A stretch of 64,000 nt of DNA from Taiwanofungus camphoratus (Eukaryota; Basidiomycota; Agaricomycetes; Polyporales; Taiwanofungaceae). The position numbers were made by a program, and so were the translations under genes. Shown piece by piece: positions 1-64,000 of the stretch (its first letter is position 1; each line of letters opens with the position of its first letter). The DNA lies in assembly GCA_003999685.1 (NCBI GenBank), contig CP021223.1, forward strand, positions 1,302,001 through 1,366,000. Reading direction: 5' to 3'. The notes under the pieces are model-generated. The model saw only the letters and a program-made list of their open reading frames with translations, was not told the DNA's origin and did no database searches.

Positions 1-309
1 ATGCCCCTCTTCCTACGCCCCCAGAGAAGAAAATGCGATACAGCCGTACAGACGACGTGCTCCTTGCCAAATACTTCTTGAACAAACCTGAGGGCACCTC
101 CGACAAAATTTTCCAAGCATTCGGTCGAATTGTGAGCTTGACTCGTTCAGTTTGTAGTTCTATCATGTTGATTCAAGATTATGATAAAGCATCCACATCA
201 CCCCTGGAAGGGTTGGCAGGAGCACCATCGTATACACAAAGCTAAGATTGATTTCCTCATTCAGCGGCTCCAAAATGGGGAAAATATCGATGTAGGACCA
301 GAGGAATGA
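1..309 (+). CDS. Rap1-type Myb-domain telomere protein, 3' end only
   Basis: The reading frame is open at the left edge, so only the tail of the gene is here. The first exon reads ...PPEKKMRYSRTDDVLLAKYF..., the start of a Rap1 Myb domain (R-Y-[ST]-x-x-D-D-x-L-L-A). An intron from GTGAGC near 138 to AAAG near 196 joins it to HPHHPWKGWQEHHRIHKAKI, the third helix with its W-x-x-W core. The protein stops about 35 residues later (TGA 307-309). Rap1 proteins bind telomeric DNA or shelterin partners and usually carry BRCT, Myb and a C-terminal RCT domain; I see no RCT after this Myb. Upstream domains lie outside the window. The family call rests on motif resemblance only. Confidence 0.6.
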
Positions 310-556
310 TCTGTTATTCTTGCGTCAAACGCCTTGTTACCCTGTGTCGAGTAGCATCTTGACGGTACATAATTTTCACTATCTTCAATGGTGTACCTTT
401 TCGTGATCGACGATCAGGCTGTAAGGCGACATGGGGTCTGGGAATGATTACAAAGCGTGCCTCAAATCCGTGAGACCGGCCTCGTAGTGACAGTATTGAT
501 TGTCAATTCTATACATCTAGTTCTTCTAAGTAACTTCACGAAGTAGAGCTGTCGCC

Positions 557-2031
557 ATGCCTGCAAGCGAACGACAGTTGGGTTATCTTATGCAGGCGCA
601 GATTGATCAGGTCGGTTCAGAGGACGAAACGTCGCTTTACTCTGCCTGTGCTCGATCACCTGAAGCTGACTTGGACTGCTTGACTTTAGTTTCGCAGAGA
701 CGGGTCAGCGAATATAGTTCTCTTCACATTCGATTCACTTACTTTTAGGAGTTCCTGTCTTAGATATCTCCGCCTACCTAGTTTTCTGAGTCCCGATGAG
801 ACTGAGGCGCTTTTGACCCGCTCGAAGCAGCTGCTCAACAACTTCAGTCTTGAGGACCACCCTCTAGTAAGCCTTCTCTAATCCTTGCTTTCCCTGTCAA
901 GCTCCTGAGGGTCCATAAGACTAAGTTTACTACTGGTGATGACGACCACGTCGGAGATGACTACTTCCTCACGTCCGGGGACAAGATTCGGTACTTCCTA
1001 GAGGAAGATGCTGTAGGTAAGGACAGTAAATTGAATAGGGAGAAGGAGAAAGCTGTCAATAAGATCGGTCATGGTAGGTCATTTCTGGATGTTCGCAACC
1101 TGTGAGCTCAATCGTGATACCTCGTTTCACCCTAAGCGCTGCATGAACTAGACCCTGTCTTCCGGAAGGTCACTCTGGAGAACCCGTCTATGAAGGCTGT
1201 CGTCCGTGATTTGCAGTTCCATCATGATCCTGTCGGTGAGAGCACTGTCTACTGGTATTGTATACCAGCCCAGCACTTAGGCCGTAACATCACTATAGCT
1301 TTGCAGTCTATGGTAATATGTAAACAGCCTTACATTGGTGGAGAAGGTAGGCCGGATCATCACTCATAATGAAATGAGGCTGAGGCTAAAGAAATGCATA
1401 GTGCGGGAGCACAATGATTCGTGGGTTCTTCTGGTGTGGTTTGTCCAAGTTATTCCCTTTAACATTTCTACTATAGGACGTTCCTTGCAAGTGGCCTAGT
1501 ATCTCTTCGGTTTCTTGTTACTGACAATCACGAACACACGTCAGTATACAAACCCACCATCTGCTCTCGGCTTCTGGATAGCTTTGGAGAAATGCACCCC
1601 AGAGAATGGTGCCCTTTCCTTCTTACCCGGCTCGCACTTCACTGCTCCAATCACAAAGCGCTTCGTCCGCCTCCCTGAAGGGGGCACCGGATTTGAACAT
1701 TTGATTCCTCCCGAGAAGGCTCCGAAGAACCCGGAGGGTAAATACATCCTCGAGGCCTGCTTGCCTGGTATGATATCGTCGTAATTTGAATGTGGATGAA
1801 GCTGCTCAACGCGCCTGTCTAGGCGACATGGTTTTGATCCACGGAAGCGTATTGCACAAATCAGAAAAGAACCTCAGCCCTCACACTCGATTCGCATATA
1901 CATTCCATATGATCGAGTCACCCCCACACGCAGTTTACGATGAGAAGAACTGGCTTCAGCCAACACCTGAGATGCCATTCTCTCACGTACTTGACGTTCC
2001 CAACGCCACAGCCGTACCTGTAGGTGTCTAG
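557..2031 (+). CDS. PHYHD1-like Fe(II)/2-oxoglutarate dioxygenase (phytanoyl-CoA dioxygenase family)
   Basis: An oxygenase of the phytanoyl-CoA dioxygenase superfamily, closest in pattern to animal PHYHD1. The exons join into a continuous family-like protein of roughly 300 residues: FLSPDETEALL, DDYFLTSGDKIRYF, NKIGHALHELDPVF, GRNITIALQSMVICKQP, GGEVREHNDSW, YTNPPSALGFWIALE, ENGALSFLPGSH, then PGDMVLIHGSVLHKSEKN and TRFAYTFHMIE. The iron ligands would be H and D of HND (exon 1402-1433) and the His of VLHKS. About eight short introns are needed, including one at 1768-1822 that removes an apparent stop. A 14-nt micro-exon (690-703) joins MQAQIDQ to FRRDGYL. The start could be 557 or the in-frame ATG at 590. 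The typical HQD motif is HND here. Substrate unknown. Confidence 0.8.
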
Positions 2032-2168
2032 GAGACTTGTGACATTATCAACCAGTAACGAGTCGTGTAGCAAAGAGAACAGAGTGCATTTAATAGGTTG
2101 TGAATATGTAGTCTTAGATTTACTGAACGCAAGACAAATTGTTTGTATGTGTAAATTTGTATGGATAT

Positions 2169-4399
2169 TCAATGTATAACGTCTATCTTTGCTGCCTTTG
2201 CTATTTTGTCCGGTGTCAAGCTCCCCAGTTCATCGATGAGAGCAGGCAAGAACGTGCCGCTGCCTTTCACGTCCTCTCTCGCAGCCGCGTGTTCGGATGC
2301 CACTGTCAGCGCGAGGACTCTGGCTCATTTATTAGTGTGTGTCGAGAACGAACAGTGCATTAAGTGGACGAACCCTCCTACCGCAGCAACCAGCATATCA
2401 CCCCTGACCAGCATGCCGTCCTCTGCTGCGTCGCTTGCTCGTTCAGCGGCCTTCTCCATACTGGCGGCCGCACAGAAGATAGCTACACATGTGCCAACCA
2501 TGCAACCCGAGCCTGTGATCTCACCAAGCAGAGGATGTCCGTTGGACAGACGGACCACTGTGGATCCGTCAGAAACCCAATCGGTGACGCCGGTCAAGAC
2601 TACAATGCATCCTACAGCCAAAGTCGTGTATTGAGCATCGATATATGGTTGTGGGAGGGCATGCAACTCGTACTTTCTTTCCGGGCGAGGTCGCGCACGA
2701 ACGTAGCTGGATCAGCAAAGCCTTTTCCGACGCTGTCTACGCCCCTGGATTGGACCTACGAATGTAGCTACCTTAAACATATACTTCCAGGAGAAAAAAC
2801 GAGACGGCTGACCTCAAGCGAGTTAGCGAGCGTCGCCAATTCTCCCGCGTTTCCCTTGATGACGGTCGCCTGCCATGTGTTGAGTAACACTACGGACAAT
2901 CTGAGTGAACCGCTGCCTGCGAAACAAACAAGGAGACGATACCATCCGCTGATGCTTTTCGGTACCGGGAGGCGCCTACACCGACCGGGTCAAACACTAC
3001 CGGCTGCGAATGGGCTGTGAGATCTGGATTGCGCAGCAGACATTCCGCCAAAGCACACCTTGCGGTTGATGTTGGCGTTGCGGCCTGCGGTGCGAGGGTG
3101 AAGTCCATTCACTCTGATCCTTATAATGTGCAAAAAGAAGCGCACCAGCAGCAAGCATCCCGTCCAGGTTTTGGATTGTCCCAAAATTTACCAGGAGAGA
3201 GCCAATTGCCTTGCTGAGATCCTCCATCTCCTCCGGAGCGTTAGCCATGATCGGAGACGCGCCCAACGCGAGTGTAGCATTCGCTGATTGGGTGGTCACC
3301 ACGTTGTTGGTGATCTATGAAAGCATCAAGTCGGGTCCGCCAGGAAGGACAAGAGCGCAGAAAGCCTGACCTGCTGAACCAGAGGGGAGAATTTTCTGAT
3401 AGAAGAAAGCAGGGAGCCAACGCCACTTGTTATGACCTCCGGGTTATACATGGAATTCGTAGGAAGAGAGAAGGTATGCAAGGGATTTGACTTGAATGCT
3501 TGTACGATCGTGGCAATTTTCTTGGCAGAAACAAGAGGCTCAGGAGACGCAACAATATCGCTCACGACTGCCACGCCATCCAGCGCATGCCCTGTGGAGG
3601 AGACTGTCCCATGGAGGCAATGAAGGACATTCGTCGACTTGATGCCAGCTTGATGCCACCGATGATGTTGAGACCGGATTGCACATCATAGTGAACTAAG
3701 AGCATCTACCGATAACAACGGCCTTGACGTCCGTCCCGTCCAGCACCTCTAACATCTCCCCGATGCCTCGAACACCGACGAGCGCCTTCAAGTCCTTCTT
3801 TGTTTGTGTAGACCAAACGGGCCCGACGCCGACATAGTCAGCCCTATCATAGACTGCCTGCTTTACATGCGCGGGCGTGTTGCACGTTACGCCAACGATC
3901 ACATGAGGTGGGAGGAGAGAACGTGCGACATGGATTGGCATGTCGGTCTGCCCAAGATGGACACCGTCGGCACCCATGGCCAGAGCTATGTCAATACGAT
4001 CATTTATGAGAATGGGAACATTGTATTTGCGGCATATGGCTTTGGATTGGCGCGCTATTTCGAGAAACTGGAGGGAGCCGGGTTAAAGGTACTGGCCAGA
4101 TGCAGAGGTATTGACATTCACCTCCGAAGTATCGGCTGTCTTCTCTCGAATCTGCACGAGTGTGACTCCTCCCCTTATTGACTGTGCACGATTTCGAGAC
4201 GCTAAGCAGTAAACATGGACACAGCGAGACAGACTCACTTCTTCAAGGGACTCCAAATAATCCTTTTGCGTCATAAGTATACATGAGTACTTGAATCTCG
4301 CGGTACGACAGTGCCATTACTTGCCTTTCCAGGCGGGAGAAGGTCCCTTCCAGTGACAAGATAGAGTGAGTAGTCTACAATTGGCTTTGAGTGCGCCAT
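2169..4399 (-). CDS. THI6: Bifunctional thiamine-phosphate synthase / hydroxyethylthiazole kinase
   Basis: Catalyses the joining of HMP-pyrophosphate and thiazole phosphate to thiamine phosphate, and salvage phosphorylation of hydroxyethylthiazole. The N-terminal half is the ThiE-type TIM barrel: [76 protein letters not shown]. The C-terminal half is a ThiM-type ribokinase fold: VHxITNNVVT, [49 protein letters not shown], and [14 protein letters not shown], whose GSGC carries the expected catalytic Cys. It ends AAKIDVIH. This domain order is that of yeast Thi6. The start is at [12 protein letters not shown] (CAT 4397-4399), and several short introns interrupt it. I looked for the eukaryotic TPP riboswitch (CTGAGA...ACCTGAT) upstream and did not find it. 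Confidence 0.92.
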
Positions 4400-5506
4400 A
4401 GAGGGATTGACTCGTGAGCGGGTGAGCGGGTGAACGAGGACCGACTCGAATCGATAAATAAGGCAACGATAAGGCAGAGCAGAGATAAGATTAGATAAAC
4501 CCTCGAGAGAAGCAAAATGTTCCCGTGCCCTGGCGCGCGAGAACGATTTTCTTTGTAATATAAATACTCGAACATTTACTTCACGCATTCGTACTGTACT
4601 TAATTCCGCTAGTCATTCGTCCCTTTGAGACCCACTCTTAATTGCGAATCTGAGTTAAATAGTATTCTGCCTAGGGCTGGCCTCGACGTCGTTCCTTTTT
4701 CCGCCATCAATCGTATACATTCTAGCTTGCTGATCGTGTAACGCTTCACGAGAGGCATTCCGACCCGGATATGGAGGTTTGTGCAGGAAAATTGCACTGC
4801 GAGGACCTGCGGATGAGCCGCTCCTCCCCTCCAAATATCAGGAAAAATCAGGGTAGCTCCTGATGCTACGACAACTACAACCAAATCTGTAGCACTATGT
4901 AGTGCCATAGATTGGGGATGTAGCAAATCCAGCTACATATTTACCTGCATTTTTCCTGATGAACGTTCCTCGAAATCCTTCGCACGTAAGACCCAGGTTC
5001 ATGTCGCACGTGTCTCGCTTCAACGAGACGTACAGCATCACGCTCATCCATGTAGTCACCGATGTATCGGAAGGCGCATAATACAGATAGACGCAAGAAG
5101 CAGAACAGGATACAATTCTAGCGAAAGAAATACAGAGTATCGAACACAAGACAGTGAGGTCCAAAGCCAGTCCAATGTGCTGGTACAACAGATAAAGTTC
5201 TAAATAGAAGACAAGAGTTCGCAATAGTCCAGTAGTGTCCAAGAGCACAGCAATCAAGAGGAGTCGTCTAGGTCGAGGTCCGAGTCCGAGCAAAACCAGC
5301 AGTCCGTGTCCAATTTCTCATCTCGAATATTAAAAGATAAAGAGACGTCCGGGAGCCTTCGGCAGTAAAACTTGAGCCGCGGTTCTGCGGCCAACGCGTT
5401 CAATCTGTGTTTCAACTATTCGCAATACAGTAGGACTACTCACCGAAGCGCACTTGCGTATTACAGTCCCTCCCCCCTCACCAGTGAAGAAGAGGAGTGA
5501 CTGATC

Positions 5507-5524
5507 GAGAGCGGCCGTTCTCCC
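5507..5524. repeat. Imperfect CGGCCG palindrome, copy 1
   Basis: GAGAGCGGCCGTTCTCCC is found here and again, identical over 18 bases, at 6639-6656. The first 16 bases are palindromic except for one G/A pair. The centre CGGCCG is the kind of inverted CGG pair bound by Zn2Cys6 regulators. Both copies are preceded, about 30 bases upstream, by a CCCCTCAC tract, so a longer diverged duplication is likely. Confidence 0.55.
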
Positions 5525-6638
5525 GGTCATCCACCCATCCTCGCCCCTGGTGACCTCCCCCACTTCCACTAATATGTGCAGCCGAACCTTGGCGGAAATT
5601 TTTGTGCCGTTTTAACTGTGCGTTGTGTGCGTCAGAGTAAGTAGACTACTAGCTTCTTCTCACAACTCTTAATTGTTTTTTTTTTTTTCAACTCACGAGT
5701 ACGAGGAGTGCTCCTTGTCGCTGACTCACCTAGTCAGCACCGATATTTTTTAAAATTTCATCGCCGTTTATGACCCAGGTATGTGTTTGCATTTCAATCT
5801 TGATAAAATTATGTTCCAGCGTTCGCGCTTCTACCTATTGAACAGTCAGCGACCAACAAGGATAAGCAAATGAAAAGTACTTTACGAAAAAACCAAATAT
5901 TGTCGCGACATTTTCTGTTATGCGCATGGCGCAATTTTGAGACGACAGTTGACCCTTATCCGAGCTTGGGAAGTCGATTCTTCCGACACCGCCCAAGTAT
6001 CCCACAGTCGCTAACCCAAGTACGACGATAGACCCCAAGTGAAGGAAGCCGAATGGTTGTGTCAATAATACGGTATTTCTTGATGGTTTTGCTTCGAAGC
6101 GAAGCACGAATATGTTGGTAATCGGAAGATGTGTTCTGATAAAATGTAAACGAATGCAAAGTTGAAGGGCTGAGAGAGATTGCGATGGTCAGATGGACTT
6201 ACCGTAGTCTTGTAGAAGAGCGCAGTCGGTCCTAAATAAATAAGCATGAATAGATCGGATATCAGTATTATGAGACGAGGTGAATAAGCGAGACATAGTG
6301 AACTGAGAAGACGAATTACAGAACGTCGGCGTTGATGTGTCGGGCGCGGCAATGTGACGCCTTCGGTAATTTTAATCTTGCTGATGCTGGTCGATTTGAA
6401 GGTTTTGAATGACGGAAAATATGTCCTAGAGATATAATGTCGTCAGTAATGGCACTGTGAGATTTAAAAAAAGAGGTTACTTATCTTTTGCCCACGCAAC
6501 CCCCTCCACTCTTCCCCGGTCCCCCGGGGTTCTCTGCGGTTAGTCAAACCCAAATAGAGAAAGGAAGATGCTTATCGTCAATGGCAAGACCTACCCCTCC
6601 GCCCCTCACGACACCGATAATGAGAAGAAATGCGCAAT

Positions 6639-6656
6639 GAGAGCGGCCGTTCTCCC
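6639..6656. repeat. Imperfect CGGCCG palindrome, copy 2
   Basis: Second exact copy of the 18-base element at 5507-5524, in the same gene-free stretch. The preceding CCCCTCAC tract near 6603 and the C-rich sequence after it resemble the surroundings of copy 1. Function unknown. Confidence 0.55.
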
Positions 6657-7631
6657 ACTGCGCACGCCGCCTCACACCGGTGTCTCTAGCCCCCGCCTCC
6701 CTCGTGCGAGATAGTACGATCGAAAATCTGGTTGGGACAGGGATAGGATATTGGCGTTCAGCATTCGTTATGATCCACAGAAAGAAAGAAAAAAGTGGCT
6801 GGAGTTATCGACTTCACCTCTCTAGGACTAAAATATGGATCGCGTTTGGATGTCAGCGCCGCTGTGGTGTGGTTCTTGGAATGAAGTCAGCCTCTTTTGG
6901 ACGCGGCTAGCAGAAGTTAGCACAACTAGGCAGGTCGAACTCACCCGAATATCAAGGATACGTATCGGCTGTGAAGCTTGATCAAAAACCTGTCTCAAAT
7001 ACAAAAGGATGAGATTATCTGTGTGTATGGGTTAGTGTGATATAACGAAAATCGAATACAAAACTAGTCTCAGGAACCAATCGCAACATCGAGTTCATTG
7101 GGTCATGACTTCCTCCCGCGATGCTACGATGGCACCGTCGACTTTACCTCATACTGTTATGGACCTCCTGGTTGTCCAATCTTGTGATCTTGGAATTGCG
7201 CTAGTGACTCGCCGAGGACGAAGACCTGTAAATTCTCAAAACAACGATGTATAAGTGCAGCAAGCGAATCGAATCTGGGATGGACGAGGACGTGGATGGG
7301 GTGTACAGGAAATTGTCCGAGAGGAAAAATGGGATAGGGTGGATGGTGTATATGGGAGACTGTCCAATAGGGAGAAATAGGAGAAAATGACAAACGCAAG
7401 AAATGTTTTTTTGTTTTTCTATTTTCTGGTTTTTTCTTCTTTTTTTTTCTAAGAAAGAAAGCGTAAAATGAAAGAGAAACGAGATGGTGAATGCGACAAG
7501 AAACAGGAAGGTATCACCTTACGAACAGCTTCAGCATTAGGGATCATTCCCGAGACAGTCGAGGCGTCCACCCAAGGCCTAGGATACTTGAATGAACGTC
7601 TCGACGCAAGGGTCACCCCCGCATCCGCCTT

Positions 7632-8210
7632 TCAGCACGCCCGTTGCCGGGCATGCTGATTTAAATCATCTGGGGACGCACTATCACAGGTGTCCTCGTC
7701 CTCCTGAGCAACGACCACGTCCACAAGCAGATACTCGTTCGGCTTGAATCCGGGGACGTAGAACGAGTCGCATTTGACGCATCTCACAGAGGTGACGATC
7801 AGCTTGGGCATTTTTTTCTTTGGAACGACGCGCGAGGAGTGCTTGCCCGAGCTACTGCGATGTGCGAGGGCCGACGGCGGGGGGCTGGGAGCCCTGAGCG
7901 GCCTGGAAGAGCTACTGCGGGAGGGCTTGGAGGGCGGTGACCTCTGCACGCGGCGTTTGATCTTGGGAACGATGCGCGAGGAGTGCTTGCCCGGGCTACT
8001 GCGATGTGCAAGGGCCAATGGCGGGGGGCTGGGATCCCCGAGTAGCCTAGAAGAGCTACGGCGGGAGGGCTCGGGAGGCGGCAAGCTCTGCACGCGGCAT
8101 TCAGGTGGAACAGTGTGGAGGGTGCTCGGACTGAAGTGGACTCGGGGAGAATATCTAAGCTCTTCCTCGGTGGGAACATGGGGAGTAGCAGGAGGGATGT
8201 GAAAGGCCAT
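7632..8210 (-). CDS. Basic Ser/Pro-rich hypothetical protein with internal 48-residue duplication
   Basis: I do not recognise a family. I chose the start at MAFHIPPATPHV (CAT 8208-8210) because the longer upstream reading looks like 5' UTR; this gives 192 residues. Most of it is two tandem copies of a 48-residue unit rich in Ser, Arg and Pro (RRSSSR, SPPP, ALAHRSS, GKHSSR), followed by a lysine cluster. The duplication is in frame and close to identical at DNA level (144-nt unit). After it comes a less repetitive tail with a CVKC pair (VRCVKCDSFYVPGF) and an acidic end (EDEDTCDSASPDD). The sequence suggests a disordered, possibly nuclear, protein. The gene call could be wrong because simple sequence keeps several frames open. 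Confidence 0.45.
   Translation of the reverse strand: MAFHIPPATPHVPTEEELRYSPRVHFSPSTLHTVPPECRVQSLPPPEPSRRSSSRLLGDPSPPPLALAHRSSPGKHSSRIVPKIKRRVQRSPPSKPSRSSSSRPLRAPSPPPSALAHRSSSGKHSSRVVPKKKMPKLIVTSVRCVKCDSFYVPGFKPNEYLLVDVVVAQEDEDTCDSASPDDLNQHARQRAC
7822..8109 (-). repeat. Two tandem 144-bp units inside the 7632-8210 gene
   Basis: The segment starting near 7822 (GGAACGACGCGCGAGGAG) recurs near 7966 (GGAACGATGCGCGAGGAG). The unit of 144 bp keeps the frame and encodes the 48-residue duplicate. The copies differ by scattered substitutions. Confidence 0.7.
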
Positions 8211-9067
8211 AATCAATATAGCTCGGTAAGAGATAATGAGGATGAACTCGGTGGGGTAAGATGGGTGCAGGAAGAAAGATAGTATTGTGTGTTTGACATT
8301 CAGACCTGGCATTTTATATTCGAACCTGTGTTTCACTGCCATCGACATCGCATCCAGACTGTAGGTTGGAACCTCAATCCTACAGTTAGAATCCGAATTC
8401 GGATTCTGACGGTAGAATTGAGGATCCAGCTGGCAACTGGATGTACATGCCATTGCTGGACTCGAGTCAAGTCCCAGATCTCAACTCGGACGAGAGCTCA
8501 CCCCCTTCCAAGTTCGAGGTGATAGAGGCTGTAACCTCGTTCTGTTCTACGCAGAGCACACTTGCTGTCACCAGAAGGGTCCCCAATACGCTTGCAGTGG
8601 ACCAGTCAATTAGCAGAATGCGCGGCGGGCTCCGGACGAAGTAATGCCACTCTGATCTACTCCAGAGAAGGGCAGTTTACTCTAGATGAATAACTAATGA
8701 CTATATCCTTACCATAAAGAGGTTGCCAGCAAACGCGCAGGATCTCAGGTGTCGTTAAGTAAGCAATATATTACACTGGTCTATCGTTACAATGTGCGTA
8801 GCATAGGGAATCGAAGTGCAAGGTATGTGGTACAACGCATCAAAAGAAATGCTGCAAAGGGTTGGCAGCAGGAAGAGCGCCAAGAACGTAGGGGTGTAGC
8901 ATTATCTGCAAGTTGCATAGCGATGATCGCGTATGTGGTGTCCGTGTCTATATATGTGATGCTTTTCGTCGGATATAGAGTCATACGGCGAGATATCATC
9001 TGAGAATCATCGAATAGAAGCGAAGTGCAGTCTGAGCATCGTCACACACAATGGCATTACGAGGCGT
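8211..9067. other. Intergenic, no gene seen
   Basis: It lies between the start of the basic hypothetical gene and the 3' end of the PalI/SUR7 gene. The open frames (for example 8749-9003 plus) resemble nothing I know. It should hold the promoter of the 7632-8210 gene and the 3' UTR of the PalI/SUR7 gene. Nothing else recognised. Confidence 0.4.
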
Positions 9068-9795
9068 CTAGTACACGGCACGGCGGGAGCGGTAGCTCCC
9101 GAAGGTGCCACACAGGCTGGCGAAGAAGGCGAGAAAGAGCGCGACAAGCGCGCCGAGGACGAGCCAGTTTGCGTTCGCGTACTCGGCGTAGGCGCCACGG
9201 TCGCGCACGTGGCTGCGTGCGATGCCGAAGAGGGCCATCTCGATGACCCACACGACGAGCGTGACGATGAAGGCGAGCGAGGAGAGGAGCGTCATGAAGA
9301 CGGTCCCGGCGCGGTGGTAGCTCGCGCCGCAGAGGCCGAAGAGAAAGGCGAGGCCGGAGAGGCCGGCGGCTAGATAAGAGGTGTGAGCACGGTGTGATAG
9401 AAGGCAGGCGTGAAGGGGGGGCGTACCGATTGGGACAAGGATAAGGCAGATGGTAAGATTGTGGAAGGTGCCGTCGTTCAGTTCGCTGTCGCTGTGCGGG
9501 GTATAAGCGCAGATCATCATCGCGGAATGTAAGGGACGTACCCGACGCCGGAAGGAAAGTTCCACCCGACATGGGTTTTAGAGCCGGTGTAGCCAAACAC
9601 ACCAAAGTGCGTGGAGGTGCCGTCGACATTAGTATTGAGGAAGGAGACGGAGTTCCATGTTGGTGCTGATACGGACGCCTAGGTCGAGGTGAGTACGAGG
9701 ATAGGCGATTGTTGTTAGGTGCAACGTACGAAGATGAGTAGCACCATTGCTGCAAAAGTGAGGAAGAGCCCAGGGATAGCGGCGTCGGCGGCCAT
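9068..9795 (-). CDS. PalI/Rim9/SUR7-family four-span membrane protein
   Basis: A predicted plasma-membrane protein of about 190 residues with the layout of fungal PalI/Rim9/SUR7 proteins. The first membrane span is MAADAAIPGLFLTFAAMVLL; then comes an extracellular loop with W-N-S-V-S-F-L and HFGVFGYTGSK, followed by three more spans: TICLILVPIAAGLSGLAFLF, TVFMTLLSSLAFIVTLVVWV and LVLGALVALFLAFFASLCGT. It ends SYRSRRAVY. Four exons are joined by introns near 9679-9729, 9490-9540 and 9372-9425. The start (CAT 9793-9795) opens the first span. Family members act in alkaline-pH sensing or eisosome organisation; which applies here cannot be decided. Confidence 0.78.
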
Positions 9796-11211
9796 GGCGG
9801 ATCGTGAGGGGGCAGTCGTGAACTATTTGTCGTGAGCTGCGGGAAATGATCAGCCTCAGGAGGGAGAACGGATTGGGAGGAGAACATACGGGGAGGTGGT
9901 AAGAAGTAGAGATTGGAGCACTGAGGAGGAGTGGATGGACATCCGCTGCGGGACGCTCGAAATATAAATGCGGCGTGCATGGCAGTGACGTTCCTGGCTC
10001 ATCGACGCTCCATCCATATCAGGATATCCAGATTACGTCACCCGCTTGCCTCCACAGACGCGTGACCGCCCGTTCTCCATGTTCTCTCCACAGCGTGCAA
10101 CACCGCCTCACCCTGCGAGAGGCAGTGCCCCGCTCTTGCTGCGGGGCCACTATCGCGTATCGCACTCCAACTTGTCATATGTTATTATGTACTTCATTGT
10201 GACCGAGCACTGCCTTTAGCCCAGCTCGGCATGTTGAGGAACAAGCAACGGATACACCGTATACACACTCCTTTCAATTTACCAGCATTAGACAATCGAA
10301 AGCAATCACAATCAGAGTGGTAGTATTGTCGCCGATAACCTTCATGTTCAGCACACTCTCCTAGCGCTTTGCTCAAGCTTCTGATGTCGCGTCTCAGATT
10401 GTCGAAATGAACCTGGTCATGGTGTCCTTTACTTGGACTTTCACAGGCCACAGTGCTCGACGGGCTTTCACGATAGTCCTGAAAGACACTGTCTAGAGGC
10501 GTTCAATAGCTACACCATCAACCTAAACGCGGAAAAGTCTGGATTGTGATCTCTGTCATCAATTTTTTTTCTCAACTTTGCATGTACCATCTTACTAATA
10601 CTACTAGTTGCATTGAAGTGAGTGTATTTTGCCCTCATCGTCTTGCTACATTCACCTCATACCAACATCGAGTATCATTTGGTTGTCTTGCTATTCCACT
10701 ACCTGAACACCGTCCGCAGTCACAGTGATGAACAGATGCCTTCTCTGTCATCGCGGTGCTGACAAGTTCCCGCGTAGTCCGACATGTTGCACGCGGCATT
10801 CATTTCAGCATGTATCCTCAAGATGTGACTGTTAACATCGCCATCTGAAGGTAATAGATAATCTTTATTGTCCACCCCAGATTTTATCAAATTCTCTAGC
10901 AAATCCCGAGTGGCCGCCACTACTACCTCGCTTCGGGAAAGTTGCGTGGCTGCCGCCGTGGCCTGGTGCTTTGACATCCGGCCACCAGCCGTGTATAAAT
11001 TCTGCGCCAAAGCTTGTGAAAGTCGCCTTTTACCCTTTGCCTTTCTTTGACACGGTGCCACTCAAGATTTTCCTAGAAATTCGGGGCCTCGGTCTGGTTT
11101 ACCACCCCGAATCTCTTGCATTATCCACATTCATCGAAACAATCACATTCCAACTTCGCCCTCTACCCTATCACCTAGGTAACTTCACTTCACACGTAAC
11201 TCTCACGCAAG
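9796..11211. other. Divergent intergenic region
   Basis: Separates the PalI/SUR7 gene (-) from the repeat-rich gene (+), so it must contain both promoters. Apart from a weak minus-strand candidate at 10720-10977, listed separately, I recognise no gene. An ACGCGT hexamer lies at 10058-10063. Confidence 0.4.
10720..10977 (-). CDS. Weak candidate small hypothetical protein
   Basis: An open frame beginning at ATG (MSKHQATAAATQL, 10975-10977) gives 85 residues with a protein-like composition: an amphipathic stretch SEVVVAATRDLLENLIKSG followed by DYLLPSDGDVNSHILRIHAE. I recognise no family. The frame extends further upstream to 11061 without an ATG, and another helical stretch (DQVHFDNLRRDIRSLSKALG, about 10370-10430) lies downstream on the same strand, so this may be one exon of a larger spliced gene. 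It could equally be chance. Confidence 0.25.
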   Translation of the reverse strand: MSKHQATAAATQLSRSEVVVAATRDLLENLIKSGVDNKDYLLPSDGDVNSHILRIHAEMNAACNMSDYAGTCQHRDDREGICSSL

Positions 11212-13572
11212 ATGCAGCGAGTCAGAAAGCTCTCTCAATCTCTAGTGAGGTATGTACTTTGATTCCTGCCACGGTGTGGCTTTCGTCTCTGACAATCCTC
11301 CAGACCCCTCCTTGGTGGCCCTTCAAACGAGCAGGAGCCTGCCAAGGAGTCGTACAAGTCAAAGCCCAAGTTGACGCGCTCCGCTTCCGTGTCTAATATC
11401 GCGATCCCAGGCCATGTTCGGCCTACCTACAAGGGCGGACGGCGTGTTTCCAAGGAGGACATCCGGTACCCATACCTCCAGCCAAAGAAGGACCAGGCCG
11501 ACGAGGTTATGTCCTCCACCCCGGACCTCCTCCCTCCTCCCCCACCCGAGTTTTGGCACCGTGAGTACAATCTGCGCGGGGCCACGGGAGACCAGCCGCG
11601 CCGCCGAGAACACGGCAACAACGCTTCCCCCGGCCGTGCACAGCAGCCTGCCAAGGACAAGCACAAAGGCAGCCCGCACACTCGAGAACGCGCGAGCGGC
11701 TCCTCGCCCGGCCACTCACGGATGCCCTCTGAAGACAAGCACAGAGGCAATCCGCACGCGATGGAACACGCTAGCTCTGTCCTATATTTGCCTTCCAAGG
11801 AGAAGCACAAACATAGTCCACGTACTCGAGAACACCCGAGCGGTGCCTCGCCTGGCCGCTCCCGCCTACCTCCGGAGGATAAGAGCAAGGGCAAGGGCCC
11901 CCCCGTACGCGCACGCCGCCCCAGCGACGTCATGAAGCCGCTACCCGCGCTCCCGCCAGAGACAGAGCGCCGTCACAGGCACCACGACCGCGATACGAAC
12001 ACGAACGTCACGCGCGTGTACCAGCCGCCCACGCGCGGGCTCACCCGCTCCGGCTCCGAGTCCGACATCCTCTACCGCCCGGCAAACATGCCGCTTTATG
12101 CGCCCCAGCCGCAGCGGCCGTTCGACTGGGAGGAGGCGAAGGAGAGCATCCTCCGCGACCCGGTGCGCTCCAATTTGCCGTTCCTGTTGCGCCGTCCGCT
12201 TACGCCCCACGCGGTGCTTGAAAAGGAGAAGGAGTACAATGCCGCTCTGCGTGCTGAGGCGCGGCGGGCGCAACAGGAGCAGCAACGGCGCGAGCAACAG
12301 CAGCGCGAACAGCAACAGCGCGAACAGCAACAGCGCGAACAGCAACAGCGCGAACAGCAACAGCGCGAACAGCAACAGCGCGAACAGCAACAGCGCGAAC
12401 AGCAACAGCGCGAACAGCAACAGCGCGAGCAACAACAGCACGAGCAACAGCAGCGCGAGCAGCAACAGCGCGAGCAGCAACAGCGCGAGCAACGGCAGCG
12501 CGAGCAGCAACAACGCGAGCAGCAACAACGCGAGCAGCAACAGCACGAACAGGAAGAGCTCGCGCGCAACGAGTCCGCTGCGCCGTCGGGCCATCACCAT
12601 ACCGCCAGTTCTCGAGGCGCTCCCCGCCAAGTGATGCCGACCTACGACCCGTCCATCCGCCCGGAGCCCACACCTGACATGGTGTGTGCGACTCACGAGA
12701 CGGCGACCGTACGCCGCATGCCCGCTGTGCGCCGCAGCGCCTCCTCTGGGTCTGTCGCGCAGCTCCCGCAGCACGTCTCGCGGCAGCACAACGTCGCGCG
12801 CCAGGTGTCGAACCCCTCTACAACCACCCTGACCCACCGCCGGGGCGACTCGGACACAGTCGTCTTGGCGCCCACGCAGCCGCTGCGCGTGCACAAGATC
12901 CACCGCGAGCGCGAGCGCACGGCGTCCCCCGCCCAGCTGGATACCGACCCCAGCGCCAGCAACACTCCTCCGTCCCATCGCAGCGCAAATGCTACAAGCA
13001 CCGCGGGTGCGACACCCCCTGCGAAGTTCAGTCTTTTTGCCCCCGTCGCTACCGATCGCACTATAGGTGCGCCGCTGCGCATTCCGACGCCATCCGCTTC
13101 GACTGCCGAGGTCCTGAACAGCAAGTACTTGGGCAAAGTCGAGGTGCAGCACGCAGCAGAGCACTCTGTTGAGGTGTCCAGCCCCAACTCTATCGCGTCT
13201 TTCATGGCTGAGGTTATCATGCCGCCTCAAGGTCCCCTCGGCGCTGCCAGCGCCCTTCGCTACCGCATGGAGCAGGAGAACCGTACGAGGAAAGAGGAGG
13301 AGAGACTTGCCAAGGAGCGGGCTCGTGAGGAGCGGGCTCGTGCGGAGCGCGAAGAGGAACGACGCGCCAGAAAGCGGGCCCATGCAGAGCGAGAGGAGCA
13401 CAGGCGCGCAAGAGAGCAGGCTCATGCAGAGCGGGAGGAGGCAAGACGCGCTAAGGAACAGGCCCGTGCTGAGCGACACAGGGCGAAATACGAAGCAGCA
13501 GAAGCAAGCGATAAGGCTGCACGCAGGCAGAGGAGAATCGACAGCCGGGCAGGTTCTACTCATAGGTCCTGA
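11212..13572 (+). CDS. Disordered repeat-rich protein with QREQQ tract and C-terminal coiled coil
   Basis: I do not recognise an orthologue. Exon 1 (11212-11249, MQRVRKLSQSLV) joins across an intron ending at 11303 to a single long exon, giving about 768 residues. Order of parts: Ser/Lys-rich head (PKLTRSASVSNIA); four imperfect ~31-residue repeats with SPGRS, PSEDKHKG and PHTREHASG-like cores (about 11600-11890); a Pro/Arg-rich part with the RSGSESDI motif; a pure QREQQ tract (12282-12560); a Ser/Pro-rich part; and a charged C-terminal coiled coil of EEERRARK/HAEREE repeats (13270-13500). Long charged repeats suggest a scaffold or cytoskeletal role, which is speculation. A 557-residue antisense frame over this gene is an artefact of its GC-rich repeats. 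Confidence 0.7.
12301..12429 (+). repeat. 15-bp minisatellite encoding QREQQ
   Basis: Eight consecutive identical copies of CAGCGCGAACAGCAA run from 12301 to 12420, flanked by degenerate copies from about 12270 to 12560 (CGCGAGCAACAG variants). The unit is a multiple of three, so copy changes keep the frame. Identity at synonymous positions points to recent expansion. Confidence 0.9.
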
Positions 13573-14055
13573 ACATACGGTTCTCTCTGACACCGCTGAC
13601 CAATCCACCCTCATTTCTCTTGAACGTCAACTTACATCGCCTGTTCATTTCACGACGTCCCATATTTTATTTGTTTATGGCCCTGGTGCTTTCATCGGCC
13701 GTCCACTCCTTCACTTATTGAATTCGCTTCTCTCGGCTCAATTTTTACTTTTTCTCTGATTGTCTATCTGTGCTGTTGTATTTATTTTGTATCGATAGCA
13801 CCGCAGTCACTCCTTTTTTATTTGTAGAACCGTGTAGATCGATCCTTGTAATGGCTCATTAGTGTACGGATTGTTCTGGTAATACAATTACATTATGTCG
13901 CCAATGCCATAGATTTTGTGTGAATGAAGCAGCGAGATCTAACATAGTGCAAGATTCAAGGAACGGTGAAGAAATGGCTACTTTGCGGCCGACCAAAAAT
14001 GTTGCACACAGCGGAAAAGCATACTGCGTTATATGACACGCATTACATAACTTGC
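13573..14055. other. Convergent 3' intergenic
   Basis: It holds the 3' UTRs of the repeat-rich gene (+) and the TAPT1-like gene (-). The sequence is T-rich (13640-13830), as expected for 3' ends. No gene seen. Confidence 0.4.
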
Positions 14056-16523
14056 TCACCAGATCCGCTTGACCATCGTGAACCTGGTAATCTCCTCCAG
14101 CGGTAGGCGTTTTCTCTTGCCTCCACTCTCGAATGCAGTGTCTCCAGGTTTGCGCTCCCCGATCTCGGCGACGGGCTCTGCGTCATCGCGCCTGTCATCC
14201 AGCAACGTCTTAAGCTCGCGATTGTATCTCTGCGTACGAAACAACGTCAGAAGCACAAAATAGTAGAACATAGAACAAAACGCACTCGTTCCTCTTTACC
14301 CTCGCCTATCGGATCCCTCCCAAAGTCATTGACAACGTCCGCGGCTTCTCGCGCTTCCATACCAGCCCGGCGTTGAGTCGCATAGCTCAAAAGATGCACA
14401 CCCATGATGATTTTGATGACCACAAAACTTCATTTACAGAAGGTCAGAATATGGGAGTATATGGGACTAGCGGACGAGGCTTACCAGAACCATACCAGCA
14501 CGCCCAACGCCAACCACTTGGCGAAATTGATCAGTTCATCGTTGGTCAGTTCTGACAACGGTCGTATCCACGGCGACGAGCCATCTGTATGCGTTAATAT
14601 TAGAAGGTTGATCGACTGCGTGCCTGTGAGGATGGCGAGCACGGCTAGTGGCAGGGACGCGAATCCGAGACGGCGGGCAACCAGCGGTGATTGGTCTACA
14701 TATGTATGCTGGAAGGCCGTTAGATGTATTCAGACACAGGTACAGTAATGATGCACCTTGCGAGCTCCGCGCCGTCCTACAGCACTCCCACTTGCCAGGT
14801 CACGACAGAGGACGTCCGTGTAGCGCTCATAGACCGATGGTCGGACGTGGTTGAACTTCGTGATAAATGCATGCTTCAGCCAGTCAACCATCATCTCCGA
14901 CGCCATTACTGTCAGCACGGGCTGTAGGAACATAATTTGATGATGAATAGTCAAGCCAATGACGCTCGTTGACACTCACATATGAGATTGTCCATAGGAC
15001 GTTGTTTCCCCTGAACCATCCGAAGCTCTTTGGAAGGGCGATGCCATCATTGAAGCTGAAGGAAGGGCCGCTTAGCTCGATGAGGTTGCGGAACGCGACG
15101 ACACCGAGCATTAGTGCTAGATCAAATCGTTCGACGATATCTGTTTGAGAGTAGTTGCTAATCATCAACATACACAGTATCCTAGAATTAGGAACGATGA
15201 ATACCTGCGCAAGTTATCTGAAATAAATTATCCTTCTCGAACTTCTTAAACACGCTGCCTTTGATCTCCACAAACTGATTGGACACAAGAAGGGTGTAGA
15301 GTGCATTATCATAAGAGTTGACGGCAACATTCAGGGAAATCATTTGGTATATCATGACCAGCGTATGAGCCACTGACGTGCAGAAAGTCAGTATTGCTAT
15401 CAATGGCAATAGGCAAGTAACTTAACTGATATACACAAGTGCTAGAATGAAGAATATCATTGGACGTAATATGTATGATGCAGGCCACTTTCGATGCGAG
15501 ATGACCTCCAGGGTGGATCGCGAAAAAAGGCAGTCAATAATGTCTTGACCGATTGAAGCACATAGTCGATCCGCAATCTGTCACGCCATGCAAGGTAAGT
15601 TCCGAGACGACGTAAAAGCGCATGGTACAGAAGGTGCTAAAATGAGGCGTACTTCGAGTGCGTTGAAGATGACATACAGTTTGATAGTATCTTGGCCGCG
15701 AATGAAATGATATAGTTTACTCGCATCTGTAAGTGGGCTCAGAATTACAATGGAAACTACCAATAGCAGGGCGCGGAGAATGTCAGCCTTCTGTGAAGGC
15801 GGGAGAGGAGGTGCAGAGCGAGAGAGTGTATTCATGAGGAGTCTCCAAAATGCGAGGGTGAAGCGTATTGGTAGAATTGTAAACGTATATAGAAAGGAAT
15901 CTAAGCAGACGATGAAACCAAAAAGAAAAATCTGCCATGACAAGTCAGCACTACGTTCGTGAAATGGCACCTCACATATATGGGGCTTCACGCACCTTTT
16001 CCAAGGCAAGCGGCATGCTCAGGAAATTGCTTACTCTCTCCCATTTCAGCTCCTGATGGGAATCAAAGTCTGTGGCCAAAAGTTCCTCGCGAAGATAATC
16101 CCACAGCGAGAAGGGAGGTTCGTGATGTATCTCCGCAGACGGGAACGAAGACAATGACGAAGAGAACGGTAGAGGGGACGTCGTAGATGTTGATATAGGT
16201 GTTGGCGGAAGCGATGCATATATCAGAGGTGGTCTTGCACCAGATAGAGCTTTGTGAGATTCTGACTGGGAGAATCCAGATCCATCATCAGACAAACGAA
16301 GTGAGTGCTCCTCCTCTATTCCAGAGTCATCGTCTGCGCGGTCAGGAGAGAAGTTAAGACCACCGCTGGATGCCGACGAACCTCGGCGGCGAGTGCGCGA
16401 GGTGGAAGGCGTGTTCGAAATGCTGGCAAGCTTTGCGCTCCATCTCGACCCTGTCGCAGCAGAAGCTGAGAAGTATCTTCTAACGCGTTTCCGCCTAGGA
16501 GAGTGAGAGCTTGTCGGGGGCAT
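14056..16523 (-). CDS. TAPT1/Emp65/POD1-family multipass ER membrane protein (DUF747)
   Basis: Fits the eukaryotic membrane protein family of vertebrate TAPT1, yeast Emp65 and plant POD1. The N-terminal 130 residues are Ser-rich and disordered. Family blocks follow: FSLWDYLREELLATDFDSHQ, ERVSNFLSMPLALEK, IFLFGFIVCLDSFLYTFTILP, LLLVVSIVILSPLTDASKLY, HFIRGQDTIKLYVIFNALEI, ADRLCASIGQDIIDCLFSR, IEIKGSVFKKFEKDNLFQIT, DIVERFDLALMLGVVAFRNL, MVDWLKHAFITKFNHVRPSV and YERYTDVLCRDL. The C-terminal tail is basic (GGKRKRLPLEEITRF) and ends at 14056. About nine short introns. Known members work in the ER, with roles in protein folding and ciliogenesis; the fungal role is poorly defined. Confidence 0.88.
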
Positions 16524-16983
16524 CGTAGCGGACTTGAAGTTTCAAGAGGAGGACTAGACGTATTTGGCGTCCAATGGCGAGGTCTCCGTTTGACACTGCA
16601 GGATATATTGCACACGATACTGTGAGTTGTAGTCGTAGGATACAAAGCTATGGCCACCTCTAGCAACTGCAAGTCTGCAACAGGCCGACGACCACTTCAC
16701 TTGCGCAGAGAGGATCTTATCTTATCTCTTCTGCCAGCGCTCAAAATCCGAATTCGTATAGGTAAGATTACCCTTCGTACTTGCATACCACCGACTCAGG
16801 AGAAGGCCAACCTCATCCAGGCCAGTCTCGTGGATCGCAGGTCACCTACAACAACTACGGCATAGTCAAGCGTTGCTCCTCAATAGCCAACTAGAATCCC
16901 GGTATATACACCCGTGCCCTCCTGAGTGTCTAACATAGGATCACCAACGACTCTGATTATCTACCAGGGTTCTCTGCCGCTTT
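16524..16983. other. Divergent intergenic
   Basis: It separates the TAPT1-like gene (-) from the F-box-like gene (+) and should carry both promoters. Short open frames here look non-coding. Confidence 0.4.
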
Positions 16984-18430
16984 ATGTCCCATGAAAACGA
17001 AAAGAGTGAGCAATCAGTGATGCTTTGCGGCCATTGTCTAGTCACCTCTAACTCCGATTACGGCTGCAGTTTACGTCGATGCTGCCATCGATGCAACTTT
17101 GAACGGTGATTTCTTGCAATCCGATGGTTTTGCGCAGGAATTTCCGGAGACTGCCCGTCTGATTTCTCGAAGTCGATCGTCTTTTATGACGACTGCCAAG
17201 GGAGGATATATTCCTACGGGTAAATTTTTATCAAGATATAAACCGAGTCTTCGACTTATTAGCGTAAGCAGGAATAATTCCAAATCTCCCTAATGAGATC
17301 TTCATTGAAATCACCACTCTTGCCGATTGGGAAGACTTGCCGAACCTCGCTCTTGTCAGTAGCACTTTCCGCGCTGCATCAGAACCTCATCTGTACAGAC
17401 ATCTTTGTCCGAAGTCAAGATCGAAAATGATTAAATGTCTCAGGATTTTGATTGCGCGTCCTAGACTGGCCCATCACGTCCATACCTGTGTCATCGGTGA
17501 CCCTCAGGATCGTGAGCCCTACTTGCGGGCATTCTTCAACCTCCTTTCCCGCGCCCTGCGCAACATGCACAATTTGACCGAGCTTGACTTATGTATCTTT
17601 GGGTCGTATGCTCACTATTTACTTGGATGTTCCTTCCGTCTCAGAAACGTCTTGTCGGCTTGCGACTGGGATCCAGACTTCGTCACATGGCTCGAGGAAC
17701 AACCAGAGCTTCGCACTCTCCTGGTCTGCCCGCCCAGCGGCGAACCCGCAGTTCCCAAGTCACACGCGTTACCCTATCTTTCTCGCGTTTCCGGACCTCC
17801 GGCGATCTTGTCAGCGTGCGTTCCCGGGCGGCCAGTTACAAATGTAGAGGCATGTTTCATGCACCCGATGCTGGTCAATGAGGACTCGGTGGGGGGTCTG
17901 TGCCAGATCCTTGCGCATTCGAAAGGGCCCTTGCAAGACCTCCTGCTTGTCGTTTATCTACGCGATTTGCCTGCAGACATAGTCATAGATGCTCTACACG
18001 CGATCCCAAAGGAACTGCCAAAATTGGAATCCTTTTCGATATATGCTGCCAGTGGCAGGGTTACTCGGGTATGATGCCATTATGTTCATGTTCACATGGC
18101 TGTTCTCATGTTTTGCAGGAAATATGCGTGGGTCTGAATGACGTCTTGGCTCAATTCCACTCGCTGAAGAGACTGTCAATTTACTCCAAGGAAGGCAATG
18201 ATCTCATTCATGATGCCAGCGCTGGCAAAGAACTTGCTGTAGCTTGGAATGCCAGTCGTGAATCCCTGCATGCAGTCACCCTCGCCGGCACGCTGTGGAT
18301 ACTGGTGAAGGACCTTGGATGGATCACGTACCAGGACCTGGAGCTGGCCCTTCTCGTACGCCAACGGGCTTTGCTTGCCAAAGAGCAAGAATTGCTTGCA
18401 GCTGTGGAGGCTCTAACTGCTCAAACCTGA
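16984..18430 (+). CDS. F-box-like domain protein
   Basis: Exon 1 (16984-17005, MSHENEK) joins exon 2 at 17070 (YVDAAIDATLNGDFLQSDGF). A third exon starting after AGCAG near 17272 begins IIPNLPNEIFIEITTLADWE and continues DLPNLALVSSTFRAASEPHLYRHL. This L-P-x-E-[IL]-x-x-[EL] block followed by L-x-x-x-S-x-x-[FW] is the F-box-like signature common in mushroom genomes. The rest (YLRAFFNLLSRALRNMHNL, TELDLCIFG, LPKLESFSIYA, FHSLKRLSIYSKEG) looks like degenerate leucine-rich repeats. A last intron (18071-18118) precedes EICVGLND. These proteins usually recruit substrates to SCF ubiquitin ligases; the target is unknown. Confidence 0.7.
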
Positions 18431-23839
<5,409 letters not shown>

Positions 23840-24512
23840 TGTGTACTTCTATAAGAGGTCTGGTGGAGTACGAGCTCTCTCGATCGAGTCGTCACTGGCG
23901 TGCTATGCACAGGAGCGAATGTTCTGCAAAAAAAGACAAGGCGGATGTTCCTTTTTTAGGTCTTGTTGGAGGAAATACTCTTCAGGCAGTACCCCTTGGT
24001 TCAGAAAACTGTGGCATAGAGCAGGTCGACTCGTGAAACGGTGGCGACGGCCGCGATTGATTCGCGTGACGACCGCGTTTGTCACATTCATTGGCGCGTC
24101 CTTCGTCACGCTCATCACGTGGATGACTCTATCAATTGTATGTCCGCCTTCGTGCATCTTCTCCGCCAACGGCCACGCCTTTGAGGAGCGTACCCAGAAC
24201 ATGCTCAGATGCTTCTTGTGCCCTCTCCGTCGTGGGGTGCGAACCCGCGTGTGCCTTGCATTAGCACCCGGTACTAAGCCCACCCTCATCACACGAAGCC
24301 TTCCGTTGGAAGCGGACAATTCCAGTCCATGCTAGTCTATCTACGAACAACGATCCGACGATAAATGAGATTGTATGTGAATATGACTGACGCTGCAGGC
24401 CCCCTGTGTCCATGACCTACTGTCCGCGCTAATACAATAGATTCCCCAGACGGGCATTACTCTAGATGTTCTTGATGTGTACCCTGCCAAAACCGAGTCC
24501 CGCATGCACGGG
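23840..24512. other. Intergenic upstream of SMC3
   Basis: Holds the SMC3 promoter and the 3' UTR of the mitochondrial carrier gene. Frames of 120-170 codons are open on both strands (23829-24335 plus, 23903-24289 minus), but neither resembles a known family and I call no gene. No exact ACGCGT was found here. Confidence 0.4.
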
Positions 24513-26035
24513 TTATGTTGCCCCAAGTAGCTCCTTCACCAGCTCATACACAAAGAACGACGTTGCGATGCTCGGCGCGACCTTCACTGCACACGCCAGC
24601 GCCGATACCGTATATACCGCATTAGCCGGCTGCCACTACAGCCAGGAATGCGACGGGACGTACGTAGATTTGGCCACAGCCCACGATACAGCCCTCGCAC
24701 GCCCTCACTCCGCACCACACTCTGCAGCGCGTGCAGCGCGCCATCGTACCGTGCTCCTGGCATGCCCATCCCTGTCACCTGCATTTTCCGCCGCAGCACG
24801 TCGAACGGGTAAGTCAGCGTCTGCGAAATCGAGCCTGCGCACAGTGGACGTAAGTTATGCGAGTGGATGTATGACGGTGAGGAGGGAAAAGGGTGGATAA
24901 AGGGAAAGAAGAAGCACCTGCGAGCGCGCCACAGAGTAACTTGCGCGGTACACTACTTTTCCCTGGCGGTGTGATCACTCCGCGCAGCGCCTCGTATGAC
25001 GCAAAGTTGATCCCTGCCGCCCGCGCCATTCCCGTCAGCATCATACAAGCACGTTTCGAACGGCAGTCAGACACTGACCAACATACGGTGCGACACCTAC
25101 GGCCGTCGCGACGATCCCGCGGTACAGTGCACGCACGCCGCCTTCCTCACGGACCACGCGCCGCGCCATGCCCCACATTGTCAAGTCTGCACGGGCCGCT
25201 GCGGTGTGGTACGCCGATGCCAGGCTCGGCGCTGCACTCGCATTATGTGTAGCGGAGGACGAAGGTGGCGGCGCGGCGGCAAGGGGGATGGACGCAGTCG
25301 CAATGGAGAGCCGAGAGCGCACGAGGTCGAGCGGATACGTTGCGCCTGTGTGATATGTCAGTCGTATAAGCGTGGTGATACGAACAAAGGACGCACAGAC
25401 GGACGTGATCCCCGCGAGCGCGCCAGCCGCGAGGCGCATCGGAGTGTTGAGCGGCGTCGACCCGTAGTTCGTAAGCCACTGTCACTCCACCGCACATCAG
25501 CCACGCTGTCCACAACAACAAACGCACCACGATACGGCACGGCGTGTGCGTATTGACTGTACTCACCCTCTTGAGCTGCTCGTACGTTGTGAACTGCACC
25601 GCACTTGAAGTCGGCAAGGATCAGCTCAGTTCAAGGAGATGCGAGGATGGAGCAAATGGGAGGCGGATGCTCACCTATACGGCACGATGCGCAGGCAGTT
25701 GATTCCATTCCCGCGCATGAGCCCGCGGAAGCCCTCTTCACGCCACATACGCACTAGGCTGGCCCACACGCCCTTGTACTGCCCGTCCGCTGTCGGCGGC
25801 TGCACCTGCCTGCCGCCGGGTCACATGAGTGTCAATAACTAGAAAAAGACTGGACGCACTGGATAATCTTCAGACGCTCGAGCGGGCTGACGACTGTGCG
25901 CGAGGCGGCGCCGGCAAGCCCACCCGCGACAAAATAGGATGTGATCTGCGGACTCAGAAATGGCTTCTTCTCCGTTGGCTCTTGCTGTGAAGTGCGCGCA
26001 GACTCGGAGTGTGCAGAGGGTGCTTGTGAGGTCAT
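24513..26035 (-). CDS. Mitochondrial carrier, YPR011C-like (APS/PAPS or CoA carrier group)
   Basis: An inner-membrane solute carrier of the SLC25 family with three repeats. Repeat 1: SYFVAGGLAGAASRTVVSPL with P-x-[DE]-x-[KR] as SPLERLK, then RGNGINCLRIVPYSAVQFTT. Repeat 2: RLAAGALAGITSV, TYPLDLVRSRLSI, LYRGIVATAVGVAPY, GINFASYEALRGV. Repeat 3: KLLCGALAGA, TYPFDVLRRKMQV, LYRGLWPNLLKVAPSIATSF, FVYELVKELLGAT. The R-G-N-G-x-N-C-x-R-I-x-P-Y-S-A-V-Q-F block places it with yeast YPR011C (APS/PAPS transport) and the SLC25A42/Leu5 CoA carriers; substrate is not decided. A Ser/Ala-rich insert sits in the repeat 2 loop (about 25245-25330). Seven or so short introns. Start at MTSQAPSAHSES (CAT 26033-26035). 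Confidence 0.88.
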
Positions 26036-26622
26036 AGCAATAATATCGCGTTCAAGTGGGTATTACAAGCAGACTTGCGCATCAAGCAGCTACGTGGAGA
26101 CGTCCAAGCTGACACTGGGATCGATATTGAGGTATAGGGATGACCGGTAGTGTCAGTGGCGGTGAATGTGTCGATAGATAAGGAACGGCGGTGTGAGGCA
26201 GGGCCTGTGTGGATAGGGAGAGAGGCCCAATATGGGACAGGAAAAGCTATCCGCTCGGAAGTTGCTCGGCCGTTGCGCACGGGCAGGTGTTGAACAAGAC
26301 GAAGAGATGGCCAAAAAGGCTACCTCCACGTGCGTTCATATCCAATTGCAATTCACGTGAAATGACACGCGTCTGTGGCGCGACTGGCGAACACTTAACT
26401 GCAGTGCAGGATACAGGAAAAGAAAGGAATGCAATTCATCAGAGGATCAGAGAATCATCGGCGTGCGATATGTACAGATCAAATTGAGCAGAGCGTGTAA
26501 CAAGAGAAGAGCGTGCACACCCCACCAGTCCTCGAGTCACTGGCACAGCCGCACAATGTCCGAGGTTGGAAATGCATCATCACTCATTTTGCAGACAGAC
26601 AGCGCCTTCCAATCGCATGTCC
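26036..26622. other. Intergenic
   Basis: It lies between the 3' end of the RGG-protein gene and the start of the carrier gene, both on the minus strand. It should contain the carrier promoter. No gene seen. Confidence 0.4.
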
Positions 26623-28727
26623 TCAATTTGTCCTGCCTATGCAGGGGTGGGCGGCGCAGCTCCTCGAGCCTCACCGAATCCTTGCTCGGTCGTCAGAGTA
26701 TGCAGCGAAGAGCACAGTACCAGCATGCACTCACCACGTCCACGAGCTCGCCCGCGATATTCGCCATCGCCGCTCCGCCGCTCGCCGTTCGGTTTGCCAC
26801 GATAACCTCCTCGAATGAGTCAGGCAAGAGCGCGGAGGCACGAATATCAGAAGACTCACTACCTCGGTCTCCTCCACGGAAACCCCCGCGGAAACCACCC
26901 CGCTCACCGCCTCGGCCTCGGTAGCCTCCACGGTCACCACCTCGAAATCCGCCCCTTCCCCGGCCGCGACTCCGCATGGGTGTAAAGCCATCGTCTTCGT
27001 GAGTGCGGCCGTTTACATGTGCACCATTGGGCGCCGGAGAGACGGCGCCGTTGACAGCCGGCGTCTCAGGCACCGGAGTAGCATCGACAGACGTGCCAAA
27101 TTTCTCGTGTAGGCTTCCAATGGACGGCAAGCCGCCCTCGTCCTCGTCTGCCCAGCTAATCGTCCCGTTAGCAGTAGCGGACTCGGTGACCAACTTTGTG
27201 ACCTGCAAAAAAATTTGTATGATGAGGGTTTACGGTGCCGAAATTGACCCTACCTCTGATGTCGCTGTGACAGTGACCGAGTCTTCCACGACGTGTCCGT
27301 TGACGTCCGCCTCCACGACAGTCTCAACGACCTCTACCTTCGCTGGCTGCTCGGGTTCCGGCTCGCTTGCAACGTCGGGCCGCTCGACCCATTCAGCCTC
27401 TTCGAAGTTGGGCTCCTCGGCCTGTCCCGCGAGCTCGTCTTCCTGCATAAAGTGGAAGCTACCCGCAGTACCGAGGCTCGGTGGGAGACCTGTAACCGTG
27501 ACCTCGGGTTCTTCGGTGACAGCTACACTCGATTCCCCGGGCTGTTCGTCAGGGGACTCAGATGGAGGCGTCGGTACACTTGGTGGGTTCAACATTATTT
27601 GCGTGATCTCGTGAAGACGCGTGTCTGTTGTGAAGTGAGCGTGAGCCGTAAATGCAAAGCTGAGGAAAAGGAAACGTACATGGTACACCGTGCAGCTCGC
27701 CTTCACCTGTCAGGAAGCCTTGAACAACGTCCGCTTTGCTTTCAGACTCTTCACCGAGCAGAGTTTCAGTAACTGCGTAGATGGCGATACCCTCAGACTC
27801 GTTCAAATTGAGCGAAGGGATGACAGGATGGTTGGTGGAGAGAAGGGAATGGAGACGCAGGAAGCTCAGAAGATCAGAGGTCTTCCGCCGATGGGAGGTC
27901 TATATAATTTGGCAAGTTGTGATCTTCTCGCATAGAAGGATTTGGTGATTCACTCACCTCTGCTGCAACGACAGCATCAAGTAGCCTTTCCCTTTCCCGT
28001 CTTGCAGCCTCGGCCACTTTTGCAGCGACTTCCTGCGCGACCTCAGCTTCATGAGCCTAAACGCAACCATAAACCTAGTGACCGCATGAAGCAGCTGGGA
28101 ACAAGAACAGACCGCGATCACTTTTTTGACTTCTTGTACTTCTTTCTCAACCGCTTCAAGAGCAGGTAGAGTCTTCAGCAGGCGTTTCTGGTCCTCATTT
28201 AGCTTGTCCGGAGCGTCGGAAGAATAAACCTCTATCCGTGACTGTCGCAATACGTAGTCAGCAACTGATCTCAGTCTAAAACACATTGCCCGTAATGCAT
28301 GGTGCCACGGTGGCGATGAGCACAGGCGAACGCATGCCAGCGCACACGAGTGATGCATTACGTGAAATACAGTAGGACGTATCATGCCTCCACTCACGAT
28401 CTTCTTATGTATTGCTTTCAATCGTTTATTGAGAAGCTCGATGATCGGGCTAGTCTTTTGAGCGGACTCGTCCACGGGGGTCTGCGCTTCCTCAGGCTGC
28501 ACCACTAGCTCTGGCGCGACAGACCCCTCCTTCACGTCCGCCTCTGTCGGGGCTTGCTCGATCAGGGCAGCAGAGGTAGAGTCGGAGACGACGAGATCGT
28601 TCGCCACCGGCTCAGACTTGGGCTTTGCGGACTTGCGCTTCTTCTTTTGTTGAGACTTGGACTGTGGAGGGGGTGTGGGTGCGCCGGGTACGATGCGGAG
28701 AGTGGGAGTAGTGGGGGTGTCAGACAT
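26623..28727 (-). CDS. Caprin-like coiled-coil RGG-box RNA-binding protein
   Basis: Starts at MSDTPTTPTLRIVPG (CAT 28725-28727; an in-frame ATG at 28772 is an alternative). Order of parts: Lys-rich head (QQKKKRKSAKPKSE); acidic linker; helical region IELLNKRLKAIHKKI, then SRIEVYSSDAPDKLNEDQKR and LLKTLPALEAVEKEVQEVKK; a second helical block AHEAEVAQEVAAKVAEA, FLRLHSLLS, DVVQGFLTGEGELHGVPYTR; acidic Pro/Val-rich stretch; SWADEDEGGLPSIGSLHEKF; and a C-terminal run of RGG/RGRGGFRGG. The order (HR1-like helices, a DVV-GF-GEGELHGV block, RGG tail) recalls caprin proteins, which bind mRNA in cytoplasmic granules; that link is inference. The last exons continue the box (GYRGKPNGERRSG, EYRGRARGRG) and probably stop at 26623; the final splice is uncertain. 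Confidence 0.7.
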
Positions 28728-29407
28728 GGTGGTGGTTGTGCTGCGAGGCGAACAGGGTAGGGGAGACAGCAAGCGAGATGGTCGAGTGGATGAACTGGTA
28801 AAAAATCGAAGGAGAGGTCACCCTGCTCTTCTGACGGGCGGCTTTCCCACGCGTCTTCTCCCGTTACCAAGTCGAGTCCGAGAATCAGGTCACCTTGCTC
28901 TGCGTCTGTGGGCAGCGTCAACGTCTGACATTGACAATCTCTTTTCTTTCTCCATTCGGGTCTGGGTTCCAAGGCGACAGTGCAAATGTTTGGACATCCA
29001 TCCTCGGTATCACGCGAGTTCGCGAGCTATGAAATGTTGCGCCCGTTGTTCAGCCCTGATCGTTCGACGTCCCCACTGCACAGCTGCCAATTGTCCGGGT
29101 CAAGATTCGAAGAGTAATTTATATCAGCGTTGAGGAATCCCTCATGTCCTCGGAGCGTGTCTTGTGTGTGCCATTCTTAGTTCCCGGCAGTATTAGTTAA
29201 CAGTCGTCCGCAGTATTTATCAGAAATGCACGATCGAGTTGCGGTACGTATATGCTGTACAAACCCGGTCTATATTCGTAGCCGAAACCACTACACCGTT
29301 GATCAGTGGACGGTCTATGTTGAGACGATCGATATCCATGCGGAGACATGCTAGCCTCTATTGGCTGACGGTCTGACCAGTGTGAAAAGGCTCATCTGCA
29401 AAGTTGG
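28728..29407. other. Divergent intergenic
   Basis: Promoter region shared by the caprin-like gene (-) and the BTB gene (+). An ACGCGT hexamer lies at 28849-28854. No gene recognised. Confidence 0.4.
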
Positions 29408-30592
29408 ATGGTCATGCAGTTGACCATGATGCATCTCAACGCCGAATTCAGCTCCAACCGGCACGCCGCCATACTTCAGGAGTTCGAGGTGCCGGTCCGT
29501 CATCCGGAGCTCTGCTTTGAAGATGCAAACCTGGCTGTCGTCACTGGTCGCCAGTACTTTCTCGTGCATCAAGGGCCTCTGTGTCATCACTCCAGCATTT
29601 TCCGGGAGCTCATTGGGTCTCTACAACCGGACGATGGTCGACTACTGGAAGGCCGGCCTGTTCTGCCGTTGCAAGATTCTACGGAAGATATGACCTATTT
29701 CTTGCGAGCATTATACGGGTAACAATCACCGCTTCCAACATGCACACTCACCACCCGAATTAACAGAAGGCCGGAATAGGTTTTGTCTGAATATAGACAG
29801 CAGGGATTTTCTGGCGGCTTCCGCATTGCTTCGCGTTTCGACCAAGTACGGTGTGGAGCATCTCAGGAAAGAGGCCATTCGCGCCATGACTTTATCTTGG
29901 CCTACAACGTTACCCCTGTGGGAGGCTCGCGAGCAGAACGTCACTAACGCTGACGGATTTTATGCCCCTCGTTCTGCGTTACCTCATCCGATGTGCGTTC
30001 CTGCTTTGCGAACTCTTCCCGTTGCTCATGACAAGATAGACTAATTATTGAACTGGCTCACGAGGTCAAAGCACCCGAGTTGTTGCCTTCGGCGTTCTAT
30101 GATCTCTCCCGCTATCTGCCCAGTCAGCTTGCCGTCGGGCACACCAGCCCAATTGATGGTACCGTCCACCAGTTAGCGGTCGACGACCTACTCAAGGTCC
30201 TTCGGGGCAAAGAACAAGCTGCCCGTTTCTTCTCTACGTTTGTCGTGAATGAACTCGAGGGCCGGGCTCCGTCTCAATGGTGCTTGCATCGGAACGAGCT
30301 GCACATGTCCAGCCAGCGTGCATGTCAAATCGCGTTTGAAGCGATTACGTTCGACCTGATCCGTGACATCAACGGCATGGTGTGCAACCGCAACTCGGAC
30401 CCTCTCTTTGCGATCGCTCACACTGTAGTTATGCAAACCAAGGAGGACGTGCCAGGGATGGAGAACAAGGCTTTGTACAGGGCTTGCGAATCGTGCAGAT
30501 TGGAATACGGTGCTGTCGTTGATGCTATCCGAGAGGACTTTTGGAGAAGGATTCCGGAATGGTTTGAACTGGAGGTCCCAAATTGGGGATGA
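29408..30592 (+). CDS. BTB/POZ domain protein
   Basis: Belongs to the large BTB/POZ family of mushroom-forming fungi. The BTB core is HPELCFEDANLAVVTGRQYF, LVHQGPLCHHSSIFRELI, then PVLPLQDSTEDMTYFLRALY. An intron (29719-29800) leads to GRDFLAASALLRVSTKYGVE and HLRKEAIRAM. A second intron (near 29992-30040) leads to ILIIELAHEVKAPELLPSAF, YDLSRYLP and a C-terminal helical half typical of the family, with a Cys-containing end (LYRACESCRLEYGAVVDAIR, DFWRRIPEWFELEVPNWG). Several in-frame ATGs (29408, 29414, 29426, 29429) make the start uncertain. Such proteins often act as Cul3 adaptors, though many fungal members are uncharacterised. Confidence 0.8.
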
Positions 30593-30713
30593 CTCGATCG
30601 ATCTTTGCTGGGTTCATTGTTTGCTGCTTGCTCCTTCATCTTTACAGCCATGCTTTCTTATATTGTCATCTGCGCTCGAATATCACTATTTTGCCGTCAC
30701 TGAGATGCATTCT

Positions 30714-30725
30714 GTCACGCGTGAC
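30714..30725. promoter_or_regulatory. MCB-type palindrome upstream of SPO11
   Basis: GTCACGCGTGAC is a perfect 12-bp palindrome with the ACGCGT MluI cell-cycle box at its centre, 158 bp before the SPO11 start codon. With four flanking bases (TTCTGTCACGCGTGAC) it is identical to the element at 41129-41140. In yeasts ACGCGT is bound by MBF (Mbp1/Swi6 or Res/Cdc10); binding here is inferred. Confidence 0.5.
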
Positions 30726-30882
30726 GTACCGTGTCGACGGCGCATGGATAGATGCGATCTCAGGCTGAGGATCCCGTCTTTTCTACATTTGTTCGGCCAG
30801 TCTCATCAGTCATCATCTATAGCTAGTCGACACCGCTGTCTGTGGCTCACGAATAATCCGTCGTCTTCCGTTATCAGCAAGG

Positions 30883-33061
30883 ATGGCAGACCTAATGACT
30901 TTCGATGATGTCCCTAAACCAGATGGCGACATCACAATAGACTTCGACGACGACGACGAAGAGACCGATGAATGGCTGGAGTTTGATGCCTGCGAAGCTC
31001 TGGGAAATGAATCTGCGCAAGCGATCTTCAGTGCGCTTGATCACGATAACATGCATGATGATGAAGACTTGGTTGTAGACGAGGATGATAATAACTCGGA
31101 AGAAGACGAGATCGATACACGGTAAATGATGTGCGAAATCCCGCCGCTCTCATTGCTGTATTGTTCTGTCTTTCTTACAGCTTAGAGTCAATCGGACGTT
31201 TGGAAACGCTTGCAATTTCGTTTTTATCCCAGCTTTCAGCAGCTCTGCAAAGCTCTGACGAACCTAAGGGAAAGCAAGACAAGAGCAAGAAGATTGTCAT
31301 AGAGCTTGCTGATAGGAGGAAAACGCCTCCGGACGGGTGCGATATTCATTCTGTCTTCGGCGTACTCATACCACTGATAGCTATCTTAGCTCCATGGCTA
31401 CTCGGTCGATCAAATTTCCCCAAAAGGCAAAAGGAGCCAGTGCCAGACCATTCGGTAAAGTTATCACGTTTACTCGCTTTGCTCGTCAACAGTTTCTCGA
31501 CGCATATATGCCGATGCTTTTTGTGATCTAGCGCATTTATTCAGGGTTGTGGACCTGATACACGAGGGTCTTGTTAATGATATCCCTACGACCAAGCGGT
31601 ATGAGCACTTTGTAACACTTTCTGCGTTGGATTGCCCTGGTCTGAGACATTCATAGGGATATCTACTACAAAGACGTCCCGCTATTCAAATCTCAGACAG
31701 TTGTCGACCGGGTCCGTCCACGTAATACGCACATTGTGATGACACGCGCTCATCAGAAAACCAGTTAGTCGATGATCTTGCAGCCACTCTTGACCTCGGA
31801 CGCGCGGATCTCCATGTCGTGCGTTGTGTGATAATTGATTCATGCTTCAACATGCATCAACCAGAATACATCAGCGTGCGGCCTCCAAAGGACTCGTATG
31901 TGGCCACGGACTTGCCATCCAGTTAGACCACGGGGAGATAGTACATGTCAACGATTCAGAGGTTTGTATATTTTGTTCTACCATACAAATGTCTCATGTG
32001 TAAGCACGAAGGGCTCGCTTATACCTGTGGGCGAAGAAATTTCTCGTTTCGAAGTGGATGACAGCCTGTCTTGGGTCCTCATCGTGGAAAAAGAGGTATT
32101 CTCATTGCTTGATTCTGATCTCAGATGAGTCTGATCAGAGGGTGCGAAGGCTGTCTTTCAGACACTATGTCGACTCAGACTTGCCAGTCATCCATCCTTA
32201 CCCGGACCGGGGATTATTGTAACGGTACCGTATGAACATTCTTTTAGACACCTTGACGCCAATTCCGTACAGGGCAAAGGCTATCCTGATGTAGCCACCA
32301 GACAACTCGTAAAGACACTTTCTGACAATCTACCTGCCAAGTACCCATTATTTCTATCATGGATAGAACAGATTGTAACACCTGTGTAGCATACCGATTT
32401 TGGCTCTAGTCGATGGTGACGCCTATGGACTCGATATCCTTTCCGTTTATCGGTTCGGAAGCACAAGTATGCGCCATGAAAGCGAGAAGTTGGCTGCCAG
32501 CAGAATTAGATGGGCTGGAATTTGGACAAGCGAGCTCGCGTGGTAAGATCTTGTACGGAGAGCGCTACTCTGGTGCTGATCTGAATTACACAGCCTGGGT
32601 GTGGATAAGGACACTTTGATACCGATAACGAAGCATGACCAGAAGAAGGTCCATCTTTGTTTCAAGTGTCTATACTCAGTCACTGATCGAAATTTCACCC
32701 AGGCATTGGCGATGCTGAAGCGTCCGGACCTACCAAAGAAATGGAGGTATGTCCTCGGACCGCAGCCGCAGTTGGATGACTTTACTTGCCGTACCGCTCA
32801 TCTCGAGCGACATGTAGGAAGGAGCTGCAGTACATGCTGCACAATCGTCGCAAGGCCGAAATCGAAATCCTCTCCGCTCGCCAATATGGGTTTGGCACTT
32901 ATGGATCAAGCTCTGAGACCCAAGGACCTGACTTAGGCAACGGTGATCAAAGGGCAAGGGACTCTCGTTCTCAGATGACGGACCAAGGACCATCTTTGCT
33001 GCAGTATCTGCTGGAGAAGATCTCCTCGATCGTCGCTGATTATGCTCGGAAGTACTCATGA
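30883..33061 (+). CDS. SPO11: Spo11/Rec12 meiotic double-strand-break transesterase
   Basis: The topoisomerase VI A-like protein that makes meiotic DNA breaks. Start MADLMTFDDVPKPDGD is followed by an acidic head. Next come LESIGRLETLAISFLSQLSA, ATRSIKFPQ and the winged-helix catalytic motif RDIYYKDVPLFKSQTVVDRL, where the second Tyr corresponds to the break-forming Tyr of yeast Spo11. Then SWVLIVEKEAVFQTL, GIIVTGKGYPDVATRQLVK, and the Toprim acidic motif ILALVDGDAYGLDILSVY (D-x-D), which binds Mg. It ends KKWRKELQYMLHNRRKAEIE and QYLLEKISSIVADYARKYS. About ten short introns are needed; for example the one just before 31660 joins KR to DIYYKDV. An unusually long acidic N-terminus (DDDDEETDE, EDNNSEEDE) precedes the core. 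Confidence 0.93.
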
Positions 33062-33456
33062 AGCTGCAAAGTACTACACTATCTGTTCCCTCGGGTGGCC
33101 TCTTGTCCTGCGTACAAGACCTACCGGACTACCACGATGCTGCACAGCCTCGGTCTTAAGGTATCGATCAAGCTGTACGTAGATACGTATGTACTGATGC
33201 TACTAATAATACACATGTATCTATGATCGTTCAAATGTTCATGATCAATAGTACTTGTCCGTTAAGTGGAATGGCCAATTCTACAGGAAGTACGTTCTCG
33301 GGATGGTACAGCATGTTAGGCAGCGGCTGATGCTACAGTCAAGGAGTTCGGTAGCTGGAGTTCCTTTGAGAGTCCGATGACTGATCCTTTTCATCACAAA
33401 TAAATAGCAGCGATAGGCACTGCAGAGGTGCCGCCCATTATGGTCCTTTGGGGCGA
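33062..33456. other. Convergent 3' intergenic
   Basis: Between the 3' ends of SPO11 and the membrane protein gene. Nothing recognised. Confidence 0.4.
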
Positions 33457-34330
33457 CTATGCCCCGGTAGAAACGAATGCCTCCCGATCATCACCCAGCA
33501 GAGGTGTCTCAGAATTCTTCTGCCTGTGTAAGAGTAGCCTATGCAGGTACTCTTCCTTCACAGACTCGTTCCGCGCGGTCGAAGCCGTGCTGCGGCGAGA
33601 GATGGGCGTGGGCTCACGGTCCAGAGCATCGATAGTGTCAATAGTCGCCTCACGCCACGACGGATGCGCAGAGTTAGTCCGTGTCGGTGAATAAACTGAT
33701 ACGGAAGCGACTGAGGATGGATAGATAGGCGAAGGGAGGTTGACATCTTGAGGGGACTCTGCAGCATGGCAGTGCTCACTGTAGGGGTTCGGAAGGGTCG
33801 TCGTAGAAACAGATGTACGATGCTCATGGCCGGTCCGCTTGCTGTCTACTTTTTGGGGTCCATCGGCGGTATGGGATCCGTGTTGCTCAGCCATGGATGA
33901 GAAAGCGTAAAGAGTGGAGGAGCGCATGCTGGTCCGTGGAGAGGATAGCGAGACTGATCCAGGCCGGAGGAGAGGCGGAACAAGGGAGATAAACCGTGTG
34001 GATTCATCATCCTCATCTGTCTCGTCTTCAACGATCATGGTGGTGTGGCTTGGTTGCCGTGACAAGGGTTTCGAAAGAGTTTCCAGATAGGCCTCCGGGG
34101 CACGTCGCCGGCGACGGAATAGAAGTACAAGCAGCAGGACCAAAAGCAAGAAGATAACAACTAGTTGCCGGGTGGTCAGTACTCTACATACACAAAATGG
34201 TTGCTTGCTCACCGCTCTCCACGATTATAGCGATAAAGGCACCCTTGCTGAGGCCTTCACTGCAAGAAAACGTGATGGCCCGTACCAGTGAGGGTGCAAA
34301 GAGAAGTAGGAGAATTGTGAAAAGATGCAT
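33457..34330 (-). CDS. Small type I single-pass membrane protein with Ser-rich cytoplasmic tail
   Basis: I recognise no named family. Exon 1 (34213-34330) encodes a signal peptide, MHLFTILLLLFAPSLVRA, and a short ectodomain (ITFSCSEGLSKGAFIAIIVES). An intron ending near 34164 joins it to the membrane span VVIFLLLVLLLVLLFRRRRR, with a strong stop-transfer Arg cluster. The tail of about 225 residues is acidic then Ser/Thr/Pro-rich (DETDEDDES, SLSSPRTSMRSS, EPTPISRRSTAS) and probably disordered and phosphorylated. The gene diverges from CDC6 with about 490 bp between start codons. Function unknown. Confidence 0.7.
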
Positions 34331-34818
34331 TGCGGGACGCAGCAACCCCCGACCCTACGATTATATGGCAGGACTAGGCGAGGTGACACAAAACGGGAAT
34401 TCTGGCCGTGTGGCACTGCGACAGCGATGAGAAATTGCCATTAGTAGCAGCGGCATACTGAGCGCCGGAAGATCGAACGCCGATGAAGTGTCTTATACTG
34501 CACATGAGAATCTGAAGCATCTTGTGCCGATGGCACAGCAACCGCCCGCAGTCGCACAGAGAACAGCCGCCACATCCAGGCGCGCACAGTCACGTGAGAA
34601 CGCGACGCGCCGCGTTGATCACGTGGAATTACGACGCGCTCGACGCGTTGATGAGGTGGAGTTTGAAACCGCGCAAACTCCGCTGCAAGTTAAGATGTTC
34701 TGCGACTCGGTGGCTTCTTCTCTGTCCTCTCCTTCGACTCCGGCACCCAGCTTGTCAAGACCAAGAAGCATACTTCTCTACTCCTTCAAACATCTTGTTA
34801 GGACCAACACGATCCGCA
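34331..34818. promoter_or_regulatory. Divergent promoter of membrane-protein gene and CDC6
   Basis: It contains two CACGTG hexamers (34591-34596 and 34620-34625) flanking a CpG-rich core with ACGCGA and GCCGCG, and an ACGCGT hexamer at 34643-34648, 171 bp before the CDC6 start. ACGCGT drives G1/S transcription of the fission yeast CDC6 orthologue cdc18 through MBF; the same use here is inference. Confidence 0.45.
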
Positions 34819-36973
34819 ATGCACACGACACGTTCCACTCGCAGCTCAGTCCTCGGAAAGCGCCCCCACCAACCGACAGTTGAAAGCGATACATCATCCG
34901 TCTCGCAATGCGGCCAAGCTTTACCTACACCCGAACCCACTCCCAATCCAAAGCGCGTCAGGATATCCGTAGCTCAAGCCGATGGCGACTCTAATAAGGA
35001 AAATATACCTCCTTTCAAGGGCGAAGTCCTCAACTCGCCTTCTACGAGATCAATGCGTGCCTTACGGCGAACTCATACTGAGATAATTACTGCCTCAAGG
35101 CCTCGAAACAGTAGGTACATTTTTGTGTACATGAAAGCAGGTTCTCTGACGCTCGTTCCAGGTCCTCGAAGGCACGCTTCCTCAGACCTTTTGTCCACGC
35201 CTACTACTCCTGTCACAACACTATCCCATCTTTCATTGGTTACTCCACCCCCTAGTCCTCCATCGGCTTTGATTCCACTGCACGTACGTGTGCGCGCTCT
35301 GCTCCGTCTAACGTGCAGCAGCGTTGTAGACATAGCTGGCCGACATGATGAACGCGAAGTCATCCGCAAATTCATAGCGGACTTCTTCCCCTCGGACAGG
35401 GCTACTTCGAACGAACATTCGGCACTATATATCTCGGGTTCCCCTGGAACCGGAAAGACCGCGCTTGTCAATGCTGTTTTGCACACTCTCCAGGCAGATC
35501 TTGAGGCGCACCACGCGACGGTTCTATCTGTCAATTGCATGGCTCTGAATGGTGTGGACGGCGTCTGGGAGCGGCTAGCGGAAGATCTCAGTGCCGATGT
35601 CAAGCACCCAAAGAAAGACAGAAAAAGCAGAAAGCTGAAAGAGACTCCCAACCAAGTGGTGAAGAGACTACTCACCGAGCGGAAGTCCAAATGGTATGTG
35701 CTCCTGTCCATCACTAGATTCCTCTTACTTATTGTTGCGAATCCATGACAGTATTGTAGTCCTTGATGAGCTAGACCATATAGCGTCTTCCTCTCAATCT
35801 CTTATTTCCCTCTTCACCCTGGCACAGACTTTGTCCTCTCAACTTCGTCTCATTGGGATTGCAAACACCCATACCCTTACATCGTCATCGTCTACCACGT
35901 TGGCTTTCCAGTCGTTGACCGGAGTGGCGACCGTCCACTTTGCCCCTTACACTCCACAGCAACTGCTCGAGATCGTGAAATTCCGCCTTTCACCACTGTT
36001 TGTTGGCGACGATACGGACAGCGCGGAAAGAGCAACAAAGTTTTTACCAATTCCCACATTGACTCTGCTCACAAAGAAAATTGCAGCACAAACAGGAGAC
36101 GTTCGCGCAGTCTTCGAGGTCTTGCGGGGTGCTATCGACCTCGCGGTCAACTCAACGACTTCTCCTGATCCTCTCAACGTGCCTGTACCCACTGTTACTC
36201 CTTCAGACGTTCTCGCGGCACTCAAAGCATACGCTCCAGCGGGTAGTCAGGCTCGCTGCTCGCCTTCGGCATCGTTGCCCACACCAGGGCCTTCACCAGC
36301 AGCTGCACGCAGGCCCAGCGATAGTGAAGTTGTCACCAAAGTACGGGAGCTAGGATTGCATGCACGTTTAGTGCTTCTGGCCATGCTTCTCGGTCGCAAA
36401 CGACTAGATGTTGGTCTAACATTTTCTGGCTCTCTTAGCTCCTCTCCTGGGTCGAGGTCACCAATCAAACGTACTGCGTCTTCACCTAATACTCTTCTAG
36501 CATCCAACAAAGCTGCAGGGATGGACATATCGCAGTTGCACGGTTATTACTCGGCGATCCTGACTCGCGACGAGCACTCTGTCTTTTCACCGGTATCGCG
36601 TAGCGAATTTGGGGATCTCATGGGGATTCTCGAGACTGTTGGGATAGTGGTGCTCTCATCAGGCTATGGAAGCGTCCCTGGGACTCCGTCTAAGTCTGGT
36701 CGGAGAGGATTCGGACGTACAACTTCGTTCAGTATGGGTGTAGGCAAAGGTGGCGGACAGGATGTCCGTTTCGTGGAAGGCATCCGCTTGGATGAGGTCT
36801 CCCGCGGACTCGGCATCCATGGTGCCGACTCAAAAACTGGCGATGTCGTTGACGTGCGCGAAGAAGAAGTGCATGCAATTTGGGAGCGGGAGCGTGTAAG
36901 GATTGCGCGAGAGACAAAAGTGTCCGCCAAATCTGCGGATTCGGACGTGTTTGGTCATGCGATGGAGGACTGA
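34819..36973 (+). CDS. CDC6: Cdc6/Cdc18 replication licensing ATPase
   Basis: AAA+ loader that works with ORC and Cdt1 to place MCM2-7 on origins. Start MHTTRSTRSSVLGKRPHQ. The disordered N-terminus holds clustered [ST]P sites (LPTPEPTPNPKR, VTPPPSPPS) and a KEN motif at residues 60-62 (NKENIPP), as expected for a CDK- and APC/C-regulated protein. AAA+ core: DIAGRHDEREVIRKFI, Walker A SGSPGTGKTALV (about 35433-35468), NCMALNGVDGVWERLAEDL, Walker B IVVLDELDHIA (just after the second intron, about 35754-35785), sensor 1 LIGIANTHTL, sensor 2 region TGDVRAVFEVLRGAID. A C-terminal winged helix follows (VRELGLHARLVLLAMLLGRK, SEFGDLMGILETVGIVVLS). Introns at 35111-35160 and 35695-35750. About 680 residues. 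Confidence 0.92.
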
Positions 36974-37451
36974 ATCAATGACACTGCGACGTTTGCTCTA
37001 TCTCCTTATGCATCGCAGTTCCTCCACGTCTCTTCGAGGGTGCCGGCAGCATCAATTACACTTATGGATTTATGTATTCCTTTATTCCTCCTGACACAAG
37101 CACCGATAATCTTCGCCTCGCATGGTATACCATGGCTCGTCAATGCTTGTATCATCTTTCTCTCGTCAATATCTACCATTTACATCAGTGCTCGGGACTC
37201 GGAAGCAAAATGTTTGTAGAACATGTCGGCTGTCTACCGTTGTAATTTCAATTGAACTGTACTCTCCTCTATTCGTGTTCAGCACTACGTTCTCATCAGG
37301 TACGTGAAGAAGCAGGTACACTGCGTTCCCAAAACATAGACATTACGCCCATACATGGTTGCGGCTTCGCAACCACCCAACAAATGCATCACTTGGAGGT
37401 ATGAATTGATACAGATGATTAGAAACAGAGGTCCGAGTTAAATGTAAACGT
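36974..37451. other. Convergent 3' intergenic
   Basis: Holds the 3' UTRs of CDC6 (+) and the GCP gene (-). No gene seen. Confidence 0.4.
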
Positions 37452-40400
37452 GTTATCCAGGAGAGCGCTGTTCATAGGCCTGGGCCCACCACTCCGCAAC
37501 GTCAAGGCGAACGAGTAGATTTAGTAGATTGCCGGTCACTCCTTCAATCTGGGCAAGCCGAGCCGTCAACGTCTGCAGCCGAACGTCATCTACAATTGAA
37601 AGGGAGGATCCAAAGCCTTTGTCCACCAGTGCTCTGAGTACTTTGATCTAGCACAACATATCAGATCAATATCTTCATCATTGTAAAGTACTGAAAGACC
37701 TACCAAGGTCATCACCTTGTCCCGAAACTTATTCCATTGATCCTCCAGGAGCGGAGCAGCTTGATATTCCTCCAGGCGGCCCCTCTTGAGGTCTCCGACA
37801 AGGATGCCAAATTCTAGAACCAGTTCTAGACATCCACGCAGCAGATTGCCCACAGCTTTCTGACCTGAGCGCAAAAGACATGCGCTCAAGATGTCGTCAA
37901 GTACCTTGGAGTGGCACTCAGCAAGGAAGAACACATCTGCAAACATTGAGCGGGAGGTAGCGGAAGCCGAACCATGCTCAGGCACAAGCTTCGACAAGAA
38001 AGCATCGAAGTTGCCTCCGATGGCAGTGTCGTATACATAACAAGACAAAGATGAGACGAAGCTATGCGCAACGAACCGAAAGTGTAGAAGTAGTTTATTC
38101 GACGACGATAATGTAGGAAACAGTGGTTCTGACGGCTTTCGCGTCATACGGAAGACAGCTCCCATAATGCTTTCCACTAGCAAATGTTTTCAGAACAGAC
38201 TCTAAACACAGCGAATGTCTTTACCTCTCATGAGCCGTATATTGAATGCAAACACCCGGTGATATTTGGAGAGGATGACAGGAGTGACTAATATGTCGAG
38301 CGGTCTCGGGGGCTTGTAATCCATGTATAAAAAGTCTAGCGCCCTGCGCCGATGCTGTTATTGGAACATTGTAGGCAGTGGAGGCGAAAACTTACTCAAT
38401 CGCTAGAGTACAATATTATCGATCATGTTCCAACGTAAGACAAAGCTGAACATACACAGTGGATCGAGCCATTTCTCCTTTCCTGTACCCGAAGGCAAGT
38501 CTCGTAACACAAATCCTAGCCTATGCTCTGCCTCCTCCAGTATCCGCTCCTGACCCTCGAGAGTCCAGAATTCGTCATGTCTTTCTGGAGACCGTATGCT
38601 CTTTAAGGAGTCGACGATGGCTGTGCGCAACTGGAAAGCTAGATCCGCACCGCCCGGCGGCCAACTCCCGCCTTCTGTCAATGACGGTGATAGACCCACG
38701 ACCCATCTACCACTAGATTCACCAGACTTTGAACGCTGTCCATTTCTTGTGCTCGAATGGGAGTTCAACGCCGCAAATGATCTAGTTCCCGCTCGAGCTG
38801 ATTCAAAATCACCTGAATCGGAGAACAGTGCATATTTTAAACGCCATTTGAACGAGTGTGATGTCAAAAGGAGGTAAGATCGAAGGAGTGTGAGATGTGC
38901 ACGTAAGTTGAGGTGTGTGGAAGGGGACAGAAAGAGAGACACTAAAGCGCTGGAGAGCGAATCGATGTGTCGGACGAGAGGGGAAAGTATGAGGCTCGTG
39001 AGGTGTGATAATGTCGGCGTCAATAGGGGCAAAGAGGATGGGAATTCCCTTACGAACGCTTGCAAATCAGAAATAGCACTATGATTTAGAAGAGGACCGG
39101 ATGAAGCTGCCTGCGCAGCTTTTGATCCTGGAGCCAGGTCGAAGACACCAAAGTGTTTTAACTCTGCCCTGTAAAGTCGCTGCTGTCGCGTCGAGGCAAT
39201 TTCTTCTGCATCAACAGGAATACGCATCTGTTCTCCTATGTTGGATTTCAGAGAGGTGGTGTTGTCGTCGTTCCAGGCAGCTTCGATCTCGTCAACTGTC
39301 CATATCCATTTGATTTGCCGACGGGAAAGCTGGCTATTGAGCAACGGATGATCAGGCCGAGCCGAAAGGAGAAGTTGTAATGATCGCCGCGCCCGCACAA
39401 TTGCATCAGTAACATAGGGCTCGAAGAAGCAGGGAAAGGAATTGTCTGTTACATCATCCTCATCTAACACAGCATTCTGATCCTCCTCGTCTTCTTCATC
39501 TAGTAGCCCTGACTCCTGATGACCATCCACGGTGCGTCGAGATTGAATAGCATCAAGGGGAGAAACGCCATTTAGAGTGTATCCTACTGAATGGCAAACC
39601 TGGCGGAAGTAATCTCGAGAAATCATGGTGAGGATGTACGCGAATAGCGCGTTCACTATCCTAGGCGATCGCCGCTCTAGGTGTCCATTCAGGCTTTGAT
39701 AGATGTTTGTGAGCAGCTGAGAAGCAGAAGAGGGGATCTTAGCGTAAGCTGTAGGGGTGACATGTTGCTCCTGATCTAGACCATCAATTATGTTGATTGG
39801 CAATGACCAAGACACAGCTTACCCTGTGACACAAAGCAGCGAATGCCTGGAGTACTTCTTCTAGCTCAGCATAATGCAGCCATGAAGCAGCTAATGCGGC
39901 GGTATCTCCCGGTAGGATTTCAGGATCTGGAGTCATCGAACTGGGTAAGGCGACGGCCACTTGGCGCAGAAACGCCAAGATGGACGATAGAGCATGCATG
40001 AAAGCATGATGAACGGGCTCGGTTCGGCTATGGCTATGTTACACTCGCGGTCACAAAGTATGCTGCGTTCAAGGAATAGAGAAACATGCCTTTTACGGTG
40101 GTTGACGACGAGTGTGTCTAGGCGTCGCATGAGAGTACCAATCGTGAGAAAGCGATGGACAAAGCTAATTGTATCATCAGAGTGATGCTACAGGGCACCT
40201 CAATGAAACACTAACCTAGAACACACCACTTCGTCCTTTCCCGTGATGACCATGGCACCTTTCTTGCCTTCTTCAATGCCTCTTAAGACAAACATCTCAG
40301 ATCGGGGGTCCCAGATGTGAAAGGGAGAAGATATTCCACTAAGAGTTATCCGCAACGAGTGAAACAATTCTTGCGGAGTGACATATACTAACTGCAAAGA

Positions 40401-40956
40401 CGGATCTCGCAATGATGGTCGAACGCTGTCGATTGTTTAGCAATACCACTGGAAACGCCGCGTGCATGCTCACTAATAACGCGCTGAAGCGAAGACCTGA
40501 TCAGTTTGTTGAGACAAAAATGCTGAAGGTGATACTCGGGCGTTTAAAGAAGAACGAAGCCGATCCCAAGACATTAAGCAACTCTGAAAGCAGAGGTTTG
40601 TCACAATTGGACCGTAGGGCCAAGCATATTTTTCTTACTGATTCTGCAGCCTTCTGAGTCGCAACGTAATCCCATAGATTCCCTTGCATTATATGCGAGT
40701 TCTCCACTGCAAGTTGGAGGTCGTTTGTAATTACTTCAAGTTCAATTGGGAGACGATCGGTGAGGATAGGGTACTTTCGACCGTGATTCAACAAGTAAAG
40801 AGTATCCATGATGGGATTTTGAGGTTTGTCTGCTAAGCGCGGTACGAAAAACGTAGGGCGAATGTCTGGGAGAGTGTCCAAAGCCATGTTTGGATCCTCT
40901 GCAGCAGGCAAAGGAAAAAACGACAGCGCCGTGATCTTTTCCAAAGAATTCGTCAT
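37452..40956 (-). CDS. Gamma-tubulin complex component (Spc97/Spc98/GCP family, perhaps GCP5/6 type)
   Basis: A subunit of the gamma-tubulin complex that nucleates microtubules. Start chosen at MTNSLEKITALSFFPLP (CAT 40954-40956; in-frame ATG at 40980 is an alternative). GRIP1-like part: VYVTPQELFHSLRITLSGIS, RFLTIGTLMRRLDTLVVNHR. GRIP2-like part: NALFAYILTMISRDYFRQVC, LDAIVRAR-like helices, FKWRLKYALFS, FAFNIRLMRVESIMGAVFRM, LHFRFVAHSFVSSLSCYVYD, TAIGGNFDAFLSKLV, VFFLAECHSKVLDDILSACL, LVLEFGILVGDL. It ends AYEQRSPG at 37452. Acidic and Ser-rich inserts around 39400-39560 and 38700-38800 argue against a plain GCP2/3 and suggest the GCP4-6 group; this subtype call is weak. The promoter is shared with DBF4. 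Confidence 0.82.
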
Positions 40957-41393
40957 CCTGCGGAATTGCCAACCAGACAACTACGATGGAGAAAATTGCA
41001 TTAATGTAGCTGGAAATGACGCGAAGTGATTTTGAATTACTTGTTTCCACAGTCCAGTTGACGCAGTAAGATAGTAAGTACATACATAGTACGAGCATTG
41101 CGGTCTTTCTGGGTCGGCGGCGCGTTCTGTCACGCGTGACTTGCGCACCTGTCAAAATGGGGACAACGTGACAGACGCGACCACGAGAGGATCACACGAG
41201 CGCGTTTGTTTATTTGGCTTGATGAACCGGATAATAGCCTGTCACGCGTTCGTTCTCCTTGCCATTCAACACAACTCGACAAGCCTGTGGTCCTTCACCG
41301 ACGGCTTGTCGGATTTCTTGTATATCGTATCGTCAACGAAGACAGCCTTCATCGCAACGGGTTTGTTTTACCTGTGCGCTACCCATCATACTC
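40957..41393. promoter_or_regulatory. Divergent promoter of GCP gene and DBF4
   Basis: 437 bp between start codons. It carries the perfect palindrome GTCACGCGTGAC at 41129-41140 and a second ACGCGT at 41244-41249 within GTCACGCGTT. Both are MCB-like. A shared G1/S promoter for a microtubule nucleator and the Cdc7 activator is plausible but inferred. Confidence 0.5.
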
Positions 41394-43446
41394 ATGGCTG
41401 CCGTCGCCCGGAACCCACTGTCCATGCGACCCCAAACACAATTCCAGTCTACGACTCCTTCGCCGTTTCAAGCAACTGCCAGGAGGCTCTCTTCCGCGAA
41501 GCGTGCTCGGTCTCCAGAACCAGCGGTCGATGTCGACGTCTCCCAAAGTTCTAAGCGGTTCAAGCCGGTAGCCGAATCTCCTGCTCCAAATGCCCACCGC
41601 TCCTCCCGAGAGGAAGTCAGGAAGGATAGGGAACGTTTGCGAGAGAGACGGGAGCAAGATTTCAGAATCAAGTATACGCGTGCATTTCCAAACTGGGTCT
41701 TCTACTTCGACCTGGACACTTTCAACTCAGACATTGCAGCTATGAGGGATCGACTAGTATCAAGAGTGATGCAGATGGGGGCCGTACGTATTTCACGCTT
41801 CTTGATCTCTGTAGTGACGCTGAGTAAGAGACTATTCGTTGTCCTCCATCTCCGTCGTCTAGCACGTCGATGACTTCTTTTCTAAGGATATCACACACCT
41901 GATCACTCTGCAGGGTGAGGAAGCGAACAAGGAGAACATATCTCAACCTGTTCAATCTGCGAAAGCTACTACTTCACTGGGTAGCCCAATCAGGCTGAGG
42001 GGCCGGTAAGTTATAATCTACGCGATGCATGTGGCGTACTCATGTATATTGTCAAGGGCTGCCAATGATGCGCCAGGCGCTGCTTCCGAGAATCTTGTGA
42101 AGAAAGCGCTTGCATTTGATATCAAAGTTTGGAGCTTCGCCAAGCTCGAGAATATCCTTGACCGATGTCGTGCTCCAGCACCTCGCTTGACTGTAGGATC
42201 TACGAAGAATGCTCCTGTCGCCCGCGCCCCCGCAGCTGGGTCTAAGGAGCGCTCCCTTACGCGTTTGCTTGAGACAGAACGTTTGTATGGCACCACCGAG
42301 CGTGACCCTACCCAACGACGACATGGCTACACGTATTTCTCAAAAAATACGTATTTTGTGCTTGTTGAGGACATGCGGCAGGAACTGGCTACCATCGCTG
42401 CTCTGGAATACCCGATCACAAAAGGTCGAGATGGCAGGGACAAGGGCACGTGGCCAGTGCTGTATTGTCATCCAAGAGCGAGAGGCCCATTCATTCCGTA
42501 CGACGACAGGGAGGAGAGAAGGCGCGACAAGGCTGATAGGCTCGATCGTGAGAGGGAGCGAGAAATGTTGCGGAGAAAGGCTAGGATGAAGGAAGAAGAA
42601 CGAAGATGGAGAACTCTGCAAGCTCACCTGCAGGCCAAGCAGCATGACCTGCGGCGATCCGTCTCAATGAACAACCTGCAGCGCCGTGCGACATATCCTG
42701 ACCCTGGTCTAGAAGGTTATGTTGATTTGGACGCGGACACGGGCGAAGTGGAGTCTGCGAACTGCTCCGGATACCTTGCGTCCGGAGCATACATGGCTGC
42801 GTCGGGCAACAGCGTCGGGGTCACATCGACCACAGGCACGACATCCGCTGCAGGAAATGGCTTCCGCAATCTACAACTGCCCACGGCCCTCAAGGGACGG
42901 TTGCAGCAGCAAGTCGTGACATCACGTAAGATTGTTCCCGTGGCAGGAGACAAGGAGAACAAGATGGGGCCACCACCTACAATCCCCCACAAGCCCAACG
43001 TCCTGAAGAAGAGCCGCAGTACGAATACTCTGAAATTGCCTGAACGGGAAGAAGGGCAAAAACCTGGGTACTGTGAGAGCTGCAGGGTGAAGTTCGAGGA
43101 CTTCGAAGAGGTAATTCTACTTTCTTTGACGCTCGTCTGTATCATTGACTGGCTCCTTATTTATGCTGCATTTTGTCTCTTACAGCACATTGAGGGTCGC
43201 CGACACCAAAAGTTCGCCATGGACGACTCCAATTTCGCCCAATTAGACGAGGTACTCTCTCGGGTAAGACGCCGTACTCTGCAGGAGGTTGAGGCAGAGA
43301 AGAGGAGTTGGGCATCGAGGTTCGATTCCGGCTATCAAGGAGAGGAGCAATTCGACGACGAAGACGCAACGATGCTGCCGATGCCCGACCCGACATTCGA
43401 GGACGATGTTCGATGGGACGACTGGGTTGACGCGGACGGAATGTGA
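41394..43446 (+). CDS. DBF4: Dbf4/Dfp1-type regulatory subunit of Cdc7 kinase
   Basis: Activates Cdc7 to fire replication origins. Start MAAVARNPLSMRP, with a disordered head. BRCT-like motif N: NWVFYFDLDTFNSDIAAMRD, then after an intron HVDDFFSKDITHLITLQGEE, and VKKALAFDIKVWSFAKLENI. Motif M region: TWPVLYCHPRARGPFIPYDD. Motif C zinc finger: PGYCESCRVKFEDFEE joined across an intron (about 43110-43185) to HIEGRRHQKFA, giving the Cx2C...Hx5H pattern that defines Dbf4 proteins. KEN motifs occur at ANKENISQ and GDKENKM. A charged coiled-coil insert (DREREREMLRRKARMKEEER) lies between motifs M and C. Three introns. The acidic tail ends DDWVDADGM. Confidence 0.93.
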
Positions 43447-43851
43447 CGTAAGTTATGAGTATCCTATCCAGGACTGTGACGCTGCACCGCATACCTCCAT
43501 CTGTTCCTGTTCTTTTACTGTCTGTCACATCAAGAACTCGGATTGCTCATCGCATACATGTTCGTCTCTCAATACTGCATCATATGGTCCGCACATGCAT
43601 GTTTGTCCATCTTGTTTTACATTGTATCATACCACACACCACGACATGTCAAATCCACACTTATACCTAATACAATTGCATATCATGTTTAGTTCAATCA
43701 AGGTACCCTTCACGTTTCCCTCGCTCTAGTTTCTTGTTGAGATGTATTACATGGTATGTCAACAAGTACAAGCGAGGTGTGAGCATCGAAGAAGGATGAA
43801 GTACATTGGGGATCGTCGGTACGTGGTCACGGGTATCGTATAGATGAGGGA
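43447..43851. other. Convergent 3' intergenic
   Basis: It holds the 3' UTRs of DBF4 (+) and the secreted protein gene (-). Nothing else seen. Confidence 0.4.
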
Positions 43852-44932
43852 CTAGTAATGCCTTTCTCTTTTAGCAGTGACTGTCAGGATTGTCACGATG
43901 CCATCCACAGCGATGCCTGTTGCAGGGACGTGAGCGTGAGCACAAATTACCTGTTTATTCGCAAACTGCTCATACCATGATTCACGCCCTCGCTGCCCGC
44001 CGGCAACAAACCGGAGATATTCTGTGCCGTCGTAGTGTATTGGACGCCACCAAAGCTGGTCGTTCCAATCGCAGCCTGAACAAGGAGATTGCTACGGAAT
44101 GATTGCAATAAACTAGTTGGCACAATGGCGATTCAGAATCAACATGGACTCACCGCCCAATGTTATAGCCGTCCGGAACAATGTCATGTTCTTCTGTCAG
44201 AGGTTCCTCCTTCGAAACGCTGCCATCGCATGGGATGTAGGGAAAATCAACGACAAAGTATATCATGAAGGATATACTCACGCCAAGAATAGAGCACCAC
44301 TGTCGGCATCCGATCCATTCTGAATGAAAACCCTGCGTACGTTTAAATTTAGCACCACATTTGTGAGCTAGAACGCGACGCTCTTCGTGTACCTGAAGTG
44401 ATTGCCACCGATGAGAGTTTCGAGACAGGTGCCATCACTGGCATCGTCATAGTCCTGGCGCAGCTCAATTGTCTGGTTCACCCAGCCATTGCCGTCGCCG
44501 AGGTTGGCACTCTGAGGAGCTCCAAGGTGAATGTCGAAGCATTCTTCCGAGCTGTGAGAACACGAAGCGTGGTGATAAGAATAAAAATAGACGCCGATGG
44601 CAGACACGCTGGAAGTGTCAAGAGCGCACGCACAATCCAATGGCGCGGGCAAAGTTGATCACACCGTTCTCGTTCAGCACGGTCGATGAGCTGAGGCCTG
44701 AGATAATGACCTGCCGGATGTCAGCCGATATCACCAAGGAGACCGCTGAGAGCAGAGGCACACTGACGTTGAGAGGTTCCCCGTAGCCGTCCCCAGCGTT
44801 ATCGAGCATGGAACCGCCGCCATTGTAAGGGTCGTAATAAGGAACCGCGCTCTTCATGTCCGAGTTCATGACCAGGCCGCCCAGGACAGAGCGGGCAAGA
44901 AAGGCGGCGCCAATGAGTGGGAGGGTATACAT
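43852..44932 (-). CDS. Predicted secreted protein, uncharacterised
   Basis: I recognise no named domain. The start MYTLPLIGAAFLARSVLGGL (CAT 44930-44932) reads as a signal peptide. The mature part is read through several short introns: NSDMKSAVPYYDPYNGGGSM, LDNAGDGYGEPLNV, VIISGLSSSTVLNENGVINF, CLGIHLGAPQSANLGDGNGW, VNQTIELRQDYDDASDGTC, LETLIGGNHFR, QNGSDADSGALFLA, PDGYNIG, NLLVQAAIGTTSFGG and NHGIAVDGIVTILTVTAKR. About 235 residues, with an N-glycosylation site (NQT) and a few Cys. It looks like a conserved extracellular protein of mushroom-forming fungi; function unknown. Confidence 0.7.
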
Positions 44933-46827
44933 AGTGCTTGGAAACGGGCTCGAGGGGAAGAGGGTTGAGGCCCAAAGAACTGGGAATGCAGCAGGAATCC
45001 ATGGTAGTATTTATGCGATATCTAGCAGGGAAGCGATCGGTAGAACTCGATTCTACCAGAGTCGGATGTATCTGGAAGGCGAAGAAAGAACATCAGAGGA
45101 TGTTTTCGGTGGATTTGAATACGAGAGGGTCCCGAGGAGTAGCACGTTTGTAGGAACGCACGGGAAAAGGACGGTGTACTTATCCTTGAGCGGCTATGTG
45201 GGATGATTTGAGAGAAGAGACAACTGCCGGATATGGATAGTTGTGGCGAGGCGGGGACGCGTCAATCTCAGATACGCGGCCTGCCCACGTGGCGGCTCGT
45301 CTTGCTCTCCTCCCAAAGAGTCTGACCGCCGCATTAACCGCCTTCATTATCGTCCACCGCTCGCCGTTTAATGCACGTTCGCTGGCATTCCTCGGACACG
45401 TGCATAATGTCTCTATGGATGGTCCTGGTCTTACCATCGCCGAGACCGGAGGCCCTTGATCCTCTCACTGCACCTGTTTGGTGGTCCCTGGCGTTTCTGC
45501 CCACCAACATGTATTTCAACGGCCAGCACTTTGAGCTCTTCATCTCCGTGTTGCCAACCATGTTATACGTGGGACGATGCGTGCACGTTGCGAAGAGCAT
45601 TTGTTACCATTAATGCCGTACTTCTAAGGTCATGGGAGCAATTCTAAGTTTAGTGTGTTCTCAGTTCAATTCAATGCAGGAAAGAAGAAATGCGTGCCAC
45701 ATGATGCATGAATGCTTCAGCGAAGCTGTCTGGATGCTCCCTCTGGGCTATTTTGATGAGAACTGCCAGTGGCAAGGTACGCTGGGATATGTCACGCGGA
45801 GCCCAATCAAGAAGGATGAACCTTGTCTGGACAATACACTTATACAGCGCGCCGCTTTGCTGCGTTCGATATCCTACAAGTCGCGTAGTTGGATAGTGGC
45901 AGATGCTATATGCGCTGAGAAGGAGAAGACGAACGTCCTCTGGAAGAGCTGCTGGATCACGGCATACTGGATGTGGCTGAGACGCCTTCCGTAATTACCA
46001 TTGATCACACTCGTGATACGAGAGAATTGGGGTTGATAGCCAAATGGCAAGTGGGATAGAAGTCTGCAAAGATGGCGCTATCGGGTCAGCTGGAGCGACT
46101 GTTCGCCCTCGAGATGTGGATATCTGACTGTGTTTTCGAGCTACAAGGACTGCTTTCTTGGTGTCGAGTGGCAACGAGGTGGGCAGTTGCTGGATATGGC
46201 AACTAGGAATCATGTCGGACATCTCCGGGATCCCTTCTAACAGGTTACGTGGATCAAACAAAGTTGGCAAATGATCACAAAGGTTCACGCCGTCTGTTTG
46301 AAGATGCCCACAACGGGCAGTTTCCGCAGACCTCGAGTGCAAAAGCGCATAATGTACAGTGAAAGAACATGTATGTCCGCTTGCACACCCGCAAGAAAGG
46401 GTCTTTGGCTGGTCGATCACAATGCGAGGCGCAGTAAATTTGAAAGCGCATGTTATAAATCAGTGTGACTGTCACGCTTCTTAGTAGGTTCGAATTCACG
46501 TTTGGCCAAATTTGGTTTCTTGTCTACAATCCCACACGAGGTCGACCCGCACATTCAAGCTTTGTCGACCGTCGTGCAAGAACAAATATTAACTCTTCAT
46601 CCACGTCCTTACCTCTCAGAGAGCATTTCGTGTCCGTCTCTCATTTTCTTCCATCACCACCATCTCCCGGATCTTCGTTGTATCTTATCTTATTCCGGCG
46701 TCTGAGCCTGGACGTAACACCACCGCCTGCCCTCGCACCACATCCTCGCTGTCTGTTGAGACCGCAATCCACATTGCGGTGTCCTTCCAAGCATTTCAAG
46801 ATATTCGGGATTTTTCCTACAGCGTCT
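44933..46827. other. Divergent intergenic, 1.9 kb
   Basis: It lies between the secreted-protein gene (-) and the zinc-cluster regulator (+). Frames up to 140 codons exist on both strands (45632-45994 plus, 45995-46420 minus) but resemble nothing I know. C-rich and T-rich pyrimidine stretches at 46600-46760 probably mark the regulator's promoter and 5' UTR. No gene called. Confidence 0.4.
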
Positions 46828-48468
46828 ATGGCGGATTCACCTGACGGAACAGAGTCGGTGGCCGACTCGGGCGATGATGCTCAACTCACTATTCGGATTC
46901 CCAACCCCAAGGCTTTCATGGCCCGTCAATCACAATGGAAAGGTCGGAGAGGAAAGCCGCGGTGTGACCATTGTCGTCTGAACAACTTGAAGGTTAGTCA
47001 ATCCTTGTCTGCTACGACGGTGAGTCCTGAATTCAGCCAAGTGCGACCGAGTCCTCCCAACTTGCAACCACTGTGCTTGGCCGAATGGAAGAGAATGTAA
47101 GTATACGCCCTTGCCAACACCTGCTCACCGTGGCATACCTCGTTGTGATCGGTGTCGACTGAAGAATCTCAAAGTAAGTTTTAAACGCCAACAATTCAAC
47201 GACTTTCTGAATTTTACTTGATAACCAGTGCGATCGAAATCTGCCGGTATGCAATCATTGTGCAGAAGACAAAGAGCCCGACTGCAATTACACCCCGAAA
47301 AAGAGACACAAAGTTCCTTCGGACCATGCAGGAACTCGAGATAGGCCTGTTGCACCATATGCAGCGAAGACTGCGTCTTTCCTTGTCTCTGACATGCCTT
47401 CGCAGGGTGGTGGACAGGGCTCTCCGGAAGGTGGCACCACCAGTGGATCCTCAGGCAATCATGTCTTCGAGAGTGAACTACGAACAGAACCCCAGATCAA
47501 GCAATATATTCCTCCTCACTCGCCACTCTTGCCCATGGACGAAGAGGACATGCAGGATTCGGAGGTGGCCGTTCAGCAAGTAGGTGCGGATGGCTCCGTC
47601 ACGTGGGTCCGCAAAGTCGTGCTATCGTCTCTAGCTCCGAAGCACGCATCTGGCAGCCAAAACACTCCGTCGTCGTATAATCGCCCTTTTCTCCTCGACC
47701 AAGGGATGATCGTGACCACACCGCATATTGACCCGTGGACACACCCGGCGTTCGCGCCTCTGCCTGAGGTGATCATCCAGACCCTGCGCTCTGTGAATGC
47801 TATAGAGATGCCGTCTCGACATGCGTTTGACGAGGCTCTCATCCGCTTCGTGGGCGGGCTCTCTACGGAACTTCGGGAGACTGCAACGTTCATTCTGGAT
47901 GCGTATGCTGACATCGCGCACGCGGTGTCGGAAGGCCTCATATCAGAGCTGTCTCCTCGGTTGCAAATGTGGGCGACTTGCCACCATGCACGTTCCGGCT
48001 CGCGGAAGCACCATCTGATTTTGCTCCCCCGAGATGCTTATTATAACATGAACCGGGCCGACGAAGAGAAATTCCGGGCAAATTATGTTGTCCTGACTGA
48101 CGGGGAGGGAGAACTCACCAGCACAGACCAATTTTTGGAGAACAACCTGACTCCTCTGGAAGCGACGGCGGTTTTCGAACGCGTTCCTGTTCAAAGTCAA
48201 ATATATGATATTTTGGTTTACACACATAGGAATCATGGATCATCGTCTACCATGCTTTTCGAAGCCAGGCGAATTGGTATTGTGAGTACGCTCTTTGGTT
48301 AGGCCTGGCCTTTACTGATTCCTCTCGTCCTAGGCTACTATCACTTGGCCCATGGTGGAGATATTCATCCGGCTTTGCCCGCTCTGCAAGTTGCGCTCGA
48401 AAAGCACACCTCGCGTCCCCCCTGAACAAGATTCGGCGTCATTCCGACCCCCAATATCGAAACGTTGA
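46828..48468 (+). CDS. Regulator with two tandem Zn2Cys6 binuclear clusters
   Basis: A fungal zinc-cluster protein. Exon 1 (46828-46992) ends in the first half-cluster, CDHCRLNNLK. Exon 2 (47042-47173) supplies CDRVLPTCNHC...C to finish it, then a linker TPLPTPAHRGIPR and a second half-cluster CDRCRLKNLK. Exon 3 from 47229 completes the second (CDRNLPVCNHC...C) and ends in the basic TPKKRHK. Cys positions are 46, 49, 56, 63, 66, 74 and 90, 93, 100, 107, 110, 118: twice the Cx2Cx6Cx6Cx2Cx7C pattern. Both introns fall just before the third Cys. The rest is a Ser/Pro-rich stretch and a C-terminal globular part (SGSRKHHLILLPRDAYYNM, NYVVLTDGEGELTSTDQFLE, YDILVYTHRNHGSS). The last intron (48282-48333) leads to ATITWPMVEIFI. 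No standard fungal regulatory middle domain is evident. Confidence 0.85.
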
Positions 48469-49845
48469 CTTTGCTCGCTTTCTTACTCCACAAGTTTATA
48501 GCGTACTCACACTAAGGCACTCCTAGTCTCACATAGCTCCGGGTACTAACATGTGCATTTATCTGCTTGGATAGGGATCTCTTGTATCATTGTTATCTAC
48601 GTGCTTTGACTACACCATTGTACATTACCTATATCTATCACGAGTCCGAAATGGGTATGATATGAGATGATATCGTGGTTCAGTTCCTAAACTTTGCGAA
48701 GGTATATCAATGTCTTCGTGCGTCCACCTGCGAAAGGCGCCAACGAAACCGGCCGGCTCAGATCATGATGTCAATTAGGGCTGGTCCTTTGCTATCGCCG
48801 ACCTCACGTTGTAAACTGCTCGGATCCTCAGTCGTTGTGTGCATTCCTGTCATGCAATAGCTCTTGTCCATAGGTACACGGCGTTTAGACGCCTGAAAAA
48901 GCAAACGAGTATACCTGCACAAATGTGTTTCTCTGGTAGAATGTATATCCAATCATTTAATGTATCGTAGGAATGTCACATTGGCTCCCAGCAACTGATG
49001 GCATAGGACGTGCCTATATCACAAAGTGTCATGGATGGATGGGGCTCAAGTGTAGTGCATGGTTACCACCATCTGCAACATGAAGCATGAGGCCGCGTCT
49101 AGTACTAGATGCACAGATTGATGCCTCAAAATGGAAATTCAGACCTGCGAGCAGTAAGTCGTGACCTATATCAGAATACTGGATTATAACCGAGCGATAA
49201 CCGGAGTTTATAGCGGACCAGTTCGCACTTTGGACGGTAGAGTTGCATGGGATCACGACATGTTAGAGTCAGGACCGCCTGCGGAATGAGCGGTTGTTGG
49301 CAAGTTGTTGCTATCATTTCGCACCAAATGAATGACCCGGTTGCCTAACGTTCTTCACACTGAACGCAAAAACGTCGACTGCCTTATTAGGAGGTGACCA
49401 GATCCTTCTGCCCGTCCAGTCACGCTTCCAGTATTACGTGCAACCATGGCTTTTACAAAATCTGAGACATGTCTCGATCGCTTCACGTACATAATATGTA
49501 TGTGTGCATTTAGTCTAGCGTCAGCGTCCTGATAAATTGGAAATCAGAATTTTATTTTACTAGCTGCACCCATACGCGTAGTTAAGGATGAGGCGAGTCT
49601 GTGACTGAGTCTGGAAATTTTGAAAGCTTGACGCTCAACCATTTTGAGGGATATACACAAAGATATACAGCTACGATAGCTCATCGATACACACTCATGT
49701 AAGTAGTACTTAGTTACTGTTGAATTTTGTCGGCAAAATCCGATCGTGAGGGTTAGCGAAACAGTACTTCCGCCCTCTGAAAAAATGAACTCGACGCCTA
49801 GGAAGACTACGTTTGCGGTCTACGCGAGCTCTCCTCCATCTCCGG
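48469..49845. other. Convergent 3' intergenic, 1.4 kb
   Basis: It lies between the 3' ends of the zinc-cluster gene (+) and the SAM decarboxylase gene (-). AT-rich, with only short open frames. No gene or repeat recognised. Confidence 0.4.
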
Positions 49846-51507
49846 TCATGATCGAAGTTCGAACGTGGCAAATGCAAGATCATATCCGCCGAACTCGTAG
49901 TTGATCTTGTCCGTCCGCCTGTACAACCCGCCGAACTCAACGGGGTTCGCCTCCGAGCTACCCGTCGAGCCAGTTCGTCCACAGGGCAGCGTTAACGCAG
50001 CTTTGAACGCCCGCTGGGCGGCTTCGACGGCGCTCTCGCCGTCCTCCTCCTCCGCGCTATTGTTGTGCTCGCTCGAGACGAACAGCGTTAGCGTCAATTT
50101 TCCCGGCCGGAAGATATTGACGACGCGCCGGATGAGCGTCTTCAGGTCGGGGATGCTCCGTGGCTGTGTGGGAAGGGTAGGAAGGGGCACGTTGCATTCG
50201 AAACTGGCATAGGACCAGCCGGATTCAGGCGTAACATGGATGGTATAGTAGCCTTCGCCGTTGCGGGCTGGATCCTTGCCAGCGCTATCACGCCACTTGA
50301 GAAGGGCATTACACGAGTAGCCGCAAGGACAGAAGGAATAGGCGTCGAGGGTGGTTAGATGTGGTGGGAATAATTCAAATATACCAAGCGAAGACGATAA
50401 TGCGGTGGCTTGGGCGGAGGGGTTAACCTCAGAAGCTTCAGATGTGAATGAATTAGTCATGAAAGGCTGGCAAGCCTCGGGAGATAAGTGAGTCATGAGA
50501 ATTTCGATAGTGTAGTCTTGTGTAGTATCGTCTACCGAGTCGGGCAACTCTGCTTCATCGTTCAGCTCAGGGGTAGATAGTGCATTATCGAGAGGAGTGC
50601 TTGCTCTCGTTCCTCCACCTGAACTGCCGTCGCCAGGACTAGTTAGATAAAGCAGCCAATGGTCCCCATTGACCTTGCCTACGGTGTAAGCCGCACCATT
50701 TGGGAAGATCTGATCCAGAAATTCGATTTCTGCTCTCCATTCTCTGTGGGGCCCAATTTGTCGCTCGGGAAACATGAAGGCCTTGCGCGAATAGAAACAG
50801 CGGTAGACAGACGGAAGGGAGGCATATTCCCGAGCAATTTCCAGAATTCGTGGGACCCCCAGAAGATTCAGTGTTGTACCACATGTTTTAAGGATGAGTC
50901 GGTGAGGAGAGACAAAGAAGGATGATTCACTAGATTAACCACAAGAGCATTAGTTACAGCCCTTTTGAACTATGTAATGACTAATGATATCGAAGCCCGC
51001 ATGTAAGTGTTCTGCACTATCGGAAAAAGGCATGCACTTTGCCACATCTCGGTCAAGTCGATGCATCACGCTGCGCGGATCTTCCGGGCATGAATAACCT
51101 AATACAGGTCCGACGGACGAAGTCGAAGGCATGGGTCGATTGGGTAGATGCAAAGCGACAAACAAAAGCGGTGAATTGTGCACGGTATGAATGAGTTGTA
51201 GAGCATAGGTGATGCAAACACACGATGCGAAGTATGCGCCGCTTCGACCTGTAACCGATCTCGATACTTGTACTCACCTTAGTAGGTACGCATCGGTTTC
51301 CATGCCTTCTACCACCGAGAGTATTTTGCACTTCACAATGTCGAGCATGTGTGCCCAGACGTCCCTGGGGACTTTTCTGAGACCGTACTTGCCATCAGTG
51401 CTTGTCGAAGCTCCGGGCACGTCTGCGGAGGATGGCTGGAACCAGATCTCAAGTAGCTTCTCCGGTCCTTCGAAAGGTCCTGTTGGCTGATCTCCACCGC
51501 TGGCCAT
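49846..51507 (-). CDS. SPE2: S-adenosylmethionine decarboxylase proenzyme
   Basis: Makes decarboxylated AdoMet for spermidine and spermine synthesis. Exon 1 (51278-51507, MASGGDQPTGPFEGPEKLLE) ends DAYLL plus two bases. Exon 2 (49846-50929) begins with the self-processing site SESSFFVSPHRLILKTCGTT. The two exons sum to 1314 nt, exactly 438 codons. Cleavage between Glu78 and Ser79 would give the beta chain and the pyruvoyl-Ser alpha chain. Further family blocks: YSRKAFMFPERQIGPHREW, EIEFLDQIFPNGAAYTVGKV, NGDHWLLYLT, LDAYSFCPCGYSCNAL (processing Cys), EGYYTIHVTPESGWSYASFE. The C-terminal extension ends FATFELRS. The single intron is 348 nt, far longer than its neighbours, and cuts through the active-site Ser77 codon. 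Divergent from the FAM210 gene (284 bp). Confidence 0.94.
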
Positions 51508-51791
51508 TCGGTCGATGAGCTACGAGCGATGGGTATGCTATCGGGGTGGAGATTGGTGGACAGAGGGGGCGGGGTTGCAGGGATACATGTAAGGGTCAGA
51601 CGAGCAGTTGAAAGGATTAGAGTGACTTTAAAAAATCTGGAAATGATCGATAGCAGCGACGATCGGCCGTTGCCGCAGCCGTGAGCCGTGACCATGACGC
51701 GCTGCCGCCGCGCTCTCAAATATTCGCGGGTTTTTCTGTAGGCATCAGTCGCATTTCTGCGTGATATTTCTCGTGTCTGCCCTCCTGCTTA

Positions 51792-52475
51792 ATGGTTCGC
51801 AATCTCGTCTTTCGTTTACCATTTGTGCGAGCTATAATTCCTCGCGTCTCTCAACCCCTCCTCCCGCTGGCTTCCCGACTCGCCGCCGGGCCAGCTACCC
51901 TTTCCCTGACAAAAACACCTGGTCCTTCGAGCACTCGCTTGTTCCACCATACCCCTGCCCGCCTAATTTCTCCTCCTCCATCACCGTCGGATGAATCCTA
52001 TCCGAAAGGCCTGCCTCCAAATGCGAGCCTTTCGCAGCGGCTCAAGCATCTCATAAAAACATACGGCTGGTATGCGCTTGGGGTATACGTCGTCCTATCA
52101 GCCCTCGACTTTACCGTCGCCTTCGCGGGAATTAATGTTATTGGCGCCGAGCACGTCTCGCGACTGGCCACGTCCGTGAAAGAATACTGCACGAGCTTGA
52201 TTCATTCGAAGCCTCCAGAACCAGGGAGGGAGGAGATGGACAGCATTTCGGCGCATTCAAACGGAGGCGGACAGGAGGGACTCTATGCCATGCTAGTGCT
52301 CGCCTACACCGTACATAAGACCCTCTTTCTCCCCGTTAGGGTCGGATTGACGGCTGCTCTGACCCCGAAATTGGTTGGCTGGCTTGGGAGGAGAGGATGG
52401 GCAGGCGGTGCCGGCACAAAACGTGCCGCGCAGGAGTTCAGAGACAGGATAAGGAGTGGAAGAGAAAAAGACTAA
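51792..52475 (+). CDS. FAM210/DUF1279 mitochondrial inner-membrane protein
   Basis: An intronless gene of 227 residues. The N-terminus is a basic, Ser/Arg-rich mitochondrial presequence (MVRNLVFRLPFVRAIIPRVS ... RLFHHTPARLI). The DUF1279 domain follows: SLSQRLKHLIKTYGWYALGV, YVVLSALDFTVAFAGINVIG, a linker, then AYTVHKTLFLPVRVGLTAAL and TPKLVGWLGRRGW, with a Lys/Arg-rich end. This layout matches the yeast/animal FAM210-type proteins, which sit in the mitochondrial inner membrane. An ATG-proximal presequence supports this start. Confidence 0.85.
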   Translation: MVRNLVFRLPFVRAIIPRVSQPLLPLASRLAAGPATLSLTKTPGPSSTRLFHHTPARLISPPPSPSDESYPKGLPPNASLSQRLKHLIKTYGWYALGVYVVLSALDFTVAFAGINVIGAEHVSRLATSVKEYCTSLIHSKPPEPGREEMDSISAHSNGGGQEGLYAMLVLAYTVHKTLFLPVRVGLTAALTPKLVGWLGRRGWAGGAGTKRAAQEFRDRIRSGREKD

Positions 52476-52683
52476 GGTGGGCGAGCGCGATCCGACGTTT
52501 GGCGAATCATACAGGTATCGTCCTCTCCTCACTTGGAGTAAATGATGTTATGGTTGATGGTTACTGATACATATTCCACAGTACAACAGTCATCATCACT
52601 ACTCTTACAAACAATAGATATGCTACATGCGACCTTCGGGCAACCGGATAATCAGAGGAGGATGTTCGTCCATGCATTATGCA

Positions 52684-53204
52684 TTAAGCGGGAGGAATCT
52701 CGGTATCTATGAAGGCGCGTTCGTTGCAGTAACCCGGTGCTGCAGCGACTTGCATAAATGTACTCACCCCTGAGGATACCATCCTTGACGAGCTCTTCCG
52801 GTTTCGGTCGCTGTTGAAGTGCATGCTCCAACTTATCCTAAAGTTGTAGTATAAAACATCAGGAATACATGGCTGACAGGCTATGGGTGCTCACTTCGAG
52901 TTGCGACCGCTGCAATCTCTCCTTCGCCGCCTGAAGGGATGGCGCCACATTATCCTCTGATGGGTCTGTCAATATGATGCCCGCGAGACACAAGCATTGT
53001 ATATAGCACACCTTTGAGGATGTTGCGTTCAATGAGATCATGTTTATCCGGTCTCTGGCTCAAGCGTTTCTCGAGCGCTTCCGCGGTCTGCGGGTCGATA
53101 GACGGCTTGCGTACAGGCGCAGGGCGGGAGCTATCGGCGACGGCGGCTGATCAAGGAATTGGTTTAGAAAGTTCAGGGAGGGGGCCGCAGGATAACCTAC
53201 ACAT
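52684..53204 (-). CDS. Small RPEL-repeat protein
   Basis: About 100 residues with two RPEL repeats. Exon 1 is eight bases (53197-53204, ATGTGTAG) and splices to 53130: MCSSRPAPVRKPSIDPQTAE, then repeat 1 LEKRLSQRPDKHDLIERNIL. After an intron come EDNVAPSLQAAKERLQRSQLE and repeat 2 DKLEHALQQRPKPEELVKDG. The last exon gives DTEIPPA and stops at 52684. RPEL repeats (R-P-x-x-x-[ED/D]-L) bind G-actin in animal MRTF and Phactr proteins; small two-repeat proteins are widespread in fungi with no settled role. The eight-base first exon is the least certain part. Confidence 0.72.
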
Positions 53205-53442
53205 TATGTCAACTTCTCGACAAGCTTTGCTGAGGAGAGGTGGTGGGATTCGTGAAGGAAAGGGGTTGCAAAGTGATTCAACTTGGATCGAACTTTATGA
53301 GAGACGCGAGTGCGCGAGATCCGGAGTGCACGCATCCTGTGCACGTTCTGGGCGAGTTCTGGGCGTACAATGCACGATTCCAGCGCGATGATCCGAGTTA
53401 CTAGTTGTAGAAATGCAGGAATGAATGAGACTACTGATACAT

Positions 53443-53994
53443 CTATTCGTTTCTGCTCTGCAATCCAATCGATGCTGCACAGGACGCGCGAGGGGCTCGC
53501 GGGTCTACAAACATGTGTCCATCGAGATCAGTAATGTATATATCCCAGAATTCACCCTCGACTCTTCCAGTTTCCTGCTGCTCCTTGTCGTATCGCAACC
53601 TGAATTGCTTTTGATGTTCCCTCCGCTCTTCCTTGACTTCCCTAACCAAGGCGCGGGCCTCTCGGATGCTTCCTTTCACTCGGTGCACCTCGTCGGTGAT
53701 GTCGTCGTCCATCTGTTCCAACAGATCAAGTACTCGTATGATTTGCGTAGGTGGTATGTGCGGCAATGGCAGCGGTGGTAGAGGCTTGTCGTCCGCATCT
53801 GGAGGGGTAACGATGCATCTCGGAATGGGTATTTGCGATCGCGACGAGGCAAAGGATGAGACTCGGAGTGGAGGGATGACCCTCGTTGTGGAAAGTGCAC
53901 AGGGGAGAACGTCCGACGTCACGCCAGAGAGGAGAGGAGACAGTGAGAAAAGCAAGGGGATTTGTGGGGCATAAGATACACGAGACGGTTTCAT
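53443..53994 (-). CDS. Hypothetical protein with Pro-rich stretch and coiled coil
   Basis: No family recognised. The frame of 183 codons starts at MKPSRVSYAPQIPLL. It has a hydrophobic Ser-rich head, a Pro-rich stretch (DDKPLPPLPLPHIPP), then a convincing amphipathic coiled coil (RVLDLLEQMDDDITDEVHRV, KGSIREARALVREVKEERRE, HQKQFRLRYDKEQQETGR). The last residues (ITDLDGHMFVDPRAPRASCA) are less protein-like and may be intronic or 3' UTR. It lies head-to-tail with the RPEL gene. Confidence 0.5.
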   Translation of the reverse strand: MKPSRVSYAPQIPLLFSLSPLLSGVTSDVLPCALSTTRVIPPLRVSSFASSRSQIPIPRCIVTPPDADDKPLPPLPLPHIPPTQIIRVLDLLEQMDDDITDEVHRVKGSIREARALVREVKEERREHQKQFRLRYDKEQQETGRVEGEFWDIYITDLDGHMFVDPRAPRASCAASIGLQSRNE

Positions 53995-54416
53995 GATTGA
54001 TTAAGTGAGGATAATGTAATTAAGAGATCGAGTGAGTACAAAGTAGAGACTGTATCGGTACATCCAAAGCGACCTGCGTTTTGAGGCTGGATCTCATGGG
54101 CTGACAGTAGGCTGACATTCGAAGAGGACCATTTAGATATCGACTGAGTCTGGATCCCCCCGAATCCCGAATGAGAGTTGTCGCCATGACTCGGCATAGC
54201 CATTCGGAAGGCGTTGGTGAAGTCAGGGTTGTCGGACAATCCGACACTTGAGTAGACCAACAGCGGTGGGTAACAACAGGCGTGCACGAACTGTAAACGC
54301 TCGTAATCCTAGTAGTTGCCTGAATTGGGTATGTACGGAAGGCACGTGGCCGAGACGCCGCATCACCACGAAGTTGGAAGACTACCAGTCACTAAGATAG
54401 CATTGCTTGTCACAAC
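53995..54416. other. Divergent intergenic
   Basis: Promoter region between the coiled-coil hypothetical (-) and the complex I subunit gene (+). No gene seen. Confidence 0.35.
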
Positions 54417-55056
54417 ATGTCTGTAGCCAGAGCGGCCAGTGTCCTCCTCCGGCCCAGGCAGGCCAGCACTTCTCTCATACAACGTCGATTCGCGTCCTCA
54501 CACTCCAACGATGAGCACCACGACGAGCATCACGGCGAGCAGGATACCACCGCGTATCCGAGGGAAGGTACTTGAGATTCCGCAAAGCAGTGGTCCCTTT
54601 CCCCGCTAACCAACCTGCAAATTGTAGACTTCTCGTCGCCCGTTTGGCGTAACTTCGTTCTTCTCGGTCTCGCCGTTGCTGGGTGGTACAAGTTCGCCCC
54701 CGCCCCCGGTGAAGATACTTACCTCACCCGCTTTATCGCCCACTACTCGACTCCGCGTGAGGTCTGGCAGAGGCTGAGCTTGAAACACTTGATGCTCTCT
54801 GTGGAGGGATCGGATGAGAGTCTGTTGATGCAGAGTGCTCAGCGCCCACCGGTGCACAGATACAGATACCCCCAGTGCGTCCCTGTTTTTCCCATTCCGA
54901 AATAAAGCCACGGTGCTCCTACGATACCCTTGGGTATGATTATTGATGCATTTTGTACCCTCTTCCAGACGCTTCGAACAATCTTCTCCCCATTCGCACC
55001 CAGTTGGCGCTGTTTCCGTCATCAGCGATGTTGTAGTCAAGGGTGACAGGGCGTAG
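54417..55056 (+). CDS. NADH:ubiquinone oxidoreductase accessory subunit (fungal 17.8-kDa type)
   Basis: A small mitochondrial protein with presequence MSVARAASVLLRPRQASTSL, a His-rich segment (SNDEHHDEHHGEQD), and after the first intron DFSSPVWRNFVLLGLAVAGW, containing one membrane span. Then YKFAPAPGEDTYLTRFIAHY, STPREVWQRLSLKHLMLSVE and RPPVHRYRYP. A last exon from about 54970 gives QRFEQSSPHSHPVGAVSVIS and DVVVKGDRA. The order of presequence, single span, Y-[LI]-T-R-[FL]-I-x-x-Y and R-[FY]-P-[QE] block resembles the fungal 17.8-kDa complex I subunit. About 165 residues in total. The assignment rests on remembered family pattern. Confidence 0.6.
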
Positions 55057-55333
55057 GGGATCCATTGCGTGATTCTTTTGCAATACATAGTGTTGACAGA
55101 AATAACTGTCGATGAAAGTGGGCTCGAATGCAACTAAATATCACGCGTGATGATGAGGCTTTCGTTTCAGTTTGTGCGGCACACTCATTGCAGTATAGCT
55201 AAGAAGCCAAGTCATATTTTGATCATAGGTATCGCATGGATTCAGCCGTGCGACAATTCATCCCATATTTATTAGTTTTTCCAATGATGCACTTCGTGCA
55301 TGTAGGTGGCAAATAATAAAGCAGACCTCGGCG

Positions 55334-56715
55334 CTACAACTTCGGGGTGACTTGTTGAGTACGCTTGAATTGTTGGACTTCCTCTACAGAGGGTAGAACG
55401 AACTGGTACTTCCAGACCCAGACCCTACCGGTTTTGACTTCACTGTCCTTGAAGCCCATGTCTTTCCAACGTTTAGGATCATGTTCCTCGACAATCTGAC
55501 AGATGAGGGATTTCTTGGTGGCGAAAACGGGATCAGTGCCTAGGAATGGAGAGTGTGAAGGGTAGAGAGCGGTAGTAAGGCTATACGAGAAAAAAGGAGA
55601 GTATGCAGTCAGGGATAAGACGTTGGAGGATGCAGTGAGGACACAAACTCGTCGTAGCCGGGCGCTTTCAGCATGAAGTGAATATGTGCGGCACGATGGG
55701 GATGACGGCCTGAAGGTTCATCGATCAATGTGCGTCAGATATAAAGGATATAAGCTAACAGCGACTTTGACCCACCCAGTAGACGCAGTAGATCCCCACC
55801 AGGTCCATCACTCGGCTGCAAACCCGACGTCATCCATCAACTCGAAGAGGACTGAGGAAATCGCACGAACGATTGGGTATGCTGTGGGTAAGATTCCGCG
55901 GTAACAGAACGTGCCGTCTGTTTCGGCAATTATCTTGCCACGATCATTAGCTTCCTCGCGACCCGGATACTGCACGTCGTAGATGCCATCGCCATCTGCT
56001 TGCCACTGGAGATTCGCATGAATAGAAATACATCTAAAGAATCGTCAATTGCCGAAAACCTACCACATCGACCTTGGCACCTTTGACACCCTCGCCCTTG
56101 GTATTTTTGATGACACCATTAAAGAACATTACCTCGCCAATAGTTCCTATCTTGGCAAGCGACGACCCAGAAGGCACTTCTGGGGCATCTGGCTGGTAAA
56201 ACGGCCCCTCCTCACAGGAATCAGTACAACCCTGGCAGCTTTGTTAGTCATGCTACAATAGAAAAGCTTGTATTTGTGCGAACCAAGGGCTTCGGATGAG
56301 TCAACTCATCTACCAATGCGCTCAATCCCAGAATGTCGCTGAGCAGCACAAACTCATTCTTGTAGTCTGTGCTCTCTTTCCCAGCGCGGGTAAGGAATTC
56401 GACGACTTTTGCCCACTCCGCATGGGTGAGCGATGTATCTCTGGCGAACGCATGAAGGTGCGACACGAGCGCAGTGATTAGCTGCAGTGTGCGGGGCTCC
56501 TTGCACAAGCTCTTGTGAAGTGCATGAACACTAAAGTCTGTTCAGATTTCACCACATCAACTGGAAATGATGGCTTACTGATCAGTGATGGTGTAACTTG
56601 TCCCCTCACGGCAGTCCCTTTCAAGAGGCAAGTCCTGAGGAATTTCATGTTTAAGTTGTGCGCGAATAGCAGCGCCAACAAGGAGCGGGTCTGTCATCTG
56701 CTTGACAGAAGCCAT
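55334..56715 (-). CDS. Intradiol ring-cleavage dioxygenase, hydroxyquinol/catechol 1,2-type
   Basis: A non-haem Fe(III) enzyme that opens catechol-like rings. Start MASVKQMTDPLLVGAAIRAQ (CAT 56713-56715). The N-terminal helical dimerisation domain includes FARDTSLTHAEWAKVVEFLT and KNEFVLLSDILGLSALVDEL. The catalytic domain follows: EGAVLGPFYQPDAPEV, GAKVDVWQADGDGIYDVQYP, DGTFCYRGILPTAYPI, GGHRPHRAAHIHFMLKAPGY, TDPVFATKKSLICQIVEEHD, and the end VTPKL. Iron ligands would be Tyr of GIYD, Tyr of TAYPI and the two His of HRAAHIHF. No signal peptide, so probably intracellular and acting downstream of lignin-derived aromatics such as hydroxyquinol; substrate is inferred from fungal relatives. Several short introns. 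Confidence 0.88.
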
Positions 56716-57905
56716 GATAAGACTGATGCTACGGGGATACGTTAGTAAAGATGAACGTTATGGTACATATATATACCCTTCGAGGGAGAACATGATACTT
56801 CCGTGGGGTGAGATCGCGACTTGAAATTTCGAAATGAGAATGTTCACTACTGTGTAAGGGTGGGTAAGGCGCAGCCGGGTCCCGACTCTGGCTTATGCAG
56901 ATTCGTCTGAGAAGCACACTTCATAGTCTAAGTGAATTAGTCGGCAGCCGTACACGAGTTGTCTCATGACCAACGGACTAGCTGCTTCGGAAGCTATGAG
57001 ATGCAAGCCAGACAACGGTGTATTTCTGCAATGCTACACGTGATACTTCGATGTGAAAGTATTGCTAGATGTCCGGACCGCCTTGATTCTTGATCCACTA
57101 GTTTACCCACAGCCTCTGTCCAGACTGGGGAAGCCCTCTGTCAAAGTTCCTGTCGGAATACATCGTTCTTAGGTTTCCATCCTAGTGAGTGATGTCAGCA
57201 TCTTCGGGAAGCATAGCAGGAAAAGGATTTCCACAATCATTGGACCAAGAAAAGACTTTAAATGAGCTCTCGATGCATCGCCTGCAGTAATTGATCACCT
57301 ATATTATCAGCAGGACAGGTTGCACGAGTCGATCGACTGGTTGCGCGCAAAAGTGTTTTCACCATACGACATGATGCAGGACACGTACCACGGGTACTGA
57401 TGCTTGATAAATGGTGAAAACATAGTTATTCACAACTATCGGTTGATAGTCTGAGTGAGGCGCGAAACGCTCCGGACCAGCTCTCAGTCACGGCACTGAG
57501 CGGCTCTCGACGTTGTTCAAATCACTAAAGTGATATTGCTGATCCTGTTCAACGTTTGAGACAATTTTGATGAATTCGCTGGCTTAGCAACAGTTCTAGC
57601 ATGCCCAAAGAGAGCCTTAAGAACGTGCCATTTAAGAATGAGTTAATAACCACGTTCAATGATACTGCATACAGTGCATTCCTACAAAAGAAGGCTTTCC
57701 ATGTTTGGGAGACAGGTTGTTTACGTAAGCCAAGTTGATAGTCGAACCTGTCGTATACAGCGCCTGTCAGCGCCTGTATTGCGCGTGTTCTCTCTGTACA
57801 CTCGCTTTTTGCACCGCAAGTCTCCAGCCCTTCCTTCTCCTCAGCATCAGCCATTCCGCGGATATACCCATCTTCTCGTCTCGCGTTTATGTACGCGACG
57901 CACTC
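56716..57905. other. Divergent intergenic, 1.2 kb
   Basis: It lies between the dioxygenase (-) and RAX2 (+) genes. Short frames such as 57549-57854 (minus) resemble no family. Promoters of both genes are expected here. Nothing else seen. Confidence 0.4.
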
Positions 57906-60900
57906 ATGGCTCTCCGACCGACGCGTAGTTCCAGCTCACGCATTCGTATCTCATCTGCGCTGATCCTTCTCTTGAGCAATGTTGCGCTCGCCAGTCCGCC
58001 GTTGGTTGACTTCGATCGCATGGGAGCTGTGGGGATTGCTGGTGCATTTGCAGGTCTAGGTTTGTTTGACAATTCATCCGCTTCTGTATCATTCGATTCT
58101 TCCACTGCTACGCTCCTTTCCCGCTCTTCCGACGGTTCCCTATCACCCCTCGGGTCTACAAACACTGGCGGAAGCATTGTGGCAGGCTGTGCACTTGGTG
58201 ACGTGCTCTACTTTGGAGGCAGCTTCACCTCAATAGGCAATACGTCCGCCAATAACATCGCATCCTACACTTCCTCAAGTTTCTCAGCTCTAGGTTCTGG
58301 CGGACCCAACGGAGACGTGCGAGCACTTTATTGCGATTACAACCAGAACAAATTATGGGTGGGGGGTCAGTTCAATTCTCCAGGATCATCTGTCGCGGTC
58401 TGGGATCCCAAGTTGTCTTCATGGTCATCTCCACCATTTGGGGGCCTATCCGGTGCTGCAGCTGAAGTGCTGTCCATCACTGCTAACTCCACTGGATCGA
58501 GTTTACTGTTTTCAGGCTCCTTTTTCACATCATTTGGCAATGGCAGTGCTTCTTTGAACAACACCAACAATCCCAACGTCCCATATTCTGCCGGAGCATC
58601 TCCATTTTCGTCGTCTCTAGTCCCGGTACCGTTGCAGAACGCTGAAATAGATGCGGAACCATCTTCTACTGATGCGCAATTTGACAACATACAGAACATT
58701 CTCTGCCCTTCAGGTGCTGATGGTCCGGGACACACATGGTTCGCCGCGGATGGCAACGAGGCCATGATTACTGTCAGGGCCTTTTCGTTGCTTAATGCGA
58801 AGGGTATCCGTATCGGTAACACCTTTCTAGATGGGCGGGGTACAACGGGTTTCAGGTTAGTTCTGTTCCTCTTTGAATCAGCCAACTTGAATTCTGACAT
58901 CCGTCCGTGTAGTGTCACCACCATTCCGGATAATACAGTCCAAACTTTGAGTTATCTGAATCCTCAAACTGGCGAAAACGAAACTTGCACGGATTCGTGC
59001 CCTCTTCTTACCGACGACTCCGTAGCGTATCAAGATTTCCTTTTTAGTGATGATGTTGATATCACAGGATTTCAGCTCACCTTGTCTGAATGGGAAGGTG
59101 CGGGGCCCGGGTTGCATCTCCTCCAGCTGCTCTCGTCAGGAGCGTTTGCATCCGCCATTACCACCAACAACAGCGTTTCATGCTTCGCGCCGAATCCGTC
59201 AAACATCAGCTTCACAGGCACATGGACACAAAAGAATGCAGAAACGAACATTCCTGCCACCGTTCAAACTGTCCTTGTTTCTACTGTCGCTGTAGGCACT
59301 CCAGCCTCTCAGGGTCCGAGTTTCACTTGGATGCCCTATGTCTCGGCATCTGGGCAGTATGATATTTATCTACAGGTCCCAGGATGCACCAATTTCCAGG
59401 ATTGTGGTCTTCGCACCAGCGTCCAGGTCACTGTATTCCCAGGAGCCGGGCTGCAGCCTTGGGTCACAACCGTCTCACAGCAGAACATGGATGATACAAC
59501 CGCGTTAATATATAGTGGTCCCATTGTTCCCTCATCCCCTCAATTTGTGACAACCATTACCATGACTCTCGCAGACGATCCTGCAGGCAGCGGCCAGGAT
59601 AGCGAATACGAACTTGTGGCGGCCAGTGTGGAGTTAGTATTGACCAATGCAAATGTTGTCGCCAATGGAACAGGAGGAGGAACCAACGGCACTACGGCAG
59701 GTTCTGTGCATGGGTTTGGCTTCTTCGAGTGGCCTTTAAGTTCTGCGTCGACGGTAAATGCTACATCCGCCTTGCCCAGTGCGACAGAAACAAGCCTAGA
59801 TAGTATCGGGTTTGACCTGCTGAATGCCCTTGGAGGCACTACCGCTTTGACTTCTTTCACATCATCATATGTTTCTGCCATCGTTCAGCATTCCTCCGGC
59901 GTCGTCTTTTTAGGAGGCAAGTTCAATTTGACTTCAGGGACCGCTGCCGGCGCCTCCAACATCGTGGCATTCAAAAACGGTGTTTTGACCTCTTTGTCAA
60001 GCAATGGGTTAAACGGTGCTGTAATGTCTATCGCTCTTGACGGCGATACATTATACATGGGCGGCGCATTCTTCGATACTGCGTCGTCCTCCACTCAAGG
60101 TAGACTCAAGGGCGTCGCGATGTACGATGTGCAACAAAATCAGTGGTCACCCCTCGAGTCTGGAGTCGACGGAACTGTGAACAGTCTCGATATCGCTAAT
60201 GATCAACTGCTCGTTGCAGGCAATTTCACGAATTTGCTTTCAGCGTCTGGCACTAGTTCTGAACAGAGTGCTCCAGGATTTGCGGCTTGGGATATCAACA
60301 AGGGTGCATGGGTGAACAGCGGAGGGTTTTTGGTTGGGAGCATGACCTTCGTAGGTAACGGCACTGCTCCCGGCAAAGGTCAGGAACAATCCCAGGTCGT
60401 AGCCGGAAATGTTGCTGCCTCCCTCCAGTATGGCGCAACAGGCTTTGCGATGCTACAAAATGGTGCAAATGGTATGCCGCAGATTACTCCGCTTGGTGTG
60501 CAGTTGGATGGTGCCGTCAAGAATACATCATCAAGCATCGCAAAGCGCCGACGGTCTCATATCCATCGTTCGGCCACTGCATGGATCCCAAAGCTTAACG
60601 TCTTGCGCATGTTCAAAAGGCAGACTACAACCTCTCTTAGTCCTCTGCCCTCTACGCCTACTCCAGCGCCAGCAGTTCTTGCCGGAGCGTTCTGGACAAA
60701 CAGCTCGTCATCAAAAGAGATGGCTATAATAGGCGGCAATTTCTCCTTCTCCGCTTCTTCTGGATCGTTATTCCAGAATGTTGCAATCTACGACAATGAG
60801 ACTGGTACCCTCAAGCCCTTGCAAGGAAACCAAATTAATGGAACAGTTCGCAGCCTCTGGGTACAGGGCGATCAATTATTCATCGGAGGAGAATTTACGC

Positions 60901-62530
60901 TCCAGGGCAGCAATGCCAACGGATTCGCTATCTATGATCTTGCTGGACAGCAATGGGATATGTCTGGCCTTCAACCCCTGCAAGCCGGCTCCGGATCGAG
61001 TGTGATTGTCCGCTCGATCATGGCGTCTATGTCTCAATCCAATACTGTGATTGTGGCTGGGTCGTTTGCCCAAGCCGGCTCCACTCCTTGCCGTTCTATC
61101 TGCTCGTTCAACACCGATTCGGCTCAATGGAGTGCTCTGGGTAATGGCATCCAAGGAGATGTGGCTTCCGTCGCATACGCAGGGGTCAGTCTATATAAGC
61201 TATATCTATCAGAATTTATTCACATGATCTTGGCAGGATAATGATGACATGATTGTAGTGTCGGGTTCTATCGCTCTCGCAGATACTACATCGGCCAACG
61301 TGGTGATTTTCTCCACATCTAACCAGACTTGGGCATCGCTCGGTAGTGGCAGCGACTTGCCTGGACCAGTTACCGCTGTAGCGGTGAATGATGGGAACAC
61401 TAGTAGTATATTTGCCGCGGGAAGGTACGTTTGCGAGTCAGTTATAGGGCAGGGGTCAAGGTGTCTCACCATCATCGTCTTCAGGACTTCGGATGGCACG
61501 TCATCATTCCTGTACTTTTGGGATGGACAGACGTGGTCTGCTGTTGGTGTGTGAATCGTCTTGGGAACGTACACAACTTCGCTGACATTCTTTCCTTCGA
61601 AGGATCAACGCTGGCGGCGGCGTCGGACGTGTCTCAATTGACGATGGTTCCCTTGCAAAACACGCATGCCGCCAATGGCGTTATAGAGCCTGATCGGGTT
61701 CTCTTTGTGTCTGGTTATTTATCCGACTCTTCATTTGGGAACGCATCGTCAGCTCTGTTCGACGGTCAGACATTCACCCCCTACATATTATCGGCATCAT
61801 CTTCTGGAGCGCCTGGTACAATTTCTGCTCTCATCCACTCGTTCTCAACATTCACCTTCAGTCATAAGCGTAAGTCTTGTCGCTCTCTCATAATTAACTC
61901 CTTTATACTGAGCTGTTGGTCACTTAGACTTCCTCGCAACTGGAGTCGTGATTCTCATTTCGATTGCAATCGCGGCAGGCATCGTCTTTCTGTTGGCCTT
62001 GATTGGAATTCTTTGGACGCTCTTTTCCAGGAGGGATGACAAACTAAATAAGTTCGACACTGCCGACATCGATGGGGATGACGATTCTACTCACCGCCCT
62101 TCATCCCTACTCGCCCACATCAATGCTGCGACGCGGACTACAATCATCGGAGGGCAAAGTCCGTTCGGTCAACAGAACACAGAGAAAGAAGGGGAGATGA
62201 CAGGAGCTGTAGTCACTGACCACGATCCATTCGAACCCGATGCAAGTAACTATGTTCGGGCTGAAACACCTTCTGATGCCGTCGTTGGAACAATGGGCGG
62301 AGAAGAAATGAGTCGACCAGCGCATGCCCGATACTCCTTTGACGGCAACGGAGAGGGTGAACTACCACTGGTAGCTGGACAGGAAATTGAAGTGGTAGAT
62401 GATCATGATGCCGCGTACGTCCCTGTCGTAAAATTTTGATCTCTCAAGCTGACGTTGTTCTAGATGGTGGTACGCACGAGATGTGCGCACAGGACGGGAA
62501 GGCGTAGTTCCTGCAGCTTATGTGTACTGA
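57906..62530 (+). CDS. RAX2: Rax2-like cortical polarity protein with C-terminal SH3 domain
   Basis: A large type I membrane protein of the Rax2 family, which marks growth or bud sites. Start MALRPTRSSSSRIRISSALI is the signal peptide; 57906 is preferred because the upstream frame lacks ATG. The ectodomain, mostly one 3.3-kb exon, carries repeated kelch-like Rax2 blades: DVLYFGGSFTSIGN, LWVGGQFNSPGSS, VVFLGGKFNLTSGT, LYMGGAFFDTAS, LLVAGNFTNLL, LFIGGEFTLQGSN and VIVAGSFAQAGS, with many N-glycosylation sites. Four more introns follow. The membrane span is GVVILISIAIAAGIVFLLAL. The cytoplasmic tail ends in an SH3-like domain, ARYSFDGNGEGELPLVAGQE, then EIEVVDDHDAAWWYARDVRT and GREGVVPAAYVY, completed by the last intron (about 62413-62461). 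About 1445 residues. Confidence 0.88.
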
Positions 62531-62806
62531 AAGTCTAATTTAAACTTGGTTTGCATATGAAGGATAGTGTTTTTGCTGTCGTCGCATTTGTCTTTATCTC
62601 TATACCCGTGTTGCATGATTCACCTATGGTCTAATATTCTCCATTCTCCAGGCCCCTCATTCAAACAATTTTTTCTTGCCAGACATTTTTCTCTCATACC
62701 TTATACATTATTGCAATGATGACCAGACTATGACATACGTTCCATATCTTCGTTTACTGCAGCGAGCAAGCAGTCAGTCCTGAACGTCTGAGAAGCCTAT
62801 GAGTAA

Positions 62807-63962
62807 CTATACCTGTAGTAATGGATCCCGGAAGTGTTTCTGGCTATTATGTATAAAGCCGACCTTTGTCTTGAAGTCTTCTCGTCGTTTCTGATCTCTA
62901 AATTCCCGTACATGTCGGCCGGCTTCTCTCGCCTCTCCTCGGTTTCTGGCCTTTACAACGTCGGTCCCAGATCCAAATGCACCAAAGCCTCCCTTTCTGG
63001 GAACAAGAGCGGAGTTCTTGTCGTTAAGGAGTCGTCGTACAAGAGCGGCACCGAAGTTGGGATCCTCAGCTCTTTGTGTCCTGGAGAACGACTGGGCATA
63101 ATATCGTCGCATACTCCGATGACCAATTCGAACACCTGAGGGTAGGACGAGCTCATAGTGAGAGTCGCCGTAAGTTATTTGATTGTCAGGGAGTTCGTCC
63201 GAATCTTCCTCTGAGCCTTCAGAGACGTCTTTGTCCACCACTTCGTCCACCTCTCCTTCATCATCTTCGAGGTCTTCCCACTCCTCATCCCCAGTGTCTG
63301 AGTTGTCCTCTGAGCCACGCTTGACCTTGATTTTCCTCTTATGTGCGTGCGCATCGGGATAAGAGGCGGTGAAGTCGTAGTAGTCGGCGATCTCTAGCTT
63401 GTCTTCCTCCGAGTCGTATGCAATCTTGCAATGACCCTTGTCAAGCATGTGCTTGCGCACCGCATCCAAAGCGCGAAATTCCCGCCCCTTGCCGTTACAA
63501 AATATACAGACGTTGCCTACGGCGATTTTCTCCCCAAGGTAGGTGATGAGGCCAACAACGTCAACGAGATATTCGGCGTCCGGTATGAAGAACGAATGTG
63601 CGATCGACATGTGAGTCAAATTGTCCTCCAAGGACAATGTCGACTCAGGGCAGAAGAGACATTGGTTGGGGGAGAGACGAGCACGAGCGGCTGCAATCTT
63701 CTCGTCAATGGTTTGGTTAATTTGTTCCTCGGAGGCTTCGGGATCTACGACCAAGCCTACGTTCCGTGGGTGCGGAGAGGCTAGTCGTGATGTCTGAGCT
63801 TCCGATGTCAAGGAGGATAAGGGTTCCGGAGGGGGAACATGCTCAGTTAGAGGCTCCACTTCAGGCTGTGCTTTTGCTCTAGCAGCCGCCTTCAGTTCGT
63901 TTTCTCTGTGTTTTTTTGAGGTCAGGTGAGATCTGTACGCATTTTCTGTCGTATACGACTTG
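62807..63962 (-). CDS. REI1: Rei1/Reh1/ZNF622 cytoplasmic 60S maturation factor, 5' end missing
   Basis: Zinc-finger factor that acts late in 60S ribosome assembly by helping release of Arx1 and probing the exit tunnel. The window holds the last exon (385 codons); an intron runs from 63963 off the right edge. It opens in the second C2H2 finger (KSYTTENAYRSHLTSKKHRE). Two more fingers follow, CLFCPESTLSLEDNLTHMSI and VCIFCNGKGREFRALDAVRK, then an acidic stretch (EEWEDLEDDEGEVDE) and the conserved end: ELVLPSGVRIGHRSMRRYYA, VPRKGGFGAFGSG, RVGFIHN-type block KTKVGFIHNSQKHFRDPLLQ. The C-terminal part that enters the peptide tunnel is intact. Convergent with RAX2. Confidence 0.92.
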
Positions 63963-64000
63963 CTGAAAGGATGTGAGACACTTTCCAAATATATCTAGAT

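Follow-up and report, generated by a model that had tools for sequence, protein, structure and literature searches.

Two intron-split zinc clusters in tandem in one predicted regulator of Taiwanofungus camphoratus

The analysed stretch of DNA (the window, 64,000 nucleotides of a Taiwanofungus camphoratus contig) contains on its + strand a gene, 46828 to 48468, for a zinc-cluster protein of 494 residues, the splicing of which is predicted from sequence. Zinc-cluster modules of this type usually occur once per regulator; here there are two. The model starts at the ATG at 46828 and has three introns, with every feature on the + strand. Exon 1 (46828..46992, residues 1-55) encodes the N-terminus together with the first half of cluster 1. 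It is followed by intron 1 (46993..47041, 49 nt, GTTAGT...AAG, phase 0), which lies directly before the third cysteine of that cluster. Exon 2 (47042..47173, 132 nt, phase 0/0, residues 56-99) completes cluster 1 and continues through a linker into the first half of cluster 2; behind it, intron 2 (47174..47228, 55 nt, GTAAGT...CAG, phase 0) lies directly before the third cysteine of cluster 2. Exon 3 (47229..48281, residues 100-450) completes cluster 2 and encodes most of the C-terminal region; after intron 3 (48282..48333, 52 nt), exon 4 (48334..48468, residues 451-494) ends with the stop codon at 48468. The first-pass annotation had joined the exons at 46992/47042 and 47173/47229, and both joins agree with the predicted splice sites, each intron being in phase 0. 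The neighbouring features include an S-adenosylmethionine decarboxylase gene downstream on the opposite strand (window 49846-50934, - strand, PF01536, 272.9 bits) and part of a DBF zinc finger gene (window about 43050-43450, + strand, PF07535, 79.4 bits for a piece joined by eye).

Both clusters are complete when read from the spliced protein. Cluster 1 (46963..47098 with intron 1, + strand) has its cysteines at residues 46, 49, 56, 63, 66 and 74, and cluster 2 (47144..47285 with intron 2, + strand) at residues 90, 93, 100, 107, 110 and 118. The spacing is Cx2Cx6Cx6Cx2Cx7C in each, the linker is of 15 residues (75-89), and an intron falls directly before the third cysteine in both, all as had been proposed. 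Both also fit the motif C-x2-C-x6-C-x5-12-C-x2-C-x6-8-C, a range quoted in PMC7295025. The Zn_clus profile search suggested in the first-pass annotation matched two stretches of the spliced protein (34.7 bits, E 1.9e-8). Each half scores on its own, cluster 1 at 25.2 bits (E 1.7e-5) and cluster 2 at 24.3 bits (E 3.3e-5), against a cut-off of 21; since the whole protein and each half pass it, the clusters are more than chance resemblances. An open protein with two complete clusters places the predicted gene in the two-cluster Zn2Cys6 class, and from family membership each cluster most likely folds around two zinc ions.

Besides Zn_clus, the whole protein has no Pfam match up to E 1, and three C-terminal pieces (231, 129 and 55 residues) have none up to E 10. 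Folding the part encoded by 47700-48281 as a single sequence gave a mean pLDDT of 44.4, which is uninformative. Exon 3, which encodes 351 of the 494 residues, has no relative in the viral and prokaryotic collections viral_contigs and genome_contigs; the scans gave 1 and 23 pattern matches, respectively, none of them confirmed. Residues 432-468 (48230-48468) show an H-x2-H-x29-C-x2-C arrangement with a WP, reminiscent of the zinc-binding domain of integrases. A retroelement integrase H2C2 domain was nevertheless rejected for these residues: no Pfam family matches them up to E 10, and in pairwise comparison with eight integrase segments every score was reached by 46 to 125 of 500 shuffles. Integrase H2C2 domains are themselves abundant in the genome (at least 150 matches scored, of 362 candidates), which suggests that it contains many LTR retroelements.

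How did the pair arise? The two clusters are identical at 18 of 22 core positions (13 of 17 when cysteines are excluded), as against 12 of 22 (7 of 17) for the best sibling cluster of the same genome among 16 rows compared, one of which is a copy of another. A second set of 16 siblings, drawn from 26 genome matches, again had 12 as its best value; the ten matches left out of it were one identical copy and nine more, several of which had a different C3-C4 spacing or an unread intron. The gap between 18 and 12 indicates that one cluster was copied from the other within the gene. Across the wider duplicated unit 25 of 37 residues agree, and the same codon is retained at seven of those 25. The nonsynonymous distance between the copies (dN) is 0.28 by NG86, with dS saturated and not computable, or 0.23 by maximum likelihood, with a dS of 12.6. 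Synonymous sites are thus saturated while protein change is limited, from which it follows that the copy is old and that the protein sequence of both copies has been constrained. An intragenic duplication of the intron-bearing cluster is accordingly supported, in so far as sequence comparison can speak to it; the duplicated segment would have begun a little way upstream of the cluster, included the splitting intron and ended with the cluster. Because the intron is in phase 0 in both copies, the exon between them is symmetric.

The first-pass annotation had taken the matching introns as a sign that the unit was duplicated together with its intron. The duplication is borne out by the similarity of the clusters (18/22), but the matching intron position is by itself no proof, as a survey of the genome made clear. 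With E values allowed up to 10, the Zn_clus search gave at least 50 matches, a lower bound since genes match exon by exon and the studied gene is itself absent from the list. A scan of 48 loci, in which all 50 matches were included with flanks of about 1 kb, recognised a cluster in at least 22 of the 48; this too is a lower bound, because known clusters such as that of L018 escaped the strict filter on motif and donor. A predicted phase 0 intron directly before the third cysteine also occurs in L018, L026 and L038, in none of which was a second cluster found within about 1 kb on either side. In L023 and L027 the predicted intron lies one codon earlier, and a predicted phase 1 intron after Cx2CR splits three clusters in L015 and one each in L019 and L043. 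Introns inside zinc clusters, all of them predicted, thus appear common in this genome. The same-place introns in L018, L026 and L038 make the shared position a family trait in this genome and weaker evidence of duplication; clusters 1 and 2 have inherited their common predicted intron position from the family.

The two-cluster gene seems to be single-copy in its genome: the four matches found there at E up to 1 each correspond to one of its own exons. The scan did, however, reveal a second two-cluster Zn2Cys6 gene, at L015 (L015:837-4728 in G000:C7:1239000-1246000, + strand), the one locus in which two or more clusters were found among the clusters recognised. Its matches at C7:1243052-1243141 and 1243662-1243736 are the lone pair less than 1 kb apart on one strand among the matches listed. 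As in the studied gene, two clusters stand in one frame, both split by predicted introns at an identical codon and phase, and a symmetric exon lies between them; this single open exon of 558 nt would, if skipped, likewise leave one six-cysteine hybrid cluster. The L015 gene differs in having its introns in phase 1 after Cx2CR and a linker of 158 rather than 15 residues. A third, similar split cluster lies 3 kb upstream of the L015 pair on the same strand, and each member of the pair is closer to it (15/22) than to its partner, so that at L015 a fusion of tandem gene copies is the likelier origin. Two genes in one genome with intron-matched doubled clusters suggest that an intron within the cluster eases doubling, because a symmetric exon results when an intron-split unit is duplicated. 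Elsewhere in the genome, Zn_clus matches at C9:227184-227294 and C9:246651-246761, 19 kb apart, have equal scores and the same matched residues, which suggests a recent duplication.

A symmetric exon between two half clusters raises the question of splicing. Eleven combinations of donors and acceptors were enumerated, of which four stay in frame to the normal stop. Among these, one only has two clusters, the form of 494 residues. Two others, of 470 and 459 residues, are without a cluster, and the fourth lacks exon 2. Since exon 2 is in phase 0/0, skipping it leaves an open protein of 450 residues with one six-cysteine hybrid cluster of the same Cx2Cx6Cx6Cx2Cx7C spacing, a form that the first-pass annotation had not taken into account, and the gene could in this way yield both a two-site and a one-site regulator. 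We consider such a switch quite unlikely, however: the hybrid cluster, at 20.0 bits, falls just below the Zn_clus cut-off of 21; a 236-nt intron would have to be removed in place of introns of 49 and 55 nt; the symmetric exon is the automatic outcome of duplicating an intron-split unit; and exon skipping is rare in fungi. Retention of intron 2 brings a stop after 114 residues and leaves cluster 1 alone. We also observed a perfect GTAAGT within exon 2 (47097-47102, in the codons of Cys74-Lys-Tyr), which, if paired with the CAG acceptor that precedes intron 1's AAG by five bases, would define an in-frame exon lacking any cluster.

Lys18 of Gal4 contacts the guanines of CGG (PMC5559640, in part), and the same lysine is described as a base contact in PMC4025492 (in part). 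Its equivalent is Asn in both clusters here, giving R-x2-N-x-K between Cys2 and Cys3 in place of R-x2-K-x-K, a pattern that is usual in PF00172 although not strictly defining. At this position 26 genome matches (22 read by script and four by eye, with duplicates and three clusters of one locus among them) have 22 Lys, three Gln, one Arg and no Asn. Asn in some yeast members is noted in the accessible part of PMC4025492. The equivalent of Gal4 Lys17 is Asn in cluster 1 and is retained as Lys in cluster 2. With Asn at both Lys18 equivalents, and at the Lys17 equivalent of cluster 1 as well, the bases read may be other than CGG, or cluster 1 may read them weakly, which counts against one chain reading two CGG half-sites.

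Could DNA be read by one cluster only, the likeliest being cluster 2, with the other left by the duplication as a structural or protein-contacting remnant? The lysine kept by cluster 2, where cluster 1 has Asn at both positions, points that way, as do the structural matches: in every whole-protein PDB match with E below 0.05 (Ppr1, Gal4, Lac9 and the Rsc3 and Rsc30 subunits) the best-aligned stretch is cluster 2, the top match being Ppr1 (1pyi, E 4.5e-5), and Cep3, the next (0.056), lies over cluster 1. When cluster 2 was searched alone, Rsc30 and Ppr1 were about equal. Cluster 1, however, retains all six cysteines and scores slightly above cluster 2 against Pfam (25.2 versus 24.3 bits), and protein change between the clusters is limited despite the saturated synonymous sites, and we regard a single reading cluster as unlikely.

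The reading we prefer, to which we give a probability of about one half, is that the protein is a single-chain bivalent DNA binder. Predicted normal splicing would give a single chain in which 15 residues separate two intact clusters; each cluster would dock on a short half-site, and the chain would need no coiled-coil dimerisation of the Gal4 kind. The whole protein has no Fungal_trans (PF04082) match up to E 1, and the stretch behind cluster 2 is rich in Pro and Gly (13 within residues 119-170); these two features make one chain on two half-sites the most likely mode. Fungal_trans is not a required companion, since it is present in 43 of 66 zinc-cluster proteins of Pleurotus ostreatus (PMC7295025, in part). 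Monomer binding by single zinc-cluster chains is mentioned, with reference to AlcR, in the accessible parts of PMC5559640 and PMC4025492. The first-pass suggestion that one chain could read two CGG half-sites is a reasonable one, the Asn residues being borne in mind.

Most zinc-cluster proteins are nonetheless described as dimers (PMC5559640, in part), and a Gal4-like dimer, paired by a C-terminal helix and placing four clusters on a composite site, has to be weighed. In a crude count of heptads, made without a null model, the best stretch within residues 119-290 had five of eight a/d positions filled and one near residues 306-334 had seven of eight. The latter would allow dimerisation via the C-terminal part, but it lies far from the clusters, and the linking region behind cluster 2 is Pro/Gly-rich; we regard the dimer as unlikely. 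Combining the bivalent single-chain reading with exon 2 splicing into a one-site hybrid reader, both forms having Asn-variant base recognition, gives a scheme that we hold to be very improbable. If the single-chain reading is true, the gene offers a natural route to paired-site binding that needs no dimer partner, and makes it possible to test directly how a short linker, in place of a coiled coil, sets site spacing; otherwise it is an ordinary, tidy internal domain duplication.

Proteins with two zinc clusters are a kind already known, with published examples in Tolypocladium, Cordyceps and Pleurotus. The literature search, which reached few subscription papers, turned up no comparable pair that is both closely spaced and intron-split; 'two zn' is absent from PMC5415576, and 'two zn' and 'tandem' are absent from PMC3998117. 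The accessible parts of PMC3731814, PMC4192604, PMC12997857 and PMC10512309 contain chance phrase matches. An Alternaria regulator with two Zn2Cys6 domains is cited in PMC10305253 (in part). CCG_02279 of Tolypocladium guangdongense and CCM_00582 of Cordyceps militaris have, like the studied protein, two Zn2Cys6 domains in one predicted chain (PMC6471507, in part), but with C3-C4 spacings of 5 and of 6 where those here are equal; the same source describes them where it deals with DUF3468 proteins, and gives neither linker lengths nor introns in that part, whereas our protein has no DUF3468 match in Pfam. PoZCP55 of P. ostreatus is likewise a mushroom protein with two zinc clusters, although these are C-terminal and accompany three septin domains (PMC7295025, in part). 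Pho7 of Schizosaccharomyces pombe has Asn299 at the Gal4 Lys18 position, as in both clusters here, but has one cluster; its sites contain a single CGG, which it needs, and binding as a monomer is one of the two possibilities put forward (PMC5559640, in part). The solved chains of Gal4 (1aw6, 1d66, 3coq) align to each cluster of the studied protein. Compared with the Gal4-type members of PF00172 (Gal4, Ppr1, Lac9), the chain has two clusters, a 15-residue linker and Asn at the Lys18 position in both, without a Fungal_trans match or, in the crude heptad count, an obvious coiled coil right behind cluster 2. What distinguishes the gene from the known two-cluster proteins is that its pair is close, equally spaced and intron-split.
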